This document shows, piece after piece, positions 1 through 64,000 of a DNA stretch of 64,000 bases. Each line of letters opens with the position of its first letter. The first letter of the stretch is position 1. The notes under the pieces were generated by a model. It was not told where the DNA came from. It did not search any database and saw only the letters and a program-made list of their open reading frames with translations. Made by a program: the position numbers and the translations under genes. The stretch spans positions 124,001 to 188,000 of the forward strand of contig NZ_JH376597.1 of assembly GCF_000233955.1 (NCBI RefSeq), in the 5' to 3' direction. Origin of the DNA: Paraprevotella clara YIT 11840. GTDB taxonomy: Bacteria; Bacteroidota; Bacteroidia; Bacteroidales; Bacteroidaceae.

Positions 1-1630
1 GCAGGGAATACAACTTGATGAGGTCGCGTGCGATATCCTTGATTTTGGTCTTCGTCCGCTCTTTCAGGCGTTCCCATGCCCCCGTGCCCAACTTGTTCAA
101 CCGGGGAGGCTCGCCCTCCTTGCCACGGTATTTGCTCACCTTGTGCAGGGAGTGAATGGAGACGAACACCACATCGTCGTTCTGGTAGATAATCTTGATG
201 ACTTCCTGCATGGTGTCGCCATTGGGAATGCGCACCAAACCGCCAAACTTTCCGACCCCATGGTCTACGTGGACCACGTAATCGCCGATGTTGAACTCCT
301 GAAGCTCTTTCAACGAAAGAGCCACTTTGCCGCTCCGCGCCTTGTCGCTGCGAAGGTTATATTTATGGAAACGGTCGAAAATCTGATGGTCGGTGAAAAA
401 GCACGCCTTGAGGTCGTCGTCGGCAAACCCGGCATGCAAAGTACGGTTCACGGGAGTAAAACCGATACCCGAAGCCTGTTCCGTGAAAATGGAAGCCAAC
501 CGGTCGGTCTGTTTGGCAGAATCGGCCAATATATATAAGGTGTATCCCTTTTCCAGATACTCATGGAAAGTACGGGTCACCAATTCAAAATTCTTATGGA
601 ATATAGGTTGTGCCGTCAGGTGGAAACGCACGGTGGCCTGCGGTGTGGCGGACGGCTTGTTCCCCACCTCTACCCTGCGGAAATCGAGCATTCCCTTCAT
701 CAAGGCCGACCCGTCGACAAGCATCAGGTCGGCACGAAGTTTCTCGTGCCGCTCCGCCTCTTCCATCTCCGTCCGGGCCTGCTCGTCCATCAGAGCCTGC
801 GCCGAAAAGCCGTCGGCATATACCCGGTCGGCCACGTCGCGCAAGAAAAACAAATCCTTCATCACCAAGACGGTCTCCGGAGGCAGGAAGTCCGTGAACG
901 GCACCTTTCCCTGCACGTAACCGGCCAGTTCGGGCACGATGACGATTTCTTCCTGTTTGTCGCGCGAGAGTTGTGTCTGCACCTCAAACGTACGGATGCT
1001 GTCCACTTCATCGCCGAAAAAGTCTACCCGGTAAGGCCATTCCGAGGAGAATGAAAAGACATCGAGAATACTGCCACGCACGGCAAACTGCCCCGGTTCG
1101 TAAACATAATCCACACGCCGGAAACCGAACGCACGCAAAGTCTCCTCCACGAACGTGATGTCCACCCGCTCGCCGGCATGCAGCCTCAGCGTCTGCTCAT
1201 CCAGTTTCTGCCGCGACACGACTTTTTCCATCACCGCCTCGGGATAAGTGACCACGAAAAGCGGACGATGCCCTGCCGACAAACGGCTGATAACCTCCGT
1301 GCGGAGTATCTCGTTGGCTGCGTCCCGCTGCCCGAACTTCACCGCCCGGCGGAACGAAGAAGGAAAATAGAACACTTCCTGCTCACCCAAAATCTGCGTC
1401 AGGTCGTGATAAAAATACCCGGCCTCTTCCGCATCATCCAGCACGAAAACATACGGACAAGCCATCACCTGCGGACAAGCTGCGGCCACACTGCTGAACA
1501 GCAAAGGAGCGGCCGACGCGCACAGTCCTTCCGCGAAAATCGTCCGCGCGGAACCGTCCTGCAAAGCCTTTGCCAAAGCCTTTACCGACTTATGCCCTGC
1601 ATAGAGGGCCTGTAAACCTTGTATCTCCAT
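1..1630 (-). CDS. mfd: Transcription-repair coupling factor Mfd, C-terminal part beyond window
   Basis: Mfd is the DNA translocase that removes RNA polymerase stalled at lesions and recruits UvrA. The reading frame is open from the ATG at 1628-1630 to the left edge, giving the first 543 codons; the RecG-like helicase motifs would lie outside. Seen: a UvrB-like N-terminal module over roughly residues 1-330 (for example VRGSILDVFSF and YRVDFFGDEVDSIRTFEVQT), then near residue 448 the RNA-polymerase-interacting CarD/RID-type motif GDYVVHVDHGVGKFGGL. A -7 promoter box sits 15 bp upstream of the start codon. The identification is secure; the gene is partial only because of the window edge. Confidence 0.95.
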   Translation of the reverse strand, partial: MEIQGLQALYAGHKSVKALAKALQDGSARTIFAEGLCASAAPLLFSSVAAACPQVMACPYVFVLDDAEEAGYFYHDLTQILGEQEVFYFPSSFRRAVKFGQRDAANEILRTEVISRLSAGHRPLFVVTYPEAVMEKVVSRQKLDEQTLRLHAGERVDITFVEETLRAFGFRRVDYVYEPGQFAVRGSILDVFSFSSEWPYRVDFFGDEVDSIRTFEVQTQLSRDKQEEIVIVPELAGYVQGKVPFTDFLPPETVLVMKDLFFLRDVADRVYADGFSAQALMDEQARTEMEEAERHEKLRADLMLVDGSALMKGMLDFRRVEVGNKPSATPQATVRFHLTAQPIFHKNFELVTRTFHEYLEKGYTLYILADSAKQTDRLASIFTEQASGIGFTPVNRTLHAGFADDDLKACFFTDHQIFDRFHKYNLRSDKARSGKVALSLKELQEFNIGDYVVHVDHGVGKFGGLVRIPNGDTMQEVIKIIYQNDDVVFVSIHSLHKVSKYRGKEGEPPRLNKLGTGAWERLKERTKTKIKDIARDLIKLYSL

Positions 1631-1644
1631 GATTCAATCCGGTG

Positions 1645-1652
1645 CAAAATTA
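1645..1652 (-). promoter_or_regulatory. Bacteroidetes -7 box for mfd
   Basis: Reads TAATTTTG on the minus strand, matching the TAnnTTTG consensus of the Bacteroidetes housekeeping sigma factor, directly upstream of the mfd start. This implies a very short leader. Confidence 0.6.
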
Positions 1653-1726
1653 CAAAGAATCACTAAAAAAACACCTCCGCCGGAAGAAATATTTCCACTC
1701 TGTTACCTGTATTCGTGATTTATGTC

Positions 1727-1734
1727 TATATTTG
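1727..1734 (+). promoter_or_regulatory. -7 box for the polyprenol-phosphate mannosyltransferase
   Basis: TATATTTG matches the TAnnTTTG consensus. It lies inside a possible longer reading frame beginning at 1722, which argues that the real start codon is the ATG at 1782 downstream of it. Confidence 0.6.
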
Positions 1735-1781
1735 TTTCACGAATACAAACGAAGTCATTCACTTTTAAAGCTGACAGAAAT

Positions 1782-2525
1782 ATGCGTTCAGACAGTGTAG
1801 TTATCATTCCTACGTACAACGAAAAGGAAAACATAGAAAACATCATCCGGGCCGTATTCGGACTGGAACAACCGTTCGACATGCTGATCATAGACGACGG
1901 CTCGCCCGACGGCACGGCGGCCATCGTGAAACGCCTCATGGCGGACGAGTTCAAAGACCGCCTGCATCTCATCGAACGTACGGGGAAATTAGGCCTCGGC
2001 ACAGCTTACATTGCAGGATTCAAATGGGCTGTGGCGCAGAAATACGACTATATCTTCGAGATGGACGCCGACTTCAGCCACAACCCGAACGACCTTCCGC
2101 GACTGTACGCCGCTTGCGCCCAAGAGGGGTACGACGTGGCCATCGGGTCGCGCTACGTGAACGGGGTGAACGTGGTGAACTGGCCCATGGGGCGCATCCT
2201 GATGTCCTACTACGCCTCTAAATACGTGCGCATCATCACGGGGCTGAAGATAAACGACACCACGGCCGGCTTTAAATGTTACCGCCGCCGCGTGTTGGAG
2301 ACCATCGAACTGGACAAGGTGCGCTTCAAAGGATATGCCTTCCAAATAGAAATGAAGTTCACCGCCAAGCAGTGCGGTTTCAAGATAAAGGAAGTACCGG
2401 TCATCTTCGTCAACCGCGAGTTGGGCACGAGCAAGATGAGCGGCGGCATCTTCAGCGAAGCCGTGTTCGGGGTCATCCGCCTGCGGCTCGACGGGTGGTT
2501 CAGACACTACCCGAAGCCGTCTTGA
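1782..2525 (+). CDS. Polyprenol-phosphate mannosyltransferase, DPM1-like GT2
   Basis: Family-2 glycosyltransferase of the dolichol-phosphate mannose synthase type, expected to transfer mannose (or a related hexose) from a nucleotide sugar to a polyprenyl phosphate at the inner face of the cytoplasmic membrane. Seen: VVIIPTYNEKENI at the N terminus, IIDDGSPDGTA, the metal-binding EMDADFSHNP near residue 93, and the DPM1-typical DTTAGFKCYRR and LGTSKMSGG. At 247 residues it is the short, soluble form without C-terminal membrane segments. The ATG at 1782 is chosen over the in-frame ATG at 1722 because a -7 box lies between them and the conserved domain begins right after 1782. The true sugar and acceptor cannot be read from sequence. 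Confidence 0.88.
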   Translation: MRSDSVVIIPTYNEKENIENIIRAVFGLEQPFDMLIIDDGSPDGTAAIVKRLMADEFKDRLHLIERTGKLGLGTAYIAGFKWAVAQKYDYIFEMDADFSHNPNDLPRLYAACAQEGYDVAIGSRYVNGVNVVNWPMGRILMSYYASKYVRIITGLKINDTTAGFKCYRRRVLETIELDKVRFKGYAFQIEMKFTAKQCGFKIKEVPVIFVNRELGTSKMSGGIFSEAVFGVIRLRLDGWFRHYPKPS

Positions 2526-2579
2526 AATCAAGCACTTACGAAAGCAAAAATATTTGCCGCAGATTAACATTTTTTTCTC

Positions 2580-2655
2580 ATGAGATTGAAAAATCGTTCG
2601 GCTGAGATTGATTTTTCAATCTCAGCCGAACGATTTTCGGTTCTCTACCGAATGT
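2580..2655. repeat. Dispersed 22-bp-unit palindromic element, copy 1
   Basis: A 21-bp perfect inverted repeat (2590-2610 and 2617-2637) separated by 6 bp. The right side reads as 22-bp units starting ATTGATTTTTC and AACGATTTTCGG. It belongs to the same family as the elements at 17.3, 32.6 and 46.2 kb. It lies between the 3' ends of two convergent genes. Confidence 0.85.
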
Positions 2656-2680
2656 TTTCACACGTGCCCAAAGGCCGTTT

Positions 2681-3325
2681 TCAGTCTTCAAACATCCTCT
2701 TTGCGTCCACCCCCAAAAGCCCGCAAAGTTGAAGCACCATTTCTTGTGGAAGCCCCATGCGCGGGTCGTCCGTCGCAGGCCAAAGGGATGCCAGGAAGTG
2801 AGGCCACTCCTCACGATAAACTCCGGCCATGCGATGATTGTAATCCGAAGTCTGCCGCAAGGAGAAACGTACGTTGGCCATGCGGTCGGCCAACTTGACC
2901 ATGGGGGCGTAAGGTGTGGCACGGATACCCTCATAATATTTCACGCCCGCACGCTCGGCACGTGTACGCCCTTTTTCGTTCGTCAACGCGTACACAATCT
3001 CCGCCGCCATGAACGCCTGTGCCTCGTCCAGCCCCAAAGACCGGGCGCGTTTCCGCACGTCGTTGTACGTCAGACGGGCATCCTCTATACTGTCGTGGAA
3101 CCAGGCCCCGAACATCACGGCCGGAACGTCTTCCGCCCGCGTGCATACCTCGCCTCCATAACGGGCCACCAGTTCCGCTACACCGTCCAAATGGTAAGAA
3201 TAAGGCAAGTCTACGCCATAAAATTGGTTGACGGCCGCATGCGCCTCATGCGCGGCATGGCGGATACGTTCCAACAGGTCCGACTGCCGTTCCAGTATTT
3301 CAGAAAATAAAGTCTTGTTTTCCAT
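2681..3325 (-). CDS. HD-domain protein resembling small alarmone hydrolases
   Basis: A 214-residue single-domain HD phosphohydrolase. Seen: AHEAHAAVNQFYG followed by PYSYHLDGV, the metal-binding HD in FGAWFHDSIEDARLTYNDV, and VKLADRMANVRFS. These match the order of motifs in the hydrolase domain of SpoT/Rsh and of small alarmone hydrolases (AH..., HD..ED, KLADR..N), so hydrolysis of (p)ppGpp is the best guess. No synthetase, TGS or ACT domain is present. The ATG at 3323-3325 (MENKTLFSEIL) is preferred to an upstream in-frame start at 3391, which would add 22 residues of unlikely sequence. Stand-alone gene, convergent with the mannosyltransferase. Confidence 0.7.
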   Translation of the reverse strand: MENKTLFSEILERQSDLLERIRHAAHEAHAAVNQFYGVDLPYSYHLDGVAELVARYGGEVCTRAEDVPAVMFGAWFHDSIEDARLTYNDVRKRARSLGLDEAQAFMAAEIVYALTNEKGRTRAERAGVKYYEGIRATPYAPMVKLADRMANVRFSLRQTSDYNHRMAGVYREEWPHFLASLWPATDDPRMGLPQEMVLQLCGLLGVDAKRMFED

Positions 3326-3416
3326 ATTCCTTTGATTTTGATTTACAAAGGAAACAAAAATCCATATACCGGACAAGATTCCGCCCGACAAGATACCACC
3401 AATAAGAAGTATTTAT

Positions 3417-3424
3417 TAAATTTG
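3417..3424 (+). promoter_or_regulatory. -7 box for dinD
   Basis: TAAATTTG, matching TAnnTTTG, 36 bp upstream of the dinD start codon. I see no clear LexA-like dyad around it. Confidence 0.55.
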
Positions 3425-3460
3425 CAGGAGATGCGGATACAAAACCATTGATGGAGGCAC

Positions 3461-4294
3461 ATGAAGACAGAAGAAATCATAGAACTTTTCCGGCAATTCG
3501 AATCGATAGCCAACGAATATGAAGGTGTCGAATGTTGGAGCGCAAGGGAACTTGCCAAATTACTTGGATACGCCCAATGGCGCAATTTTGAAAACATAGT
3601 AAACAAAGCCAAAGCGGCATGTGAACATGCAGAACAAGAGGTTTCATACCATTTTGCTGAAGTCGGCAAAATGGTTTCCCTCGGTTCCGGTTCGGAACGC
3701 GAAGTTTCCGATTATATGCTCACCCGCTATGCCTGTTACCTCGTCGCCCAGAACGGTGACCCGAGAAAACCGCAAGTGGCATTTGCCCAAAATTATTTCG
3801 CCGTGCAGACGAGACGGGCCGAACTGGTACAACAACGTATCCTCGACTACGAACGGATACAAGCGCGCACCAAACTTGCAGAAACAGAAAAACGCCTGTC
3901 CGGCATCCTTTATGAACGTGGCGTGGACAGCAAAGGCTTTGCCCTTATCCGTTCAAAAGGAGACAAGGCTTTGTTTCGTATCGACACGGCATTGCTCAAA
4001 AGGAAATTAGGAGCACCAGAAAGCCGTCCATTGGCCGACTTTTTGCCTACAATCAGTATTAAAGCCAAAGACTTCGCGGCAGAAATGACCTCTGTCAACG
4101 TACAACAAAAGGACTTGTACGGACAACAAGAAATCGGGAAAGAACACGTAGACAACAATGCCGCCGTACGAGACATGCTCCTGCAACGAGGTATTGTTCC
4201 TGAACAACTTCCACCCGGTGAGGATGTGAAAAAAGTGGAACGAAGGCTTAAATCAGAAGAGAAACGGCTGACCGGAAAAGCGAAAAAGAAATAA
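3461..4294 (+). CDS. dinD: DNA damage-inducible protein D (DinD family)
   Basis: A 277-residue DinD homologue. In Escherichia coli DinD is SOS-induced and inhibits RecA-mediated strand exchange. Seen: the N-terminal BRO-N/KilA-like region with YEGVECWSARELAKLLGY and WRNFENIVNKAKAAC, then DYMLTRYACYLVAQNGDPRK, and the C-terminal half with YERGVDSKGFALIRSKGD and DFAAEMTSVNVQQKDLYGQ. Length and motif order match the family. It stands alone between convergent and downstream genes with its own -7 box. SOS control is known from E. coli only; no LexA site is recognised here. Confidence 0.88.
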   Translation: MKTEEIIELFRQFESIANEYEGVECWSARELAKLLGYAQWRNFENIVNKAKAACEHAEQEVSYHFAEVGKMVSLGSGSEREVSDYMLTRYACYLVAQNGDPRKPQVAFAQNYFAVQTRRAELVQQRILDYERIQARTKLAETEKRLSGILYERGVDSKGFALIRSKGDKALFRIDTALLKRKLGAPESRPLADFLPTISIKAKDFAAEMTSVNVQQKDLYGQQEIGKEHVDNNAAVRDMLLQRGIVPEQLPPGEDVKKVERRLKSEEKRLTGKAKKK

Positions 4295-4374
4295 CCGAAT
4301 ACGCCCATCATCTTCTCCGAAAATAAAATATTATAAAAACAGGAGCTGAAAAAGACCCTATAAAGAAAACCATT

Positions 4375-5736
4375 ATGAGAACCAGAATACAAAATGCCAC
4401 CATCGTCAACGAAGGAAAACGCTTCGTAGGTACGGTCACACTGGAAGACGACAAGATTCTGAGCATCGTCCCGTCCGACGATACCATACACACCCTTCCG
4501 CCGACCGACCGCGTGATAGATGCCGAAGGGTTGTACCTGATACCGGGCGTGATAGACGACCATGTGCATTTCCGCGAACCGGGACTGACCCACAAGGCCG
4601 ACATCGCCACCGAAAGCCGGGCGGCGGCGGCCGGAGGCGTGACGTCGTACATGGACATGCCGAACGTCGTGCCGCAGACCACCACTCTCGAAGCCTTGGA
4701 CGACAAGTTCCGGTTGGCAGCGGAAAAGAGTCTCGTCAATTATTCTTTCTTCTTCGGGGCCACCCATACGAACACTGACATGCTGGAACAACTGGACCCG
4801 CACAAGGTATGTGGCGTCAAACTGTTCATGGGAAGCAGCACGGGCAATATGCTCGTCGACCGCGAAGACGCGCTACGTGCCATATTCAGCCGCTCCCCCC
4901 TGCTCATCATGACCCATTGCGAAGACTCGTCCATCATATCGGCCAACCTGAAATCGTTCCGGGAACGGTATGGAGACGACCCGGACGTGAAATACCATCC
5001 TGCCATCCGCAACGAAGAAGCTTGTTTCCGTTCTACGGAACTGGCCGTCAAACTGGCACGGGAAACCGGTGCGCGACTCCATGTGGCCCATGTCAGCACC
5101 GCACGTGAACTCTCTCTTTTCCGCCGGGATCCGCTGTGGGATGAAACCACGGGACGCATGAAACCTGTCACAGCCGAAGCCTGCATCGCCCATCTGTTTT
5201 ACACGGATGCCGACTATGCCCGCCTCGGAACACGTATCAAATGCAATCCGGCCATCAAGAGCGGCGCCGACCGGGCGGCTTTGCGACAGGCACTGACCGA
5301 CGGGCGTATCGACGTGATAGGCACGGACCACGCTCCTCACCTGCCTGTTGAAAAAGAAGGAGGTTGCGTGAAAGCGGCCTCCGGTATGCCCATGGTGCAG
5401 TTCTCACTCGTCAGCATGCTCCGCCTGTCTGATGAAGGCGTGCTGCCCCTCGAACGTGTCGTGGACCTGATGTGCCATGCCCCGGCCCGGCTGTTCCAAA
5501 TCAAAGGCCGCGGTTTCCTCCGCGAAGGCGCACAAGCCGACCTCGTACTGCTCCGTCCGTCCAGCCCGTGGACCTTACGGAGAGAGGACATCTTAAGCCG
5601 CTGCGGTTGGAGTCCGTTGGAAGGAGAAACGTTCAACTGGTCGGTGGAACAGACCTACTGTAACGGGCATTTAGTATATAATCACGGCCATATAGACACG
5701 GACGTCTGCGGCCGGCAACTTACTTTCGACCGATGA
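4375..5736 (+). CDS. pyrC: Dihydroorotase, type I
   Basis: Zinc amidohydrolase converting carbamoyl-aspartate to dihydroorotate in pyrimidine synthesis. Seen in 453 residues: VIDDHVHFREPGLTHKADI with the HxH metal ligands at about 63 and 65, GVKLFMGSSTGNM near 145 carrying the likely bridging lysine, LHVAHVSTARE, and GTDHAPH near 316 with the conserved aspartate. This is the class I pattern. Its stop overlaps the start of the next gene in an ATGA arrangement, so the two are probably translationally coupled. Confidence 0.95.
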   Translation: MRTRIQNATIVNEGKRFVGTVTLEDDKILSIVPSDDTIHTLPPTDRVIDAEGLYLIPGVIDDHVHFREPGLTHKADIATESRAAAAGGVTSYMDMPNVVPQTTTLEALDDKFRLAAEKSLVNYSFFFGATHTNTDMLEQLDPHKVCGVKLFMGSSTGNMLVDREDALRAIFSRSPLLIMTHCEDSSIISANLKSFRERYGDDPDVKYHPAIRNEEACFRSTELAVKLARETGARLHVAHVSTARELSLFRRDPLWDETTGRMKPVTAEACIAHLFYTDADYARLGTRIKCNPAIKSGADRAALRQALTDGRIDVIGTDHAPHLPVEKEGGCVKAASGMPMVQFSLVSMLRLSDEGVLPLERVVDLMCHAPARLFQIKGRGFLREGAQADLVLLRPSSPWTLRREDILSRCGWSPLEGETFNWSVEQTYCNGHLVYNHGHIDTDVCGRQLTFDR

Positions 5737-6656
5737 CCCATACATTGACTTATCGCATACACGAGGTCGCTCCCTACATCAACTGGATATACTTTTTCCA
5801 CGCCTGGGGATTCCCGCCGCGCTTTGCCGCCATCAGCCGCATACACGGCTGCGATGCCTGTCGTGCCGGTTGGTTGGCTGAATTTCCGGAAGAGGAAAGG
5901 GCGCGGGCGGCCGAGGCCATGCAGCTATTCAAGGATGCCAACCGCATGTTGGCACAGTTGGACGGAGATTTCCACACCCACGTACGTTTCGGGTTATATC
6001 CGGCCTGTTCGGACGGCGACGACCTGCTTCTTACCGACCCCGAACAGGAGGGGCGCACGCTTCGCCTCGCCTTGCTGCGCCAACAACACACCACGAAACC
6101 GGACGAGCCTTATCTTTGCCTTTCGGATTTCGTACGTCCGCTGTCGCAAGGCATATCCGACACCGTAGGTGTTTTCGCGGCTACGGTAGATGCGGACATG
6201 GAACATCTCTACGAAACCGGCGCATACGCCGATGACTTCAAGCACCTGTTGGCCCAAACGCTATCCGACCGTTTGGCCGAAGCCTCTACGGAAAAAATGC
6301 ACCAAGAAGTGCGTACGACCTATTGGGGATATGCAAAAGACGAACAGTGGTCCATCGAAGACTTATTGGTGGAGAAGTTCGCCGGCATCCGGCCGGCCGT
6401 AGGCTATCCTTCCCTACCGGACCAGTCTGTCAACTTCGTGCTGTCGGAATGGTTGGGTTTTCCGGAAATCGGTATCCGGCTGACCGAAAACGGTGCCATG
6501 GTGCCGCATGCTTCGGTAAGCGGACTCATGCTATCCCATCCCTCTGCACGCTACTTCGCCGTAGGAAAAATCGGGGAAGACCAGTTAGAAGACTATGCCC
6601 GACGACGCGGTCTGCCCGTGGAAACGATGCGTAAATTCTTAGCCGCTAACCTTTAA
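5733..6656 (+). CDS. Stand-alone methionine synthase activation-domain protein
   Basis: The C-terminal half carries the motifs of the MetH cobalamin-reactivation domain: EKMHQEVRTTYWGYAKDEQ, GIRPAVGYPSLPDQS, and LTENGAMVPHASVSGLML followed by HPSARYFAVGKIGEDQ. In ordinary MetH this domain is the C-terminal fourth domain that binds S-adenosylmethionine for reductive remethylation of oxidised cobalamin. Here it is a separate 307-residue protein with a shorter N-terminal region (about 150 residues, INWIYFFHAWGFP) and none of the homocysteine-, folate- or B12-binding domains. A partner containing those modules should be encoded elsewhere. Translationally coupled to pyrC (4-bp overlap). Confidence 0.8.
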   Translation: MTHTLTYRIHEVAPYINWIYFFHAWGFPPRFAAISRIHGCDACRAGWLAEFPEEERARAAEAMQLFKDANRMLAQLDGDFHTHVRFGLYPACSDGDDLLLTDPEQEGRTLRLALLRQQHTTKPDEPYLCLSDFVRPLSQGISDTVGVFAATVDADMEHLYETGAYADDFKHLLAQTLSDRLAEASTEKMHQEVRTTYWGYAKDEQWSIEDLLVEKFAGIRPAVGYPSLPDQSVNFVLSEWLGFPEIGIRLTENGAMVPHASVSGLMLSHPSARYFAVGKIGEDQLEDYARRRGLPVETMRKFLAANL

Positions 6657-6672
6657 CCGTCAAAACAAAAAC

Positions 6673-7863
6673 ATGGTATTACGAATACTTCCCGTCTTAT
6701 TGCTGACGTTGATATTGTCCGATGTCTACCTGTACTTCAAGTTCATGTACGGACGCAGGCACCCTCTTTGGGCCTATTTTCTCTTTTTCCTGCCCAACGC
6801 ATTGTTGCTGATTGCCGCCCTCATATTGACTTGGACGGAAAACCATACGCCGGAGAACATGACCCAAATGGTCATCTTCTTCAGTCTCTACATGCTCATT
6901 GCGCTGCCCAAGATGCTGTTCCTTATCGTGGATTTGATAGGAAAAGGCATCTGCCTGTTTTTCCCCCGTGCCAAAAAGGCATGTACGATGGTAAGTTCCG
7001 CCGCGTCTCTCTTTTTGTTCTGTATCATGGGAGCAGGGTTGAGTTTCGGCCCAACCCTCTTGCAAGTCCGCCACACGAACTTCTCTTCGGCCGACCTTCC
7101 GCCTGCCTTCGACGGCTACCGCATTGTGCAGTTCAGCGACTTGCACCTCACAAGTTTCAGGAACCGGCCGGAAATGGTGGAGAAGGTCGTGGAACGCATC
7201 ATGGAGCAATGTCCCGACATGATCGTGTTTACCGGTGATTTGGTCAGCACGGAAGCAAACGAATTAGACGGGTTCGACGGGATACTTTCCCGTCTGCACG
7301 CACCGGACGGGGTGTATTCCATCTTAGGCAACCACGACTACCTGACATACGCCCATTACCTCTCTACCGAAGAGCAAGCCGCCCAACGGGAAGAGTTGAA
7401 GGAAAGGCAACGTGACATGAACTGGGACCTGCTGCTGAACGAACACCGCATCATACGTCAAGGCCGGGACAGCATCGCGCTCGTCGGCGTAGAGAATGAC
7501 GGGAAACCGCCCTTTCCCGAACGTGGCGACCTGAAAAAGGCTTTGGCCGGAATCCCCGGGTACGGGCAAGGCAACGACTCGACGCATATGTTTAAAGTGT
7601 TGCTCAGCCACGACCCGACCCACTGGCGTCGCAAGGTATTGCCGCAAACCGACATCCAGCTCACGTTGTCGGGACATACCCACGGCATGCAGTTCATGCT
7701 TTTCGGCTGGTCGCCCTCCAAATTCTTCTATCCTGAATGGAAATACATGTACCGCGAAGGCGAGCGCGGATTGTATGTCAGTCTGGGTATCGGCGGGGCA
7801 CTCATTCCCTTCCGCTTCGGAGCATGGCCCGAAATTAACGTCATAACCTTGCACAATAAATAG
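6673..7863 (+). CDS. Membrane-anchored metallophosphoesterase (YkuE-like)
   Basis: The N-terminal 130 residues contain about four hydrophobic helices, followed by a calcineurin-type phosphoesterase domain. Metal-ligand motifs in order: FSDLHLTSF near 153, TGDLVS near 187, LGNHDYL near 219, LLSHDPTHW near 310 and LSGHTHGMQF near 333. The layout matches membrane YaeI/YkuE-type enzymes; the natural substrate is unknown. It starts 16 bp after the MetH-activation gene and is probably in the same transcript. Confidence 0.85.
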   Translation: MVLRILPVLLLTLILSDVYLYFKFMYGRRHPLWAYFLFFLPNALLLIAALILTWTENHTPENMTQMVIFFSLYMLIALPKMLFLIVDLIGKGICLFFPRAKKACTMVSSAASLFLFCIMGAGLSFGPTLLQVRHTNFSSADLPPAFDGYRIVQFSDLHLTSFRNRPEMVEKVVERIMEQCPDMIVFTGDLVSTEANELDGFDGILSRLHAPDGVYSILGNHDYLTYAHYLSTEEQAAQREELKERQRDMNWDLLLNEHRIIRQGRDSIALVGVENDGKPPFPERGDLKKALAGIPGYGQGNDSTHMFKVLLSHDPTHWRRKVLPQTDIQLTLSGHTHGMQFMLFGWSPSKFFYPEWKYMYREGERGLYVSLGIGGALIPFRFGAWPEINVITLHNK

Positions 7864-7871
7864 GTATTACT

Positions 7872-7879
7872 TAACTTTG
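7872..7879 (+). promoter_or_regulatory. -7 box for plsC
   Basis: TAACTTTG, matching TAnnTTTG, lies 24 bp upstream of the ATG at 7904 and covers a possible TTG start at 7877, arguing against that longer form. Confidence 0.6.
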
Positions 7880-7903
7880 TATAGTCAAACTGTCATAGAA
7901 AAC

Positions 7904-8662
7904 ATGATGTTACTCTATCGAATCTACCAACTCTGTATCGCGCTGCCCATCCTGTTGGTCTGCACCATGTTGACGGCTATCGTCACCATCATCGGTTCGT
8001 GGATAGGCAACGCTCATTTCTGGGGATACTATCCCGGAAAAATCTGGTCTATCATCATCTGCCGCGTGCTCTTCATCCCGGTTATCGTACGCGGTCATGA
8101 AAACGTGGACAAGAAAACCTCATACGTATTCGTGGCCAACCACCAAGGGGCATTCGACATTTTTTTGATTTACGGCTTCTTGGGACGCAATTTCAAATGG
8201 ATGATGAAAAAATCGTTGAGGAAAATCTTCCTGGTCGGAAAAGCATGCGAGAGCGCACGTCACATCTTCGTAGACAAGTCGGGACCGAAAAAGATTCAAG
8301 AAACTTATGCCAAAGCCCGTGAAATCCTGAAGGAAGGAACCTCGTTGGTAGTATTTCCCGAAGGTGCCCGCTCGTTCACCGGACACATGGGAGTGTTCAA
8401 GAAAGGAGCATTCCAACTGGCGGACGAACTGCAACTGCCCGTAGTCCCCGTAACGATCAACGGCTCGTTCGACATCCTTCCACGTACGAAAGGTTTCGGC
8501 TTCGTCAGACGCAGTAAACTGACTCTCACCATCCACCACCCCATCCTGCCTAAGGGAAAAGGACCGGAGAATATCAAAGAAACGATGGAGGAAGCATACC
8601 AAGCCGTCATGGCAGGCCTCCCGTCCGAACGACAGGGCTTTATAAAAAATGAAGACCAGTAA
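7904..8662 (+). CDS. plsC: 1-acyl-glycerol-3-phosphate acyltransferase (PlsC family)
   Basis: Membrane acyltransferase that makes phosphatidic acid from lysophosphatidic acid. Seen: a hydrophobic N terminus (LCIALPILLVCTMLTAIV), the catalytic NHQGAFDIF (HX4D box) near residue 79, FVDKSGP, FPEGARSF near 152, and PVVPVTINGSFDILPR. Length 252 residues is usual. The ATG at 7904 is chosen because the -7 box sits just upstream. Exact acyl acceptor (lysophosphatidate or another lysolipid) is inferred from the family. Confidence 0.88.
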   Translation: MMLLYRIYQLCIALPILLVCTMLTAIVTIIGSWIGNAHFWGYYPGKIWSIIICRVLFIPVIVRGHENVDKKTSYVFVANHQGAFDIFLIYGFLGRNFKWMMKKSLRKIFLVGKACESARHIFVDKSGPKKIQETYAKAREILKEGTSLVVFPEGARSFTGHMGVFKKGAFQLADELQLPVVPVTINGSFDILPRTKGFGFVRRSKLTLTIHHPILPKGKGPENIKETMEEAYQAVMAGLPSERQGFIKNEDQ

Positions 8663-8680
8663 ATCCTTATTCAAACGCAT

Positions 8681-8705
8681 ACGGCTCGCCCAAAAGGCGA
8701 GCCGT
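8681..8705. terminator. Hairpin between convergent plsC and DUF4369 lipoprotein
   Basis: Ten-base perfect stem ACGGCTCGCC with a loop of about 5 bases, between two convergent stop codons. There is no strong T run on either side, so termination efficiency is uncertain. Confidence 0.55.
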
Positions 8706-8726
8706 AATTCTATCCGGACAAAAGTT

Positions 8727-9494
8727 TTATTTTAAAGAATCAGTTCCCGAAAATTCCGGTAACTCTGCTAAAGAATCCTCCGGCAAGACGTCGTCATAAC
8801 CATACCCCATTTGCGTCATATTCTCCTTGGCCGCCTTGATGTAATTTTTCACATATACATCATTCTTAAAATAAGGGGTGGCCTTGGCCATGATCTCTTC
8901 TATTTGAGGGGTCATCACCGGATAAGGATAACTGCTTGTCAGAATCATAAAAACGCCTGCTCCCAAGACATTATCGAAATTGGACGTAATGAAATTGGTA
9001 ATCAAACGGTCGTTCTGCAATGCCAGACGGTTGGCTTCGTCATTCAAACGCACCATAATGACATCCTCATCCACCCCATCCATAATCATTTGGCTTTCCT
9101 TATGCGGCAATTCTGCTATCTGATTGTCCAACCGCGTCTTGCGACGGATAAAACTATATAAGGTATCGTTCAGAGCACTTCCTGTCACGTATTGACGTGC
9201 CGTACTGATATGTATGGACAGTTCTTCCGGCCCCAAGACAAACGGCATCAGGCATTCATCATCTATAAAAAGGCTCACCATCATGACGGAATCCAGTGCA
9301 CCGATAAAATTAAACTTCCCATGCACCACATCGCTGGAGTCAATATCCACCAGATCATCATCCTTATAGGCTTTCAAATACAGTTTTTTCCCATCCATGG
9401 TCTGTATCGTAGAGTTTCCTTCCACCATGTATTCTGTCTGGTGGCAAGAAGCCAACACCATAAGGCTCACCAATATCCATAAAAAATTTTTCAT
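8727..9494 (-). CDS. DUF4369-type lipoprotein
   Basis: A 255-residue lipoprotein: signal peptide MKNFLWILVSLMVLASC with the acylated cysteine at 17. The N-terminal half (TIQTMDGKKLYLKAYKDDD, HGKFNFIGALDSVMMVSLFI) resembles the DUF4369 domain found at the front of Bacteroidetes TlpA-like thioredoxins, but no thioredoxin domain or CXXC follows. The C-terminal half is a helical, charged region without recognisable motifs. Likely attached to the outer membrane or periplasmic face; function unknown. Confidence 0.65.
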   Translation of the reverse strand: MKNFLWILVSLMVLASCHQTEYMVEGNSTIQTMDGKKLYLKAYKDDDLVDIDSSDVVHGKFNFIGALDSVMMVSLFIDDECLMPFVLGPEELSIHISTARQYVTGSALNDTLYSFIRRKTRLDNQIAELPHKESQMIMDGVDEDVIMVRLNDEANRLALQNDRLITNFITSNFDNVLGAGVFMILTSSYPYPVMTPQIEEIMAKATPYFKNDVYVKNYIKAAKENMTQMGYGYDDVLPEDSLAELPEFSGTDSLK

Positions 9495-9526
9495 TCTTCT
9501 TATATTATTCCGGACTTATAGGGGTA

Positions 9527-9534
9527 CAAAGATA
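9527..9534 (-). promoter_or_regulatory. -7 box for the DUF4369 lipoprotein
   Basis: TATCTTTG on the minus strand. It overlaps a perfect 14-bp palindrome (9531-9544, GATAAGCGCTTATC) that could be a repressor site. Confidence 0.6.
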
Positions 9535-9592
9535 AGCGCTTATCACCAGAGGATAAAGCGTTTTATCACTATTTAAGCTTGTCTTTTCCGTT

Positions 9593-9985
9593 TTAAAACT
9601 TATTGTTGTTTTTTCGTGACTCTTCTTTCTCCAATTCGGCCGGAATACGAAAAGCGGTGTACAATTCCAGCACGCAAGCGACTGCCAGGCATACCACCCA
9701 TTCCTGTCCGCGGGCAAAACCGAAATCAAAAATACGCATAGCCATAAAAAAGGCTGTACAAACCAACAAAAGCGCACCGATGACTTGTTGTCCCCGCAAC
9801 CGGCGGATAACGAAATTATCCCCTTCGTACCCGGCACGCAACTGCATCGCAGCAAAAGCGCAAGCCCCCACCGTATAAAGATAAAAGGCATAAAGCCAAC
9901 CGGTAAAAAAAGTGGCTGCCCCAATCAACAACAGCACAGCTCCGGTTATGAATACTATATTTTGAATCTTATTCAGTCTCTTCAT
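9593..9985 (-). CDS. Small integral membrane protein, unknown function
   Basis: About 130 residues with four hydrophobic segments (for example IVFITGAVLLLIGAATFF and YAFYLYTVGACAFAAM) and a charged C terminus (PAELEKEESRKN). No motif of a known family is recognised. The ATG at 9983-9985 overlaps the end of the septum-initiator gene by 17 bp, so the two are likely co-transcribed; an in-frame start at 10009 would overlap more. Its partner gene hints at an envelope role, but that is inference only. Confidence 0.6.
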   Translation of the reverse strand: MKRLNKIQNIVFITGAVLLLIGAATFFTGWLYAFYLYTVGACAFAAMQLRAGYEGDNFVIRRLRGQQVIGALLLVCTAFFMAMRIFDFGFARGQEWVVCLAVACVLELYTAFRIPAELEKEESRKNNNKF

Positions 9986-10289
9986 CCGTAGTTTTTTCTT
10001 GTATGACAAAAATATCTTCGTCGTCTGTCTTCATGTAATATCGCTCACGTGCAATCTCGATTAACACGTCGGGGTCGGTGTTCATTTCCTCCAAATAACG
10101 CGTGTCATGCTCGTACATCTCCGTGTACTTCCGGATTTCAAAGCGCAATTCAGCCAACTCAGCCTTATGACGATAGCGGCTCCACAAACTGTTTTCGTCT
10201 ACCACTCCCATCAACAAGACGAAAAGCCCGATGACAAAACCATATTTATGCCGGCGAAAGACATTCCAGAAAGTATGAAGCTTACCCAT
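9969..10289 (-). CDS. FtsB/DivIC-type septum formation initiator
   Basis: A 106-residue bitopic protein: a short cytoplasmic N terminus, one transmembrane helix (YGFVIGLFVLLMGVVD), then a coiled-coil region (AELAELRFEIRKYTEMYEHD) and the conserved tail DPDVLIEIARERYYMKTDDEDIF. This layout is that of FtsB/DivIC, which links cell-division proteins in the periplasm. It is divergent from dnaX and followed by the small membrane protein. Confidence 0.85.
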   Translation of the reverse strand: MGKLHTFWNVFRRHKYGFVIGLFVLLMGVVDENSLWSRYRHKAELAELRFEIRKYTEMYEHDTRYLEEMNTDPDVLIEIARERYYMKTDDEDIFVIQEKTTDEETE

Positions 10290-10310
10290 AACTTGACTTG
10301 TTTATAGGGG

Positions 10311-10318
10311 CAAAGATA
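10311..10318 (-). promoter_or_regulatory. -7 box for the septum initiator operon
   Basis: TATCTTTG on the minus strand, 21 bp upstream of the start codon. Confidence 0.6.
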
Positions 10319-10361
10319 CGACAAAATCAACGAAAACGGAGGATGCACCCGTTTTTTTTGC

Positions 10362-10369
10362 TAAATTTG
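10362..10369 (+). promoter_or_regulatory. -7 box for dnaX
   Basis: TAAATTTG on the plus strand, 30 bp upstream of the dnaX start, divergent from the septum-initiator promoter about 45 bp away. Confidence 0.6.
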
Positions 10370-10399
10370 CTTTGCGAATAACTAATTCATCAATCCATC

Positions 10400-12214
10400 A
10401 TGGGAGAATACATCGTATCGGCACGAAAATACCGCCCCTCGGCATTCGATGCCGTGGTGGGGCAGGAGGCGCTCACCACGACTCTGAAAAACGCCATTGC
10501 AGCCGGTAAACTGGCACATGCTTACCTGTTCTGCGGACCACGCGGAGTGGGAAAAACGACTTGTGCCCGCATTTTTGCCAAAACCATCAACTGCCTACAC
10601 CCGTCCGACAACAGGGAGGCTTGCGATGAATGCGAATCATGCAAGGCTTTCAACGAACAGCGTTCGCTCAACATCCATGAGCTGGACGCAGCCTCAAACA
10701 ACTCGGTGGAGGAAATACGTGCCTTAATAGAAAAAGTGCGCATACCGCCGCAGGTGGGACGCTATAAGGTGTTCATCATCGACGAGGTGCACATGTTGTC
10801 CACGGCTGCATTCAATGCTTTCCTCAAGACGCTGGAAGAGCCGCCTTCGTATGTCATCTTTATCCTGGCCACTACGGAAAAGCATAAAATCCTGCCTACC
10901 ATATTGAGCCGTTGCCAAGTGTACGATTTCAACCGCATGAGCGTACAGACCATTGTCAACCACCTGAAGTTCGTGGCAGACAAAGAGGGATATGCATACG
11001 AGCCGGAGGCACTGAACATCATTGCCCAAAAGGCAGACGGCGGCATGCGTGACGCACTTTCCATTTTCGACCAGACGGTAAGCTTCACGGGAGGAACCCT
11101 GACGTATAAAAAGGTTATAGAAAACCTGAACGTACTGGACTATGAATACTACTTCCGCCTGACGGACCATTTCCTGAAAAACGAGGCAGTGCAGTGCATG
11201 CTGGTCTTCAACGAGATTTTAGAGAAAGGTTTTGAAGGCAGCCATTTCATTACCGGATTGGCCGCACACCTGCGCGACCTGTTGGTCAGCCGCGACGCAA
11301 TGACCCTCCCGTTACTGGAAGTAAGCGACAGCATCAGGGCACGTTATCAGGAACAGTCGCAACGGTGCACGCCCAAATTCCTATACCGTGCCATCAAGTT
11401 GTGCAGCGACTGCGACTTGAATTACCGGGCCAGTAAGAACAAACGGCTGTTGGTGGAAATCACCTTGATACAACTGTCTCAACTGACCTTGGAAGATGAC
11501 AGCGTCGGCTCGGGGCGTAGCCCTGAGAAGACATTAAAACCCCTATTCGACCAACCTGCCGGGACGGTACAACAGACTGCCGCTCCGGTCAATCCGCAGA
11601 AGCCTCAGGCTCCCGTGGAAAAGGTTGCCTCCGCCGTTCAGGACAGAACGGCACCGTATGAAACGCGCAAATCCCCGCTTCCGGACACTGAAACCACGGA
11701 ACGCAGGCTTCCCAAAGTCAAACTCGGCTCTTTCGGCCCATCCATCAGCCGACTTAAACAAGGAATAGGAAATCCGGCCGAGACTTCCCAACCGGCTACA
11801 ACTCCGGCTACGACAACCATAGCCTCACAGACACCGAAAGAAGAAGAAAATTATCCTGTCACGGAAGATAACATCCGTTTCTGTTGGCATGAGTTCATCA
11901 ACCTCCTGCCACAAGAAGAAACCGCCATCGCACAACGGATGAAAGTCATCCAGCCCAAGCTACAGAAAGATGCCACGTTTGAAGTATTGGTGGACAACGA
12001 ACAGGTGAAATTCTACATGGAACAAATCGCCCGGCGTATAGAAACCCACATGCGCAAGCAGCTCCATAACCGGAACATCACCATGACCGTACGTGTGGCC
12101 GAACCGTCAGAGGTCACCCGCATCACCAGCAAACCCCAACAATACCAAGCGATGAGCAAACGGAATCCGGCCTTGCAAAAACTAAAAGAAACGTTCGGAC
12201 TGGAATTGGCGTAA
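10400..12214 (+). CDS. dnaX: DNA polymerase III subunit gamma/tau
   Basis: Clamp-loader ATPase of the replisome. Seen in 604 residues: RKYRPSAFDAVVGQE, Walker A GPRGVGKTTCARIF, a four-cysteine zinc module (CLHPSDNREACDECESCKAF), the DEVH motif in FIIDEVHMLSTAAFNAFL, the sensor-1 LATTEKHKILPTILSRCQ, a low-complexity proline/threonine-rich linker around 385-480, and a C-terminal domain. An 11-bp inverted repeat straddles the stop codon. Confidence 0.95.
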   Translation: MGEYIVSARKYRPSAFDAVVGQEALTTTLKNAIAAGKLAHAYLFCGPRGVGKTTCARIFAKTINCLHPSDNREACDECESCKAFNEQRSLNIHELDAASNNSVEEIRALIEKVRIPPQVGRYKVFIIDEVHMLSTAAFNAFLKTLEEPPSYVIFILATTEKHKILPTILSRCQVYDFNRMSVQTIVNHLKFVADKEGYAYEPEALNIIAQKADGGMRDALSIFDQTVSFTGGTLTYKKVIENLNVLDYEYYFRLTDHFLKNEAVQCMLVFNEILEKGFEGSHFITGLAAHLRDLLVSRDAMTLPLLEVSDSIRARYQEQSQRCTPKFLYRAIKLCSDCDLNYRASKNKRLLVEITLIQLSQLTLEDDSVGSGRSPEKTLKPLFDQPAGTVQQTAAPVNPQKPQAPVEKVASAVQDRTAPYETRKSPLPDTETTERRLPKVKLGSFGPSISRLKQGIGNPAETSQPATTPATTTIASQTPKEEENYPVTEDNIRFCWHEFINLLPQEETAIAQRMKVIQPKLQKDATFEVLVDNEQVKFYMEQIARRIETHMRKQLHNRNITMTVRVAEPSEVTRITSKPQQYQAMSKRNPALQKLKETFGLELA

Positions 12215-12232
12215 CCTCTCATCCGAACGTTT
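12189..12232 (+). terminator. Inverted repeat across the dnaX stop codon
   Basis: AAACGTTCGGA (12189-12199) and its reverse complement (12222-12232) enclose the last codons and the stop of dnaX, followed by a T-rich stretch. It lies between convergent dnaX and queF and probably terminates dnaX. The loop of 22 bases is long. Confidence 0.55.
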
Positions 12233-12245
12233 CTCCATTTTTCTC

Positions 12246-12713
12246 TTATTTCAAATCATGATTCATCATGCGGAACTCCGCCATCTGCTCGAACTTCGTA
12301 CCTTTGCGGCCGTAGTTGGCATACGGATAGATGGAAATCCCGCCACGCGGAGTAAAGATACCGGTGACTTCGATGTATTTCGGATCCATCAGACGAATGA
12401 GATCCTTCATGATTTTGTTCACGCAATCTTCGTGGAAGTCGCCGTGGTTACGGAAGCTGAACAAATATAGTTTCAGACTCTTGCTTTCCACCATGCGGCG
12501 GTCGGGAATATAACTGATACGGATTTCGGCAAAATCGGGTTGCCCCGTAATGGGACACAAACTCGTGAATTCCGGACAGTTGAAACGTACCCAATAATCA
12601 TTGTCGGGATGCTTGTTTTCAAAAGCTTCCAGCACCTCAGGAGCATAATCCTGGCGATACTCCGTCTTTTTACCCAACGACTGCAATCCTTCTTTTTCTC
12701 TTTCGCTGCTCAT
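12246..12713 (-). CDS. queF: preQ0 reductase (7-cyano-7-deazaguanine reductase)
   Basis: NADPH-dependent reduction of preQ0 to preQ1 in queuosine biosynthesis. Seen in the 155-residue unimodular form: [23 protein letters not shown] with the catalytic cysteine, and [20 protein letters not shown], the QueF signature. Last gene of the queF-queC-yhhQ transcript; its start overlaps the queC stop by 4 bp. Confidence 0.95.
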
Positions 12714-13405
12714 GGTTCTATATTTTCCTCTACATGTGACTTACATTCTTTCTCTGCCAAATACTTATGCAGACCCTCATTCCGCAATTTACAAGCCGGA
12801 CAATGGCCGCAACCGTCGCCCTGCACACCGTTGTAGCAGGTCAGCGTGTCGTGGCGCACCAAGTCGAGCACGCCCAGTTCGTCGGCCAAAGCCCACGTCT
12901 GGCATTTGTCGATCCACATCAACGGCGTATGCAAGACGAATTGCTCGTCCATGGCCAGGTTCAAGGTCACATTCAGACTTTTGATAAACGCGTCCCGACA
13001 ATCGGGATAACCGCTGAAGTCCGTCTGCGACACCCCGGTCACAATATGGTTGATGCCCCGTTCACGGGCATACACGGCAGCAATGCTGATGAAGAACAAG
13101 TTACGCCCGGGAACGAACGTATTCGGACAATGCCCCTCGGGCTTCTCCTCATCCATCTGCATGGTGGCGTCGGTCAACGAGTTCCTCCCCAATGAACCGA
13201 CGAAAGAAACATCCATACAGTCCCAGTCCACATCGGCCCGTGAAGCTATGGCCTTGGCCAACTCTACCTCCTTCACATGCTTCTGCCCGTACACAAAACT
13301 CAAGGCCACGACTTTCTTGAAATGCTTTTTGGCCCAAAACAAACAGGTGGTGGAATCCTGACCGCCACTGAACACCACCAAGGCGGTTTCCTTATTCATG
13401 GTCAT
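12710..13405 (-). CDS. queC: 7-cyano-7-deazaguanine synthase
   Basis: Converts 7-carboxy-7-deazaguanine to preQ0 using ATP and ammonia. Seen: the PP-loop [30 protein letters not shown], and the C-terminal zinc cluster [13 protein letters not shown]. Length 231 residues is usual. Overlaps both neighbours by 4 bp, indicating translational coupling. An ATG two codons downstream is an equally possible start. Confidence 0.95.
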
Positions 13406-14085
13406 AATTGAGACACCTTTAATATATTATAAGAAATATTTTTGTCATACACATCTACGCCTTCCACACGTTTCACCCAGCGAACCACACGAATCGTGAC
13501 GGGAAGTATGACGACCTCATAAAGCGTCTTCAGCAAAATCTGCCAGAACATCATGAGCAACAGATTATCCCAAGGCACAAGGCCGCCCAAAGCTATCGGA
13601 AAGAAGATCAGGGAATCGGCTGTTTCTCCTGCCACAGAAGACAAGACGGCGCGCAACGAAAAGCGACGCCCACCGGAAGCCACCTTCATCACGCTCATCA
13701 CATAGGCATTGAGGAAAGAGCCGGAAAGGAAAGCCAAAAACGAAGCTGCCGCCACGCGGGGAGCCAGACCGAACAGATTGTGAAAGCCTTCCTCGTTGTT
13801 CCAATACGGCGCACCGGGAATAAGGTCGGCCACATAACCGAAGAAGACAAACAGGAAGTTCATCAGGAAACCCGTCCATATCAAGAATTTGGCTTTGTTG
13901 AACCCCCAAACCTCGACGATACAGTCGTTCACGATATAAGAAATGGGAAAGACCAAAATCCCGGCCGTAATATTAAACGGACCGAACATGATTTGCTTCG
14001 TGGCCAAAAGATTGGCCGAAATGAGACACACACAAAACAGTATCCCCATCAACATGAAGGATACACTGACTGTTTTTTCTTTCAT
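13402..14085 (-). CDS. yhhQ: Queuosine precursor transporter (YhhQ/VUT family)
   Basis: About 227 residues with six hydrophobic segments. Family features: [29 protein letters not shown] near the N terminus (read as two adjacent motifs, LATKQIMF and [10 protein letters not shown]), and [14 protein letters not shown]. YhhQ proteins import preQ0/preQ1. First gene of the queuosine operon, directly behind the probable preQ1 riboswitch. Confidence 0.88.
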
Positions 14086-14090
14086 ATAAT

Positions 14091-14121
14091 CTTGTTTTTT
14101 AAGAGGTTACCAAGCACTCAT
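14091..14121 (-). promoter_or_regulatory. Probable preQ1-I riboswitch aptamer
   Basis: Reading the minus strand from 14121: a short P1 stem (GAG 14119-14117 with CTC 14105-14103), then CTTG (14114-14111), the loop GTAAC, the second P1 strand, an A-rich stretch, and CAAG (14094-14091), which can pair with CTTG to close an H-type pseudoknot. That is the preQ1-I fold order, and the GTAACC loop and AAACAAG tail resemble the Thermoanaerobacter aptamer. P1 is short with one mismatch. Position, 5 bp upstream of the preQ0/preQ1 transporter start, supports the call. A GGAA-loop hairpin (14122-14144) precedes it. Confidence 0.6.
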
Positions 14122-14148
14122 CGCGCATTCCTTCCGGAAACGCGGGGA

Positions 14149-14156
14149 CAAAGATA
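14149..14156 (-). promoter_or_regulatory. -7 box for the queuosine operon
   Basis: TATCTTTG on the minus strand, with TTTTGC about 18 bp upstream as a plausible -33 element. It places the transcript start just ahead of the hairpin and the preQ1-like aptamer. Confidence 0.6.
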
Positions 14157-14260
14157 CGATAAAGACAGGAGACAGCAAAAAGATTGCATAAAAAAAGTTT
14201 TTCCCTGCACGGGAGCGAAAAGATTTCGTACCTTTACATTCAAATATCAATGATAAAAAT

Positions 14261-15361
14261 ATGAAAATGAAAAAACAAATCATGTGCCTGTCACTGGCAG
14301 CATGTTGCGGTGCGGCTTTCGCACAAACGGATTACAAGGTGACATTCACCACAGACCGGACCGACATCACTACAATCTATCTTTACTCGGAAGAGGACGG
14401 CACCGTATTGGACAGTGCTTCGTGCCACAACGGCAAAGCCGTGATGGACGGACAGACCAGATTGCCCCAAATAGCCGTCGTTGCCCAAGACAAAAAGTCC
14501 AAAAGCCCAATCTCTTCATTCATACTGGACAGCACGCCCACTACAATAAACCAGACGAAAACGGGAATTGAAGTGAAAGGTTCGCCTCTCAACCAAAAAT
14601 ATGCAGAGGTAAAAAAGAGCGTAAATGTCCACAATGAAAAAATGAGGGCTCTACAGGAAGAAGCAAAAGCCATCGCACAAAAAAACAACGGCAAAATACC
14701 AGATGAACAGTTGAAACGCCTGCAAGACGAGTTCGACAAAGCCCTGCACAGTCAGACCGAAGCCATTCGGACAGCCCTTCAGGAAAATAAGGATAACCTG
14801 ATTCCGGCTTCCATGATTGCATTCTACAGCGAGAATATCGGCATGGACAAGGTTGAAGAATACCTGAAAGAATATGCTTATAAAGACAACGGCATACTGA
14901 AGAATGTAAACAATTACATTCAAGCTTTGAAGCGTAAGGCTGTAGGGGCCATGTTCACGGATTTCACGATGAACGACATGCAGGGCACGCCCAGAAAACT
15001 ATCCGACTACGTAGGTAAAGGAAACTATGTCTTGGTAGACTTTTGGGCCAGTTGGTGCGGCCCTTGCCGTGCGGAAATGCCGAACGTAAAGAAAGCCTAC
15101 GAACAATTCCACCCGAAAGGGTTTGAAATCGTAGGCATCTCGTTCGACGCACAAAAGGACGCATGGCAAAAGGCGACTACCCAATTAGGCATCACATGGC
15201 CTCAAATGTCGGATCTGAAAGCCTGGAACTGCGAAGCCGGTGCCATTTACGGTATACGGAGCATCCCGGCCACCATACTTTTCGGTCCTGACGGTAAAAT
15301 CGTGGCTACGGACCTGCGCGGAGAAGAACTCCAGAAAAAGTTGGAAGAAATTTACCCGTAA
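14261..15361 (+). CDS. TlpA-like thiol-disulfide oxidoreductase with DUF4369 domain
   Basis: A 366-residue exported protein: signal peptide ending CGAAFAQ, a DUF4369 domain (about 25-115), a charged helical linker (VNVHNEKMRALQEEAKAIAQ onwards), then a TlpA/AhpC-type thioredoxin domain with WASWCGPCRAEMPN near residue 264 and the cis-proline segment IRSIPATILFGPDG. Active-site CGPC is intact. Likely a periplasmic reductase or envelope redox protein. A TACCTTTA sequence at 14231-14238 resembles a -7 box. Confidence 0.85.
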   Translation: MKMKKQIMCLSLAACCGAAFAQTDYKVTFTTDRTDITTIYLYSEEDGTVLDSASCHNGKAVMDGQTRLPQIAVVAQDKKSKSPISSFILDSTPTTINQTKTGIEVKGSPLNQKYAEVKKSVNVHNEKMRALQEEAKAIAQKNNGKIPDEQLKRLQDEFDKALHSQTEAIRTALQENKDNLIPASMIAFYSENIGMDKVEEYLKEYAYKDNGILKNVNNYIQALKRKAVGAMFTDFTMNDMQGTPRKLSDYVGKGNYVLVDFWASWCGPCRAEMPNVKKAYEQFHPKGFEIVGISFDAQKDAWQKATTQLGITWPQMSDLKAWNCEAGAIYGIRSIPATILFGPDGKIVATDLRGEELQKKLEEIYP

Positions 15362-15396
15362 GCCACAGGCAGAACGGTTCTCCGTTCCCATTCACA

Positions 15397-15435
15397 AAAG
15401 ATGGCATCTCCGGATATCCCGAAGATGCCATCTTT
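15397..15435. terminator. Bidirectional terminator between tlpA-like gene and FadL-type porin
   Basis: Stem AAAGATGGCATCT pairs with AGATGCCATCTTT around a 13-base loop, with T-rich sequence following on the plus strand and on the minus strand. Confidence 0.75.
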
Positions 15436-15474
15436 CGCTTTATTATCTTACTAAATTCAAAACTGCGCGCCCAC

Positions 15475-17037
15475 TTAGAAACTGAAATCTATTCCCAGAC
15501 CAAAAACCTTATTGGTACGGGTGAAAGAGTCGCTGCCCTTCAACATACCGGAAGCAACCAAAGCGTCGGCCGTAGCCTGTCCGGCCGCCGTGGCCACCGT
15601 CGCGCTGATGCCGTTGTAATCGTTCGTAGCGCGGTTGTAGTCTTTATAGAAAGTATGGAAATAAGCCACATTCACCTTGATGCGTTTCGTAGCCTGTATC
15701 CCCAAGCCCACACCTAAGGAGTTGGAGCTTACGTTGAAACTCATATCTTTCATGTACTCGTCCGTCAGGCCGAAATAGGTGTTCTGCCATCCGGCACTGG
15801 CCTGCACACGGTCGGTGATGTCGTATTCCACACCGGCCAGAAATTCCCTCGAACCGCTCTTCAGCAATTTTTGCGAACCACCTTCCTGCGAAGCTTGTTT
15901 GTCGAAGTAATGATGATACCCTGCCATGATACGCAACGAAGGGAGGATTTCGTATTGCGCACCAAGGGTCAACAGTGCCGGGATGTCTTCTTTCACAGTC
16001 CGTCCGTCGCGGAACTTATCCAACATGGCCAAGCGTTCAGCCGACTCACTGTTGGCCGCACGGTTGTCCAAACGGATTTTCGTCTTAAACTCATACTTGG
16101 CTCCGAAGTTGAACTTGCCTATTTTATAGTCCAAGCCGATAATGGGCGTAAAGCCCCACCCCGTCTGGTCACAGTTGAGTGTCACGTCTTCCGTAGCTAC
16201 AGCCAAAGTACCCATTTGCTGGGCAGCCGCACCGGCCTTTTGGGCCAATTCGGCATACTGTTGCGCCAAATCCTGATTTCCGGCAGCGGCAGCCTGTTCG
16301 GCAGCAGCCGTCAACTGTCCGGCCTGCTCTAAATAAGAAGCCATTTGTCCGGCAAACAAAGCCGAAGCCCCCACCATCTCTCCGCCTACAGGATTGTTCA
16401 CCGAGATATTTTTCACATAACCGTAGTAGTTCGTGGTGGCATACACCAGCCGTCCGCCGACAAAAGCCGACAGATTGTCGGTGATTTTATAGGACGCACC
16501 GATTTGGAAACCGTAATAATACTGGCGGCCACGCATATAACTGTCGAGAGAATAGCTGTTGATGCCCATCTCGCTCCCCAACAACGGCAGCAACGCCGCC
16601 TGGCTCTCGAACGAGCCTAAACCATCTTCAAATGCGCACTTTCCGCCCCCGCCGCCAATGGCGAAGTTGAAAGAATACGACCAACGGCCACGATTGTAAG
16701 CCGCCTGTAAAGAAGGAACAACCGGAGCTTTGGCATCTCCTTTAAACAGTTTGGAAGATTCTCCACGATTGCCTGCACCGTATGCGAAGGGACCAAACAC
16801 AGAGGTAATCTCACGCGTCTGGTAAGCACTCTGGAAATTCAGGGACAAATGCAATCCGTCCGGCAAAAAAGCCACACCCGCCGGGTTACTGTACACTCCG
16901 TCGATACCGATGGCACCATCTCTCGCGGGATTACGCAGGAATGCCGCATTTTGATTTGTGTTCGTAAGCAATCCTCCGGCAAAAGTTAAACTTGAAACCA
17001 TCAAGCCAAAGGAAGCTACAAGAGTTTTTTTCTTCAT
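15475..17037 (-). CDS. OmpP1/FadL/TodX-family outer membrane porin
   Basis: A 520-residue outer-membrane barrel: signal peptide ending SLTFAGG, then the family motif RNPARDGAIGIDGVYSNPAG followed by FLPDGLHLSLNFQ, and alternating amphipathic strands to a terminal aromatic residue (VFGLGIDFSF). FadL-type proteins import hydrophobic compounds. Unusual: residues about 225-285 form an Ala/Gln-rich helical stretch (EQAAAAGNQDLAQQYAELAQ) unlike a barrel strand. Single gene with its own -7 box (17066-17073). Confidence 0.85.
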   Translation of the reverse strand: MKKKTLVASFGLMVSSLTFAGGLLTNTNQNAAFLRNPARDGAIGIDGVYSNPAGVAFLPDGLHLSLNFQSAYQTREITSVFGPFAYGAGNRGESSKLFKGDAKAPVVPSLQAAYNRGRWSYSFNFAIGGGGGKCAFEDGLGSFESQAALLPLLGSEMGINSYSLDSYMRGRQYYYGFQIGASYKITDNLSAFVGGRLVYATTNYYGYVKNISVNNPVGGEMVGASALFAGQMASYLEQAGQLTAAAEQAAAAGNQDLAQQYAELAQKAGAAAQQMGTLAVATEDVTLNCDQTGWGFTPIIGLDYKIGKFNFGAKYEFKTKIRLDNRAANSESAERLAMLDKFRDGRTVKEDIPALLTLGAQYEILPSLRIMAGYHHYFDKQASQEGGSQKLLKSGSREFLAGVEYDITDRVQASAGWQNTYFGLTDEYMKDMSFNVSSNSLGVGLGIQATKRIKVNVAYFHTFYKDYNRATNDYNGISATVATAAGQATADALVASGMLKGSDSFTRTNKVFGLGIDFSF

Positions 17038-17065
17038 TTCTATGAATTTTGCTAAAAATCAGGTG

Positions 17066-17073
17066 CAAAATTA
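17066..17073 (-). promoter_or_regulatory. -7 box for the FadL-type porin
   Basis: TAATTTTG on the minus strand, 29 bp upstream of the start codon. Confidence 0.6.
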
Positions 17074-17246
17074 ACAATTAAAACTTATATTCACAAAGAA
17101 TTCCTCATTTTATTCTATTTTCAATCGTTACACATACAACAAAACACTTCGTTCCAAAGTACACGTCTCACGACATCTCCTCTCCATTACACATCCGTGC
17201 AAAAATCCTCCTTTGCTTTTCTGAAAAACATACACTTATACACCTG

Positions 17247-17357
17247 AAATCAATCTCAGGAGAATGAAAAATCAATCGACTGAGAACGAAAAACGAATCT
17301 CAGCCAAACGATTTTTCATTCTCCTGAGATTGATTTTCCATTCTACCGAGATACCTC
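17247..17357. repeat. Dispersed 22-bp-unit palindromic element, copy 2
   Basis: A 27-bp perfect inverted repeat (17247-17273 and 17310-17336) around a 36-bp centre. Both arms and centre divide into 22-bp units (forward units start AACGATTTTTC and ATTGATTTTCC; the left ones are inverted). It lies in the 494-bp divergent gap between the FadL-type porin and tpx. The remaining gap (17074-17246 and 17358-17473) shows nothing else I recognise. Confidence 0.85.
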
Positions 17358-17473
17358 CAGCACTCTCTTAAATTCCACACCAACCACCTGTATATCAAAG
17401 AAATGAATCTCATTCAAGCTAACTTTTTTTCTACCCTTTTCGCTCTACCCTTCCCCATTCCGTTTTTTATACT

Positions 17474-17481
17474 TATATTTG
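17474..17481 (+). promoter_or_regulatory. -7 box for tpx
   Basis: TATATTTG on the plus strand, about 50 bp upstream of the tpx start. Confidence 0.6.
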
Positions 17482-17531
17482 CTGTCGCCTTTCGCCTTAC
17501 TTGTTTTGATAAGAATTAAACCTACTTAAAA

Positions 17532-18173
17532 ATGACGGATATGAAAAAAACGCTTTTTTTGTGGCTGGCATTGGGAGCCACCACAACCGCTTTCACCCAA
17601 TCCCCCGATGGCATCACCGGAGCCTCGGCCGTACAAACGGGACAGACGAAAAACAAAGGAGAATCTATCATCTATAAGGGGAACACCCTACATACGACTG
17701 GAAAGATGGTAAAAACAGGACGCAAGGCACCGGACTTCCACCTGACACAGTCTGACCTGCAAGACGTAAAACTCTCTGACTTCAAAGGTAAGAAAGTCAT
17801 TCTGAACGTATTCCCCAGTTTAGACACCCCCACTTGCGCCGTTTCCGTACGTGAATTCAACGAAAAGGCCTCGGGACTGGAAAACACGGTCGTGCTCTGC
17901 ATATCCATGGATTTGCCCTTCGCACAATCACGGTTCTGTACCACCGAAGGGCTTACCCGCGTCATACCGCTTTCGGCCTTCCGAAGTCAGGATTTTACCC
18001 AAAACTACGGTTTACAGATTGCAGACGGCCCCATGAAAGGCTTGTTGGCTCGCGCCGTGATCGTGGTGGATGAAAAAGGAATCGTGCGGCACACCCAACT
18101 GGTCAAAGAGATTTCACAGGAACCGGACTATGAAGCGGCATTGGAAAGAGCCGCAACGGCAACTACGGAGTGA
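17532..18173 (+). CDS. tpx: Thiol peroxidase Tpx with a signal peptide
   Basis: Atypical 2-Cys peroxiredoxin. Seen: the peroxidatic cysteine in SLDTPTCAVSVREFN near residue 101, the resolving cysteine in SRFCTTEGLTRV near 135, and DFKGKKVILNVFPSLDTP. Unlike the usual cytosolic Tpx of about 165 residues, this one is 213 and begins with a hydrophobic leader (KKTLFLWLALGATTTAFTQS) and a spacer before the usual TGKMVKTGRKAPDF start. I infer export to the periplasm. A second ATG at 17541 is equally plausible. Confidence 0.9.
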   Translation: MTDMKKTLFLWLALGATTTAFTQSPDGITGASAVQTGQTKNKGESIIYKGNTLHTTGKMVKTGRKAPDFHLTQSDLQDVKLSDFKGKKVILNVFPSLDTPTCAVSVREFNEKASGLENTVVLCISMDLPFAQSRFCTTEGLTRVIPLSAFRSQDFTQNYGLQIADGPMKGLLARAVIVVDEKGIVRHTQLVKEISQEPDYEAALERAATATTE

Positions 18174-18276
18174 GGACGCAGACGCATACCCGCCTTCTGC
18201 CGCAAACTCCGAAAGGAAAAGGCTTATGAAGCAGATTTTATCCGCTGTCATCCCTCTCTCGACGGAAGTTTTTTCG

Positions 18277-18284
18277 TATCTTTG
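18277..18284 (+). promoter_or_regulatory. -7 box for ffh
   Basis: TATCTTTG on the plus strand, 36 bp upstream of the ffh start. Confidence 0.6.
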
Positions 18285-18320
18285 CCGCTTTAAGAATAAT
18301 CACAAAAAAACAAACGATAT

Positions 18321-19673
18321 ATGTTCGACAATTTGAGTGAAAGACTGGAACGGTCTTTCAAAATCCTAAAAGGTGAAGGCAAAATCACCGAAATCAACGT
18401 GGCTGAAACCTTGAAAGACGTGCGCCGCGCATTGCTCGATGCCGACGTGAACTACAAGGTGGCCAAGACTTTTACCGACACGGTAAAGCAAAAGGCATTG
18501 GGGCAGAACGTGCTGACAGCCGTGAAACCCAGCCAGTTGATGGTGAAAATCGTACACGACGAACTGGCAACCCTGATGGGAGGCGAAACGGCCGAACTGA
18601 ACCTGCAAGGCCATCCGTCCGTCATCCTGATGGCGGGATTGAACGGTGCAGGTAAAACGACCTTGTCCGGAAAACTGGCCCTGATGCTGAAAACAAAGAA
18701 ACGTAAGAATCCTTTGCTGGCGGCTTGCGACATCTATCGTCCGGCGGCCATCGAACAGTTGAAAGTGCTGGGCGAACAAATCGGTATCCCCGTATATAGC
18801 GAACCGGACAACAAGGATGCCGTGCAGATTGCACAGAACGCCGTAAAGGAAGCCAAGGCCAAAGGCTACGACGTGGTCATCGTCGATACGGCCGGACGTC
18901 TGGCGGTGGACGAACAGATGATGCAGGAAATCGCCGCTATCAAGCACGGTATCAACCCCGACGAGACACTCTTCGTGGTAGATGCCATGACCGGACAGGA
19001 TGCCGTGAACACGGCCAAGGAATTCAACGACCGTCTGGACTTCGACGGCGTGGTGCTCACCAAATTGGACGGCGACACCCGCGGCGGTGCGGCCTTGTCT
19101 ATCCGTACGGTGGTGAACAAGCCCATCAAATTCGTCGGCACGGGAGAGAAAATGGAAGCCATCGACCAGTTCCATCCTTCGCGTATGGCCGACCGTATCT
19201 TGGGCATGGGCGACATCGTGTCGCTCGTGGAAAAGGCCCAGGAACAATATGACGAGGAAGAAGCGCGCCGCCTGCAAAAGAAAATCGCCAAGAACCAGTT
19301 CGACTTCAACGACTTCATGTCGCAAATCCAGCAAATCAAGAAGATGGGTAACCTGAAAGACTTGGCCAGCATGATTCCCGGCGTGGGCAAGGCGCTCAAA
19401 GACGTGGAAATCGACGACAATGCCTTCAAGGGTATCGAAGCCATCATCCAGAGCATGACTCCGCGTGAACGTACCAATCCGGAAATCCTGAACACCAGCC
19501 GCCGCCAACGCATCGCAAAAGGTTCGGGCACCAACATACAGGAAGTGAACCGCCTCATCAAACAGTTCGACCAGACGCGCAAAATGATGAAAATGGTGAC
19601 GGGCAGCAAAATGGGCAAGATGATGGCCAACATGCCCAAGATTCCGGGTATGCCTAAAATGCCTAAACTATAA
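18321..19673 (+). CDS. ffh: Signal recognition particle protein Ffh
   Basis: SRP54-type GTPase that delivers membrane and secreted proteins co-translationally. Seen: the N domain (residues 1-95, ALLDADVNYKVAK), G1 motif MAGLNGAGKTTLSGKLAL near 105, DTAGRLAVDEQMM near 190, TKLDGDTRGGAALS, and the C-terminal M domain with RERTNPEILNTSRRQRIAKGSG and a methionine-rich tail. Length 450 is usual. Confidence 0.97.
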   Translation: MFDNLSERLERSFKILKGEGKITEINVAETLKDVRRALLDADVNYKVAKTFTDTVKQKALGQNVLTAVKPSQLMVKIVHDELATLMGGETAELNLQGHPSVILMAGLNGAGKTTLSGKLALMLKTKKRKNPLLAACDIYRPAAIEQLKVLGEQIGIPVYSEPDNKDAVQIAQNAVKEAKAKGYDVVIVDTAGRLAVDEQMMQEIAAIKHGINPDETLFVVDAMTGQDAVNTAKEFNDRLDFDGVVLTKLDGDTRGGAALSIRTVVNKPIKFVGTGEKMEAIDQFHPSRMADRILGMGDIVSLVEKAQEQYDEEEARRLQKKIAKNQFDFNDFMSQIQQIKKMGNLKDLASMIPGVGKALKDVEIDDNAFKGIEAIIQSMTPRERTNPEILNTSRRQRIAKGSGTNIQEVNRLIKQFDQTRKMMKMVTGSKMGKMMANMPKIPGMPKMPKL

Positions 19674-19697
19674 TCGTAAACCAAAAGAGGAATAACC

Positions 19698-20576
19698 ATG
19701 CAACTGATTGACGGAAAGGCCACCGCCGCACAAATCAAGGCGGAAATTGCCGAAGAGGTAAAACAAATCGTAGAAAGCGGAGGGAAACGCCCGCATTTGG
19801 CTGCCATCCTCGTGGGACATGACGGAGGCAGCGAGACTTACGTGCGCAACAAGGTATTGGCTTGCGAAGCCTGCGGTTTTAAATCGACCCTGCTCCGCTT
19901 CGAGGATACCATCAGCGAAGAGGAACTTCTGGCCGAAGTGGACAAGCTCAACAAAGACGAGGACGTGGACGGATTCATCGTGCAACTGCCCCTCCCCCGC
20001 CATATCTCCGAACAGAAAGTCATCGAGGCTATCGACTTCCGCAAGGATGTGGACGGTTTCCATCCCATCAACGTGGGAAGAATGGCCATCGGGCTTCCTT
20101 GTTACATCTCAGCCACCCCGAAAGGCATCCTGGAACTGCTCCGGCGTTACCATGTCGAGACGAGCGGCAAGAAATGCGTCATCCTGGGCCGCAGCAACAT
20201 TGTAGGCAAACCCATGGCACAACTTATGATGCAAAAGCAGTATGGCGACGCTACGGTGACCGTATGCCACAGCCGGAGCCGCGACTTGAAGAAAGAATGC
20301 CGCGAGGCGGACATTATCATAGCCGCTATCGGCCAGCCCGATTTCGTCACGGCCGACATGGTGAAAGAGGGAGCCACGGTCATCGACGTGGGCACGACAC
20401 GCGTCCCCGATGCTACGAAGAAAAACGGATTCCGCCTCAATGGCGATGTGAAATTCGACGAGGTAGCTCCCAAATGTGCTTACATCACCCCCGTACCCGG
20501 CGGAGTCGGCCCGATGACCATCTGCATGCTGATGAAAAATACACTGTCGGCGGGCAAAAAGGAATTCTATCGTTAA
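19698..20576 (+). CDS. folD: Bifunctional methylene-THF dehydrogenase/cyclohydrolase
   Basis: Interconverts methylene-, methenyl- and formyl-tetrahydrofolate. Seen in 292 residues: [18 protein letters not shown] with the active-site Yxxx[46 protein letters not shown] (NADP site) and [12 protein letters not shown]. It begins 24 bp after ffh and may be co-transcribed with it; a strong terminator follows. Confidence 0.97.
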
Positions 20577-20594
20577 CAGGGTATTGAACAGACA

Positions 20595-20627
20595 TAAGGT
20601 GTACCGCCTGCTTGACGGTACACCTTA
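20595..20627 (+). terminator. Terminator after folD
   Basis: Perfect 12-bp stem (TAAGGTGTACCG and its complement) with a 9-base loop, followed by a TTATTATAT stretch. Confidence 0.8.
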
Positions 20628-20720
20628 TTATATATAAGCCTTCGCGGACTTCAAGGCTGTGGCTCAAAAAAAGTTTTAGTAAAAATCCGACGAAACATTT
20701 GCAGTTTCAAATAAAATGCG

Positions 20721-20728
20721 TACCTTTG
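20721..20728 (+). promoter_or_regulatory. -7 box for tRNA-His
   Basis: TACCTTTG on the plus strand, about 50 bp upstream of the mature tRNA 5' end. Confidence 0.6.
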
Positions 20729-20778
20729 CATCGCTTTAGGAAAGGAACATGATACTTTCCATACAAGCACACCAAAAT

Positions 20779-20853
20779 GGTGACTATAGTTCAGTCGGTT
20801 AGAGCGTCAGATTGTGGTTCTGAATGTCGTGGGTTCGAATCCCACTAGTCACC
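20779..20853 (+). tRNA. tRNA-His (GTG anticodon)
   Basis: Cloverleaf read directly: acceptor GTGACTA pairs with TAGTCAC, D arm AGTTCAGTCGGTTAGAGC, anticodon stem CAGA/TCTG around loop TTGTGGT with anticodon GTG, and T arm GTGGGTTCGAATCCCAC. A G at 20779 can serve as the G-1 typical of histidine tRNA, facing C73. The 3' CCA is not encoded. Confidence 0.96.
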
Positions 20854-20860
20854 CGAAGAA

Positions 20861-20890
20861 AAAGGATTTCCTCTCGGGAAATCCTTTTTT
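20861..20890 (+). terminator. Terminator after tRNA-His
   Basis: Stem AAAGGATTTCC/GGAAATCCTTT with a 5-base loop and a T run, directly downstream of the tRNA. Confidence 0.85.
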
Positions 20891-20991
20891 AATGCCTTTA
20901 TATCGTACTCCCCGATACAAAAGAACAGACAGATGCTCCCTTGCGAAAACATCCGTCTATTACGAATCCGAGAAATCAGATGAGGGCTGCC

Positions 20992-22113
20992 TCAAAAAAT
21001 ATATTGGACACGTAATTGCCCCAAGAATAGGTTTTTCTTGTAAAATTCATTGCAATGTTCTCCTACAAGGACATAACTTCCGTTCAGCTTTACGGCCAAA
21101 TATTCATTCAAATAGAAATTGGCTCCCAACGAAACGTCGCTTTCCCGTCCGCCCATGATGCCGGCTCTGCCATCGTTCAAGTTCGTATAATTGAAACGTG
21201 CCGTGAGTTCTATCGCCTGTTTACTGCCCGGCCTGCCGGGAATACCGTACAGGTCGTCATACGCAAACCCTCTTCCCCGAACCAGAAAGCCTGCCTGCAC
21301 ATATCCTCCCTGCGGACGGTAAGCCTCCCTTTCCGTACGATTGAGACGGTTCAGAAAGTATTCTCCCTGTACCATGAAACGCGGAGCGGTATAAAGTATC
21401 TCAAAAACGCCTTTGAGTTCTGTCTCTAAACGATCCACGGTGGCTTCCATCAATGGACACGGGAACATGGATGTCACGCCATCGTTCGATACAGTTTTTG
21501 TCGGCGATTCCACTGTATTCACAGGTTTGGTACGGAAAGAAAAAGCACCGCCCACATGCAACAGATTCCCTTTCCACCGCTTGCGCCAAACACCCCGCGA
21601 AGTGGAAACCAAAGCGTTAACCTGCCCGTCACCGATTTTATTGATGTCATTATGCGTATACAATCCCGTAGCCCAATATCCAAATGGTAGACTGGAATGA
21701 TAGGTCAACCCGAGCTTGCGCCCGTCCGTAAAAGCCAATACGGATCCGGCCGACTGATGAAAGCGCATGTCTGCCGTACTGATGAGCATATCCATGGAAT
21801 AAGGTTCATAAGCATTTCCTAACGAAAGGACACCATGTTTAAAGTGATAGTTCAACAACAAATCCTTGATGGCTACTTTGTTTCCTCCCAAACCAATGTC
21901 GGCTTTCATTTCATATTGTCTGTAAGTGGCTTTAAAGCCCACACGGAAATCTTCCAAGCGATAATACCCCTGCACACTTTCCTTGCCATAACCGGACACA
22001 GCGGCATCCAGCAATGCCCTCGAACGGAACTTCACGGTCAGAGGTTCGTCCGCCTGTGCCGTCATAAAGCAACTTCCCATGCCCAACCACACGCATGCCA
22101 TCCATTTTCTCAT
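20992..22113 (-). CDS. Outer-membrane porin, OprO/OprP-like
   Basis: A 373-residue barrel protein: signal peptide (MRKWMACVWLGMGSCFMTAQ) then alternating strands, ending LGQLRVQYIF with a terminal phenylalanine. The strand pattern (GKESVQGYYRLEDFRVGFKA, DIGLGGNKVAIKDLLLNYHF, FVLSLGNAYEPYS-like segments) resembles phosphate-selective porins, but specificity cannot be read. The ATG at 22113 overlaps the etfA stop (ATGA), so it is translationally coupled and is the last gene of the ETF operon. An in-frame start 20 codons upstream lies inside etfA and lacks a signal-peptide N terminus. Confidence 0.75.
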   Translation of the reverse strand: MRKWMACVWLGMGSCFMTAQADEPLTVKFRSRALLDAAVSGYGKESVQGYYRLEDFRVGFKATYRQYEMKADIGLGGNKVAIKDLLLNYHFKHGVLSLGNAYEPYSMDMLISTADMRFHQSAGSVLAFTDGRKLGLTYHSSLPFGYWATGLYTHNDINKIGDGQVNALVSTSRGVWRKRWKGNLLHVGGAFSFRTKPVNTVESPTKTVSNDGVTSMFPCPLMEATVDRLETELKGVFEILYTAPRFMVQGEYFLNRLNRTEREAYRPQGGYVQAGFLVRGRGFAYDDLYGIPGRPGSKQAIELTARFNYTNLNDGRAGIMGGRESDVSLGANFYLNEYLAVKLNGSYVLVGEHCNEFYKKNLFLGQLRVQYIF

Positions 22114-23324
22114 ACGCACCGGTTCAAAATGTTCATGAATTGCGGAAGTGCCTCTTCCACAGGTATTGCCCAACCATAATCCGCCACATTGAAGATCGGA
22201 GCCGTACGGTCTGGGTTAACGGCTATCACGCAACGCGCTCCGGTGATGGCCGCCGTATGCTGTATCTGTCCGCTGATACCGATGGCGATATACAAATCCG
22301 GAGCTATCGTATGCCCGGTCTGCCCCACTTGCACGGAAGCGTCCACCAACCCGGCTTCTACTGCCGCACGAGACCCGGCTACCGTCGCACCGATACGTTC
22401 GGCCCACTTCCGGATTTCATCGGCACATCTCCGCGTTTTCACGCCTCGTCCGATACCTATTATAATAGAACTGTCGTTCAGCGAAGTTCCGCCCACTTCT
22501 TCCGCCACGGTCTCCAACACGCGAACACGGCTGTCGGTTCTCCCGGCCTCATAAGCATGATAGACGATTTCCCTCCTCCTCGAAGTATCCTTCTGCCGGG
22601 CTTTCATCACCCCGGGACGTACGGAAGCCATTTGCGGCCTACAAACGGGGTTGACAATCGTAGCCATCAGATTTCCTCCGAAAGCCGGGCGTATTTGGCG
22701 CAACAGTCCGCTGTCCGTATCCATTTCCAACTCCGTACAATCTGCCGTCAATCCGGTGTGCAGTACGGCAGCCAATCGTGCGGACAAACCACGACCGCAT
22801 GGCGTAGCCCCGATAAGCAAGATCGAAGGATGCTGTTTGCGCACCAAGCCGGCCAACACCTCCGTATAGTTTTCCTCCACAAAATCCGATAGAAGCGGAG
22901 ACTCCACCACGTGCACGCGGTCTGCACCGGCGGCTATCAACTCATCCGCCCATGCAGACACCTCACCGCCTATCAGTACAGCCTCGACCGGTTGGGGACG
23001 GCAAGCCGCAAGTGCCACAGCCTTTCCCAAAAGTTCCCGGCTTACCGGTGCCAAAGCTCCGTCCATGACTTCCGCCCACACCCAAATGCCATTGGAATCA
23101 TCCACAGGCTGTTCCTGCCTTTCGTCTTGACGCTGCATCACCCAAGCTCCAACCGGACAAGCCTGCACACAACCGCCGCACAAACGGCAATTCTCTTCGT
23201 CCACCTCCGGAAAGTCGCCCATACGGATAGCCCCATAGGCACAACTTTCGGCACATATTCCGCAGGATACACATTGCCCGGCCTGCAATTGAAGTATAAA
23301 ATCCTTATCTTTATTCATTTTCAT
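22110..23324 (-). CDS. etfA: Electron transfer flavoprotein alpha subunit fused to a 2[4Fe-4S] ferredoxin
   Basis: The N-terminal 65 residues carry two four-cysteine clusters, CVSCGICAESC (about 18-28) and CRLCGGCVQAC (about 46-56). The rest is EtfA, ending in the FAD-binding signature SRAAVEAGLVDASVQVGQTG, APDLYIAIGISGQIQH and VIAVNPDRTAPIFNVADYGW. ETF passes electrons from flavin dehydrogenases onward; the ferredoxin extension, known from anaerobes, suggests low-potential electron exchange. Between etfB and the porin in one operon, with overlap downstream and a gap of 8 bp upstream. Confidence 0.93.
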   Translation of the reverse strand: MKMNKDKDFILQLQAGQCVSCGICAESCAYGAIRMGDFPEVDEENCRLCGGCVQACPVGAWVMQRQDERQEQPVDDSNGIWVWAEVMDGALAPVSRELLGKAVALAACRPQPVEAVLIGGEVSAWADELIAAGADRVHVVESPLLSDFVEENYTEVLAGLVRKQHPSILLIGATPCGRGLSARLAAVLHTGLTADCTELEMDTDSGLLRQIRPAFGGNLMATIVNPVCRPQMASVRPGVMKARQKDTSRRREIVYHAYEAGRTDSRVRVLETVAEEVGGTSLNDSSIIIGIGRGVKTRRCADEIRKWAERIGATVAGSRAAVEAGLVDASVQVGQTGHTIAPDLYIAIGISGQIQHTAAITGARCVIAVNPDRTAPIFNVADYGWAIPVEEALPQFMNILNRCV

Positions 23325-23332
23325 CTTGCTTT

Positions 23333-24118
23333 TTAAAAATTAATCCCGCGTCTCATGCTTTCACGGACGACTGCAAAAAACTTTTCCCCGTCGGGAAGCC
23401 ATTCCACGTCTTTCTTCCGTCGAGGCACCATGGTAGACACTACTTGAGTAGGAGATGCCTGCAATCCAACTTGCGAAGGTTCCAGTCCCAAGTCGCATTC
23501 ATCCCAATGAAGGATGGTCTGCCGCTGAGCCCACCGCCAACCGGTCAGTGTGGGACAATCCAGTTCCCCCGTCTCCCGGCCAACCGTCACGACACAAGGT
23601 AAATCCACCTCCATACGTTGGAGTAAACGACCGGCCTTCTTCCTCACACACATACAAGTATCCGATATGTCCGAAACCTCCATCAAATGCGTCACTTGGG
23701 GAATGTCCAACTGTCCGGCTACCTCAGGCCCCACTTGTGCCGTATCGCCATCCACCGCCATTTTCCCGAAAAGCAACAAGTCGTATTCACCCAACTTGCG
23801 CACGGCTGCCGCCAGTACCAGGCTCGTACACCACGTATCGCTTCCGGCAAATGCCTTGGAGGACAACAAAACCGCCTTATCCGCCCCTCTTTGCAAAGCC
23901 TCCCGGAGCACTTCTTCCGCCGAAGCGGGTCCCATGCTTACTGCCACTATCTCAGCCTCTGTCTGCCTTTTCAATTTTACTGCCAACTGCAAGGCATACA
24001 AGTCATCAGGATTTGTCCGGGTCATGGCCGACGAACGCTTCAGCGTCCGGGTTACAGGGTCCATCTCTACCTTTGTAGACAAAGGCACTTGCTTTAAGAA
24101 TACAATATACCGCTTCAT
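23333..24118 (-). CDS. etfB: Electron transfer flavoprotein beta subunit
   Basis: A 261-residue EtfB: MKRYIVFLKQVPLSTKVEMD, NPDDLYALQLAVKLK, GPASAEEVLREALQRGADKA, and near residue 120 KMAVDGDTAQVGPEVAG with LDIPQVTHL. The DGDTAQVGP form is the one I associate with anaerobic, bifurcation-type EtfB, in contrast to the D-D-x-N-Q-T-G form of respiratory EtfB. The ATG at 24118 is chosen because the conserved fold begins there; in-frame ATGs at 24142 and 24190 would extend it, the last into the preceding gene. Confidence 0.92.
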   Translation of the reverse strand: MKRYIVFLKQVPLSTKVEMDPVTRTLKRSSAMTRTNPDDLYALQLAVKLKRQTEAEIVAVSMGPASAEEVLREALQRGADKAVLLSSKAFAGSDTWCTSLVLAAAVRKLGEYDLLLFGKMAVDGDTAQVGPEVAGQLDIPQVTHLMEVSDISDTCMCVRKKAGRLLQRMEVDLPCVVTVGRETGELDCPTLTGWRWAQRQTILHWDECDLGLEPSQVGLQASPTQVVSTMVPRRKKDVEWLPDGEKFFAVVRESMRRGINF

Positions 24119-24153
24119 ATCTTTCGTTTTTTTATCTTCCATATATCCGAACC

Positions 24154-25386
24154 CTATCCACCTTTTTTGTTGGAACGGGCATCCGCACACCTTTTTTGAA
24201 ACTCAACCGAAAACGGATCCACTGCCCCGAAACGGTCCGGTGCAAACCCGGCCGGATCCACAAACGGCTCTTCCCGCAAAATCAATTCTGCGGCCAAGCG
24301 TCCCATGCCTCCACCGGCAGCCACGCCTCCTCCACAGCATCCGGCTACGGCATACAACCCGTCGTATGGACGCACCTGCCCGATAATGAATTTGGCATCC
24401 GGCACGTAACATGAGGGCCCGGCCATATAATGCGCGATACCCAATGTTTCTATGTCCGGAAGATAACGCTGTAGCAACGGGGCACACTCGTCGAGCACTT
24501 TCCATTCGGCCGCCTTATTGAAATCGAAATCCTCCAGCTTATCCGTCAATGTGTCGGGATTGAAGGCCTGGCATTCACTTTCGCGCAAGCCGATAATCAA
24601 CGCCCCCACATCCGAACGGGTGAAAGCACGGGCATCGGGAATCACCGTAAAAGGATGGTTTGCCGGAAAACGCCCGAGGTTTGTTCCCGTAATCCAAAAA
24701 TGACTCCGCACCGGAGTAAAAGGAAGCCCTACCCCTAAAGGACGCATCAACAGGTTGGCCCACGAGCCTGCGGCATTCACGACAACCGGCGCCAGTACTT
24801 TTTCCCCGTCCGCCAACTCCACTTCTGTCGCCTTGTCTCCAACAGCCACAATGGCTTTTACTTTCGTATTCGAACGCAATTCCGCCCCGAGACTTCGTGC
24901 AGCACGTGCATAACCGGAACATAACAAAGCACAATCTATAAACGCATCCGTAGGCATGTAAAGCGCCTCTTCTACCGCCGAAACCTCCATCCAAGGAAGA
25001 AGTTCTTTCAAACGCCTCCGGTCGATACGTTCATTCGGTATTCCGAAACGTACGGCCGCTTCTTCCAATGCTTCGAGTTCTTTCAGCGATGCGTCGGACG
25101 AAGAGATGGTCACACTGCCGCACTGCTGCAGTTCGAGCGATTCCCCCAAAAGGTGCTCTATTTCATCAATGCAATCATACGTTTCCTGCACCATTTCCAT
25201 CAAAGCCGGTTTGGTACGCGCCCGTGTCAACAGGCAGGCTGCACGGGACGAAGCCTGCGACGCTATCTCGTTGGCATCCAACAACAACACCTTCCCCGCC
25301 TTACGTTTGGCCAACTGGTAAGCCGTGGCGCATCCCAACAAACCGCCACCGATAATTATCACATCATAATCCTGTTTCATCGTCAA
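24154..25386 (-). CDS. FAD-dependent dehydrogenase of the D-amino-acid oxidase family
   Basis: A 410-residue DAO-fold flavoprotein: N-terminal dinucleotide motif YDVIIIGGGLLGCATAYQLA, then EIASQASSRAACLLTRA, and the C-terminal GLYAVAGCCGGGVAAGGGMG for flavin contact. Relatives oxidise sarcosine, glycine, D-amino acids or hydroxyacids. Next to etfAB, it most likely passes electrons to the flavoprotein rather than to oxygen. Substrate unknown. Its start overlaps the stop of the carrier gene by 4 bp. Confidence 0.85.
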   Translation of the reverse strand: MTMKQDYDVIIIGGGLLGCATAYQLAKRKAGKVLLLDANEIASQASSRAACLLTRARTKPALMEMVQETYDCIDEIEHLLGESLELQQCGSVTISSSDASLKELEALEEAAVRFGIPNERIDRRRLKELLPWMEVSAVEEALYMPTDAFIDCALLCSGYARAARSLGAELRSNTKVKAIVAVGDKATEVELADGEKVLAPVVVNAAGSWANLLMRPLGVGLPFTPVRSHFWITGTNLGRFPANHPFTVIPDARAFTRSDVGALIIGLRESECQAFNPDTLTDKLEDFDFNKAAEWKVLDECAPLLQRYLPDIETLGIAHYMAGPSCYVPDAKFIIGQVRPYDGLYAVAGCCGGGVAAGGGMGRLAAELILREEPFVDPAGFAPDRFGAVDPFSVEFQKRCADARSNKKGG

Positions 25387-26711
25387 ATCGCATTATATTG
25401 AGGATTCATATACAAAGTCGTACGCTCCGTCTGTTCTTTTCTACGCCCTTGAGCGGAATACCGTTTATAAATCAATACGGCAGCCACCGTGAACAAGACC
25501 GCACAAACCGCGCCGACCGCACATGCCATGTGGTTGTAAAGCGCAAACCACTCCATGTCGAAGTTCAAAAACTCCTTGGTGGAAAGCAGAGTCACCGTAC
25601 CCATGTAGCCGATGAAATCGATAATGGCGATGAAGAAACCCACGTTTCCTCTGATGCGGAAACAAGCGATGAAGCGATCGAAGAAAATCGTCTGAAAAGT
25701 CAGATAGGCAATGTAAAGGCACAGGCTCTGCACAAACAACCACACTACCGGCTGCCAATCCAATGCCTCATAATTCAGCGACACGTATGTCATGACCAAA
25801 CAACCGGCAATGACCAGTCCCATCAAGCACATCAAAGCCCGAATATTGCTGCGGAAGAAGATGAAAGCGGCAAATATCCCGAGGATGACCAACGTAACAA
25901 TCGTATCCACCTGGGCGAAAAGCCAAGAAGACTGATTACTCATATCCAGGATATTGACCAGAAAATCTTCCTTGATGTCGCGCAGCACCAGCAACATGAA
26001 GTTGCCCACGAACAACAAGGTAAGAATCGGAGCGTAACTTCGGAACAAGAGCTTACGTCCGTTTCCGTCCAATGTCACACGTTCGTTACGCAGCGCAATA
26101 TCCTCTTCCGTAGGCTGTGGCAGACGCTTCAACATATACCCCATAAAAACGAGAAGAGGCAAAGCAAAAGCCCCAATCACGGCAGGCATCCAAAACTGTC
26201 CCACGTGCATCTCGTTCATGGCAAACAAGCCGAAACTCTTGGCCACACCGGAACTGAACACCATGCTTACCCCCAACAGACTGGCCAACATATCCGTCAC
26301 CTTGCGTCCCTCGATAAAGCTGAATATCACGCCCCACATACAACCGAGCGACAAGCCGTTCAAAAACATGGCCGCCACATTGAACGGAGGAGCCAACAGG
26401 CCGAAGCCTACCAAAGCAGCCTCGGCTGCTACCGCCGAACAGACGAAAAACTTGAAACGACGCTCCTTCTTCAACTCCGAAATCAACTTGATGCCAAAGA
26501 ACTTGGCTATCACATAACCTAAAATCTGAATCGTCGTCACCGCGACCTTGTAGTCCGTGCCGAAAAAATCAAACCCCTCGAACGAAGCCGCCGTATAAGG
26601 TTTGCGCAAGGCATACACCAAAGAGTAGGAAAGCAAGGCCGCACCGCCCGCCCACAGGATGAGCAACGCATCCGAAAATCTTTTGTTCTTTACGATTTGT
26701 TCCATAACCAT
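25383..26711 (-). CDS. Major-facilitator-type carrier, GlpT/UhpT- or DUF5690-like
   Basis: About 12 hydrophobic segments in 442 residues. The N-terminal segment SYSLVYALRKPYTAASF, with its Arg-Lys pair in the first loop, resembles organophosphate:phosphate antiporters, and the whole resembles the Bacteroidetes DUF5690 group. It is the first gene of a five-gene operon and should bring the operon's substrate across the inner membrane. ATGs at 26711 and 26705 are both possible; the in-frame start at 26750 adds a non-hydrophobic leader and is less likely. Substrate not identified. Confidence 0.75.
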   Translation of the reverse strand: MVMEQIVKNKRFSDALLILWAGGAALLSYSLVYALRKPYTAASFEGFDFFGTDYKVAVTTIQILGYVIAKFFGIKLISELKKERRFKFFVCSAVAAEAALVGFGLLAPPFNVAAMFLNGLSLGCMWGVIFSFIEGRKVTDMLASLLGVSMVFSSGVAKSFGLFAMNEMHVGQFWMPAVIGAFALPLLVFMGYMLKRLPQPTEEDIALRNERVTLDGNGRKLLFRSYAPILTLLFVGNFMLLVLRDIKEDFLVNILDMSNQSSWLFAQVDTIVTLVILGIFAAFIFFRSNIRALMCLMGLVIAGCLVMTYVSLNYEALDWQPVVWLFVQSLCLYIAYLTFQTIFFDRFIACFRIRGNVGFFIAIIDFIGYMGTVTLLSTKEFLNFDMEWFALYNHMACAVGAVCAVLFTVAAVLIYKRYSAQGRRKEQTERTTLYMNPQYNAI

Positions 26712-26864
26712 AGTTTTGTTTTCGGCTGCAAAACTATCCCAAACTGCCATCTGAAAAAATTAATTCATTATATATCATACGTCCGTCCAAACCCGTATTT
26801 ATAATGTAACATTCATCTCACGGTAATGAAGCACGAAAGCAACAGGTTTGTAACATGGAAAACG

Positions 26865-26872
26865 TACCTTTG
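26865..26872 (+). promoter_or_regulatory. -7 box for the divergent regulator
   Basis: TACCTTTG on the plus strand, 17 bp upstream of the start codon of the putative regulator. Confidence 0.55.
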
Positions 26873-26889
26873 CCCAAAAGAACATACGT

Positions 26890-27798
26890 ATGGACAAATT
26901 GGTATCACTCTACGAACGGATGAAGAAACTACGCGAAGCCGGTGTACGGATGAAGGACATCTCCGAAGAGACGGGCATAGCATCCAGCGTACTCTCCTCG
27001 CTCTATTCTTCCGTGCTCCCCACCTACATCAATCTGCTCTCCGGAGGATGCGGTACGGAAAGTGCGTTAGACCAAGGGCTACAACAAGTCAACAACGTGT
27101 CGAAACGCAAACTGCAAGGTTGCCTCGATGAATTGTACGACAAAGTGAGCCACATCGAGCCACGTTTCGTTTCCAACAAAAACGGCGGACGACCTTTTCT
27201 GGACGACATCGAGAAAGAAGCCATCAAATATCTGCCCAATGCCGGCATCTATACCGGACTTTACCAGTCTTACAGTTCTTCGTCCTACTCCGACGGACTG
27301 AAAGTGGAGCCTTATATGATATCCTCTATCGTAGACGGCGACACCATGCCCAAAGTCTATTGCCAGAACCTGTCGGGCGACTATTATATCGGCGTGGGGC
27401 TGTTCTCGCCGTTTCAAATCGGTTATCTGATGTTCAACGAACAAAAACGCCTGCAACTTGCCCTGAAGGTGGTCTACCTGCAACTACCCATCATCGAGTA
27501 TCCCCAAATCATGAAAGGAATCTATCTGACACACGACTATAACCGCAATCCGATCGCCCGGCGCATTCTCTTTGTCCGGCAAGGCGACGAAATCCCACTG
27601 GAAGAGTTTGCCGACTTGCGCACAGAGGTGATACCCAAAGCACGACTGACCGGGGAACTGTTGGAATACTACAATTACACTTGCTGCAACGAGGATATCA
27701 TACGGAGCATGATGCTGATATCACCGGACAAGGATACCAAAGAACTCCAACGCGAAAAGCAGCTCCTGAAAATCCTCAGTACACAAGAGGCTCCCTGA
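26890..27798 (+). CDS. Putative HTH regulator, unknown C-terminal domain
   Basis: A 302-residue soluble protein. Residues 1-45 read like a Cro/XRE-style helix-turn-helix (MKKLREAGVRMKDISEETG then ASSVLSSLYSSV). The remainder (IVDGDTMPKVYCQNLSGDYY, IGYLMFNEQKRLQLALKVVY) matches no family I recognise and may be a ligand-sensing domain. It is divergent from the ETF operon with about 180 bp between, so it is the natural candidate to regulate it. A perfect bidirectional terminator follows. Confidence 0.6.
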   Translation: MDKLVSLYERMKKLREAGVRMKDISEETGIASSVLSSLYSSVLPTYINLLSGGCGTESALDQGLQQVNNVSKRKLQGCLDELYDKVSHIEPRFVSNKNGGRPFLDDIEKEAIKYLPNAGIYTGLYQSYSSSSYSDGLKVEPYMISSIVDGDTMPKVYCQNLSGDYYIGVGLFSPFQIGYLMFNEQKRLQLALKVVYLQLPIIEYPQIMKGIYLTHDYNRNPIARRILFVRQGDEIPLEEFADLRTEVIPKARLTGELLEYYNYTCCNEDIIRSMMLISPDKDTKELQREKQLLKILSTQEAP

Positions 27799-27814
27799 AG
27801 AAAGGTCACCCGCC

Positions 27815-27860
27815 ATGCGAAAGGCCGCAGAAGGATATTTCCTTCTGCGGCCTTTCGCAT
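27815..27860. terminator. Bidirectional terminator between regulator and GH97 gene
   Basis: A 21-bp perfect stem from ATGCGAAAGGCCGCAG around a TATT loop, between two convergent genes. Confidence 0.85.
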
Positions 27861-27872
27861 AAAACCTTACTT

Positions 27873-29888
27873 TCATTCTTCCGTCAGACGAATCGCAAAG
27901 CCGCCTCCACGAGCCATATCCAACGTCAGTTTCGTATTCCGATCCACATTCATCGTCTCGCAGGCGTACGTTGTCGGATGGTCGCCCGACTCCGGTTTAT
28001 CCTTGAAAACCACGGCGCGGTAGGTCTTCCCGCGTTTCAGGAAACCGAAGTCCACCGTCACGCTGCGCGGTGTCCAGTTCGTCATGCCGCCCACGTACCA
28101 ATCCTTACCGGTTTGTTTGGCCATCACGATGTACTCGCCCAAACGGGCATCGAGCGGAAGGGTCTTGTCCCACACCGAAGGAACTTTCGACAGATAATCC
28201 AAGATGTCGGGATATTTGTTATATTCCGAAGGCGCGTCGCACAGGTAACCGATCCAATGGTCGAATATGACGTACATGGACAAGACATGCGAACGCGTCC
28301 CCATATTCATCGGAGGGATGCTGTCCCGGTCACGCGGTTGGAACTCTTCGGGCGTCACGTTGCGCATGCCGCCCGGCGTGTAATCTTCCGGTCCGGCCAA
28401 TGAACGGATGAAGGGGAAACGTGTATGGTATTCGGGCGTGATGGTCTTTTCCCAGAAATTGCATTCAGCCCCTCTCACGGCCTCATAATTCATCACGTTG
28501 GGGTAAGTACGGTTCAAGCCCACCGGTACGGGACAACCGTGGAAGATGGCCACCATCCGGTACTGCGCCAACCGTTCGGCAAATTCGCGCCCCCAACGCA
28601 TGGCAATCTGGTCGTTGCGTTCGAAGAAATCAATTTTGGCACCCGCCACCCCGCACTCGTGCATCTGCTTGATCCAATCGTTCGGATTCTCCAACGGACA
28701 ACTGGCCCAAGTCCAAACCAATATCTTCACGTTCTTCCCCCGGGCATAGTCGCACAATTCCTTGATGTACTCCATTTTCCATCCGGCATCGAGCGTCATG
28801 TATTCTATACCGTTCTCCGAAGCCCAGTCTACATAGTATTTATAAAGTTGCAACGAGAGATGTTTGTTCCCCACCGGGAAGTCCACGCCTTCCACCACGG
28901 CTTTGTGCCACCATTCCCAAGCACTCTTTCCGGGTTGTATCCACGAGGTATCCTCAATCTTGCAAGGTTCGGCCAGCATGTAGACCAGCTCATTGTTCAA
29001 CAACGTCTTGTCGTCGTCGGACACGATCATGACGCGCCACGGGAACGTGCGGTCGCCTCCCGTCCTTGCAATGTAATCCTCACGTGAAATCACCAGATGG
29101 TTGGAATACCAACGGTAAGGGTTCGACGGGTCTCCGTCCATCACTTCTTTAGGGTAAGCCGCCCACTTTCCGCGCATGGAATTCTGCCCGGCGGCTTCCA
29201 TATACAAGCCGGGATAATCGTAAGTGTCCGATTCCGTCACCACCACCTTGTAGGGCTTGCCGGGATACTCGAAGAGCACCGGAGAAACGGAAAAACGGCC
29301 GGCCGGAATCTCACCCGGCGAACGATACACCTTGTAAAGCCGCTCGAAATTACGGTAGCCCTGATGAATCTGGTGCACCTTGCCCGACTGTTCACGCTCG
29401 GGTGCGGTATTGCTGTCGCACTCCGGGAAATACACCGTAGGGGTAAAAGCGAAATTGAACACGGCATCTTCGCTGTCGATAATGATTTCCTTGTCCCAGT
29501 GCGTCACGAAACGGTAAGCCCACCCTTCGTTGTAGGCTCTCACGACCAGGTCGTAGTCCGTGCCGTAAGACAGCACGATTTCATTGTACGCCTCTTTCAG
29601 GGTCTTGTTTTTCCCCGCCACGACATCTATCTTGCGGTTCACACGGTCTTTCTTCACAGAGGTCACGGGGTCGCCTCCCACGTGACGCCCGTCGGACAGG
29701 TTCATCCCTATCACCGAAGGTTCCACCAACTTCACCTTATCGTACCACACTTCAAATTCCGTACGCCCCTCCACACGGAGCTTCACCTCCAGTCTCTTGT
29801 CGGGCGAAGACAATTTGTACTCTTCCGCTTTCAGGGCAAACGTCCAGCAAAAGAATACCGCCAAAGATAACATGATTTTTTGAGCCAT
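27873..29888 (-). CDS. Glycoside hydrolase family 97, retaining-type
   Basis: A 671-residue exported enzyme (signal peptide ending CWTFALKAEE). GH97 features: N-terminal beta-sandwich (YKLSSPDKRLEVKLRVEGRT), EWWHKAVVEGVDFPVG, EYMTLDAGWK in the barrel, GAKIDFFERNDQIAMRW and VMNYEAVRGAECN. In retaining GH97 alpha-galactosidases the nucleophile is an aspartate near 415 and the acid/base a glutamate near 470; here an aspartate near 418 and a glutamate near 466 sit in matching motifs, so I favour the retaining galactosidase-like branch over SusB-type inverting glucosidases. No SusC/D pair is adjacent. Confidence 0.85.
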   Translation of the reverse strand: MAQKIMLSLAVFFCWTFALKAEEYKLSSPDKRLEVKLRVEGRTEFEVWYDKVKLVEPSVIGMNLSDGRHVGGDPVTSVKKDRVNRKIDVVAGKNKTLKEAYNEIVLSYGTDYDLVVRAYNEGWAYRFVTHWDKEIIIDSEDAVFNFAFTPTVYFPECDSNTAPEREQSGKVHQIHQGYRNFERLYKVYRSPGEIPAGRFSVSPVLFEYPGKPYKVVVTESDTYDYPGLYMEAAGQNSMRGKWAAYPKEVMDGDPSNPYRWYSNHLVISREDYIARTGGDRTFPWRVMIVSDDDKTLLNNELVYMLAEPCKIEDTSWIQPGKSAWEWWHKAVVEGVDFPVGNKHLSLQLYKYYVDWASENGIEYMTLDAGWKMEYIKELCDYARGKNVKILVWTWASCPLENPNDWIKQMHECGVAGAKIDFFERNDQIAMRWGREFAERLAQYRMVAIFHGCPVPVGLNRTYPNVMNYEAVRGAECNFWEKTITPEYHTRFPFIRSLAGPEDYTPGGMRNVTPEEFQPRDRDSIPPMNMGTRSHVLSMYVIFDHWIGYLCDAPSEYNKYPDILDYLSKVPSVWDKTLPLDARLGEYIVMAKQTGKDWYVGGMTNWTPRSVTVDFGFLKRGKTYRAVVFKDKPESGDHPTTYACETMNVDRNTKLTLDMARGGGFAIRLTEE

Positions 29889-29923
29889 ATCGCCATATAG
29901 ATTTAAGAATGATTATTCGTCTG

Positions 29924-29931
29924 CAAAGTAA
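29924..29931 (-). promoter_or_regulatory. -7-like box for GH97 gene
   Basis: TTACTTTG followed by CA on the minus strand, 36 bp upstream of the start codon. The identical TTACTTTGCA is found at the sugar porter promoter at the same distance from the shared operator. Confidence 0.6.
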
Positions 29932-29950
29932 GTCCGTTTCACTAAAAGCC

Positions 29951-29988
29951 GAAATGGAGAGAATCACTTATCACATGGACAATTTTGC
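29951..29988 (-). promoter_or_regulatory. Shared 38-bp operator, GH97 copy
   Basis: On the minus strand: GCAAAATTGTCCAT, then GTG, ATAAGTGATTCT, C, TCCATTTC. It differs from the copy at 32718-32755 at only three positions and lies exactly 19 bp from TTACTTTG, as the other does. Two TCCAT boxes are 21 bp apart, the spacing expected of AraC-type or hybrid two-component regulators. At this copy, GATTCTCTCCATT also has an inverted partner at 29989-30001, giving a 13-bp perfect inverted repeat (29953-29965 with 29989-30001). Confidence 0.8.
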
Positions 29989-30026
29989 GATTCTCTCCAT
30001 TCCTATATGACTTGCCATACGGCCGC

Positions 30027-32363
30027 TCATTCCACACCCCACTGCTTGTTCGGCGTGCGCCCCAACACGAAGTGCAACTCACCGCCACGGACGATATCCT
30101 CGTGGTCGATATAGCAACGGTTGTAAGGCTTGCCGTTCAGCGTGGCCGACTGGATGTAACAGGCATCGGGCGCATTCCCCTCCGTAGTGACTACAAACTT
30201 ACGGCCTTTGGCATAACGGCGGTCGAGCGCGATCTCCACACGGTCGAACACAGGGGCTGTCAATTCATAACGCGTCTCGCCCGGACAAAGCGGATGGAAC
30301 CCCGCAGAAGCCAGGATATACCAGGCCGACATCTGCCCCACATCCTCATTGCCGCACAGCCCGGCCAGACTGTTCTTGTAAGCGTCGGCACAAATCACAC
30401 GCGTCCAGTACTGCGTGAGCCACGGCGCCCCCAAGCGGTTGAAGAGGAAAGGCACGTGGTGCACGGGTTCATTGGCATGATTATAATAGGGATTCCAATA
30501 GAATTCGCGCGGCGTGTTTTCAAAAAAGGATTCCAGATCGGCCAGCACTTTGTCGCGACCGCCCATGATTTCCACCATGCCGGACACGTCGTGCGGCACG
30601 AACCAACCCTGTTGGTAGGGATTGCACTCCATGCAACCGTACCACTCCTGCAAGCGTCCTTTTTCCGGCCAGTCCGCCCACGAGCCGTCGGCGTTGCGCA
30701 CGCGGAACCATCCCTTTTCCTTGTCGAAGATTTTACGGTATGCCTGTCCGCGCCGGTGATAGATGCCGGCATCCTCCGTCTTGTCTAAAGCCTCGGCCCA
30801 TTCGCCCACACACCAATCGAAGTATCCGTATTCCAACGTTTCCGATATGCCGCTGCCGCCGGGCGAATATCCCAGTTCCGGATGGTGCCCGATGCGGTCG
30901 GCGGTCTGACGGGCAAAGCGGTAAGCTTTCTCCACGTCGTATCCGCGTATGCCTTTCATATAGGCATCGACGATGACGGCTATGGCCGGATTACCCAACA
31001 TGCAGCCGCTGTAAGCGTTCAGGAACTCCCAACGTTCGTACACGCCCGTACCGTTTTCCTCGGCCAGAGTGACAAACGAGTTGATCATGTCGTTCACCAC
31101 TTCCGGATTGATAAGGTTTTGCAGGGGGAACTGGCTGCGGAACACATCCCAACCGCTGAACACCGTACGCTTCTTGAATGCGTCGGTCTTGTGCACCTTC
31201 CGGTCTCCTCCCACGTATTCACCCGTCACATCGCGATAGTCGCGCGGGTCTATCATCGTGTGGTACAGCGAAGTATAAAAAATCGTGCGCTCATCTTCTG
31301 TCCCCCCGGAGATTTTGATTTTCGACAAGGCCTCGTCCCACAGCGCAGCCGCCTTTTCGCAATACCGTTCGAAGTCCTTTCCCTTCAATTCGGCTTTGAA
31401 GTTCGCCTCCGCTCCTTCCAGACTGACAAAGGAGATGGCCGTGCGCATCAGCACCTGTTCGCCTTCGCGCGTGGGGAACTCCGTATAAAATCCCAAATGG
31501 TCTCCCTCCATGCGGTCGGGACGTTCCGTCACCTTCGCCCGGCGCACCGCCTCGGCAAATTCCGGCGAGGTCACGTTTTCCAACTTGCGCCCCATACCCT
31601 CAGGAAACTCGGCCGACCATACGCCGTAACGCTCCAACGGCTTGCTGAAACGGGTGTAAAAGTAGACCGTATAATCGGCCTTCCCTCCCCCGTTGCCCCA
31701 ACCGCCTCCGTCGGGCGTGCAACGCATCCATCCGCGGATAGCATAGTCATCCACACACTCCACGTACTGCCGGACAGACGTACCGCCCACACGGCGGGCC
31801 AAGTCGATTTGAATGCGCGAACATTCGTTTTCCGGATAAGTGAAACGCATGACCCCACCGTGAGGCGTGGCCGTCAGTTCCGCCCGGATGTCATAATCGG
31901 TCAGGCGGACAGCGTAATATCCTGCACGTGCCGTCTCGCTCTCCTTATCGTAACGCGAACGGTAGCCCTCCTCCGGACGTTCCGCCTCGCCGCGATACGT
32001 ATGCAAAGGTCCTGTGGTGGGCATCACTAAATAATTCCCCAAATCGCCATACCATCCGATGCCGCTCATCTGGGTCAAGGCAAAGCCCTCGATGGTCGTA
32101 TGTTCATAACTGTACCCCGAACCGTTGTCGCCTCCGGTAATGGTATTGGGGCTGACCTGCGTCATGCCCCACGGCGTGGCCACACCGGGAAAGGTCTTTC
32201 CCAACCCATGTTCGGCCTTGGCCATTTGTGTGTTCGTCGTAGCCCCAATAAACGGGTTCACATACTCCGACAAGCGTTTTCCTCCACGAGCCTGCACGCT
32301 CAAAGCCGCCGTGGCCGCTATGGCCAGTACTCCGGCCTGCTTCAAATTCAACTTTATTTCCAT
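30027..32363 (-). CDS. Glycoside hydrolase family 92, alpha-mannosidase
   Basis: A 778-residue exported enzyme (signal peptide KQAGVLAIAATAALSVQARG). GH92 features: SEYVNPFIGATTNTQ, GKTFPGVATPWGMTQVSPNT, QMSGIGWYGDLGNY, SGWDVFRSQFPL, WNPYYNHANEPVHHVPFLFN with the metal-site NEP, and CGNEDVGQMSAWYILASAG. GH92 enzymes cut alpha-mannosidic bonds of N-glycans or yeast mannans in a calcium-dependent way. The ATG at 32363 is chosen: the in-frame start at 32459 would put a -7 box inside the gene. Confidence 0.9.
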   Translation of the reverse strand: MEIKLNLKQAGVLAIAATAALSVQARGGKRLSEYVNPFIGATTNTQMAKAEHGLGKTFPGVATPWGMTQVSPNTITGGDNGSGYSYEHTTIEGFALTQMSGIGWYGDLGNYLVMPTTGPLHTYRGEAERPEEGYRSRYDKESETARAGYYAVRLTDYDIRAELTATPHGGVMRFTYPENECSRIQIDLARRVGGTSVRQYVECVDDYAIRGWMRCTPDGGGWGNGGGKADYTVYFYTRFSKPLERYGVWSAEFPEGMGRKLENVTSPEFAEAVRRAKVTERPDRMEGDHLGFYTEFPTREGEQVLMRTAISFVSLEGAEANFKAELKGKDFERYCEKAAALWDEALSKIKISGGTEDERTIFYTSLYHTMIDPRDYRDVTGEYVGGDRKVHKTDAFKKRTVFSGWDVFRSQFPLQNLINPEVVNDMINSFVTLAEENGTGVYERWEFLNAYSGCMLGNPAIAVIVDAYMKGIRGYDVEKAYRFARQTADRIGHHPELGYSPGGSGISETLEYGYFDWCVGEWAEALDKTEDAGIYHRRGQAYRKIFDKEKGWFRVRNADGSWADWPEKGRLQEWYGCMECNPYQQGWFVPHDVSGMVEIMGGRDKVLADLESFFENTPREFYWNPYYNHANEPVHHVPFLFNRLGAPWLTQYWTRVICADAYKNSLAGLCGNEDVGQMSAWYILASAGFHPLCPGETRYELTAPVFDRVEIALDRRYAKGRKFVVTTEGNAPDACYIQSATLNGKPYNRCYIDHEDIVRGGELHFVLGRTPNKQWGVE

Positions 32364-32402
32364 GATATTTTGTATGATATTCAAGTAGTATAACTCAGCA
32401 TA

Positions 32403-32410
32403 CAAAAGTA
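32403..32410 (-). promoter_or_regulatory. -7 box for GH92 gene
   Basis: TACTTTTG on the minus strand, 40 bp upstream of the start codon. The shared 38-bp operator is not present upstream of it. Confidence 0.6.
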
Positions 32411-32563
32411 CGAAAAGAAAACCTTGCCTCTGTCCGAAATTCTCGTCAAAAACAAACAAATTCGCTCCAAAGTCAATATTTTTTAGAGTAGAAGCCCAAT
32501 AGGATCTCCATCAATAACACACTATGATACAACGATTTATGATTTACAAAATTTTCTCCTGAG

Positions 32564-32651
32564 AACGATTCGCCGTTCTGCGCCAAACGATTTTCCGTTC
32601 TCAAGAGATTGATTTTCCGTTCTGCGCCAAACGATTCGCCGTTCTCCCTTT
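32564..32651. repeat. Dispersed 22-bp-unit element, tandem form (copy 3)
   Basis: Four head-to-tail 22-bp units starting at 32564, 32586, 32608 and 32630. Each begins (A)AYGATT or ATTGATT, has CCGTTCT at the same offset, and ends GCGCCA or CAAGAG. Same unit as the palindromic copies elsewhere but arranged as direct repeats. It lies in the 455-bp divergent gap between GH92 and the sugar porter; 32411-32563 holds nothing else I recognise. Confidence 0.85.
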
Positions 32652-32717
32652 GTCAAAATAAGCCACTGCGTCGCCCATACCCCGAACCGTCGCCCGGCCG
32701 CACAAAAACACCCCACC

Positions 32718-32755
32718 GCAAAATTGTCCATATCATAAGTGATTCTATCCATTTC
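32718..32755 (+). promoter_or_regulatory. Shared 38-bp operator, sugar porter copy
   Basis: GCAAAATTGTCCAT, ATC, ATAAGTGATTCT, A, TCCATTTC. Nearly identical to the GH97 promoter element and at the same 19-bp distance from TTACTTTGCA. The two TCCAT boxes are again 21 bp apart. It implies common control of GH97 and the porter-DUF5107-galM operon. Confidence 0.8.
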
Positions 32756-32774
32756 CGGAACCGCAAAAACCGCG

Positions 32775-32782
32775 TTACTTTG
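32775..32782 (+). promoter_or_regulatory. -7-like box for the sugar porter operon
   Basis: TTACTTTG followed by CA, 37 bp upstream of the porter start codon, the same sequence as at the GH97 promoter. Confidence 0.6.
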
Positions 32783-32818
32783 CACCCAGAAAATATTTCT
32801 TAAACCATTTCTACAATC

Positions 32819-34204
32819 ATGAAGACAAAAACAAATCTTTACCTGTTTCTGATTGCGCTGATTTCCGCCATGGGCGGTTTCCTTTTCGGTTACGACTGGG
32901 TCGTAATTGGTGGCGCCAAACCTTTTTATGAACAATACTTCCAGATTGCCGACAGCCCTTCGCTTCAAGGGTGGGCCATGAGTAGTGCGTTGATCGGCTG
33001 CCTCATCGGCGCGTTGAGCGCGGGCAAGCTGAGCGACAAATTAGGCCGTAAACCCATATTGATACTGGCCGCCGGACTATTCATCTGTACGGCCGTGGGC
33101 ACGGGTGCCGCCGACACGTTCGGACTGTTCAACGTGTTTCGCCTCATCGGCGGATTCGCCATCGGCATCGCTTCGAGCCTTTCTCCTATGTATATAGCGG
33201 AAATCGCCCCGGCCCACTTGCGCGGACGTTTCGTGTCCATCAACCAGTTGACGGTAGTACTGGGAATCCTTAGCGCACAAATCGTCAACTGGCAGATTGC
33301 CGAACCGGTGGCCGACCACGCCACAGCCGAGATGATACGCCTGTCGTGGAACGGACAAATGGGATGGCGGTGGATGTTCTGGGCCATGGTCGTACCCGCA
33401 GCCCTTTTCTTCGTCTTCAGTTTCGTCCTGCCCGAAAGCCCGCGCTGGCTGGCCTCATCGGGGTACAAGGAGAAAGCCTTCGGCATCTTCGCGAAGATAG
33501 GCGGCGAGGCCCATGCCCGTGAAGAACTGGCAGCCATAGAAGCCGCCGCAGGAGAGAAAACCGTGGAAGGCGGATTCAAACAACTGCTCCACCCCTCGAT
33601 GCGCAAAATCCTGCTCATCGGCGTGGTGATGGCCGTGTTGCAACAGTGGTGCGGCATCAACGTCATCTTCAACTATGCCCAGGAAATCTTCATGGCAGCC
33701 GGTTACGGCGTGTCCGACGTGCTGATGAACATCGTGGTGACGGGAGTGACCAACGTGATTTTCACAGTATTGGCCATGTGCGTGGTAGACCGTTGGGGAC
33801 GCAAAGCCCTGACTCTCTTCGGGGCGTTCGGCCTGACACTGATTTATGCCTTCATGGGTGCAGCCTACTGGTTCCATATCAGCGGAGTCATGCTGCTCGT
33901 CATCGTGGTGGCCGCTATCGCCTGCTACGCCATGACGCTGGCTACGACCATGTGGGTCATCATCTCCGAAATATTCCCCAACCGCATACGGGGCGTAGCC
34001 ATGTCGGTATGTACCTTCGCCCTTTGGGCCGCCTGCTTCATCCTGACGTACACCTTCCCGGTGCTGAACAGCGGATTGGGCGCAGCCGGGACGTTCTGGC
34101 TCTATGGCATCATCTGCCTCGCCGGTGGCATCTTCGTATGGCGCCGCCTGCCTGAAACGAAAGGCAAGAGTCTGGAAGAAATCGAACACGAACTTATCCA
34201 ATAA
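32819..34204 (+). CDS. MFS sugar/H+ symporter (sugar porter, XylE-like)
   Basis: A 461-residue 12-helix transporter with the sugar-porter signatures: GGFLFGYDWVVIGGA in helix 1, GKLSDKLGRKP (loop 2-3), PMYIAEIAPAHLRGRFVSIN, PESPRWLASSGYK, VLQQWCGINVIFNYAQ, VDRWGRKALTLFGAFG and LPETKGKSLEEIE. Relatives carry xylose, arabinose, galactose or glucose with a proton. First gene of an operon with the DUF5107 protein and galactose mutarotase, which points to galactose or a related aldose. Confidence 0.9.
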   Translation: MKTKTNLYLFLIALISAMGGFLFGYDWVVIGGAKPFYEQYFQIADSPSLQGWAMSSALIGCLIGALSAGKLSDKLGRKPILILAAGLFICTAVGTGAADTFGLFNVFRLIGGFAIGIASSLSPMYIAEIAPAHLRGRFVSINQLTVVLGILSAQIVNWQIAEPVADHATAEMIRLSWNGQMGWRWMFWAMVVPAALFFVFSFVLPESPRWLASSGYKEKAFGIFAKIGGEAHAREELAAIEAAAGEKTVEGGFKQLLHPSMRKILLIGVVMAVLQQWCGINVIFNYAQEIFMAAGYGVSDVLMNIVVTGVTNVIFTVLAMCVVDRWGRKALTLFGAFGLTLIYAFMGAAYWFHISGVMLLVIVVAAIACYAMTLATTMWVIISEIFPNRIRGVAMSVCTFALWAACFILTYTFPVLNSGLGAAGTFWLYGIICLAGGIFVWRRLPETKGKSLEEIEHELIQ

Positions 34205-34215
34205 CTTCATACATC

Positions 34216-37200
34216 ATGGAAAAAATCACATCCTATTTGATTCAAAGCACGGTGAACACCTCCGAGGTGCGTGCATGGGAAGAGGACATCCTGCTCCCCA
34301 CCTACGAAATCGGCAAGGAAGAAAAGAATCCGATTTTCTTGGAGAAACGTGTCTACCAAGGCAGCAGCGGCGTGGTCTATCCTTATCCCGTGGTAGAGAA
34401 AATCTCCGACGAGAAGAAAGACAAGCTTTACCATGCGCTCTTCATCGAGAACGAATATATCAAGGTGATGATACTCCCGGAACTGGGCGGACGCATCCAC
34501 ATGGCCTACGATAAGGTGAAGCAACGCCACTTCGTGTACTACAACCAAGTGGTGAAGCCCGCACTCGTCGGCCTGACCGGCCCGTGGATTTCGGGCGGTA
34601 TCGAGTTCAACTGGCCGCAACACCACCGCCCGTCCACGTTCCTGCCCACGGACTTCTCCATCGAGGAGCATGCCGACGGCAGCAAGACGGTATGGTGCAA
34701 CGAAGTGGAACGCATGTTCCGCACCAAAGGGATGCAGGGCTTTACGCTCTATCCGGGCAAGTCGTACATCGAAATCAACGTGAAGATTTACAACCGTACG
34801 TCTTTCCCGCAGACGTTCCTGTGGTGGGCCAACCCGGCCGTGGTGGTCAACGACCACTACCACTCGGTGTTCCCGCCCGACGTGAACGCCGTGTTCGACC
34901 ATGGCAAGCGTGACGTGTCGTCGTTCCCCATCGCCACGGGCACTTACTACAAACAAGACTATTCCGCCGGTGTGGACATCTCGAAATACAAGAATATCCC
35001 CGTGCCGACATCCTACATGGCCATTCAATCGAAATTCGACTTCGTGGGCGGATATGAAGAGGACGTGAAAGGCGGATTGCTCCACGTAGCCGACCACCAT
35101 GTGTCGCCGGGAAAGAAGCAATGGACATGGGGCAACGGCGACTTCGGACGCGCATGGGACCGTAACCTGACGGACGAGGACGGCCCGTACATCGAACTGA
35201 TGACAGGCATGTACACCGACAACCAGCCGGACTTCACGTGGTTGCAACCCTACGAGGAAAAGTCGTGGAAACAATACTTCATGCCCTACGCTGAGGTGGG
35301 CTACGTGAAGAATGCTACCAAGGACGCGTTGCTGAACATGGAAGTCAAGGAGGGAAAAGGCAAAGTCATCCTGTATACCACCGGAGTGAACAAGGACGTG
35401 CATGTGTTCGTCAAGGACAACGTGAACGGCGGCACCCTTTTCGACAAAGTCATCTCCATCTCTCCGGCAGAACCGTTCCAAGCTGAATTTGCCGCCGAGG
35501 GCTTGAAAGACGAAGACATCCTGGTTGAAATCCGCAACCACGAGGGCCGCATCCTGGTAAGCTATCAGGCCGACAAACCGGAAATCAAGCCCGTACCGGA
35601 TCCGGCCAAGGCCGCCAAAGACCCGAAGGACATCGCGTCCATCGAACAGCTCTACCTCACGGGACTCCATTTGGAGCAATACCGCCACGCGACTTACAAC
35701 CCGATGGACTACTATGAAGAAGCACTGAGCCGCGAACCGGGCGACGTGCGTTGCAACAACGCCATGGGGTTGCTCCTGATGCGCAAGGGACAATTCGCCA
35801 AGGCCGAAGGTTATTTCCGCAAAGCCGTCGAGACCCTGACGGAACGCAATCCGAACCCTTACGACGGTGAACCGTATTATAATCTGGGTTGGAGCTGTCT
35901 GATGCAGGACAAAACGGACGAGGCATACGACGCGTTCTTCAAATCGGCCTGGAATGCCGCTTGGCAGGATGCCGCCTATTACAACTTGGCCGCCATCGAC
36001 TGCCGCCGGGGCAACTTCGAGAAAGCCCTCGACCTGATAGACCGCTCGCTCGTACGCAACTGGCACCACCATAAGGCACGCCAACTGAAAGTCTCCATCC
36101 TACGCCACTTGGGACGTAAGGAAGAAGCCCTCGAACTGATAGCGGAATCGCTCAAGATAGACCGCTTCAACATGGGATGCCGCTTCGAGCAATATCTCCT
36201 CACGGACGACGACAACGTACTGAAGGAAATGCAGCAACTGATGCGAGGCGCAGCCCACGTCTACATAGAATACGCACTCGACTTCGCACAGGCCGGGCTT
36301 TACGACGAGGCCATCAACCTGTTGGAGGGTTACGCCGCCACACAAAGCTCAGTTTACCCGATGGTACATTACGCGTTGGGTTACTGCCACTCGCGTAAAG
36401 GCGACACGGTCAAGGCGCTCGAATATTACAAAAAGGCCGAACAGGACGACCATTCTTACTGCTTCCCCAACCGCATCGAAGAAGTATTGGTGTTGCAGGA
36501 TGCCATGAAAGAGAACCACGAAGCCTGTGCCAAAGCGGCCTACGCCCTCGGCAATTTCTGGTATGCCGCACGGCAATACGACAACGCCATCGCATGCTGG
36601 GAAGCATCGGCCGCTATCGACCCGGCGTTCCCTACCGTATGGCGCAACCTCTCGTTGGCTTACTACAACAAACGCAACGATTCGCAGAAGGCGGTGGAAA
36701 CACTGGAGAAGGCTTACCGCCTCGACGAAAGCGACGCCCGCATCCTGATGGAATTGGACCAGCTCTACAAACGGCTCGGACGTCCGCAAGCGGAACGTCT
36801 CGCATTCCTCGAAGCCCATCCGGCCGAAACGGAAAGCCGCGACGACCTGTCCATCGAGCGCATCACGCTCTACAACCAATTAGGACGCTATGAAGAGGCC
36901 AAGGCACTGATTGCCGCCCGCAAATTCCATCCGTGGGAAGGCGGTGAAGGAAAAATCACGGGGCAATACACCATCTGCCATGTGGAACTGGCCAAAATCG
37001 CCCTGCGCGAACACCGCTACGCCGACGCTTTGGCTTTGTTGCAGGCCACAGACCAATACCCGTACAACTTGGGCGAAGGCAAACTCATCAATGCAGAAGA
37101 AAACGACATCTGGTACTACAAAGGACTGGCTTACCGCGGACTGGGAGATGAAGAAAACGCCAAACTTTGGTTGCACAAGGCCACCCAAGGCTCTGCCGAA

Positions 37201-37560
37201 CCGCAACAGGCGTTTTTCTACAACGATGCGCAACCAGACAAGATTTTCTATCAGGGACTGGCTTGGCGCGCATTGGGCGAGGAAAGCAAGGCACGCGGAC
37301 GCTTCAACAAGCTCATCAAGCATGGTGAGAAACACTTGTTCGACCACTGCCGCATAGACTACTTTGCCGTATCGTTGCCCGACCTGGCCATCTGGGAGGA
37401 CAATCTGGACAAACGCAACGCCATCCACTGCAACTATGTCATGGGATTGGGCTATTTAGGATTGGAAGACCGCGTACACGCCATCGAGTACTTGGACAAG
37501 GCACGCGCTTTGGACATCAACCACCAAGGTGCACAAATCCATCGTGAATTATGCGAATAA
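34216..37560 (+). CDS. DUF5107 domain protein with TPR repeats
   Basis: A 1114-residue cytosolic protein without signal peptide. The N-terminal half has DUF5107-type motifs: PYPVVEKISDEKKDKLYHAL, IKVMILPELGGRIHMAYDK, GPWISGGIEFNWPQHHRPST and WTWGNGDFGRAWDRNLTDED, a fold likely related to mutarotases. From about residue 470 on, tetratricopeptide repeats follow (YYNLGWSCLMQDKTDEAYDA, AYYNLAAIDCRRGNFEKALD). The biochemical role of the family is unproven. It starts 11 bp after the porter and overlaps galM by 10 bp, tying it to aldose uptake. Confidence 0.85.
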   Translation: MEKITSYLIQSTVNTSEVRAWEEDILLPTYEIGKEEKNPIFLEKRVYQGSSGVVYPYPVVEKISDEKKDKLYHALFIENEYIKVMILPELGGRIHMAYDKVKQRHFVYYNQVVKPALVGLTGPWISGGIEFNWPQHHRPSTFLPTDFSIEEHADGSKTVWCNEVERMFRTKGMQGFTLYPGKSYIEINVKIYNRTSFPQTFLWWANPAVVVNDHYHSVFPPDVNAVFDHGKRDVSSFPIATGTYYKQDYSAGVDISKYKNIPVPTSYMAIQSKFDFVGGYEEDVKGGLLHVADHHVSPGKKQWTWGNGDFGRAWDRNLTDEDGPYIELMTGMYTDNQPDFTWLQPYEEKSWKQYFMPYAEVGYVKNATKDALLNMEVKEGKGKVILYTTGVNKDVHVFVKDNVNGGTLFDKVISISPAEPFQAEFAAEGLKDEDILVEIRNHEGRILVSYQADKPEIKPVPDPAKAAKDPKDIASIEQLYLTGLHLEQYRHATYNPMDYYEEALSREPGDVRCNNAMGLLLMRKGQFAKAEGYFRKAVETLTERNPNPYDGEPYYNLGWSCLMQDKTDEAYDAFFKSAWNAAWQDAAYYNLAAIDCRRGNFEKALDLIDRSLVRNWHHHKARQLKVSILRHLGRKEEALELIAESLKIDRFNMGCRFEQYLLTDDDNVLKEMQQLMRGAAHVYIEYALDFAQAGLYDEAINLLEGYAATQSSVYPMVHYALGYCHSRKGDTVKALEYYKKAEQDDHSYCFPNRIEEVLVLQDAMKENHEACAKAAYALGNFWYAARQYDNAIACWEASAAIDPAFPTVWRNLSLAYYNKRNDSQKAVETLEKAYRLDESDARILMELDQLYKRLGRPQAERLAFLEAHPAETESRDDLSIERITLYNQLGRYEEAKALIAARKFHPWEGGEGKITGQYTICHVELAKIALREHRYADALALLQATDQYPYNLGEGKLINAEENDIWYYKGLAYRGLGDEENAKLWLHKATQGSAEPQQAFFYNDAQPDKIFYQGLAWRALGEESKARGRFNKLIKHGEKHLFDHCRIDYFAVSLPDLAIWEDNLDKRNAIHCNYVMGLGYLGLEDRVHAIEYLDKARALDINHQGAQIHRELCE

Positions 37561-38555
37561 ACACACAAGTGATCTGTAATATGCCGACGGGCGCCCCGGT
37601 CTACGGCTTCCGGTTGACAAACTCAACCGGAGCCGTGGTTGAACTGACCAACTGGGGTGCCCGTTGGCTTTCTGCCATCGTGCCGGACAAACACGGAGAG
37701 ATGGCGAATGTGCTCGTCAGCCCGACCGACCTGTTGTCGGACGAGTTCTACATGGGAGCCATCGTGGGCCGTTTTGCCAACCGCATCGGAGGCGCACGCC
37801 TCTGCATCGACGGGCAAACCTACGAACTGGAAAAAAACGACGGGCAGAACACCAACCATGGCGGCTTCTCCGGCTTCGACCGCATGCTGTGGGACTGGGA
37901 AGTTTTGGATGAAGGCGTGCACTTCACGCGGCTTTCCCCCGATGGAGAAGGCGGTTATCCGGGCAACGTGCGTATCACGGTGGAATACCGTTGGAACGAT
38001 GACAACGAGCTGTCCATCCGCTACTATGGAACAACAGACAGGGCGACCTACCTGAACCTGACGAACCATGCCTACTTCAATTTGGGTGACAAAGGAGAGA
38101 AAATCACGGGACATGTATTGCGCATCCCTTCACATACGATGCTGGACACCACCCCGCAGTTCATTCCCACGGGTAAACAGGTGAAGGTGGACGGCACGCC
38201 TTTCGATTTCACTTTTGCCAAACCCATCGGACAGGACTTATATGCCAACCATAAGCAACTGAAATGGAACAAAGGTTACAACCACTGTTACGTACTGAAA
38301 ACGGAAAAGTCTCCCGACATGGTGGAGGCCGCCCGGTTGTCCGAGCCCACCACGGGCCGCAGCCTGACGGTAAAAACCAACCTGCCCTCCGTACTGCTCT
38401 ACACAGCCGGTTATTACGTCCATCCCGACACCGCCGTCTGCCTCGAAGCGCAATACTATCCCGACACACCATCGCATCCCGATTTCCCCTCCTGCCTGTT
38501 GCGTCCTGGGGAGGAATATCGGCAAACTACGGTGTTCCGGTTCGATACGGAATAA
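37551..38555 (+). CDS. galM: Aldose 1-epimerase (galactose mutarotase)
   Basis: Interconverts the alpha and beta anomers of galactose or other aldoses. Seen in 334 residues: NWGARWLSAIVPDKHGE, MGAIVGRFANRIGGARLCID, NDGQNTNHGGFSGFDRMLWD, LTNHAYFNLGD with the catalytic histidine, and SVLLYTAGYYV and CLEAQYYPDTPSHPDFPSCL with the catalytic glutamate. The start overlaps the end of the DUF5107 gene by 10 bp; a strong terminator follows. Confidence 0.95.
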   Translation: MRINTQVICNMPTGAPVYGFRLTNSTGAVVELTNWGARWLSAIVPDKHGEMANVLVSPTDLLSDEFYMGAIVGRFANRIGGARLCIDGQTYELEKNDGQNTNHGGFSGFDRMLWDWEVLDEGVHFTRLSPDGEGGYPGNVRITVEYRWNDDNELSIRYYGTTDRATYLNLTNHAYFNLGDKGEKITGHVLRIPSHTMLDTTPQFIPTGKQVKVDGTPFDFTFAKPIGQDLYANHKQLKWNKGYNHCYVLKTEKSPDMVEAARLSEPTTGRSLTVKTNLPSVLLYTAGYYVHPDTAVCLEAQYYPDTPSHPDFPSCLLRPGEEYRQTTVFRFDTE

Positions 38556-38567
38556 GACTTCACATCA

Positions 38568-38599
38568 CCAACACGCCCAAAAATGCGTGTTGGCTTTTT
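38568..38599 (+). terminator. Terminator after galM
   Basis: Nine-bp stem CCAACACGC/GCGTGTTGG with an 8-base loop and the run CTTTTT. Confidence 0.85.
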
Positions 38600-38675
38600 C
38601 CAAACGCTATAAAATCATCAGATATAAACAACCGACTTTCTGCCTTCATACAATATGCCCCGAACCTCATTCAAC

Positions 38676-39332
38676 CTATACTTTACAGGTGTCAATGATT
38701 TGGGTTATCCACCTATTGAATCTCGGACATTTTTCAAGCATACTCATTATCCCCACCTCCAGTGCTATTAAGTTTCCCTCCAACACTTTATTATAATCAG
38801 ATTTCAAGGCCAACAATCTTTTAGAAGGTGCTCCCTCTGGAGATGAATTTATATCTTCCGGATTTTCATACGAGGAAACAATATTATTTGTTTTTTTAGC
38901 ACATTCTTCTGAGAAGTAGTACTCAAAACCATTATTATTAGAAAACAAAAGAGCCTCAAATTCATGTAACTGGATATAAGAAAAGAAACGTCTATCTCCG
39001 ATATGTTCATTCATAGCGCTTTCCAGTGCTTTGACACGCTCTATTTTACTGGCTTTCGCCATACATTCTTCATACCTCGGCATGGTGTTAGGTATCCTGA
39101 AAAAGTCGATGAATGTAGTTACAACAAAATCATTCCTTGAAGATCCCAAAAGCGATTTGACGGTATTCCATAAATGCTGGTAATTCACCATTCCACCTCT
39201 CCCGTTCCTACTGGTCCGGATCAAAACCGGAGTAATATTGAATACGCCAAATTCTTGTAAATAAAGAGAAATAACAGTATTGACGAATTCCTGCTCAGTT
39301 TGTCCTTCCACAACAATATATACACGTCTCAT
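38676..39332 (-). CDS. DUF4276 family protein, TOPRIM-like
   Basis: A 218-residue protein. Seen: RRVYIVVEGQTEQEFVNTVI at the N terminus (the VEG glutamate motif of TOPRIM-like folds), DFVVTTFIDFFRIPNTMP with an acidic residue, and FFSYIQLHEFEALLFSNN, the usual DUF4276 hallmark. A nuclease role is likely by fold analogy but not demonstrated. The ATG at 39332 overlaps the ATPase stop (ATGA), so the two products are probably made together. Clearly more A+T rich than the flanking genes. Confidence 0.85.
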   Translation of the reverse strand: MRRVYIVVEGQTEQEFVNTVISLYLQEFGVFNITPVLIRTSRNGRGGMVNYQHLWNTVKSLLGSSRNDFVVTTFIDFFRIPNTMPRYEECMAKASKIERVKALESAMNEHIGDRRFFSYIQLHEFEALLFSNNNGFEYYFSEECAKKTNNIVSSYENPEDINSSPEGAPSKRLLALKSDYNKVLEGNLIALEVGIMSMLEKCPRFNRWITQIIDTCKV

Positions 39333-40423
39333 AACTGTCCTCCTATCATATTCTTCTCCCACAAATCACTAATTGACAAATCGTATTCATCCATCCATGT
39401 CGCCAAATCCTCCTCTGACAAATGCCTAAAAACAGATTGGCTCTCAATCCTATCCACAACTATAATATCTTTCACATCAAAGCAATTCACTAAATTTGTA
39501 GATTGTGTGGATAAGATAATCTGACTCTTATTGGATGCACGTTTGACAAGTTCGGCAAACTTATTTATAGCAGCAGGATGCAAACCAAGCTCGGGCTCAT
39601 CAATCACAATAACCTCGGGGGTTTTCGATTGCAACAGTAAAGTGGCTAAAGCAATAAAACGTAAAGTCCCATCCGAAAAACTGTATCCGTTAAGATACAT
39701 ATCTGTCTCCTTTTCTTCCCATTCCAAGCGTATTCTTTCCTTATCATTTACATCCGGACGTAACTTGAAACACTTAAAATAGGGCGCAATCGAACTTACC
39801 ACTCCTTCTATCAACCGAAAATTAGTTTCATCATTTTGCATCATAGAATAGAGAAATGCCGCTAAATTAGAACCATTGTCACGAAGGCATTCGTTATCAT
39901 TGATATTACAATCTCCACGCATAGGAGAACTTGCACTGGTATCATGAAAATGATATACCGTAAAGCTACTCAAATATTTCTTTAAATAACCGGCCCTCCA
40001 TTTGAGATTTTGGATTAAAGAAGATTCTTCAACAGCGGAATCCCATAGCGTCTTATTCCATTCCGCATAATCCTTACCTTCTGTATGGAAATTATTGAAA
40101 TAATCCCCCGTTTTTTCTATAAATCCCTTATTGGATTGCGCGGGTTTTATTTCAAAAAAGAAAGCATTATTATTATCGAAATCTAATAATCCATGGATGG
40201 AAGGAGATACCTTCCTTCCACGATACAACAAGCTGTCAATACCACCTTTTGACAAAGTATAACTTCCGAACCGTTGCTCATATATGGCTTTCGTCAATTC
40301 AAAAAATGAGATAAAATTACTTTTACCCACACCGTTTGAACCAATGAGCACATTCAATCGGTTTAAGGGTAAAGACAAATCCCTTATCGACTTATAATTA
40401 TTTATTACAACCTGCTCTATCAT
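39329..40423 (-). CDS. AAA_21-type ATPase, partner of DUF4276 protein
   Basis: A 364-residue SMC/RecF-like ATPase: LNVLIGSNGVGKSNFISFF (Walker A near residue 28-35), the signature-like YSFSDGTLRFIALATLL, EVIVIDEPELGLHPAAINKF (Walker B near 270) and QIILSTQST (histidine-loop region). A lone ATPase of this type coupled to a TOPRIM-like protein is the layout of OLD-like and PARIS-like anti-phage modules. That is inference; no phage data. Two-gene unit with 4-bp overlap, next to tRNA-Gly. Confidence 0.88.
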   Translation of the reverse strand: MIEQVVINNYKSIRDLSLPLNRLNVLIGSNGVGKSNFISFFELTKAIYEQRFGSYTLSKGGIDSLLYRGRKVSPSIHGLLDFDNNNAFFFEIKPAQSNKGFIEKTGDYFNNFHTEGKDYAEWNKTLWDSAVEESSLIQNLKWRAGYLKKYLSSFTVYHFHDTSASSPMRGDCNINDNECLRDNGSNLAAFLYSMMQNDETNFRLIEGVVSSIAPYFKCFKLRPDVNDKERIRLEWEEKETDMYLNGYSFSDGTLRFIALATLLLQSKTPEVIVIDEPELGLHPAAINKFAELVKRASNKSQIILSTQSTNLVNCFDVKDIIVVDRIESQSVFRHLSEEDLATWMDEYDLSISDLWEKNMIGGQL

Positions 40424-40724
40424 ATCATACTATTTTTATTTTTTCAATCAGTCCCGTAAACTATCTACACATCTCACAAAGCCATGAAACCTCTTCATCC
40501 CATTTTGATTTATCATCTATATCAAAAGAGCATACTTTTATCTTTCATTACTTGTACTCCACACAAATATACTATATTCACACAATTCCAACAATCATAT
40601 TATGGATTAAAGATAAAGTATTAACGATATTTTATGGCACATATCAAGACTTTGCACGACTACATTGCATTAAACGTTATAACGGGGCTATCCGGGTAAA
40701 TAGCATTTACCTCACGAATACAAC
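40424..40724. other. A+T-rich intergenic stretch, no feature recognised
   Basis: About 300 bp between the ATPase start and the tRNA-Gly terminator. No credible gene, tRNA, long repeat or integrase fragment is visible; a 62-codon open frame on the plus strand has no family features. Confidence 0.5.
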
Positions 40725-40754
40725 AAAAAAGACCTGCTAAAAACAGCAAGTCTT
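40725..40754 (-). terminator. Terminator after tRNA-Gly
   Basis: On the minus strand a 10-bp stem AAGACTTGCT/AGCAGGTCTT (one G-T pair) and a following T run, directly downstream of the tRNA. Confidence 0.75.
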
Positions 40755-40759
40755 ACATG

Positions 40760-40832
40760 AGCGGAAAACGGGACTCAAACCCGCGACCCCCAGCTTGGAA
40801 GGCTAGTGCTCTATCGACTGAGCTATTTCCGC
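40760..40832 (-). tRNA. tRNA-Gly (TCC anticodon)
   Basis: Minus-strand cloverleaf: acceptor GCGGAAA/TTTCCGC, D arm AGCTCAGTCGATAGAGC, anticodon stem CTAGC/GCTGG with loop CTTCCAA giving anticodon TCC, and T arm GCGGGTTTGAGTCCCGT. Discriminator T at 40760; CCA is not encoded. Confidence 0.96.
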
Positions 40833-40854
40833 ATGATTTCCTTGAAATCGAGTG

Positions 40855-40862
40855 CAAAGATA
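40855..40862 (-). promoter_or_regulatory. -7 box for tRNA-Gly
   Basis: TATCTTTG on the minus strand, 22 bp upstream of the mature tRNA 5' end. Confidence 0.6.
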
Positions 40863-40976
40863 ATGAAAAGAGCCATTATATGCAAGTTTATCGCGAAATT
40901 ACAGTCATTTTTTCACCCCAAATAGTCTCTTCTTTTCACTGGCCCCCCGGACTCATCCGTTTCAAGACTTGTCCCG

Positions 40977-41366
40977 TCACTGTCCGGCCTTCGTCCATTC
41001 CATGTATCCACCGTCAAGCTCCACCACCTTATAATGAAGCTCACTCAGAATCCGTGCTGCTTTCTTGCTGCGCTTCCCACTCCGGCAATACAAGACTATG
41101 GTCTTGCCTTTCGGTAAAACGGCCTTGCTCTTCTGTTTGAAATCCGGTTGTAACACGTCTATATTCACCGCCCCGGCAATATGTCCCTCCGCATATTCTT
41201 CAGCCGTACGTACATCTAAACGCACGACCGCCGTATCGGCAATGTATTCTTTGAATTCCGCTACGGAAAGCGAACGGAAATCCCCGTCCGAAACATGGCA
41301 ACCGAAAAGGCTGCTCAAAAATGCACTCATTCCCATGGCTACCCCCAGTATATAAAAACGTTTCAT
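40977..41366 (-). CDS. Rhodanese-like lipoprotein
   Basis: A 129-residue single-domain rhodanese. Signal peptide MKRFYILGVAMGMSAFLSSL with cysteine at position 23 as likely lipid anchor; then VVRLDVRTAEEYAEGHIAGA, and the active-site loop YCRSGKRSKKAARIL with the catalytic cysteine near 94, and LDGGYMEWTKAG. It may bind or transfer sulfane sulfur on the periplasmic side. Follows the nitroreductase lipoprotein by 38 bp on the same strand. Confidence 0.85.
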   Translation of the reverse strand: MKRFYILGVAMGMSAFLSSLFGCHVSDGDFRSLSVAEFKEYIADTAVVRLDVRTAEEYAEGHIAGAVNIDVLQPDFKQKSKAVLPKGKTIVLYCRSGKRSKKAARILSELHYKVVELDGGYMEWTKAGQ

Positions 41367-41404
41367 ACTTCTCGTTCTTTAATCTCCAATCAACAAAAAC
41401 CGCA

Positions 41405-42052
41405 TCATTCAACCGTTCGGACCTTGTTCATATCACGAGGTTTGGGAGAAGGTTCTTCATCCGGATAACCGAAAGCTATGGCATAAAGTAATTTATGCGT
41501 TTCGGGAAAATCCAATTCATCAAGCAATTCACGACCTTCCGGTTCATTCAGGAAACGGCAAATACCACCCAAGCAACATGAACCAATCCCTAACGATTGT
41601 GCCGCAATCATCATGTTTCCGCCCAATAGTCCGCAATCCACCTGCGACAAATCATAAGTCGTATCGCATGCGATAAATACCAACACAGGTGCACCGTATG
41701 CCGCTCGAAGAGTGGTTTCCTCCTGTCCTTTCCCCATGAAACGGCTGTAAGCCGAATCTATCGAAGCCAACAAACGGGGATTGTCCACGACACGCACTTC
41801 CCACGATTCCAGTCCTTTCCCGTTGGGAGCATACACTCCACATTCCACTATCTGTGCCCACTTGTCCTTCTCTATCGGTTGCGGCTTGTATTTCCGGATG
41901 CTGCGACGCTGTAGAATCGTATTCACGACTTCATTTTTTACCACCACACTGTCTGCCGCCCCCGTTTCTCCTTCACGGGAAACAGGCGCTGTATGGCAAC
42001 TGTAAAGCAGGGAAATGCCTGCTACTAAAGATAATAGAGCTTTCGTATTCAT
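41405..42052 (-). CDS. Nitroreductase-family lipoprotein
   Basis: A 215-residue FMN-type nitroreductase domain with an export signal and lipobox (SLVAGISLLYSC). Family motifs: ILQRRSIRKYKPQPIEKDKW, APNGKGLESWEVRVVD, GLLGGNMMIAAQSLGIGSCC and KLLYAIAFGYPDEEPSPKPR. Most nitroreductases are cytosolic, so export of an FMN-type enzyme is unusual. The start at 42052 is chosen because the upstream in-frame start at 42172 lies in the AraC gene and lacks a signal sequence. Confidence 0.85.
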   Translation of the reverse strand: MNTKALLSLVAGISLLYSCHTAPVSREGETGAADSVVVKNEVVNTILQRRSIRKYKPQPIEKDKWAQIVECGVYAPNGKGLESWEVRVVDNPRLLASIDSAYSRFMGKGQEETTLRAAYGAPVLVFIACDTTYDLSQVDCGLLGGNMMIAAQSLGIGSCCLGGICRFLNEPEGRELLDELDFPETHKLLYAIAFGYPDEEPSPKPRDMNKVRTVE

Positions 42053-42086
42053 GTCTCGTTCCTCAAATATATAATTATTTAAAATC

Positions 42087-42980
42087 TTACCCTTTCTTCT
42101 TTGATTTATATTCCGACGGCGACATGCCCATGTATTTCGTGAACTGTCGGGAAAAGTAAAGCGAATCCTCATAACCGACCAACGGACTGATCTGACTGAT
42201 TTTCAACTCTGTGAAATCCAAATAATGACAGGCTTCCTGAATGCGGAGGTATCCCAAATAACGCAAAGGGGGAGAACCGGTCTTGTCCTCAAAGACATTG
42301 GAGAAGTAAGACGGGGAAAGTTTCACTTCGCGGGCAATATCCGTCAGACGGATTTTCTTATTCAAGTTTTCCTGCATGAAATGAATGGCACGCTGCACCA
42401 CGTCTCGTTTTTCCTGCACACCCGCAAAACGGCACTCACGGTATTCTCCAAGAAACTTCATGGAACCTAAGAAGTGGAAAAGGCTCGTCGTGGCATACAA
42501 CATGTAGTTTTTGTTATACCCAGAACTGACCGAAGCATAAATTTCTTCAAACAGCATCAGACGTTCTTTGATACGGGAATGTTCTGCCGGTGAAATATCA
42601 TGCGGCTTACTGAAACCCACACTGAAAAAGGCGGCTTTCGCGCCATCGAAATGAATCCAGTAAATCGTCCAAGGATTCTCAGCCTTACTGCCATAAGCAT
42701 GCGCCTTATATTTGGGCAAAATGAAAAACTGGTTGGCCCCAACGTCATAACGCTTACCGTCCAGTTCGAACCATCCCTCCCCCTCTACACAATAAATCAG
42801 CACAAACTCATTGGAATCCTCCTCTTTCCGCTCACAATAATGAAAACCAGCATGCGGATAATAACCGATATCCGTGATGTAAAGCTCGCGGCCCAAAGGG
42901 TCGCGCTTCAACTCTTCTATCAAAAATCCCGGCAAGACAACTATCCGTTCTCCCTTGAACCCTTCCTTTATCCGTGGCAT
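42087..42980 (-). CDS. AraC-family transcriptional regulator
   Basis: A 297-residue regulator with an N-terminal cupin-like sensor (LIYCVEGEGWFELDGKRYDV, IYWIHFDGAKAAFF) and a C-terminal double helix-turn-helix (RLTDIAREVKLSPSYFSNVF then FSRQFTKYMGMSPSEYKSK). Such N-terminal domains often bind sugars. It lies directly upstream of the nitroreductase and rhodanese lipoprotein genes on the same strand (34-bp gap) and may share their transcript. Its target is not shown; the TCCAT boxes at 30.0 and 32.7 kb are candidates. Confidence 0.9.
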   Translation of the reverse strand: MPRIKEGFKGERIVVLPGFLIEELKRDPLGRELYITDIGYYPHAGFHYCERKEEDSNEFVLIYCVEGEGWFELDGKRYDVGANQFFILPKYKAHAYGSKAENPWTIYWIHFDGAKAAFFSVGFSKPHDISPAEHSRIKERLMLFEEIYASVSSGYNKNYMLYATTSLFHFLGSMKFLGEYRECRFAGVQEKRDVVQRAIHFMQENLNKKIRLTDIAREVKLSPSYFSNVFEDKTGSPPLRYLGYLRIQEACHYLDFTELKISQISPLVGYEDSLYFSRQFTKYMGMSPSEYKSKKKG

Positions 42981-43004
42981 GGCCTTTAATTTTTAAGGTG
43001 CAAA

Positions 43005-43012
43005 CAAAGTTA
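43005..43012 (-). promoter_or_regulatory. -7 box for the AraC gene
   Basis: TAACTTTG on the minus strand, 25 bp upstream of the start codon. Confidence 0.6.
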
Positions 43013-43057
43013 GGAAAAACAAAGATATGAAAAGCCATGCCTCCCTGTTTTTCTTGC

Positions 43058-43107
43058 AAAAAAAGAGTTGCATTCGGTAAAATATCTCCCGAAGCAACTC
43101 TTTTTTC
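43058..43107 (-). terminator. Terminator after eno
   Basis: On the minus strand, AAAAAGAGTTGC pairs with GCAACTCTTTTTT with further TTCGG/CCGAA pairing in the stem, followed by a T run. Confidence 0.8.
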
Positions 43108-43130
43108 ATTCAATCACAATACGTAAAGTC

Positions 43131-44429
<1,299 letters not shown>

Positions 44430-44549
44430 TTAAACATCTTTTTCTATGGCAAAGTTCATCACTTTCCGCCATTCGTACAATACCTGAAAAAAGGGATTCT
44501 AACAAGACGCAAGATACTGACTTTTAAGTACGCCCGCAAATAGGAGAAG

Positions 44550-45215
44550 TTAAATATGCAGTTTTATACCGACAGCCAGACTTAAAATTTCTTTAAATTT
44601 GATACTGCGGTCACCAAAAAAGGTACAGAAATCGGTATCGCAAGCTCCTAATTCATAATACAAAGAAATGTCCTGTATCCACCAATTAGATACATCCGGC
44701 ACATCGTACATCACACGCTGACCCAAAGAAAGATTGGCACGAATACGGGTAGAAAAACCGTAATATCCTTTAGGATAACGGTCTGGCTCATGCGTCCAAA
44801 ACTTATCGCTCAATACGGAGGACAAGAACAAACTGCATGACAAAGGCTGAATCACCCACGCACTCTCTTTCACGCGTAACCGCCAAGGCAAATACGACTG
44901 TTTCAGAGTGAAAACGGCCTTATTATGTTCACTTTCAAATTTAGGCAAAAAGCCCAACATGATATCTGTCTCCCACTGCTGCTTCTTCCCGTAGGTCCAT
45001 CCCGTACCGATTGAAACGACACCGATACTTCCCGCAAACTGTATCTTGTAATGGTCGGGAATCAAACGTTTCCACCCTTCCATACGGCGTGTCATCATTT
45101 TCTCATAGCGTGTCGGAACTGTATCCGATGCCGCTTCCGTCACACCCTGCCCCATTACCCAAGAAGGCATGCCAGCCGAAAGCCATATACTAAAAATCGC
45201 AACGTTCAATTTCAT
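44550..45215 (-). CDS. Probable outer-membrane beta-barrel protein, unknown function
   Basis: A 221-residue exported protein (leader AIFSIWLSAGMPSWVMGQG) with alternating amphipathic strands (IQFAGSIGVVSIGTGWTYGK, GYYGFSTRIRANLSLGQRVM) and the ending LAVGIKLHI. No family recognised. It overlaps the preceding phosphoesterase gene by 26 bp, so the two are co-expressed. Confidence 0.6.
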   Translation of the reverse strand: MKLNVAIFSIWLSAGMPSWVMGQGVTEAASDTVPTRYEKMMTRRMEGWKRLIPDHYKIQFAGSIGVVSIGTGWTYGKKQQWETDIMLGFLPKFESEHNKAVFTLKQSYLPWRLRVKESAWVIQPLSCSLFLSSVLSDKFWTHEPDRYPKGYYGFSTRIRANLSLGQRVMYDVPDVSNWWIQDISLYYELGACDTDFCTFFGDRSIKFKEILSLAVGIKLHI

Positions 45216-46002
45216 ATCCTTCTTCTTTTATGGTAATGACGTAATACCCTCGCTTCCCGACTGTCGTACATCCGTAATATACGACTCCATCCTCAAAAAA
45301 CTCTTCTTCAGCCCAACGGTGGATGTGGCCGAACAGACAAAACTGCATACGGGGAAAACTGGTCACATAGTGTTCAAAGGCACGCCCCACATTGTTGTTG
45401 AACTCCCCGTCGCCGGGTGGCACGTGCATGGCTACAATGGTTTTCTCTATGCCCGCCGGCATATTCCTCAATTCATCCTCCATAAAATTGAAATCGGGCA
45501 CCGGATGACTGTAATCATATTCAAGCGCGTTGGTATTCAAACAGATAAAACGCACGTTGCCCACCGTAAAAGCAAAATTATCCTCTCCGAAAACTTTCAG
45601 ATATACATCGAACCCCGTCCCCAGACAATCATGATTCCCCAACAGGCAAACATACGGCACCCGCAACTTATTCAAGAAATCCCGTGCCCATAAAAATTCT
45701 TTCGTCTCGCCGAAATCCGCCACGTCGCCGCCATGCAACACAAAATCAATGTCACCGCGGTTATTGATGATATTCACGACTTCTTTCGTCTCGTCATACC
45801 GACGTTGGGTGTCGCTGATCATGGCAAAGCGGAACTCACGCCTTCCCCGCATCTTGTCTTCAATCAAACGGATGTTCTTCTCCGTCAGCCCGACCTCTCC
45901 TTCTATACGCGTATCGTAGGGATGATATTCGATGATTTCGCAAGAAGACAATATCCCCATCCCGCAAAGTAGGCCAACGACGGAATTGTATATTCTGCTC
46001 AT
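45190..46002 (-). CDS. Metallophosphoesterase lipoprotein
   Basis: A 270-residue calcineurin-type phosphoesterase carrying a lipoprotein signal (VVGLLCGMGILSSC). Metal-ligand motifs: RFAMISDTQRRYDE (D with Q in place of the more usual H), VLHGGDVADFG, LLGNHDCLG, AMHVPPGDGE and LFGHIHRWAE. Likely periplasm-facing. Its last 26 bp overlap the barrel protein gene. Confidence 0.8.
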   Translation of the reverse strand: MSRIYNSVVGLLCGMGILSSCEIIEYHPYDTRIEGEVGLTEKNIRLIEDKMRGRREFRFAMISDTQRRYDETKEVVNIINNRGDIDFVLHGGDVADFGETKEFLWARDFLNKLRVPYVCLLGNHDCLGTGFDVYLKVFGEDNFAFTVGNVRFICLNTNALEYDYSHPVPDFNFMEDELRNMPAGIEKTIVAMHVPPGDGEFNNNVGRAFEHYVTSFPRMQFCLFGHIHRWAEEEFFEDGVVYYGCTTVGKRGYYVITIKEEGYEIERCDF

Positions 46003-46021
46003 AAAAAACGCTTTTGAATAT

Positions 46022-46029
46022 CAAAGATA
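46022..46029 (-). promoter_or_regulatory. -7 box for the phosphoesterase gene
   Basis: TATCTTTG on the minus strand, 19 bp upstream of the start codon. Confidence 0.6.
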
Positions 46030-46164
46030 GAAAAAGAAGCAATACGAAACACACAAAAAGTCCGTTTCAGACTATTTGGAAAAATAATCCCTACTTTTAG
46101 AACAACTGCCAAGGCATATACCACAAGAAAAAAGCACAACAGGGGACAGCCTCACAGAAGCCCT

Positions 46165-46262
46165 GAAATCAATCTCAGCCAAATGAAAAATCAATCACAG
46201 CCAAACGATTTTTCATTTGGCTGTGATTGATTTTTCATTTGGCGCAGAATGATTCGCCGCAC
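46165..46262. repeat. Dispersed 22-bp-unit palindromic element, copy 4
   Basis: A 28-bp perfect inverted repeat (46178-46205 and 46216-46243) around a 10-bp centre; the right side consists of 22-bp units starting AACGATTTTTC and ATTGATTTTTC, then a partial unit AATGATTCGCCGC. It lies in the 335-bp gap between the phosphoesterase promoter and pflA; the rest of the gap shows nothing else. Confidence 0.85.
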
Positions 46263-46337
46263 TTACCAGCATGAATTACAACATGTTACGCAAAGGAGTA
46301 TAAAAATAAAGAAATTATACATCACCATACGCACACA

Positions 46338-47069
46338 TCAGCACGGGAAGATGCCCTCAAAACGTTTTTTAATGGCTTCTATCCTTTCCCGGGCAAGAGG
46401 AGGCACGTCGGCCAACGGGTAGTCCAACCCGAGTTCCTTATACTTAAATACCCCCATTGTATGATAAGGCAACCATTCTATTTTGCGCACAACCTTGTAA
46501 TGTCGTACAAACTCGACCAGTTCATCCAGCAGCGTGTCGTCGTCCGTCAGACCGGGTACCACCACATGACGAATCCAAACCTCCGTACCCCTCCTTTCCA
46601 ACTCGTCAAGCAACGCCCGGGCATTCCGTCCGTCACTTCCGCTGACTTTCCTGCAAAGTTCAGGGCGAAGCGCCTTAATGTCGAGAAGCACCAGATTCGT
46701 ATAATCCAGCACAGCACATACGCGCTCATTGAACACGGCTCCTGAAGTGTCCAATGCCGTATGAAGACCTTCCTCACGGCAGAGACGAAAAAACTCACGA
46801 CAGAAATCAGCCTGCAATAAAGGTTCGCCCCCCGTCAACGTCACCCCTCCACGGGCTATGAAACTGCGCACCTTGAGTACTTCGGCAAGCAATTCCTCCG
46901 GAGTCATTTGATAACGGGGAGGACGACCGGCATCCCAAGTGTCCGGATTATGGCAATACAGACAACGAAGCGGACAACCTTGCAGGAAAGTCACAAAACG
47001 AATTCCAGGACCGTCAACGGTCCCGAAACTCTCAAGTGAATGTATTTTACCCACTAATGGTTTTTCCAT
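46338..47069 (-). CDS. pflA: Pyruvate formate-lyase-activating enzyme
   Basis: Radical-SAM enzyme that installs the glycyl radical on PflB. Seen in 243 residues: GKIHSLESFGTVDGPGIRFV, FLQGCPLRCLYCHNPDTW with the CX3CX2C cluster motif, GGVTLTGGEPLLQADF and LLDIKAL. The ATG at 47069 gives the normal N terminus; an in-frame start at 47129 would overlap pflB. Adjacent to pflB (10-bp gap), in the same transcript. Confidence 0.97.
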   Translation of the reverse strand: MEKPLVGKIHSLESFGTVDGPGIRFVTFLQGCPLRCLYCHNPDTWDAGRPPRYQMTPEELLAEVLKVRSFIARGGVTLTGGEPLLQADFCREFFRLCREEGLHTALDTSGAVFNERVCAVLDYTNLVLLDIKALRPELCRKVSGSDGRNARALLDELERRGTEVWIRHVVVPGLTDDDTLLDELVEFVRHYKVVRKIEWLPYHTMGVFKYKELGLDYPLADVPPLARERIEAIKKRFEGIFPC

Positions 47070-47079
47070 ATCCTTTATA

Positions 47080-49320
47080 TTACAAAGAGTGGTTGATGGT
47101 ACGCGAAATGACATCCAACTGTTGTTCACGCGTCAGCTTCACAAAGTTCACGGCATAGCCGGACACGCGGATGGTCAACTGCGGATATTTCTCAGGATGT
47201 TCCATCGCATCCACCAACAGATCCTTGTCGAACACATTGACGTTGAGATGCTGGCCACCGTCCGGAGTGAAATAACCATCCAACAGTCCGACCAGATTGC
47301 TTACCTGAATGTCACGTTCCTTACCTAACGTAGCCGGAGAAATGGCAAAGGTATAAGAAATACCGTCATGTGCATGATGGAACGGAAGCTTGGCCACCGA
47401 AGCCAAAGCCGCAACGGCTCCTTTCACGTCACGCCCGTTCATCGGATTAGCCCCCGGTGCAAACGGAGTACCGCCCTGGCGGCCGTCGGGAGTCGTACCG
47501 GTTTTCTTTCCATACACCACATTGCTGGTAATCGTCAGGATGGACTGCGTGGCAACCGCATTGCGGTAAGTCTCGTGCTGACGGAGGTAATTCATGAATT
47601 TCTCCGTGATTTCCACTGCGATGGCATCCGTGCGGTCGTCATTGTTGCCGTAAGGAACATACTCGCCTTCACGCTCGAAGTCCACGGCCAGGCCGCGTTC
47701 GTCACGAATCACCTTCACCTTGCAATCGCGGATGGCAGCCAAAGAGTCGGCCACGATGGACAAACCGGCAATACCGGTAGCACGGATACGTTGCACATCG
47801 CCGTCGTGCAGAGCCATTTCGTATGCTTCATAGTCATACTTGTCGTGCATATAGTGGATAATCTTCAAGGCGTTCACGTACACCTTGGCCAACCAACGCA
47901 TCATCTGCTCGTACTTCTCCATCACCTCGCCATAGTCGAGATATTCGCTCGTAATCGGCTCGAACTTGGGAGCCACCTGCACACCGGTACGCTCGTCGCG
48001 CCCGCCGTTGATGGCATAAAGCAAGCACTTGGCCAGATTGGCACGAGCACCGAAGAACTGCATTTGCTTGCCGATTTTCATCGGAGACACGCAGCAGGCA
48101 ATGCCATAGTCGTCACCGTAATCCACACGCATCAGGTCGTCGTTCTCATACTGGATGGCCGAAGTGTCGATAGAAACCTTGGCACAGAACTTCTTCCAGT
48201 TCTCCGGCAATTTGTCCGCCCACAGCACCGTCAAGTTCGGCTCCGGAGCCGGCCCGAGGTTGTAGAGCGTATGCAGGTAACGGAAGCAAGTCTTCGTCAC
48301 CAACGTGCGGCCGTCGATGCCCATTCCGCCCAACGATTCCGTCACCCATACCGGGTCGCCGGAAAACAAGTCGTTATATTCGGGCGTACGCAAGAACCGT
48401 ACGATACGCAATTTGATGATCATCTGGTCCACCAGTTCCTGCGCTTCCTCCTCCGTCAGTTTCCCCTCGCGGATGTCTTTCTCTATATAAATGTCGAGGA
48501 AAGTAGAAGTACGCCCTATGGACATGGCCGCACCGTCCTGGTCCTTCACAGCGGCCAGATAAGCCAGATATACGAACTGCACGGCTTCGCGGGCATCCTT
48601 GGCCGGACGGGTCACATCGAACCCGTATGCGGCACACATCTTCTCAAAATCCTGTAAAGCATGAATCTGTTCCGTGACCTCTTCACGGTTACGGATGATT
48701 TCATCATTCAGTTCCTGAATGTCAAGGCGTTTTTGGAACTGCTTCTTGTCCTCAATCAAACGTGCAGTACCATACAAAGCCACACGACGATAGTCACCGA
48801 TGATACGGCCACGACCGTACGCATCCGGCAAACCGGTGATGATAGCCGACCGACGGGCCGCCAACATCTCCTCCGTATAGGCTGAAAACACACCTTCGTT
48901 GTGCGTCTTACGGTATTTCGTGAAAATCTCCTTCGTCATCGGGTCGAGATGATAACCGTAAGCTTCCAAGCTGTTTTCCACCATACGGATACCGCCCTTC
49001 GGGAAAATACCACGCTTGAGCGGAGCATCCGTCTGCAATCCCACAACCACTTCGTTATCCTTATCTATATAACCCGGCCCGTAAGTCGTGATACTTTGAG
49101 GGAGTTTGGTTTCGGTGTCATACACGCCTTTTTCACGCTCCACCTTAAACATCTCGGTCAATTTGTTCCACACTTTGCGGGTCTTCTCCGACGACGGCTT
49201 CAGGAAAGAATCATCTCCCGTATAAGGAGTATAATTGTTCTGAATGAAATCACGCACGTTGATTTCCTTCTTCCACAGTTCGCCTTTGAAGCCGGCCCAG
49301 CTTTCGTTGTTACGTTCCAT
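47080..49320 (-). CDS. pflB: Pyruvate formate-lyase
   Basis: Converts pyruvate and CoA to acetyl-CoA and formate under anaerobic conditions. Seen in 746 residues: [36 protein letters not shown] with the adjacent catalytic cysteine pair, and the C-terminal glycyl-radical motif [18 protein letters not shown]. Promoter -7 box at 49359-49366; pflA follows downstream. Confidence 0.98.
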
Positions 49321-49358
49321 AATTTATCCGTTTTAGTTATTTATGTGCTAACCGGCTG

Positions 49359-49366
49359 CAAAGATA
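49359..49366 (-). promoter_or_regulatory. -7 box for pflB-pflA
   Basis: TATCTTTG on the minus strand, 39 bp upstream of the pflB start codon. Confidence 0.6.
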
Positions 49367-49451
49367 CGGAGAAATAACGGAATCCCCTATACTAATTTGT
49401 AGGTATTTCAAATTTAAAACTATCCTTAGACTACTTTTGTATTCATTCCAA

Positions 49452-51338
49452 TCAAAAACCCGGCCAATGATGAAATCGGATATACATCCGGTCAGGGGTA
49501 CGGGTTACTGTTCCCGGATAAGGAGGCTTAAAGTCACAAAAACGATTTCCGGAATCCAATATTAGGCGGTACACATTCTGCCCGGGCAACTTTACCAGAA
49601 TCATTCCTTTGCTGAATCCAAGAAATTCATACAGAAACTGTTCTTTTTTATCATTCACAATCAGATGCTTGCCGATAATAAAAACCTTTTCGGTGGCACA
49701 GACCTGCACATCTTCTTTCCGGAACGAGAAGTCCAGCCCACGCTCCCTGAAGCGGAACATGTATGCGGCATCCTGCTTGACTAGTTCAAACCGCCCGAGC
49801 CGCCCGAGTTCCGGCATCTTTTCGTAGAGCCTCCGCGTCTTGCTGTCCCAATAGACCTGCCTTCCCGCAAAGTCATACCCCTTAAAAAAATCCCCTTTGC
49901 ATTCCACCTTTCCATAAAGTTCCGGCCTCAAATCACGCCCTTTTGCATCCACCACCGTCACCTTCCCCCGAAAGACAGCATCATACGGATAAAAACATAG
50001 GGCAAAATAAGGTTCCGGCAATCGCTCTATCCGCGTGAACTGCGGGGCACAGACCTCTTTTCCATCCAACGCTATGCCATATTTTCCGCCCTGCATAAAC
50101 ACTTCCATCCCCTCACGCTTCTCTTCTTTCCGTTTGATACGGACCATCTCCAGATTCACCAACTGTTTTTCCATGGCCTCCTCTCCTATATATATAGGAT
50201 AAGTATTGCACGTTACGGAACGCCCGGCTTGCCTCCCCTCAAACATCCGCTGCCAGTCCCATCTTTGTATCGGCATGCCAAATGCCAGATATAGTCCCAC
50301 TTGATCCAATATCATCACGTGACTTTTCTTGCTGGATACGCGCATCCCCCGCCCCACCTGCTGTAAATATTTGGCTAATGAAAGCGTGGGACGGGCAAGC
50401 TGAATGACCTCCACCTCCGGCACGTCCCATCCTTCTGAGAATATGTCGACGTTGACCATCAACGTAATACGGCCGTTCCGATAGTCTTCCACCAAACTCC
50501 GGCGTTCCTCCGGCGGCGTCTTCGCGTCAATCATGCAACAGCTTACCCCGCCCTTCCGATAATACTCCACGATATGACGCGCATGCTCCCGATTAATGGC
50601 ATATACTATGCCTTTTTTCCCCGAAGCAAACGTTTGGTAAGTATCATACAAATGCCGGATGCTTTCAGGGCAATCCATCACCGTGGCCATCTCTTTCAAC
50701 TGATAATCGCCATCCGCACCGCGCTTGGACAACAACCCCACCCGGCATACCGCCTTACTGTTCGGGTCGGCACTTATATATTCAAAATCAGCCAGCCATC
50801 CCTCGTCGATAAAGCGTTCCATACTCCACGCTTGGAGCAACACCCCGAACAAGTCCGTGAAAGGTTCGCCGCTCAACCGGCAAGGCGTAGCCGTCAGTCC
50901 CAAGAAAAGAGCCTCCGGCCACTTTTCCCACAATATGCGGTAAGTCTTCGCCAAGGCATGATGAGCCTCATCCACAACCACAACAGAAGGGCAAAAAGAA
51001 AGACTATCTATACATCGGCTCAACGTCTGTATGCTCGCCACCCGGACGTTCTCCGCCAACAACGCCTTCCGGCCACCGGCAATCACCCCGTGACGTACTC
51101 CGAAACGAGACAAGGTTTCCGAAATCTGCTCTACCAATTCTATCCGGTGCGTCACGACCAACACCCCGTCCGCAGCATTCTCGCGAACCACGGCAGCCAT
51201 CAGGAACGTCTTTCCCGTCCCCGTAGGCATCTGCACCATCACGCTCCGGCTTCCGCCCCACCATTTTTCATACAGGCGGTGCTTCATCTCCCGCTGATAG
51301 CTGCGCAATTCCGTATAACCAACATCTACTTGCTCCAT
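49452..51338 (-). CDS. SF2 DEAD/DEAH-box helicase, RadD/YejH-like
   Basis: A 628-residue protein with helicase motifs: LRSYQREMKHRLYEKWW, Walker A VMVQMPTGTGKTFLMAA, DEAH box VVVVDEAHHALAKTYR, LGLTATPCRLSG, TLMVNVDIFSEGWDVPE, and QVGRGMRVSSKKS (motif VI). The C-terminal 230 residues match no domain I recognise. E. coli RadD has similar organisation and acts in DNA repair. Its start overlaps the stop of the acyltransferase gene by 13 bp. Confidence 0.85.
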   Translation of the reverse strand: MEQVDVGYTELRSYQREMKHRLYEKWWGGSRSVMVQMPTGTGKTFLMAAVVRENAADGVLVVTHRIELVEQISETLSRFGVRHGVIAGGRKALLAENVRVASIQTLSRCIDSLSFCPSVVVVDEAHHALAKTYRILWEKWPEALFLGLTATPCRLSGEPFTDLFGVLLQAWSMERFIDEGWLADFEYISADPNSKAVCRVGLLSKRGADGDYQLKEMATVMDCPESIRHLYDTYQTFASGKKGIVYAINREHARHIVEYYRKGGVSCCMIDAKTPPEERRSLVEDYRNGRITLMVNVDIFSEGWDVPEVEVIQLARPTLSLAKYLQQVGRGMRVSSKKSHVMILDQVGLYLAFGMPIQRWDWQRMFEGRQAGRSVTCNTYPIYIGEEAMEKQLVNLEMVRIKRKEEKREGMEVFMQGGKYGIALDGKEVCAPQFTRIERLPEPYFALCFYPYDAVFRGKVTVVDAKGRDLRPELYGKVECKGDFFKGYDFAGRQVYWDSKTRRLYEKMPELGRLGRFELVKQDAAYMFRFRERGLDFSFRKEDVQVCATEKVFIIGKHLIVNDKKEQFLYEFLGFSKGMILVKLPGQNVYRLILDSGNRFCDFKPPYPGTVTRTPDRMYIRFHHWPGF

Positions 51339-52291
51339 ATCCTGCTATATGCAATAGCTGTACTATATGACAAAAGCAAACACAACACGAACACCACAGC
51401 AATCGGTGCATTATGCCCGATATAATAAAATATGATGTCAAAGACCAACATGTGTACTAAATACCATTCGTATGAAAAACGGTTGGTCCACTCCAACAAC
51501 CGGTTAAGCGGCTTGATTCCCACCTTATAGATGATAAGCGCAAGAGACATATAACCCACCAAAGAGGGTATATCATTGTAAAGTTTCCATGGCCACCCCG
51601 CGAAACCCATTATGCCTGTCAACCCCACACCGGCCATACACAACGGCAACAAACATTTCCACCGGGGCACTTCCAGTGCTTTAGGATTGCCATGATATAT
51701 TTCTGCCATCTTCATCCCTAAGCAAAACTCCCATAAATATTGCAGGAAGAAACTGTTCCAAACTCGCTCCTCTGCATACCCTAACAGGCCTACGGTCGTA
51801 GACCATAACAGGCTGATAATGAGCGCAAGCTTTACCCCCCCCCGAATGTTAAATAACTTAACAATAAGAGGCCAAGCAAGATAGAACTGAATGATAGTAG
51901 ACACAAACCACATCTGCCCTCCCATAGAACTCTCCAGTTCGGGAACGAACATTTTGAAGAGCAGCAAATTGCCCCACAGCGGCATGAACCATTCACGCCC
52001 CATACAAGCCATCCAGACAGCCGTGGCCACGCACAAGACGGCCATCGGCATATAAATCCTCGTAAAACGTTTCTTCAGGAAAGCAATGTATCCTAAAGGC
52101 TTACGAAGGTAAGAAAGGTATAATCCAAATCCCGAGCAGAGGATAAAGACGTGCACTCCGGCACCACCAAAGGCCGCTGCTTTTTCCCATATTCCGGAAA
52201 TCCCCAACATCCCTACAAGATGCATGATTACTATGGTAGAAATGGAATACCCGCGCAAAAAGTTTACCACATCAAGCTTTCTCATTTTCAT
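51326..52291 (-). CDS. Acyltransferase-3 family membrane protein
   Basis: About 320 residues with roughly ten hydrophobic helices and the family N terminus LDVVNFLRGYSISTIVIMHL, including the conserved arginine and histidine; SGFGLYLSYLRKP follows. Such proteins O-acetylate surface sugars. Last gene of the polysaccharide cluster. The ATG at 52291 lies 2 bp past the stop of the WecG-type gene; ATG 52285 is an alternative. Confidence 0.85.
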   Translation of the reverse strand: MKMRKLDVVNFLRGYSISTIVIMHLVGMLGISGIWEKAAAFGGAGVHVFILCSGFGLYLSYLRKPLGYIAFLKKRFTRIYMPMAVLCVATAVWMACMGREWFMPLWGNLLLFKMFVPELESSMGGQMWFVSTIIQFYLAWPLIVKLFNIRGGVKLALIISLLWSTTVGLLGYAEERVWNSFFLQYLWEFCLGMKMAEIYHGNPKALEVPRWKCLLPLCMAGVGLTGIMGFAGWPWKLYNDIPSLVGYMSLALIIYKVGIKPLNRLLEWTNRFSYEWYLVHMLVFDIIFYYIGHNAPIAVVFVLCLLLSYSTAIAYSRIWSK

Positions 52292-52292
52292 T

Positions 52293-53042
52293 TCAACGTT
52301 TAAACGGGTTACGATAAATCCCAAGTAGTTGCCGACCGAAATACCAAAAGAATTTCACATCATCCACAAAGTATCTCCTGAACATTCGTTTGGGTTCCAT
52401 CAGAAACCTGTAAAACCATTCCATCGCCAACATCTGCATCCATTTCGGTGCCCGCTTCACATTGCCGGCCTCAAAGTCGATCGTAGCACCCAAAGCCATC
52501 CATATATCAACTCCCGGCATGCGGCTTTTATGACGGAAAATCCATTTTTCCTGTTTGGGCGCCCCCACACCGACCAGTACCACATTGGCACCGGAAGCAT
52601 TAATGGTACGGTAAATCAATTCATTTTCCTCTGGTTTGTTTTCAAAACCATACGAAGGAGACATCGCCCCCACCACGATTTCGCGCCCCACCGAGGCATT
52701 GATACGTTCCATGGCCTTTTGTGCCACACCTTCCATCGCACCCAAAAGAAATATCCGGCAATCCGGATTATCCTTATGATATTGATAGAAAGCCGTAAAG
52801 AAACTGCTACCCGGAATGGCTTCCGGTATTCTTTTCTTCAGCAAACGAGAGCACAAATACAAGATTTTACTGTCGCAAACCACCCACTCCGCCTTTTGAT
52901 AAAGGTCATAAAACTCACGGTCATGCTGGAGTTTGACCAAATGATCAAGATTCGGAGTGACCAATACCCCGCGTTTTAAGCTTTGCAGCAGTTCAATCCG
53001 GGTAATGGACAAGAGGTTCGCATTCAAAATACGAACAGACAT
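52293..53042 (-). CDS. WecG/TagA/CpsF-family glycosyltransferase
   Basis: A 249-residue GT26 enzyme. Motifs: VTPNLDHLVKLQHDREFYDL, ADGSSFF-like GSSFFTAFYQYHKDNPDCRI, FLLGAMEGVAQKAM and VLVGVGAPKQEKWIFRHKSR, with GVDIWMALGATIDFEAGN. Relatives add ManNAc or a uronic derivative to lipid-linked GlcNAc. Part of the surface polysaccharide cluster. Confidence 0.9.
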   Translation of the reverse strand: MSVRILNANLLSITRIELLQSLKRGVLVTPNLDHLVKLQHDREFYDLYQKAEWVVCDSKILYLCSRLLKKRIPEAIPGSSFFTAFYQYHKDNPDCRIFLLGAMEGVAQKAMERINASVGREIVVGAMSPSYGFENKPEENELIYRTINASGANVVLVGVGAPKQEKWIFRHKSRMPGVDIWMALGATIDFEAGNVKRAPKWMQMLAMEWFYRFLMEPKRMFRRYFVDDVKFFWYFGRQLLGIYRNPFKR

Positions 53043-53080
53043 GAAATAAAAAAATTAATGTTATCGATTATAATCTATGC

Positions 53081-53962
53081 CTACAGTCCCATCTTATGTC
53101 CTGTAAGTTTCCATTGCACATGCTTTAAAAACACCTTTATAGCATGCGGTAAAAATCGGCTCCAACAATACAAACGTCCCACATTCAAGGTTCGATTCAA
53201 CGCAAAACAGGATAACAACTCCGAATCCCGAACGAAACGGAAATCAAGACTCATTTTAACATCATTATCCACATTTCGCTCATGTACGACTTCGCCCCAT
53301 AACGGCTCGTCATCCTTAGTATCCAACATAACGGAACGTACATTTTCCATCCGAGAGAGATAATAATGAGTACCAAACTCATACACCGTTTTCAAATGAG
53401 ATCCAAGCGTAAAGTCTTCTACCCTTGAAACGAAATGATTGTTTGGGAAACTTATCCACAGCGCATAGTTTTGCTTTAGGAAATACTGTAAACCTCTTTT
53501 ATAAAAGAAAAAAGTTCCGCCGCAGAGCCTTTGTGCATCATTTCGTACCGCAGCCATATAGTTGCAACCCAATACGTCATCGTTATCCAACCACGAAGTA
53601 ATTACTTTTGTCGGCTGCACACACCCTTGTAAATCATTCTCTATCCAACGCGCGAAAACTTGCGGATAGAACCGGGCATATTCGGATTTCACGGGTACAT
53701 ACTTAAAATTTTCACATCTTTCCGCCCATCCTTTTACACGCTCACGATAAACCGGCGGAGTATCCCCATCGAAAAGTACAACCCACGTAAAATCCTTGCA
53801 ACTTTGCTGCAAAACACTGGGCAAAGTATATTGTTCAAAAAGGCGGAACCTGTCTTCCAACCACACTTCATCCCGAGTCGCCAATCCACGCTTATCCTTG
53901 TTCCACAACGGAAGGTTGAAACGTGTCAACAAATAGTGCCGAACGGGAGTAGTGCTACACAT
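53081..53962 (-). CDS. Putative rhamnosyltransferase-type glycosyltransferase
   Basis: About 293 residues. Motifs as in the family annotated putative rhamnosyl transferase: RHYLLTRFNLPLWNKDKRGL, TRDEVWLEDRFRLFEQYTLP, WVVLFDGDTPP and TSWLDNDDVLG with a DxDD metal site. The sugar is not certain. The ATG at 53962 is chosen; the longer in-frame start is a TTG at 53998 inside the IS remnant. Confidence 0.72.
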   Translation of the reverse strand: MCSTTPVRHYLLTRFNLPLWNKDKRGLATRDEVWLEDRFRLFEQYTLPSVLQQSCKDFTWVVLFDGDTPPVYRERVKGWAERCENFKYVPVKSEYARFYPQVFARWIENDLQGCVQPTKVITSWLDNDDVLGCNYMAAVRNDAQRLCGGTFFFYKRGLQYFLKQNYALWISFPNNHFVSRVEDFTLGSHLKTVYEFGTHYYLSRMENVRSVMLDTKDDEPLWGEVVHERNVDNDVKMSLDFRFVRDSELLSCFALNRTLNVGRLYCWSRFLPHAIKVFLKHVQWKLTGHKMGL

Positions 53963-53984
53963 AGTTAAAGCATGAGATACTTCG

Positions 53985-54307
53985 TTATAAAGTATCAATT
54001 GTTATTATACTCATAAAACCATATTTAAACCGATAATGCAAATGTACATAATAATCATCACGATTCAAAATGTAAGCATCTAATTTTGAGGTATCGCATA
54101 GGGAATTATGGAAGAGATTGTAGGGTACTTTGTTTTTCAAACAGAAGTTCTGTATGGACTCACCGTGTGGCATGGCTTCCGCCTTGTAGCGAATGAACAG
54201 CCTTTCAAAATCACTGCTGCTATACATAATGTTTTTAATTTTGGACTACAGCAGCGAAGGTCGTGTTTTTTATTCTTTGAAGCAATACGTCATTTTTGGA
54301 CGCTTAC
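53985..54307 (-). mobile_element. IS66-like left-end remnant 1
   Basis: Minus strand from 54307: GTAAGCG followed by TCCAAAAATG (IS66-type terminal repeat), then ACCTTCGCTGC, then an 80-codon ORF starting MYSSSDFERLFIRYKAEAMP and reading KNKVPYNLF before it diverges. The same end and N terminus occur at 59.1-59.3 kb. Only the first part of the element survives; there is no transposase catalytic gene. It begins 3 bp past the stop of the GT4 gene. Confidence 0.65.
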
Positions 54308-54309
54308 TG

Positions 54310-55377
54310 TTATACATTTATAAGTGAGTTGTAAATCCCTTCCAAATCCCTGAAAACCCTTTCCGGGAAAAAGTCTTTTGCCCTCGCGAACGCATTGTCC
54401 CCCTGCACTTTTATCACTTCGGGATGTTCTATATAATGCCTTATCGCACCAGCTATCTCCACTGCATTGCCCGGTTGTACAAGCATTCCGTTCTCTCCGT
54501 CCTTTACCAATTCAGGTATTCCGCCCACCGGCGTCGATATTACGGGGTGACTGTAACTCATCGCCTCTAGTATGGCTATGGGCAGACCCTCATTATATGA
54601 CGGCAGGACGTACACATCTTCCCACGCCAGACAATCGGTTTTCTTCTGTCCGGAAATCCATCCCTCGTAGCTTACAAACCTTTCCAGACCATGCTCTCGG
54701 ATATACGTACGGACATTGCCGTCAACCTCGTTGCCGCCCATACGCAAAATGAGCTTGTCCTTGAAGTAATCCTTGTTGTCACTTACGGCCTTGAGCAGGT
54801 CGAACGCTCCCTTACGGTTACTTATTTCACCCATGTAAAGCAAGTGCAGCTTACCGTCATCGTGCCTGACGTTGGCGGCAACAGGCGGCAAAACGATATT
54901 GTTAAGCACACGAATCTTACCCTCTTCCACGCCAATGGACGAGAAGTAACGCCGCCACGACTCAGACAGAACAATCAGGCAGTCGCAGGCATTAATTGTA
55001 CTGACAATGCCTGCCTTGTCGGTAGCCGCATCATAAAACTCGATGAAGTCGGCAGCGTGCTCATGCAGAATCACTTTCTTTCCGCATCTCTGTACAAGCC
55101 CTATGAACATGCGGCAACGGTAAAACGACGCGTTGGCCGCACCATGTATATGCACAATCCTGATGCCACGGTCAAACTGGCACAGCCACCATGTCCTTAC
55201 CATAGCCTGTGCCGCATACCACGCTTTCACCACCTTGCCGCCCAACCGCCACGTGGGCACAAATTTCATTCCCTCAATATACTTCCCGTACGAAACGAGT
55301 ACGGCGGTCATCCCCCCTTTAGTCTTCATGGACACGCCAAGGAAGAGAACTTTACGAGCTAAATCCTTATTAATCAC
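54310..55377 (-). CDS. Glycosyltransferase family 4
   Basis: A 355-residue GT-B enzyme: KVLFLGVSMKTKGGMTAVLV at the N terminus, LLYMGEISNRKGAFDLLKAV, VYVLPSYNEGLPIAILEAMS (the EX7E motif) and HPVISTPVGGIPELV. Start is a GTG at 55377 that directly precedes the first beta-strand; an ATG at 55329 would remove it. Unlike its A+T-rich neighbours it is about half G+C. Confidence 0.88.
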   Translation of the reverse strand: MINKDLARKVLFLGVSMKTKGGMTAVLVSYGKYIEGMKFVPTWRLGGKVVKAWYAAQAMVRTWWLCQFDRGIRIVHIHGAANASFYRCRMFIGLVQRCGKKVILHEHAADFIEFYDAATDKAGIVSTINACDCLIVLSESWRRYFSSIGVEEGKIRVLNNIVLPPVAANVRHDDGKLHLLYMGEISNRKGAFDLLKAVSDNKDYFKDKLILRMGGNEVDGNVRTYIREHGLERFVSYEGWISGQKKTDCLAWEDVYVLPSYNEGLPIAILEAMSYSHPVISTPVGGIPELVKDGENGMLVQPGNAVEIAGAIRHYIEHPEVIKVQGDNAFARAKDFFPERVFRDLEGIYNSLINV

Positions 55378-55516
55378 CTTCTTTATATCATATTTTTAAT
55401 TGATGCTCTTTTACATATTTGATTATCACTTTTTGCCATGTGAAAAACCAACTGTTGCATCGCATCCATCATCATTTAACTTATTGCCTTTCACTTACAA
55501 AGCTCAATGCTATTTA

Positions 55517-56029
55517 TCAGTGGCAATAATAAAGCTTTTGCTTCTCAGGCGTGTTTACGGCTATCACTTTTGCCGGAATACCAACAGCAATGAATTGTCT
55601 GGAACGTCTTTCGTAACGACGGCATTTGCTCCAATGGTAACATTATTTCCGATAGTGATGCCACCTATTATCTTTGCACCGCTTGACAATATGACGTTAT
55701 TACCGATACGCGGTATGCCCGATGTTCCCACACCAATTATTACACCTTGGAATATAAGACAATTCATTCCTATTATTGTCGCTTCATTTATCACGATACA
55801 AGAAAAGTGTTGAAATCTTAATCTTTCACCAACCTTTGTTTCTAACCGCAGTTGTATTCCCGTAAGGTATTGATTGTGCTTATGGATAAAAAAAACGATT
55901 GCATATAGCATCTTGAAAAAGATGTTTTTCTTTGTCCTCAAGTATGCTCCGAGCCTAAACCACACAGTAAATTTAAAAGATGCGTTGGATAGGAAATATT
56001 TTATCCCCCCATTTTTTCCGAGGAAACAT
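55517..56029 (-). pseudogene. Serine-acetyltransferase-like hexapeptide gene with two frameshifts
   Basis: Open part 55564-55965 encodes WFRLGAYLRTKKN, RFQHFSCIVINEATIIGMNC and the hexapeptide GGITIGNNVTIGANAVV. Upstream, an ATG at 56029 starts MFPRKKW; if a G6 tract (56005-56010) had one base fewer, it would read on as GIKYFLSNASFKFTVWFRLG. Downstream, a one-base loss near 55596 changes the family ending: the other frame reads AVGIPAKVIAVNTPEKQ to a stop at 55517. Either the gene is degenerate or the G tract allows slippage. Confidence 0.65.
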
Positions 56030-56073
56030 TCTCAAATCCCCTCGTATTAAAGACAAGCACTCATGAAATTTCA

Positions 56074-57183
56074 TCACTTACAAATTTTGAAAGCCTCATT
56101 AAACCGCCTTGTCCAAGTATGTTCCTTTTCAGCTCGTACCCTCGCTGCTTTTTTCATCAAATTAACAAGACTTTCATTTTTCTTATCCAGATAAAACTTT
56201 GCCTTATCTACCATTTCTTCTTTTGAATGATAAAGCACAATTTCTTTACCATCTTCAAAATATTCAGACAGTTCTTCTGTATAACTTGCCAATTGCAGCC
56301 CACCACACATTGGAATTTCAAAAGTGCGTAGATGCGTTTTGTTTACAGGCTTCTTCAAGATATAAGTATCCCGCAGTTCAGTTATATTCAAAGAAAGTGT
56401 TAAGTCTGAATACAAGCCAACCATTTCATCATCGCTGACCGACTTGTGCTTGGTCAAGAATTTGCTTTCGGAACATAAATCAGTCTTCTTCATCAGTTTA
56501 TTCTTAATAGTAGAATAAAGCACCTTGCGCCCTATAGGAAAACGCATATATCTGATTGCCTTTACACATACGTCCAATGGATCAAATTGTTGCACTTTTC
56601 CCAGCGAAGTGTTATATCCTATATTGAACAAGGAATCAGAAAAGACATCGCAATATATTCCACTTGCCAACAAATCATTTAATTTGTTTACCCGGCTACC
56701 ATAAGGTGAGCCGATAAAGCCAACCTTACTTATCGTTTTTCCCCAACATGGTTTGAACACATAAGGGTTTGCAGCAAATGATTGGAATATAATGTTTTTG
56801 CATCCCCACCTCTCAAACAAATATTTTGTCTCTACAGAAGTTATCCAAACCATGTCAAACAAAGGAGCTATTGACTTGTGCTTGTATGGCAATTCCAAAT
56901 TATCCCAACAAATAAGCAATGAAGGTATTCCCATTTTATTTATCTCTTTCATTGTCTCGGGATACAAGACAGAGGAATCGTCACAGTTCATAAACAGGTC
57001 AATATCCTCAGTATCTTTTATAGCAGAAATTAATTTTTCGTTAGCTTCATCTGTTGACGGATAATCCAAAGGATTGAATGTAATGATGTGATGTCCACCC
57101 CGTTCTAATTCATCAAAGAAATGTATCCTTTGCCATTGATACATTGGCGTTTGCAATTCCTTAAAGAAATAAAATATGTTCAT
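56074..57183 (-). CDS. CgeB-like glycosyltransferase
   Basis: A 369-residue protein. The N terminus, FHFFDELERGGHHIITFNP-like sequence, FMNCDDSSVLYPETMKEI and LLICWDNLELPYKH, and the C-terminal HLRTFEIPMCGGLQLASYTE with EELSEYFEDGKEIVLYHSKE, is the CgeB/DUF3880 type of glycosyltransferase. Sugar and acceptor unknown. A+T rich. Confidence 0.78.
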   Translation of the reverse strand: MNIFYFFKELQTPMYQWQRIHFFDELERGGHHIITFNPLDYPSTDEANEKLISAIKDTEDIDLFMNCDDSSVLYPETMKEINKMGIPSLLICWDNLELPYKHKSIAPLFDMVWITSVETKYLFERWGCKNIIFQSFAANPYVFKPCWGKTISKVGFIGSPYGSRVNKLNDLLASGIYCDVFSDSLFNIGYNTSLGKVQQFDPLDVCVKAIRYMRFPIGRKVLYSTIKNKLMKKTDLCSESKFLTKHKSVSDDEMVGLYSDLTLSLNITELRDTYILKKPVNKTHLRTFEIPMCGGLQLASYTEELSEYFEDGKEIVLYHSKEEMVDKAKFYLDKKNESLVNLMKKAARVRAEKEHTWTRRFNEAFKICK

Positions 57184-57196
57184 GCTCTATTAGGCT

Positions 57197-58243
57197 TTAT
57201 TTGTGTAAAATACTTTTTATAAACAAAATGATTTTCACATAAAATAATGCTGTCGCGTACATCCTATTTCTTTGCAAAAAACAAATCAGCCGGGAGTTTT
57301 TGTTTAGTGCAGAATATGGGTACGAGTCTACGGTTTTCCATATGTCTTTATCATTCAACTCTTTCATTAATCTTATTTTCTCATTATATGGTATGTCCAT
57401 CGCTGATATGCCATATAAATGCGCCCTCATGTATGATATGAAAAATCTTTTCGCCCTAAGACATTCTTTATCAAAATCCCTTGTTTTGCTTGCCAACAAA
57501 TTATATAACGCCATACTTCTTTCAAGCTTGTCATTAGAGTATTTACTTTGAGTTAATGAAGATGCGTTATTCATGCAATAATAATATAGTGTATCGGGGA
57601 TATATGACGCTGAATTAGCCGCTTTGAGAAAATCAACTTGGAATGGAATATCTTCAGACAAATAATTTCTTTCTGAATAGAATTTAATATTATTCTCTTT
57701 TATGATTTCTCTTTTGTAAATGGAATGCCACACGGACATCTCATATTTCCAATCTTTTTTACACTTAGGTGACGATGAAATAAAATCCAATAATAGTTGG
57801 TTAACATCTTCCCCTTTATATATATGCTCAGAATTTACATTGGTATAATGTATGACCTTATTTTCAGAATAAAATCTGTTAAAACCACAATATACGACAT
57901 CCGACTCTGTTCGGATAGCTGTAACATATAGCTTTTCATACATCTCCAAATCTACGTAGTCATCGGAGTCCACGAACGCGACGTATTCACCGGTTGCAAC
58001 ATCCAAGCCCGTGTTGCGTGCGTAACCAAGTCCGGCATTTTGCTTGTGTATTACTTTTACACGTGCATCCCGCCTTGCGTATTCGTCACATAAGGCAGGA
58101 CAACCGTCAGGCGATCCGTCATCTACCATGATTATCTCGACGTCCTTCAGTGTCTGGCCGAGCAGCGACCGCATACAGCGGTCAAGGTACTTCTCGACGT
58201 TGTAAACCGGAACTATTATACTTACTTTCTGACGTTTATTCAT
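57197..58243 (-). CDS. Glycosyltransferase family 2
   Basis: A 348-residue GT-A enzyme: VSIIVPVYNVEKYLDRCMRS, EIIMVDDGSPDGCPALCDEY, NAGLGYARNTGLDVATGEYV and AFVDSDDYVD (metal site). The first 100 codons are G+C rich and the rest strongly A+T rich, suggesting a recombination junction inside the gene. Starts ATG at 58243. Confidence 0.9.
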   Translation of the reverse strand: MNKRQKVSIIVPVYNVEKYLDRCMRSLLGQTLKDVEIIMVDDGSPDGCPALCDEYARRDARVKVIHKQNAGLGYARNTGLDVATGEYVAFVDSDDYVDLEMYEKLYVTAIRTESDVVYCGFNRFYSENKVIHYTNVNSEHIYKGEDVNQLLLDFISSSPKCKKDWKYEMSVWHSIYKREIIKENNIKFYSERNYLSEDIPFQVDFLKAANSASYIPDTLYYYCMNNASSLTQSKYSNDKLERSMALYNLLASKTRDFDKECLRAKRFFISYMRAHLYGISAMDIPYNEKIRLMKELNDKDIWKTVDSYPYSALNKNSRLICFLQRNRMYATALFYVKIILFIKSILHK

Positions 58244-58279
58244 TGTATATGGATATGATTATACTGATATATGGGCGTT

Positions 58280-58990
58280 TTATTTTCCAAATCTATTATA
58301 GAATTCGTTCATAAAATCTTCGAATGAATTGAATGGAGCTTTATGGGACTTCAGCCATTCGTTAAAAGCAAGATCTGAAGTAAATACATTTTTATAAGGG
58401 AAATAAGGATAATCTTTGATATTGTATTTATCTACGAAAATCGGATAATCATCTGCGAAATCTTTTGGGATAGGTTCTCTATGTTGGTGTGTTCTTATAC
58501 ACTCTGCGTATTCAAAAACTTCATTGATATATTCTTTTTTACGTTTCTGATAATATTCTTCCAATGAACATATTACTTTGGCCGGACAGCCAACGGCAAC
58601 AGAATTTGCTGGAATGTCTTTTATGACGACACTACCATATCCAATAATGCAATTATCTCCGATTTTTACCCCTTTTAAGACGGTACATTTTTCTCCAAAC
58701 CAAACATTATTTCCAATTGTGATTTTTCCATGAGATGGAATAAATTCATGGTAGAGGTTGACAAAGACACGGGAGGCATAATCATGAGACAGTATAGTTA
58801 GATTTTTATGTAATAGGACATTATTACCGATTTCCAATAAGTCTGGTCGCGAGGTATCTATTTCTATTGTTCTAGGATATTTGCAGATAGTTCCTTCGCC
58901 AATTGTGATTCCGCATCTACGCAGATATTGAATATATGCTTGGCTGTTTCTTCTTTGCCAGTAATATTTGATTTTATTTATAATATTCAT
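58280..58990 (-). CDS. Hexapeptide-repeat acyltransferase
   Basis: A 236-residue left-handed-beta-helix protein: ITIGEGTICKYPRTIEID, GNNVLLHKNLTILSHDYASR, GKITIGNNVWFGEKCTVLKG and VKIGDNCIIGYGSVVIKDIP. CatB/WcaF-like; probably O- or N-acetylates a sugar of the polysaccharide. The C-terminal 70 residues are an extension without recognised features. Confidence 0.82.
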   Translation of the reverse strand: MNIINKIKYYWQRRNSQAYIQYLRRCGITIGEGTICKYPRTIEIDTSRPDLLEIGNNVLLHKNLTILSHDYASRVFVNLYHEFIPSHGKITIGNNVWFGEKCTVLKGVKIGDNCIIGYGSVVIKDIPANSVAVGCPAKVICSLEEYYQKRKKEYINEVFEYAECIRTHQHREPIPKDFADDYPIFVDKYNIKDYPYFPYKNVFTSDLAFNEWLKSHKAPFNSFEDFMNEFYNRFGK

Positions 58991-59086
58991 ATTGCAGTAT
59001 ATTGATTATAAGTAAGCACTCAATTTAGGGCATTCCCTCTTTGAAAGGGCACTTTTCAGTGCCCTAAACCGAGTTATGATAATTAA

Positions 59087-59297
59087 TTAGTGAGTATCCT
59101 TAAACCACTTTTGGAAAATGTTATAAGGGACTTTGTTCTTGACACAAAACGACTGGAGGGATTCTCTATGAAGCAAAGCCTCGGTCTGGTACTGAAAGTA
59201 AAACCTTTTAAGATCTTCACTGCTATACATAATTCTATAAATTTGGTTGGCAGCGAAGGTATTCATTTCAATTAATAGCCATTTTTTGACTGCTTAC
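59087..59297 (-). mobile_element. IS66-like left-end remnant 2
   Basis: Minus strand from 59297: GTAAGCAGTCAAAAAATG, then ACCTTCGCTGC, then an ATG at 59230 starting MYSSEDLKRFYFQYQTEA and ending KNKVPYNIFQKWFKDTH at a stop (47 codons). It is the same element as remnant 1, cut at nearly the same place. Its left terminal repeat forms the last codons and the stop of the wzy gene. TTTAGGGCA with GTGCCCTAAA (59022-59068) forms an inverted repeat just beyond. Confidence 0.65.
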
Positions 59298-60483
59298 ACT
59301 CTTTATTTGTAGTATTATTCTGTAGGTAATTATTTTTAAAAGTATACAATGACATAACCAATATCGGTATAATGGGGCATGACGTTTGTAACGCATTATT
59401 TGTATTTAGTAATAAAAAACAAATAATTATTGTGGTATAAAAAGTAAAATTATTAGCTCCAATGCTTTTTAATTCTTTAAACATGAGAAACAAAAAGCAA
59501 ATCGTAAAAATTAATCCAGATCCAAATATTAAGTTTACAATTGAGTTCTCAATAGCTATAAGTTCGTTGTTTTGCATTATAAAAAGAACCGTCTCGTCTC
59601 GAATACCAAATAGTATATCATTTAAATTCAAAGACATAAGTATGTCTATTAAAACAAACCTTGCATTTGAACTGCCATCATCTTTGGTCAACCCCGTTGA
59701 TAGACGTGAACCTAATGAATGAGTTTCAATATATGACATACTAAAATATATTACTGTAATTATAAATGCAATAAGCATTGTTTTATGCCATACTTTCATC
59801 TTATTGCTCCTCATATCTCTTAGCAAATTAATTACAAATATTCCACCTAAGAAGTATATAGAACTTCTTGTATTGAAAGCAAATATTGCTATGTAACCAA
59901 GAAAAAACAAAGCATATCTATTTTGAATTTTCATTTTTGAACTTAATATTATTGTAGACAACATACTGACCAAAAATGCATTCTGAAGAGGATGTCCATG
60001 CAAACTATAAGCTCGCATATCCAAACTTGTCCCCATAACATCAATAGCATTAATGTCGGCAAAAAGAATAACTTTACTTACTGATTCAAAAATGGCCACT
60101 CCACATTCCAATATAAAGAATAATATCAACATCTTACGTATAAAAAGCACCTGTTTTTTTCTTGTTATACGTAATAGCGACAATAACAATATAGGCTCAA
60201 TTATAAAATTCAAGAATCCTGACAGACCTGCAGATCTATCAAAAACGACAATATTTAACAACCCGAATACAGCAACAATAAGAAATAATTTCGTTTCAGA
60301 ATTTGTTAATCTAACAAAAGATATATTCCTTATAAATACTAATAATAAAAACGGCAATGCAAGGTAGTGAGATAAAGCGATAATACCTTTTCCTTCTATC
60401 GTTAGATGTAAAAACTGCTGTATTGATAAGCCCAAAAATAAAGTTATGAATATGTATAATAAAAAGGATTCCTTACTTTTCAT
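59272..60483 (-). CDS. wzy: O-antigen polymerase (Wzy-like)
   Basis: A 403-residue protein with about ten to eleven hydrophobic helices and a large loop containing SLGSRLSTGLTKDDGSSNAR (typical of Wzy/ligase proteins before the last helices). It is strongly A+T rich. The last codons, CKQSKNGY, and the stop are made of the IS66-like terminal sequence, so the original C terminus is altered. The start at 60483 overlaps the GT32 stop by 4 bp. Confidence 0.78.
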   Translation of the reverse strand: MKSKESFLLYIFITLFLGLSIQQFLHLTIEGKGIIALSHYLALPFLLLVFIRNISFVRLTNSETKLFLIVAVFGLLNIVVFDRSAGLSGFLNFIIEPILLLSLLRITRKKQVLFIRKMLILFFILECGVAIFESVSKVILFADINAIDVMGTSLDMRAYSLHGHPLQNAFLVSMLSTIILSSKMKIQNRYALFFLGYIAIFAFNTRSSIYFLGGIFVINLLRDMRSNKMKVWHKTMLIAFIITVIYFSMSYIETHSLGSRLSTGLTKDDGSSNARFVLIDILMSLNLNDILFGIRDETVLFIMQNNELIAIENSIVNLIFGSGLIFTICFLFLMFKELKSIGANNFTFYTTIIICFLLLNTNNALQTSCPIIPILVMSLYTFKNNYLQNNTTNKECKQSKNGY

Positions 60484-61187
60484 ATTAAAAGACCTCTATA
60501 TTTGATTACTGTCATCAATTCCTTTAACCTGAAACATATTCTTTTATAAAGGCTGTTTCTACTATCTATCCATAATCCAGCAAAGTCATGTATGGATAAG
60601 CTCTCTGATACATTGTAATATTCTTTTGTCCTGCAGTCTTTACAGCAAAATATATTTTGTGGATATATCACAATATCATTTAAATCTTGATATGTATTGT
60701 TTCTTTTTAATCCATGTTTCGCAAGAATATCCGTAAACAAATTAACATTGGGTATTAAACTATATCTGATTCCCTTGAAAAAATGCATATCATTATAACA
60801 TTGCAAGAATTCTTTTATAATAGGATTGTTCTTTTCACTTCCCATTATACCTGTTCCGATATTAATTTCGTGTTCAAATCCTGCAAAAGCCTTATGTGAG
60901 CGTAACTTATCAGGAAAAGTCTTTAAAATAATAACATCCGTATCCAAATATATACCTCCTTCTGAATAAAGTGCATAAAGCCTACATACATCTGAAACGA
61001 AAGCATACTTTTTTGCAAAATAAGCTTCCCTTGTAAAGTTTAATTGATCAACATCAAAGTTGCCTTCATTCCATTCCTTAATCTCATAATCAGGAAAACA
61101 TTTTTTCCATGTATCAATGTACCTCAACATACTTTGAGTCTTTTGATTATGTCCGAACCAACAATAATGTATTTTCTTGGGTATCAT
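60480..61187 (-). CDS. OCH1-like glycosyltransferase, GT32 family
   Basis: A 235-residue enzyme with the DXD sugar-transferase region: IPKKIHYCWFGHNQKTQSM, KKYAFVSDVCRLYALYSEGG and IYLDTDVIILKTFP near residue 80. GT32 enzymes use nucleotide sugars. A+T rich; overlaps both neighbours by 4 bp. Confidence 0.85.
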   Translation of the reverse strand: MIPKKIHYCWFGHNQKTQSMLRYIDTWKKCFPDYEIKEWNEGNFDVDQLNFTREAYFAKKYAFVSDVCRLYALYSEGGIYLDTDVIILKTFPDKLRSHKAFAGFEHEINIGTGIMGSEKNNPIIKEFLQCYNDMHFFKGIRYSLIPNVNLFTDILAKHGLKRNNTYQDLNDIVIYPQNIFCCKDCRTKEYYNVSESLSIHDFAGLWIDSRNSLYKRICFRLKELMTVIKYRGLLI

Positions 61188-62119
61188 ATTTTTGTTTTTA
61201 TCAAACTTGCTATTTTAAACATGTGAAAATATGCAAAAACCAAACAAATCTTAATTTTTCTTCCATATTTATATGCAAGAATTGTACTTAACGGTGTTTT
61301 ATAATAACCGTAAAATTCATCTTCGGATAATTTATTATGATTAAATGCTTCTAATTTTACTTGAAATGCCACTTCGCTTATTATCACATCATTTGGTATT
61401 GGTAATATCTTCTCTAATTCTGACACATATTTTTTTCTCATTAAATATGTTTGCTCTGTATAATTTCTTGTTATTGAATCATTTGAAAACTGTTCATAGT
61501 GATAAAATCCCTTGTGGATGAATGATATTCTTAAATCATTCAAAAGAAGTTGGCTTAACACTAATACATCCTCACAATAGTCCACTCCTTTTATAAACCT
61601 TACGTTATATTCCTTATATAAACTATGCCTTATCAACTTATTCCATAGAGAACCAAATAATTTATTTCTCAGTATATCTGTTAATATGTCAAACGAAGTC
61701 TTTGATTGCGTTTTCTGGCATTGATAAAATGATCCTTTTACGTTTTCTGTATAAAAATCAGATATTAAAATATCAGCTTCATCTTTTTCTATCTTATTAT
61801 ACATTTCATAGAGCATATCTGAAGAAACCCAATCATCAGAATCCACATGAATCGAATATATCCCATACGCATTATCAATACCGATTTGTCTTGCCGAACT
61901 TACTCCACCGTTTTCTTTATGTATCACGCGTATGCGTGTATCCCGTTTCGCGTATTCATCGCAGATACGACCGGAGCAGTCGGTACTACCGTCATCGACA
62001 AGCAGCAACTCGAAGCAGGTGAATGTCTGGACGAGTATACTGTCAATGCAGCGTGACAGGTATTTTTCCGCGTTGTAAACAGGGACGATGACTGATATTG
62101 TAGGATTATTGTTTTCCAT
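61184..62119 (-). CDS. Glycosyltransferase family 2
   Basis: A 311-residue GT-A enzyme: ISVIVPVYNAEKYLSRCIDS, LLLVDDGSTDCSGRICDEYA, GVSSARQIGIDNAYGIYSIH and DSDDWVSSDMLYE. As in the other GT2 of this cluster, the N-terminal coding region is G+C rich and the rest A+T rich. Overlaps the pyruvyl-transferase stop by 14 bp. Confidence 0.9.
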   Translation of the reverse strand: MENNNPTISVIVPVYNAEKYLSRCIDSILVQTFTCFELLLVDDGSTDCSGRICDEYAKRDTRIRVIHKENGGVSSARQIGIDNAYGIYSIHVDSDDWVSSDMLYEMYNKIEKDEADILISDFYTENVKGSFYQCQKTQSKTSFDILTDILRNKLFGSLWNKLIRHSLYKEYNVRFIKGVDYCEDVLVLSQLLLNDLRISFIHKGFYHYEQFSNDSITRNYTEQTYLMRKKYVSELEKILPIPNDVIISEVAFQVKLEAFNHNKLSEDEFYGYYKTPLSTILAYKYGRKIKICLVFAYFHMFKIASLIKTKI

Positions 62120-63239
62120 CGGTTGTGTTCAAATTGCCAACAAGATAATTCATCGCTTCCCTTTTCTTTTCCGCCAACATGGCCATGATGTCTGCCCTGT
62201 CTGCATCCTTACATTCAGTATACGCATGACCATTGGTTACAAGCCTATCCTCAAGTCCGAACATGGAGAACAGTGAATTGAAACGTGACATGCCACGATC
62301 GGCGTTACCCACGGCTACGAAAGGCTTGCCAAAGAGAATGGAGAACACGCAGGCATGAAACGAGTCGGTAACAACGAACTCGGCATCATAGAAGCCGCGA
62401 AGCCATTGCTCCAATGGTGGCTGTATGCGCTCACCGATGGGCGAAGCTATGCTATCGCTCTGCGATTTCACGTTGAAAGGTGTCAGTCCCTTTTCGTCAG
62501 CTATGCGCCTTACCACCCCCCTTTTCTCTTCCGTCTCGTCCAACATATAGCATAAAAGGTTACCCTTGCTATTGGGCGTGCCAACCGTCTCAAACAATTT
62601 CACGTAATCATTCTTGTCAAGAAGCATCGTAGGGTCAAGCACATGCCGCGCGCCAACACCGAAACGCTCCCGGCACAGCCTTACGCCCGAATCCTCCCTT
62701 ACAGACACCGCATCGAACATCCTTAACAGTCTGCCGCACTCTGATGTCTGCTTGGCAGTATATTCCCATTCGTCCGTGCCGAACGACGCGGCGTATGCTA
62801 TGCGCTTGATGTTCCACCCCTCGGCAAATTTCAGATAGGCGTTCCCTATCTGTTTTATGCCGAAATACCTTGGCCGCCACACTTGGTCGCTGCCAACTAT
62901 TACCGCATCATATTCTGATTCTTTAATATCTGAAAAATCATCGTATTCAACCAAATGAATATATTTCTTTATAAACTTGTCTGTATTCTGTCGTATTATG
63001 GATTGCTCCCTGTGACATTTCTGTTCGTACAAAACTGGGATTTTATGCCCTAGCAGATTCATCACCATTCTTTTGCCGTAAACGTATGGCATTTTATAAA
63101 AAGGCAAGCCGTAAGGTCTTTTCCACTCTACCACACGCACCTCGTGCCCCAAACGTTCCAACACAGTCTGCAACGCGTATGCCTGCAATATGCCTCCGTA
63201 ATTTTGATTCAAAGGAAGCGTCAGTATCCCGATTCTCAT
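62106..63239 (-). CDS. Polysaccharide pyruvyl transferase family protein
   Basis: A 377-residue protein with the family motifs RIGILTLPLNQNYGGILQAY, AVIVGSDQVWRPRYFG, LCYMLDETEEKRGVVRRIAD and EFVVTDSFHACVFSILFGKP. Members transfer pyruvate from phosphoenolpyruvate to sugar hydroxyls as a ketal. The 3' half is G+C rich (62.1-62.9 kb), the 5' end less so. Confidence 0.88.
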   Translation of the reverse strand: MRIGILTLPLNQNYGGILQAYALQTVLERLGHEVRVVEWKRPYGLPFYKMPYVYGKRMVMNLLGHKIPVLYEQKCHREQSIIRQNTDKFIKKYIHLVEYDDFSDIKESEYDAVIVGSDQVWRPRYFGIKQIGNAYLKFAEGWNIKRIAYAASFGTDEWEYTAKQTSECGRLLRMFDAVSVREDSGVRLCRERFGVGARHVLDPTMLLDKNDYVKLFETVGTPNSKGNLLCYMLDETEEKRGVVRRIADEKGLTPFNVKSQSDSIASPIGERIQPPLEQWLRGFYDAEFVVTDSFHACVFSILFGKPFVAVGNADRGMSRFNSLFSMFGLEDRLVTNGHAYTECKDADRADIMAMLAEKKREAMNYLVGNLNTTDGKQ

Positions 63240-64000
63240 AATATATGCAAGTCTTTTAATACGATTCTTGTAAACTTCCGTGCGCCCTCTTCACTCATGA
63301 AGAATGAATTACGGAAATATCTTTCATCGTCAAACCTCTCATCGTCCATATAGTTCAAGAACAGCACATTATGCGTGTTTGCCTTCCGGATAAACGGATA
63401 GATGTAATTATCACGAAAAGTCGGAGTGAACTTGTTTGAAAGACTTTTGTGCATGGGGGGAATGACAATGACCGGACGCAAACTCCTTTCCATGCAGAAA
63501 GACAAGATGTCGGTCAATAGGACTATACGTTTTCCCTGTCCTTTAAGATTTACCGGTGACAGTGGAGCATTTAGTTCGTCTATACCGAACTGGGACATCC
63601 AATTCTCAACCCATATCTTTGAATCGTCAATAAAGCATTTATCGGGCTGTGTTTTGCCTGCTTTCGTCTTCTGTTTCTGAACCTCTTTTATAATGCTTTT
63701 TATCGAGAGCTTAGGCAAATACAGTAAAGGGTACTTTCGCCTTCTTGATACTGCTTTATAATCATCTATTAATTCACAAGGAAGTGTGTAATAATATTTA
63801 TCATTGACAGTCTTGTCCCATTTGCCTTCCACGTCCAAACCTGATAATGGACACAATGATATTATAACCGTCCCGTTTTCTTTAAGAATACTGAAATATG
63901 TTTTCAATACTTTAAAACCATTACTTAATAATTGCGGTTGCTCTCCCCAATTGAATGCTTTTACGGGTAATCCGGAATAATCAAAAGCATATTTCGCTGA
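63236..64000 (-). CDS. Unknown polysaccharide-cluster protein, N terminus beyond window
   Basis: The frame is open to the right edge: upstream of a TTG at 63907 it continues VKAFNWGEQPQLLSNGFKVL, so the real start is outside. The visible part (about 254 codons) has GTVIISLCPLSGLDVEGKWD, RPVIVIPPMHKSLSNKFTPT and VLFLNYMDDERFDDERYFRN with FFMSEEGARKFT. The late region resembles SGNH-type proteins found in O-antigen clusters; no catalytic residues can be assigned with confidence. Confidence 0.6.
   Translation of the reverse strand, partial: SAKYAFDYSGLPVKAFNWGEQPQLLSNGFKVLKTYFSILKENGTVIISLCPLSGLDVEGKWDKTVNDKYYYTLPCELIDDYKAVSRRRKYPLLYLPKLSIKSIIKEVQKQKTKAGKTQPDKCFIDDSKIWVENWMSQFGIDELNAPLSPVNLKGQGKRIVLLTDILSFCMERSLRPVIVIPPMHKSLSNKFTPTFRDNYIYPFIRKANTHNVLFLNYMDDERFDDERYFRNSFFMSEEGARKFTRIVLKDLHIL

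Follow-up and report, generated by a model that had tools for sequence, protein, structure and literature searches.

AraC of Escherichia coli occupies araI1-araI2 as two head-to-tail half-sites 21 bp apart, with the arrangement TAGC-N7-TCCATA at I1. At araBAD the protein contacts TAGC and TCCATA, the proximal half-site lies against the −35/−33 region, and AraC bound at araI1-I2 contacts the polymerase. BgaR (PDB 6nwh, 6nwo) is a lactose-sensing protein of the AraC type. In the portion of the Bacteroides literature consulted, sugar regulators are mostly HTCSs, SusR-like or of the GntR/LacI/NrtR type. An HTCS is a large membrane protein that combines a kinase with a receiver domain; for Bacteroides, the part of the source used here describes such regulators with an AraC-type DNA-binding domain, direct repeats on average 21 bp apart and control over glycan genes (PMC3878776). 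In the part of the table of non-HTCS regulators considered from the same source, RhaR of B. thetaiotaomicron (BT3768) is the sole AraC-family entry (PMC3878776); it controls rhamnose genes and is likened to the regulator described below by family alone.

Here we describe two 38-bp elements of Paraprevotella clara, each of which is very probably the operator of an AraC-family activator, composed of two head-to-tail half-sites. The activator would most likely be the protein encoded at 42087-42980, with D-galactose as the likeliest inducer. Operators made of AraC-type direct repeats are already known in kind, and the regulon proposed here appears new: full-text searches, mostly of journals outside subscription, returned no description of the operator or of the regulon.

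Two related elements upstream of GH97 and the sugar porter operon

The window, that is, the whole stretch of 64,000 nucleotides analysed, contains the following features around the two elements.

27873-29888, minus strand: GH97 gene, product closest to retaining alpha-galactosidases
29922-29931, minus strand: −7 promoter element of GH97, TTACTTTGCA, assigned by sequence
29951-29988, minus strand: GH97 operator, TCCAT boxes at 29975-29979 (distal half-site) and 29954-29958 (proximal half-site)
29953-30001, no strand: 13-bp perfect inverted repeat (arms 29953-29965 and 29989-30001) around the distal half-site of the GH97 operator
30027-32363, minus strand: GH92 gene, between both operators and without a site of its own
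32718-32755, plus strand: porter-operon operator, TCCAT boxes at 32727-32731 (distal half-site) and 32748-32752 (proximal half-site)
32775-32784, plus strand: −7 promoter element of the porter operon, TTACTTTGCA, of Bacteroidota type by sequence
32819-34204, plus strand: XylE-like MFS sugar porter, first gene of the operon 32819-38555
34216-37560, plus strand: DUF5107-TPR protein, encoded second in the operon
37551-38555, plus strand: galM, aldose 1-epimerase, operon gene

Read on the minus strand (29951-29988), the GH97 operator is GCAAAATTGTCCATGTGATAAGTGATTCTCTCCATTTC; the porter operator is GCAAAATTGTCCATATCATAAGTGATTCTATCCATTTC. An earlier note on this DNA had claimed that they agree at 35 of 38 positions, that each lies 19 bp from an identical TTACTTTGCA, that two TCCAT boxes stand 21 bp apart (start to start) in each, and that GH92 lacks the site; direct reading confirmed the first three claims at both operators, and the pattern searches of the whole genome showed the fourth to be right. 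By our own arithmetic, about 1e-8 pairs of places agreeing at 35 of 38 positions are expected by chance in 64 kb, and in a repeat search of the window the match grew to 39 nt at 92%. Perfect TCCAT-N16-TCCAT was found in the window solely at these two operators. When a mismatch was allowed there were nine matches in all, seven of them with a mismatch, a number reached by 13 of 100 shuffles and thus not unusual. Across the genome (4,231,598 bases, 165 contigs), the full 38-bp element with up to three mismatches was present only in the GH97 and porter copies, and the reversed control gave 0.

The Bacteroidota −7 consensus is TAnnTTTG, as given in the part of the source used here (PMC7366714). At both promoters 22 bp separate the end of the proximal B-box, which falls at the −33 region, from the predicted −7 element. 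If this reading of the −7 element is true, transcription would be expected to start about 7 bases beyond TTACTTTG in both cases. The repeat search also revealed a weaker block of 38 nt (74%) around the −7 element, common to both promoter regions. The porter operator sits in the divergent region which the operon has in common with GH92, whose start codon is about 355 bp away.

With respect to the genes, the solved structure nearest to GH97 was the retaining alpha-galactosidase 3a24 (E 1.3e-122; SusB, 4.7e-37), with a score of 577 bits against the curated cut-off of 800 bits for the retaining GH97 alpha-galactosidase model NF053844. Among NCBIfam models the porter scored best with XylE, below the cut-off of that equivalog. 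The fold model of the DUF5107 protein was poor (mean pLDDT 59.6) and was set aside. No susC or susD was identified among the targets.

The outer arm of the 13-bp inverted repeat, which the earlier note had missed, adds a further TCCAT box, inverted relative to the other two, on the upstream side of the GH97 operator. This repeat is present in the GH97 promoters of two other genomes of the genus (G014 and G015) and absent from that of a third (G001).

Distribution of the site in the genome, the genus and other Bacteroidota

The architecture of both promoters was written as the pattern TCCAT-N16-TCYAT-N22-TTAYTTTGC. Without mismatches it occurred at three places in the genome, upstream of GH97, the porter and a GH3 gene; none of the matches had one or two mismatches, while 14 of the 17 had three, against 7 control matches. 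A relaxed pattern, with the −7 element as TNNYTTTG and a variable promoter distance, returned the same three places and 0 in the control; with TANNTTTG, which is not the true form of the −7 element, it returned no match in this genome. The earlier note had proposed a scan of this kind, and large numbers of copies far from promoters were not found; the scan did bring up a site that it had missed.

82760-82816 of contig C28: third site, more diverged, 30 bp upstream of the GH3 start codon

The predicted regulon is therefore wider than GH97 and the porter operon, since a gene on another contig has the site. The GH3 gene is truncated by the contig end, its counterpart in G014 being complete with 865 residues, and the cut copy scores best with the Xyl3A beta-xylosidase model, below the cut-off.

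Homologues of the AraC-family protein (E <= 1e-40) were found in 6 of the 18 genomes of the genus. Sites without mismatches were present at 10 places in five of these six (G000, G014, G001, G015 and G011) and in none of the 12 genomes without the homologue (p 7e-4). They precede GH97 in G000, G014, G001 and G015, the porter in G000, G014, G001 and G011, and GH3 in G000 and G014. The porter operator of the window is conserved in G014 and G001, and the GH97 operator in G014, G015 and, with a degenerate second box (TCTAT), in G001. The flanks of the sites have diverged across the genus and the boxes and spacings are unchanged; in G011, whose porter and AraC are 61 and 45% identical, respectively, the two boxes and the promoter distance are kept and the rest of the site is little alike. 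The locus of G001 is compact, with GH97, GH92 and porter-DUF5107-galM followed by a convergent araC gene 65 bp past galM. Matches with two mismatches numbered 7 in the genus and 5 in the control; because control matches were comparably frequent, such matches, like those with three mismatches in the P. clara genome, were handled as noise. One such candidate with two mismatches lies in G004, between its araC gene and a GH2 gene.

In 301 Bacteroidaceae genomes the architecture pattern with at most one mismatch was found at 31 places, against 4 for the reversed control. Thirty of the 31 places were readable: 16 precede a porter homologue, 4 GH97, 2 GH3, 3 a GH2 gene of the exo-beta-1,4-galactosidase kind, including a fragment of 120 residues, and 5 none of these. 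One of these last five places precedes a phosphodiesterase-like gene. An AraC homologue (E <= 1e-60) was present in 18 of 22 site-bearing genomes and in 36 of the remaining 279 (p 1e-11 in a Fisher test without correction for relatedness), and outside the genus in 13 of 17 site-bearing genomes (p 3e-8). Conversely, 36 of the 54 genomes bearing the homologue had no site at up to one mismatch, and 4 of the 22 genomes with a site had no AraC at E <= 1e-60.

The spacing was then read in 105 loci, made up of 80 DUF5107-bearing loci from named genomes (the best 80 of 592) and 25 loci centred on AraC. The (16,22) spacing gave 39 sites with at most two mismatches, 80 other spacings gave 0-9 and the reversed pattern 0. 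Of the 70 loci with a porter, 33 have a divergently transcribed araC gene no more than 400 bp from it, and in other Bacteroidota araC is divergent from the porter or from the DUF5107 gene, with the site in between. In five loci (L034, L042, L048, L052 and L084) the site stands immediately before the DUF5107 gene. Further sites precede GH95 and GH2 genes in Phocaeicola coprophilus and a GH36 melibiase in a Paludibacteraceae genome, and Phocaeicola vulgatus ATCC 8482 (L007) has a site in front of its porter gene. The proposal of the earlier note that a common AraC-type regulator governs GH97 and porter-DUF5107-galM is supported by this comparative evidence of promoter confinement, co-occurrence with AraC and loci with a divergent araC gene.

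The predicted regulator and its inducer

The half-site consists of 17 bp, an upstream A-box followed by the TCCAT B-box, and two of them are placed head-to-tail, 21 bp apart. In an alignment of 48 non-redundant half-site pairs from 57 sites, conserved positions outside the search pattern were −7 (A, 0.88), −6 (A, 0.90), −4 (A, 0.90) and −3 (T, 0.79). These positions lie upstream of the first box, where the consensus is roughly aTMRTAAnATWR-TCCAT, and a weaker form of this run stands ahead of box two. The araBAD region in the record of E. coli K-12 has the sequence TAGCATTTTTATCCATA, with TAGC repeated 21 bp further; from this reading the A-box, the 7 bp, TCCAT and the 21-bp repeat correspond to those of E. 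coli, the A-box being TMRT here and TAGC there. In addition, the E. coli araC-araB intergenic region and the porter operator have 12 identical bases, AATTGTCCATAT, which in E. coli we take to lie in araO2. The promoter here is of the Bacteroidota −7 type and the target genes are other than those of E. coli AraC.

The proposed reader of both operators is encoded at some distance from them.

42087-42980, minus strand: AraC-family regulator of 297 residues with a cupin sensor domain and a double HTH

It matched HTH_18 (PF12833) with 70.8 bits, over the cut-off of 33.6, and its N-terminal region the cupin PF02311 with 61.9 bits, over the cut-off of 21.1. E. coli AraC was its best-scoring NCBIfam model, although the score stayed under the cut-off of the equivalog NF007860 (97.8 bits against 208); identity with E. 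coli AraC is 25% overall and 33% in the DNA-binding domain (2k9s), and HTH2 reads YEDSLYFSR here and FDDQLYFSR in E. coli. The predicted structure had a mean pLDDT of 85.8 and a pTM of 0.57. With Foldseek, the modelled sensor domain was nearest to BgaR (TM up to 0.74 by target length and some 20% identity, with the close match confined to that domain) and then to E. coli AraC, and the modelled DNA-binding domain resembled 2k9s (TM 0.82). ToxT was the top match by E-value, yet its superposition on the whole protein was poor (0.36). Among the 30 of 35 matches examined in the genome, the nearest other AraC-type DNA-binding domain was 33% identical. Against its role as reader, the gene adjoins neither operator in the window: other genes separate it from galM, which ends about 3.5 kb away, and no site was found upstream of it. 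The genes between the galM operon and araC include a HEC-01-like defence pair.

From the sites, their geometry, their confinement to promoters and their co-occurrence with and adjacency to araC, we infer the following mode of action. With the sugar in its cupin domain, the AraC dimer would occupy both half-sites on one helix face. The bound dimer would recruit RNA polymerase, with the proximal half-site against the −33 region; such contact appears feasible with 22 bp between the end of the proximal B-box and the −7 element. A single sugar would thereby switch on GH97, the importer operon porter-DUF5107-galM and, elsewhere in the genome, GH3.

This sugar is probably D-galactose, which is favoured because the site-bearing genes elsewhere are largely galactosidase-like (GH97, GH36 melibiase and GH2 of the exo-beta-1,4-galactosidase kind), galM belongs to the operon and the modelled sensor domain is nearest to the lactose sensor BgaR; its identity is a guess from neighbouring gene families. 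It is possible, if somewhat doubtful in view of those genes, that the same operator system responds to L-arabinose, D-xylose or another sugar instead, as would agree with the best NCBIfam models (E. coli AraC for the regulator, XylE for the porter and Xyl3A for GH3) and with the structure titles, which name both L-arabinose and D-fucose as ligands in crystals of E. coli AraC.

The operators could also be read by an HTCS with an AraC-type domain encoded elsewhere, which we consider unlikely. The HTCS motifs of Bacteroides have the same geometry, direct repeats with a mean distance of 21 bp, in the part of the source consulted (PMC3878776), and the genome encodes several large AraC-domain proteins in open frames of about 870-1416 residues. 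However, across genomes the presence of the site follows that of the cupin-type AraC, other species have it between araC and the porter, and no HTCS gene was identified among the 18 window proteins scanned with Pfam. The regulator itself carried AraC_binding/Cupin_2 and HTH alone in Pfam, without the kinase and receiver domains of HTCSs, as a soluble protein. A non-HTCS AraC is the better fitting predicted reader. Finally, a recent duplication or a mobile repeat devoid of regulatory meaning, to which the weaker common block near the −7 elements might point, is highly improbable and already largely refuted, as only two close copies exist in the genome, G001 keeps both sites although the flanks have diverged, and the box spacing is kept upstream of homologous genes in distant Bacteroidota.

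As the operator of a soluble AraC, with a defined promoter distance and a small regulon (importer, mutarotase, galactosidases and DUF5107), the element would give Bacteroidota of the gut and the environment a concrete predicted pair of sensor and operator. It would link the previously unexplained DUF5107-TPR protein to galactoside use and may provide a small sugar-inducible promoter.

Box type and residues of the second HTH

Box pairs were sought upstream of the genes of 79 AraC homologues, over 400 bp on the divergent side: 38 had TCCAT-type pairs only, 12 TACAT only and 29 neither exact pair. Position 275 was Tyr in all 38 regulators of the TCCAT type and His in all 12 of the TACAT type. On the AraC tree (quick method, all columns kept) the box label changes once. 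The Tyr/His-box association therefore counts as one event, and the covariation of box and recognition helix was ruled out as repeated independent evidence. The switch agrees with a reading of the box by HTH2, short of proof.

It is quite possible, though a little less than probable, that these data reflect an old, widely kept galactose-sensing AraC regulon of the Bacteroidota with the half-site grammar of E. coli AraC, in which one lineage exchanged its TCCAT box for TACAT along with recognition-helix changes in HTH2 (His replacing Tyr275, Tyr replacing Glu/Asp271), a combination from which the specificity of the second HTH could be read as a code. The matched set of regulators and boxes would allow one to ask which residues of HTH2 read which base. 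Residues 271, 279 and 227 also split the TCCAT and TACAT groups, as do several outside the DNA-binding domain.

The DUF5107-TPR protein and the AraC lineages

The AraC regulator proposed to read the operators (cupin plus double HTH) and the DUF5107-TPR protein of the porter operon are tied together. The latter is strongly conserved: its first 480 residues are 65-87% identical in 16 relatives. A full-text search of a partial collection gave a single paper with the name DUF5107. A related AraC lineage, which includes Sphingobacterium, Tannerella, Prevotella and others, carries TACAT-N16-TACAT in place of the TCCAT boxes, before its divergent porter gene.

34216-37560, DUF5107-TPR protein
Loci L010, L014, L015, L016, L019, L021, L022 and L025-L029 of other Bacteroidota, TACAT-N16-TACAT upstream of the AraC gene

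The gene pair between galM and AraC

Between galM and AraC, in the window and in the congeneric genome G014, lies a gene pair that encodes a DUF4276 protein together with an AAA ATPase. In G001, of the same genus, galM lies directly beside AraC, and tblastn of that genome returned no relative. Among PADLOC models, both proteins scored highest against HEC-01, a candidate defence system, and between them they match its two components.

38676-40423 (-), DUF4276/AAA ATPase pair, best PADLOC score HEC-01

Repeats around GH92

29953-29965 / 29989-30001, perfect 13-bp inverted repeat at the GH97 operator
32554-32641, imperfect 22-bp tandem repeats (CGATTTTCCGTTCT...), GH92/porter intergenic region

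Through the inverted repeat, the GH97 operator has a further TCCAT box on its upstream side, facing the other way. When G014, G015 (also congeneric) and G001 were compared, it was present in G014, present as 12 bp in G015 and absent from G001. Is it a third half-site, or does it belong to a terminator for GH92? The tandem repeats are perhaps a site of another regulator, for GH92. Read by eye, the same intergenic region of G001 holds a 22-bp repeat pair that differs from that of the window.
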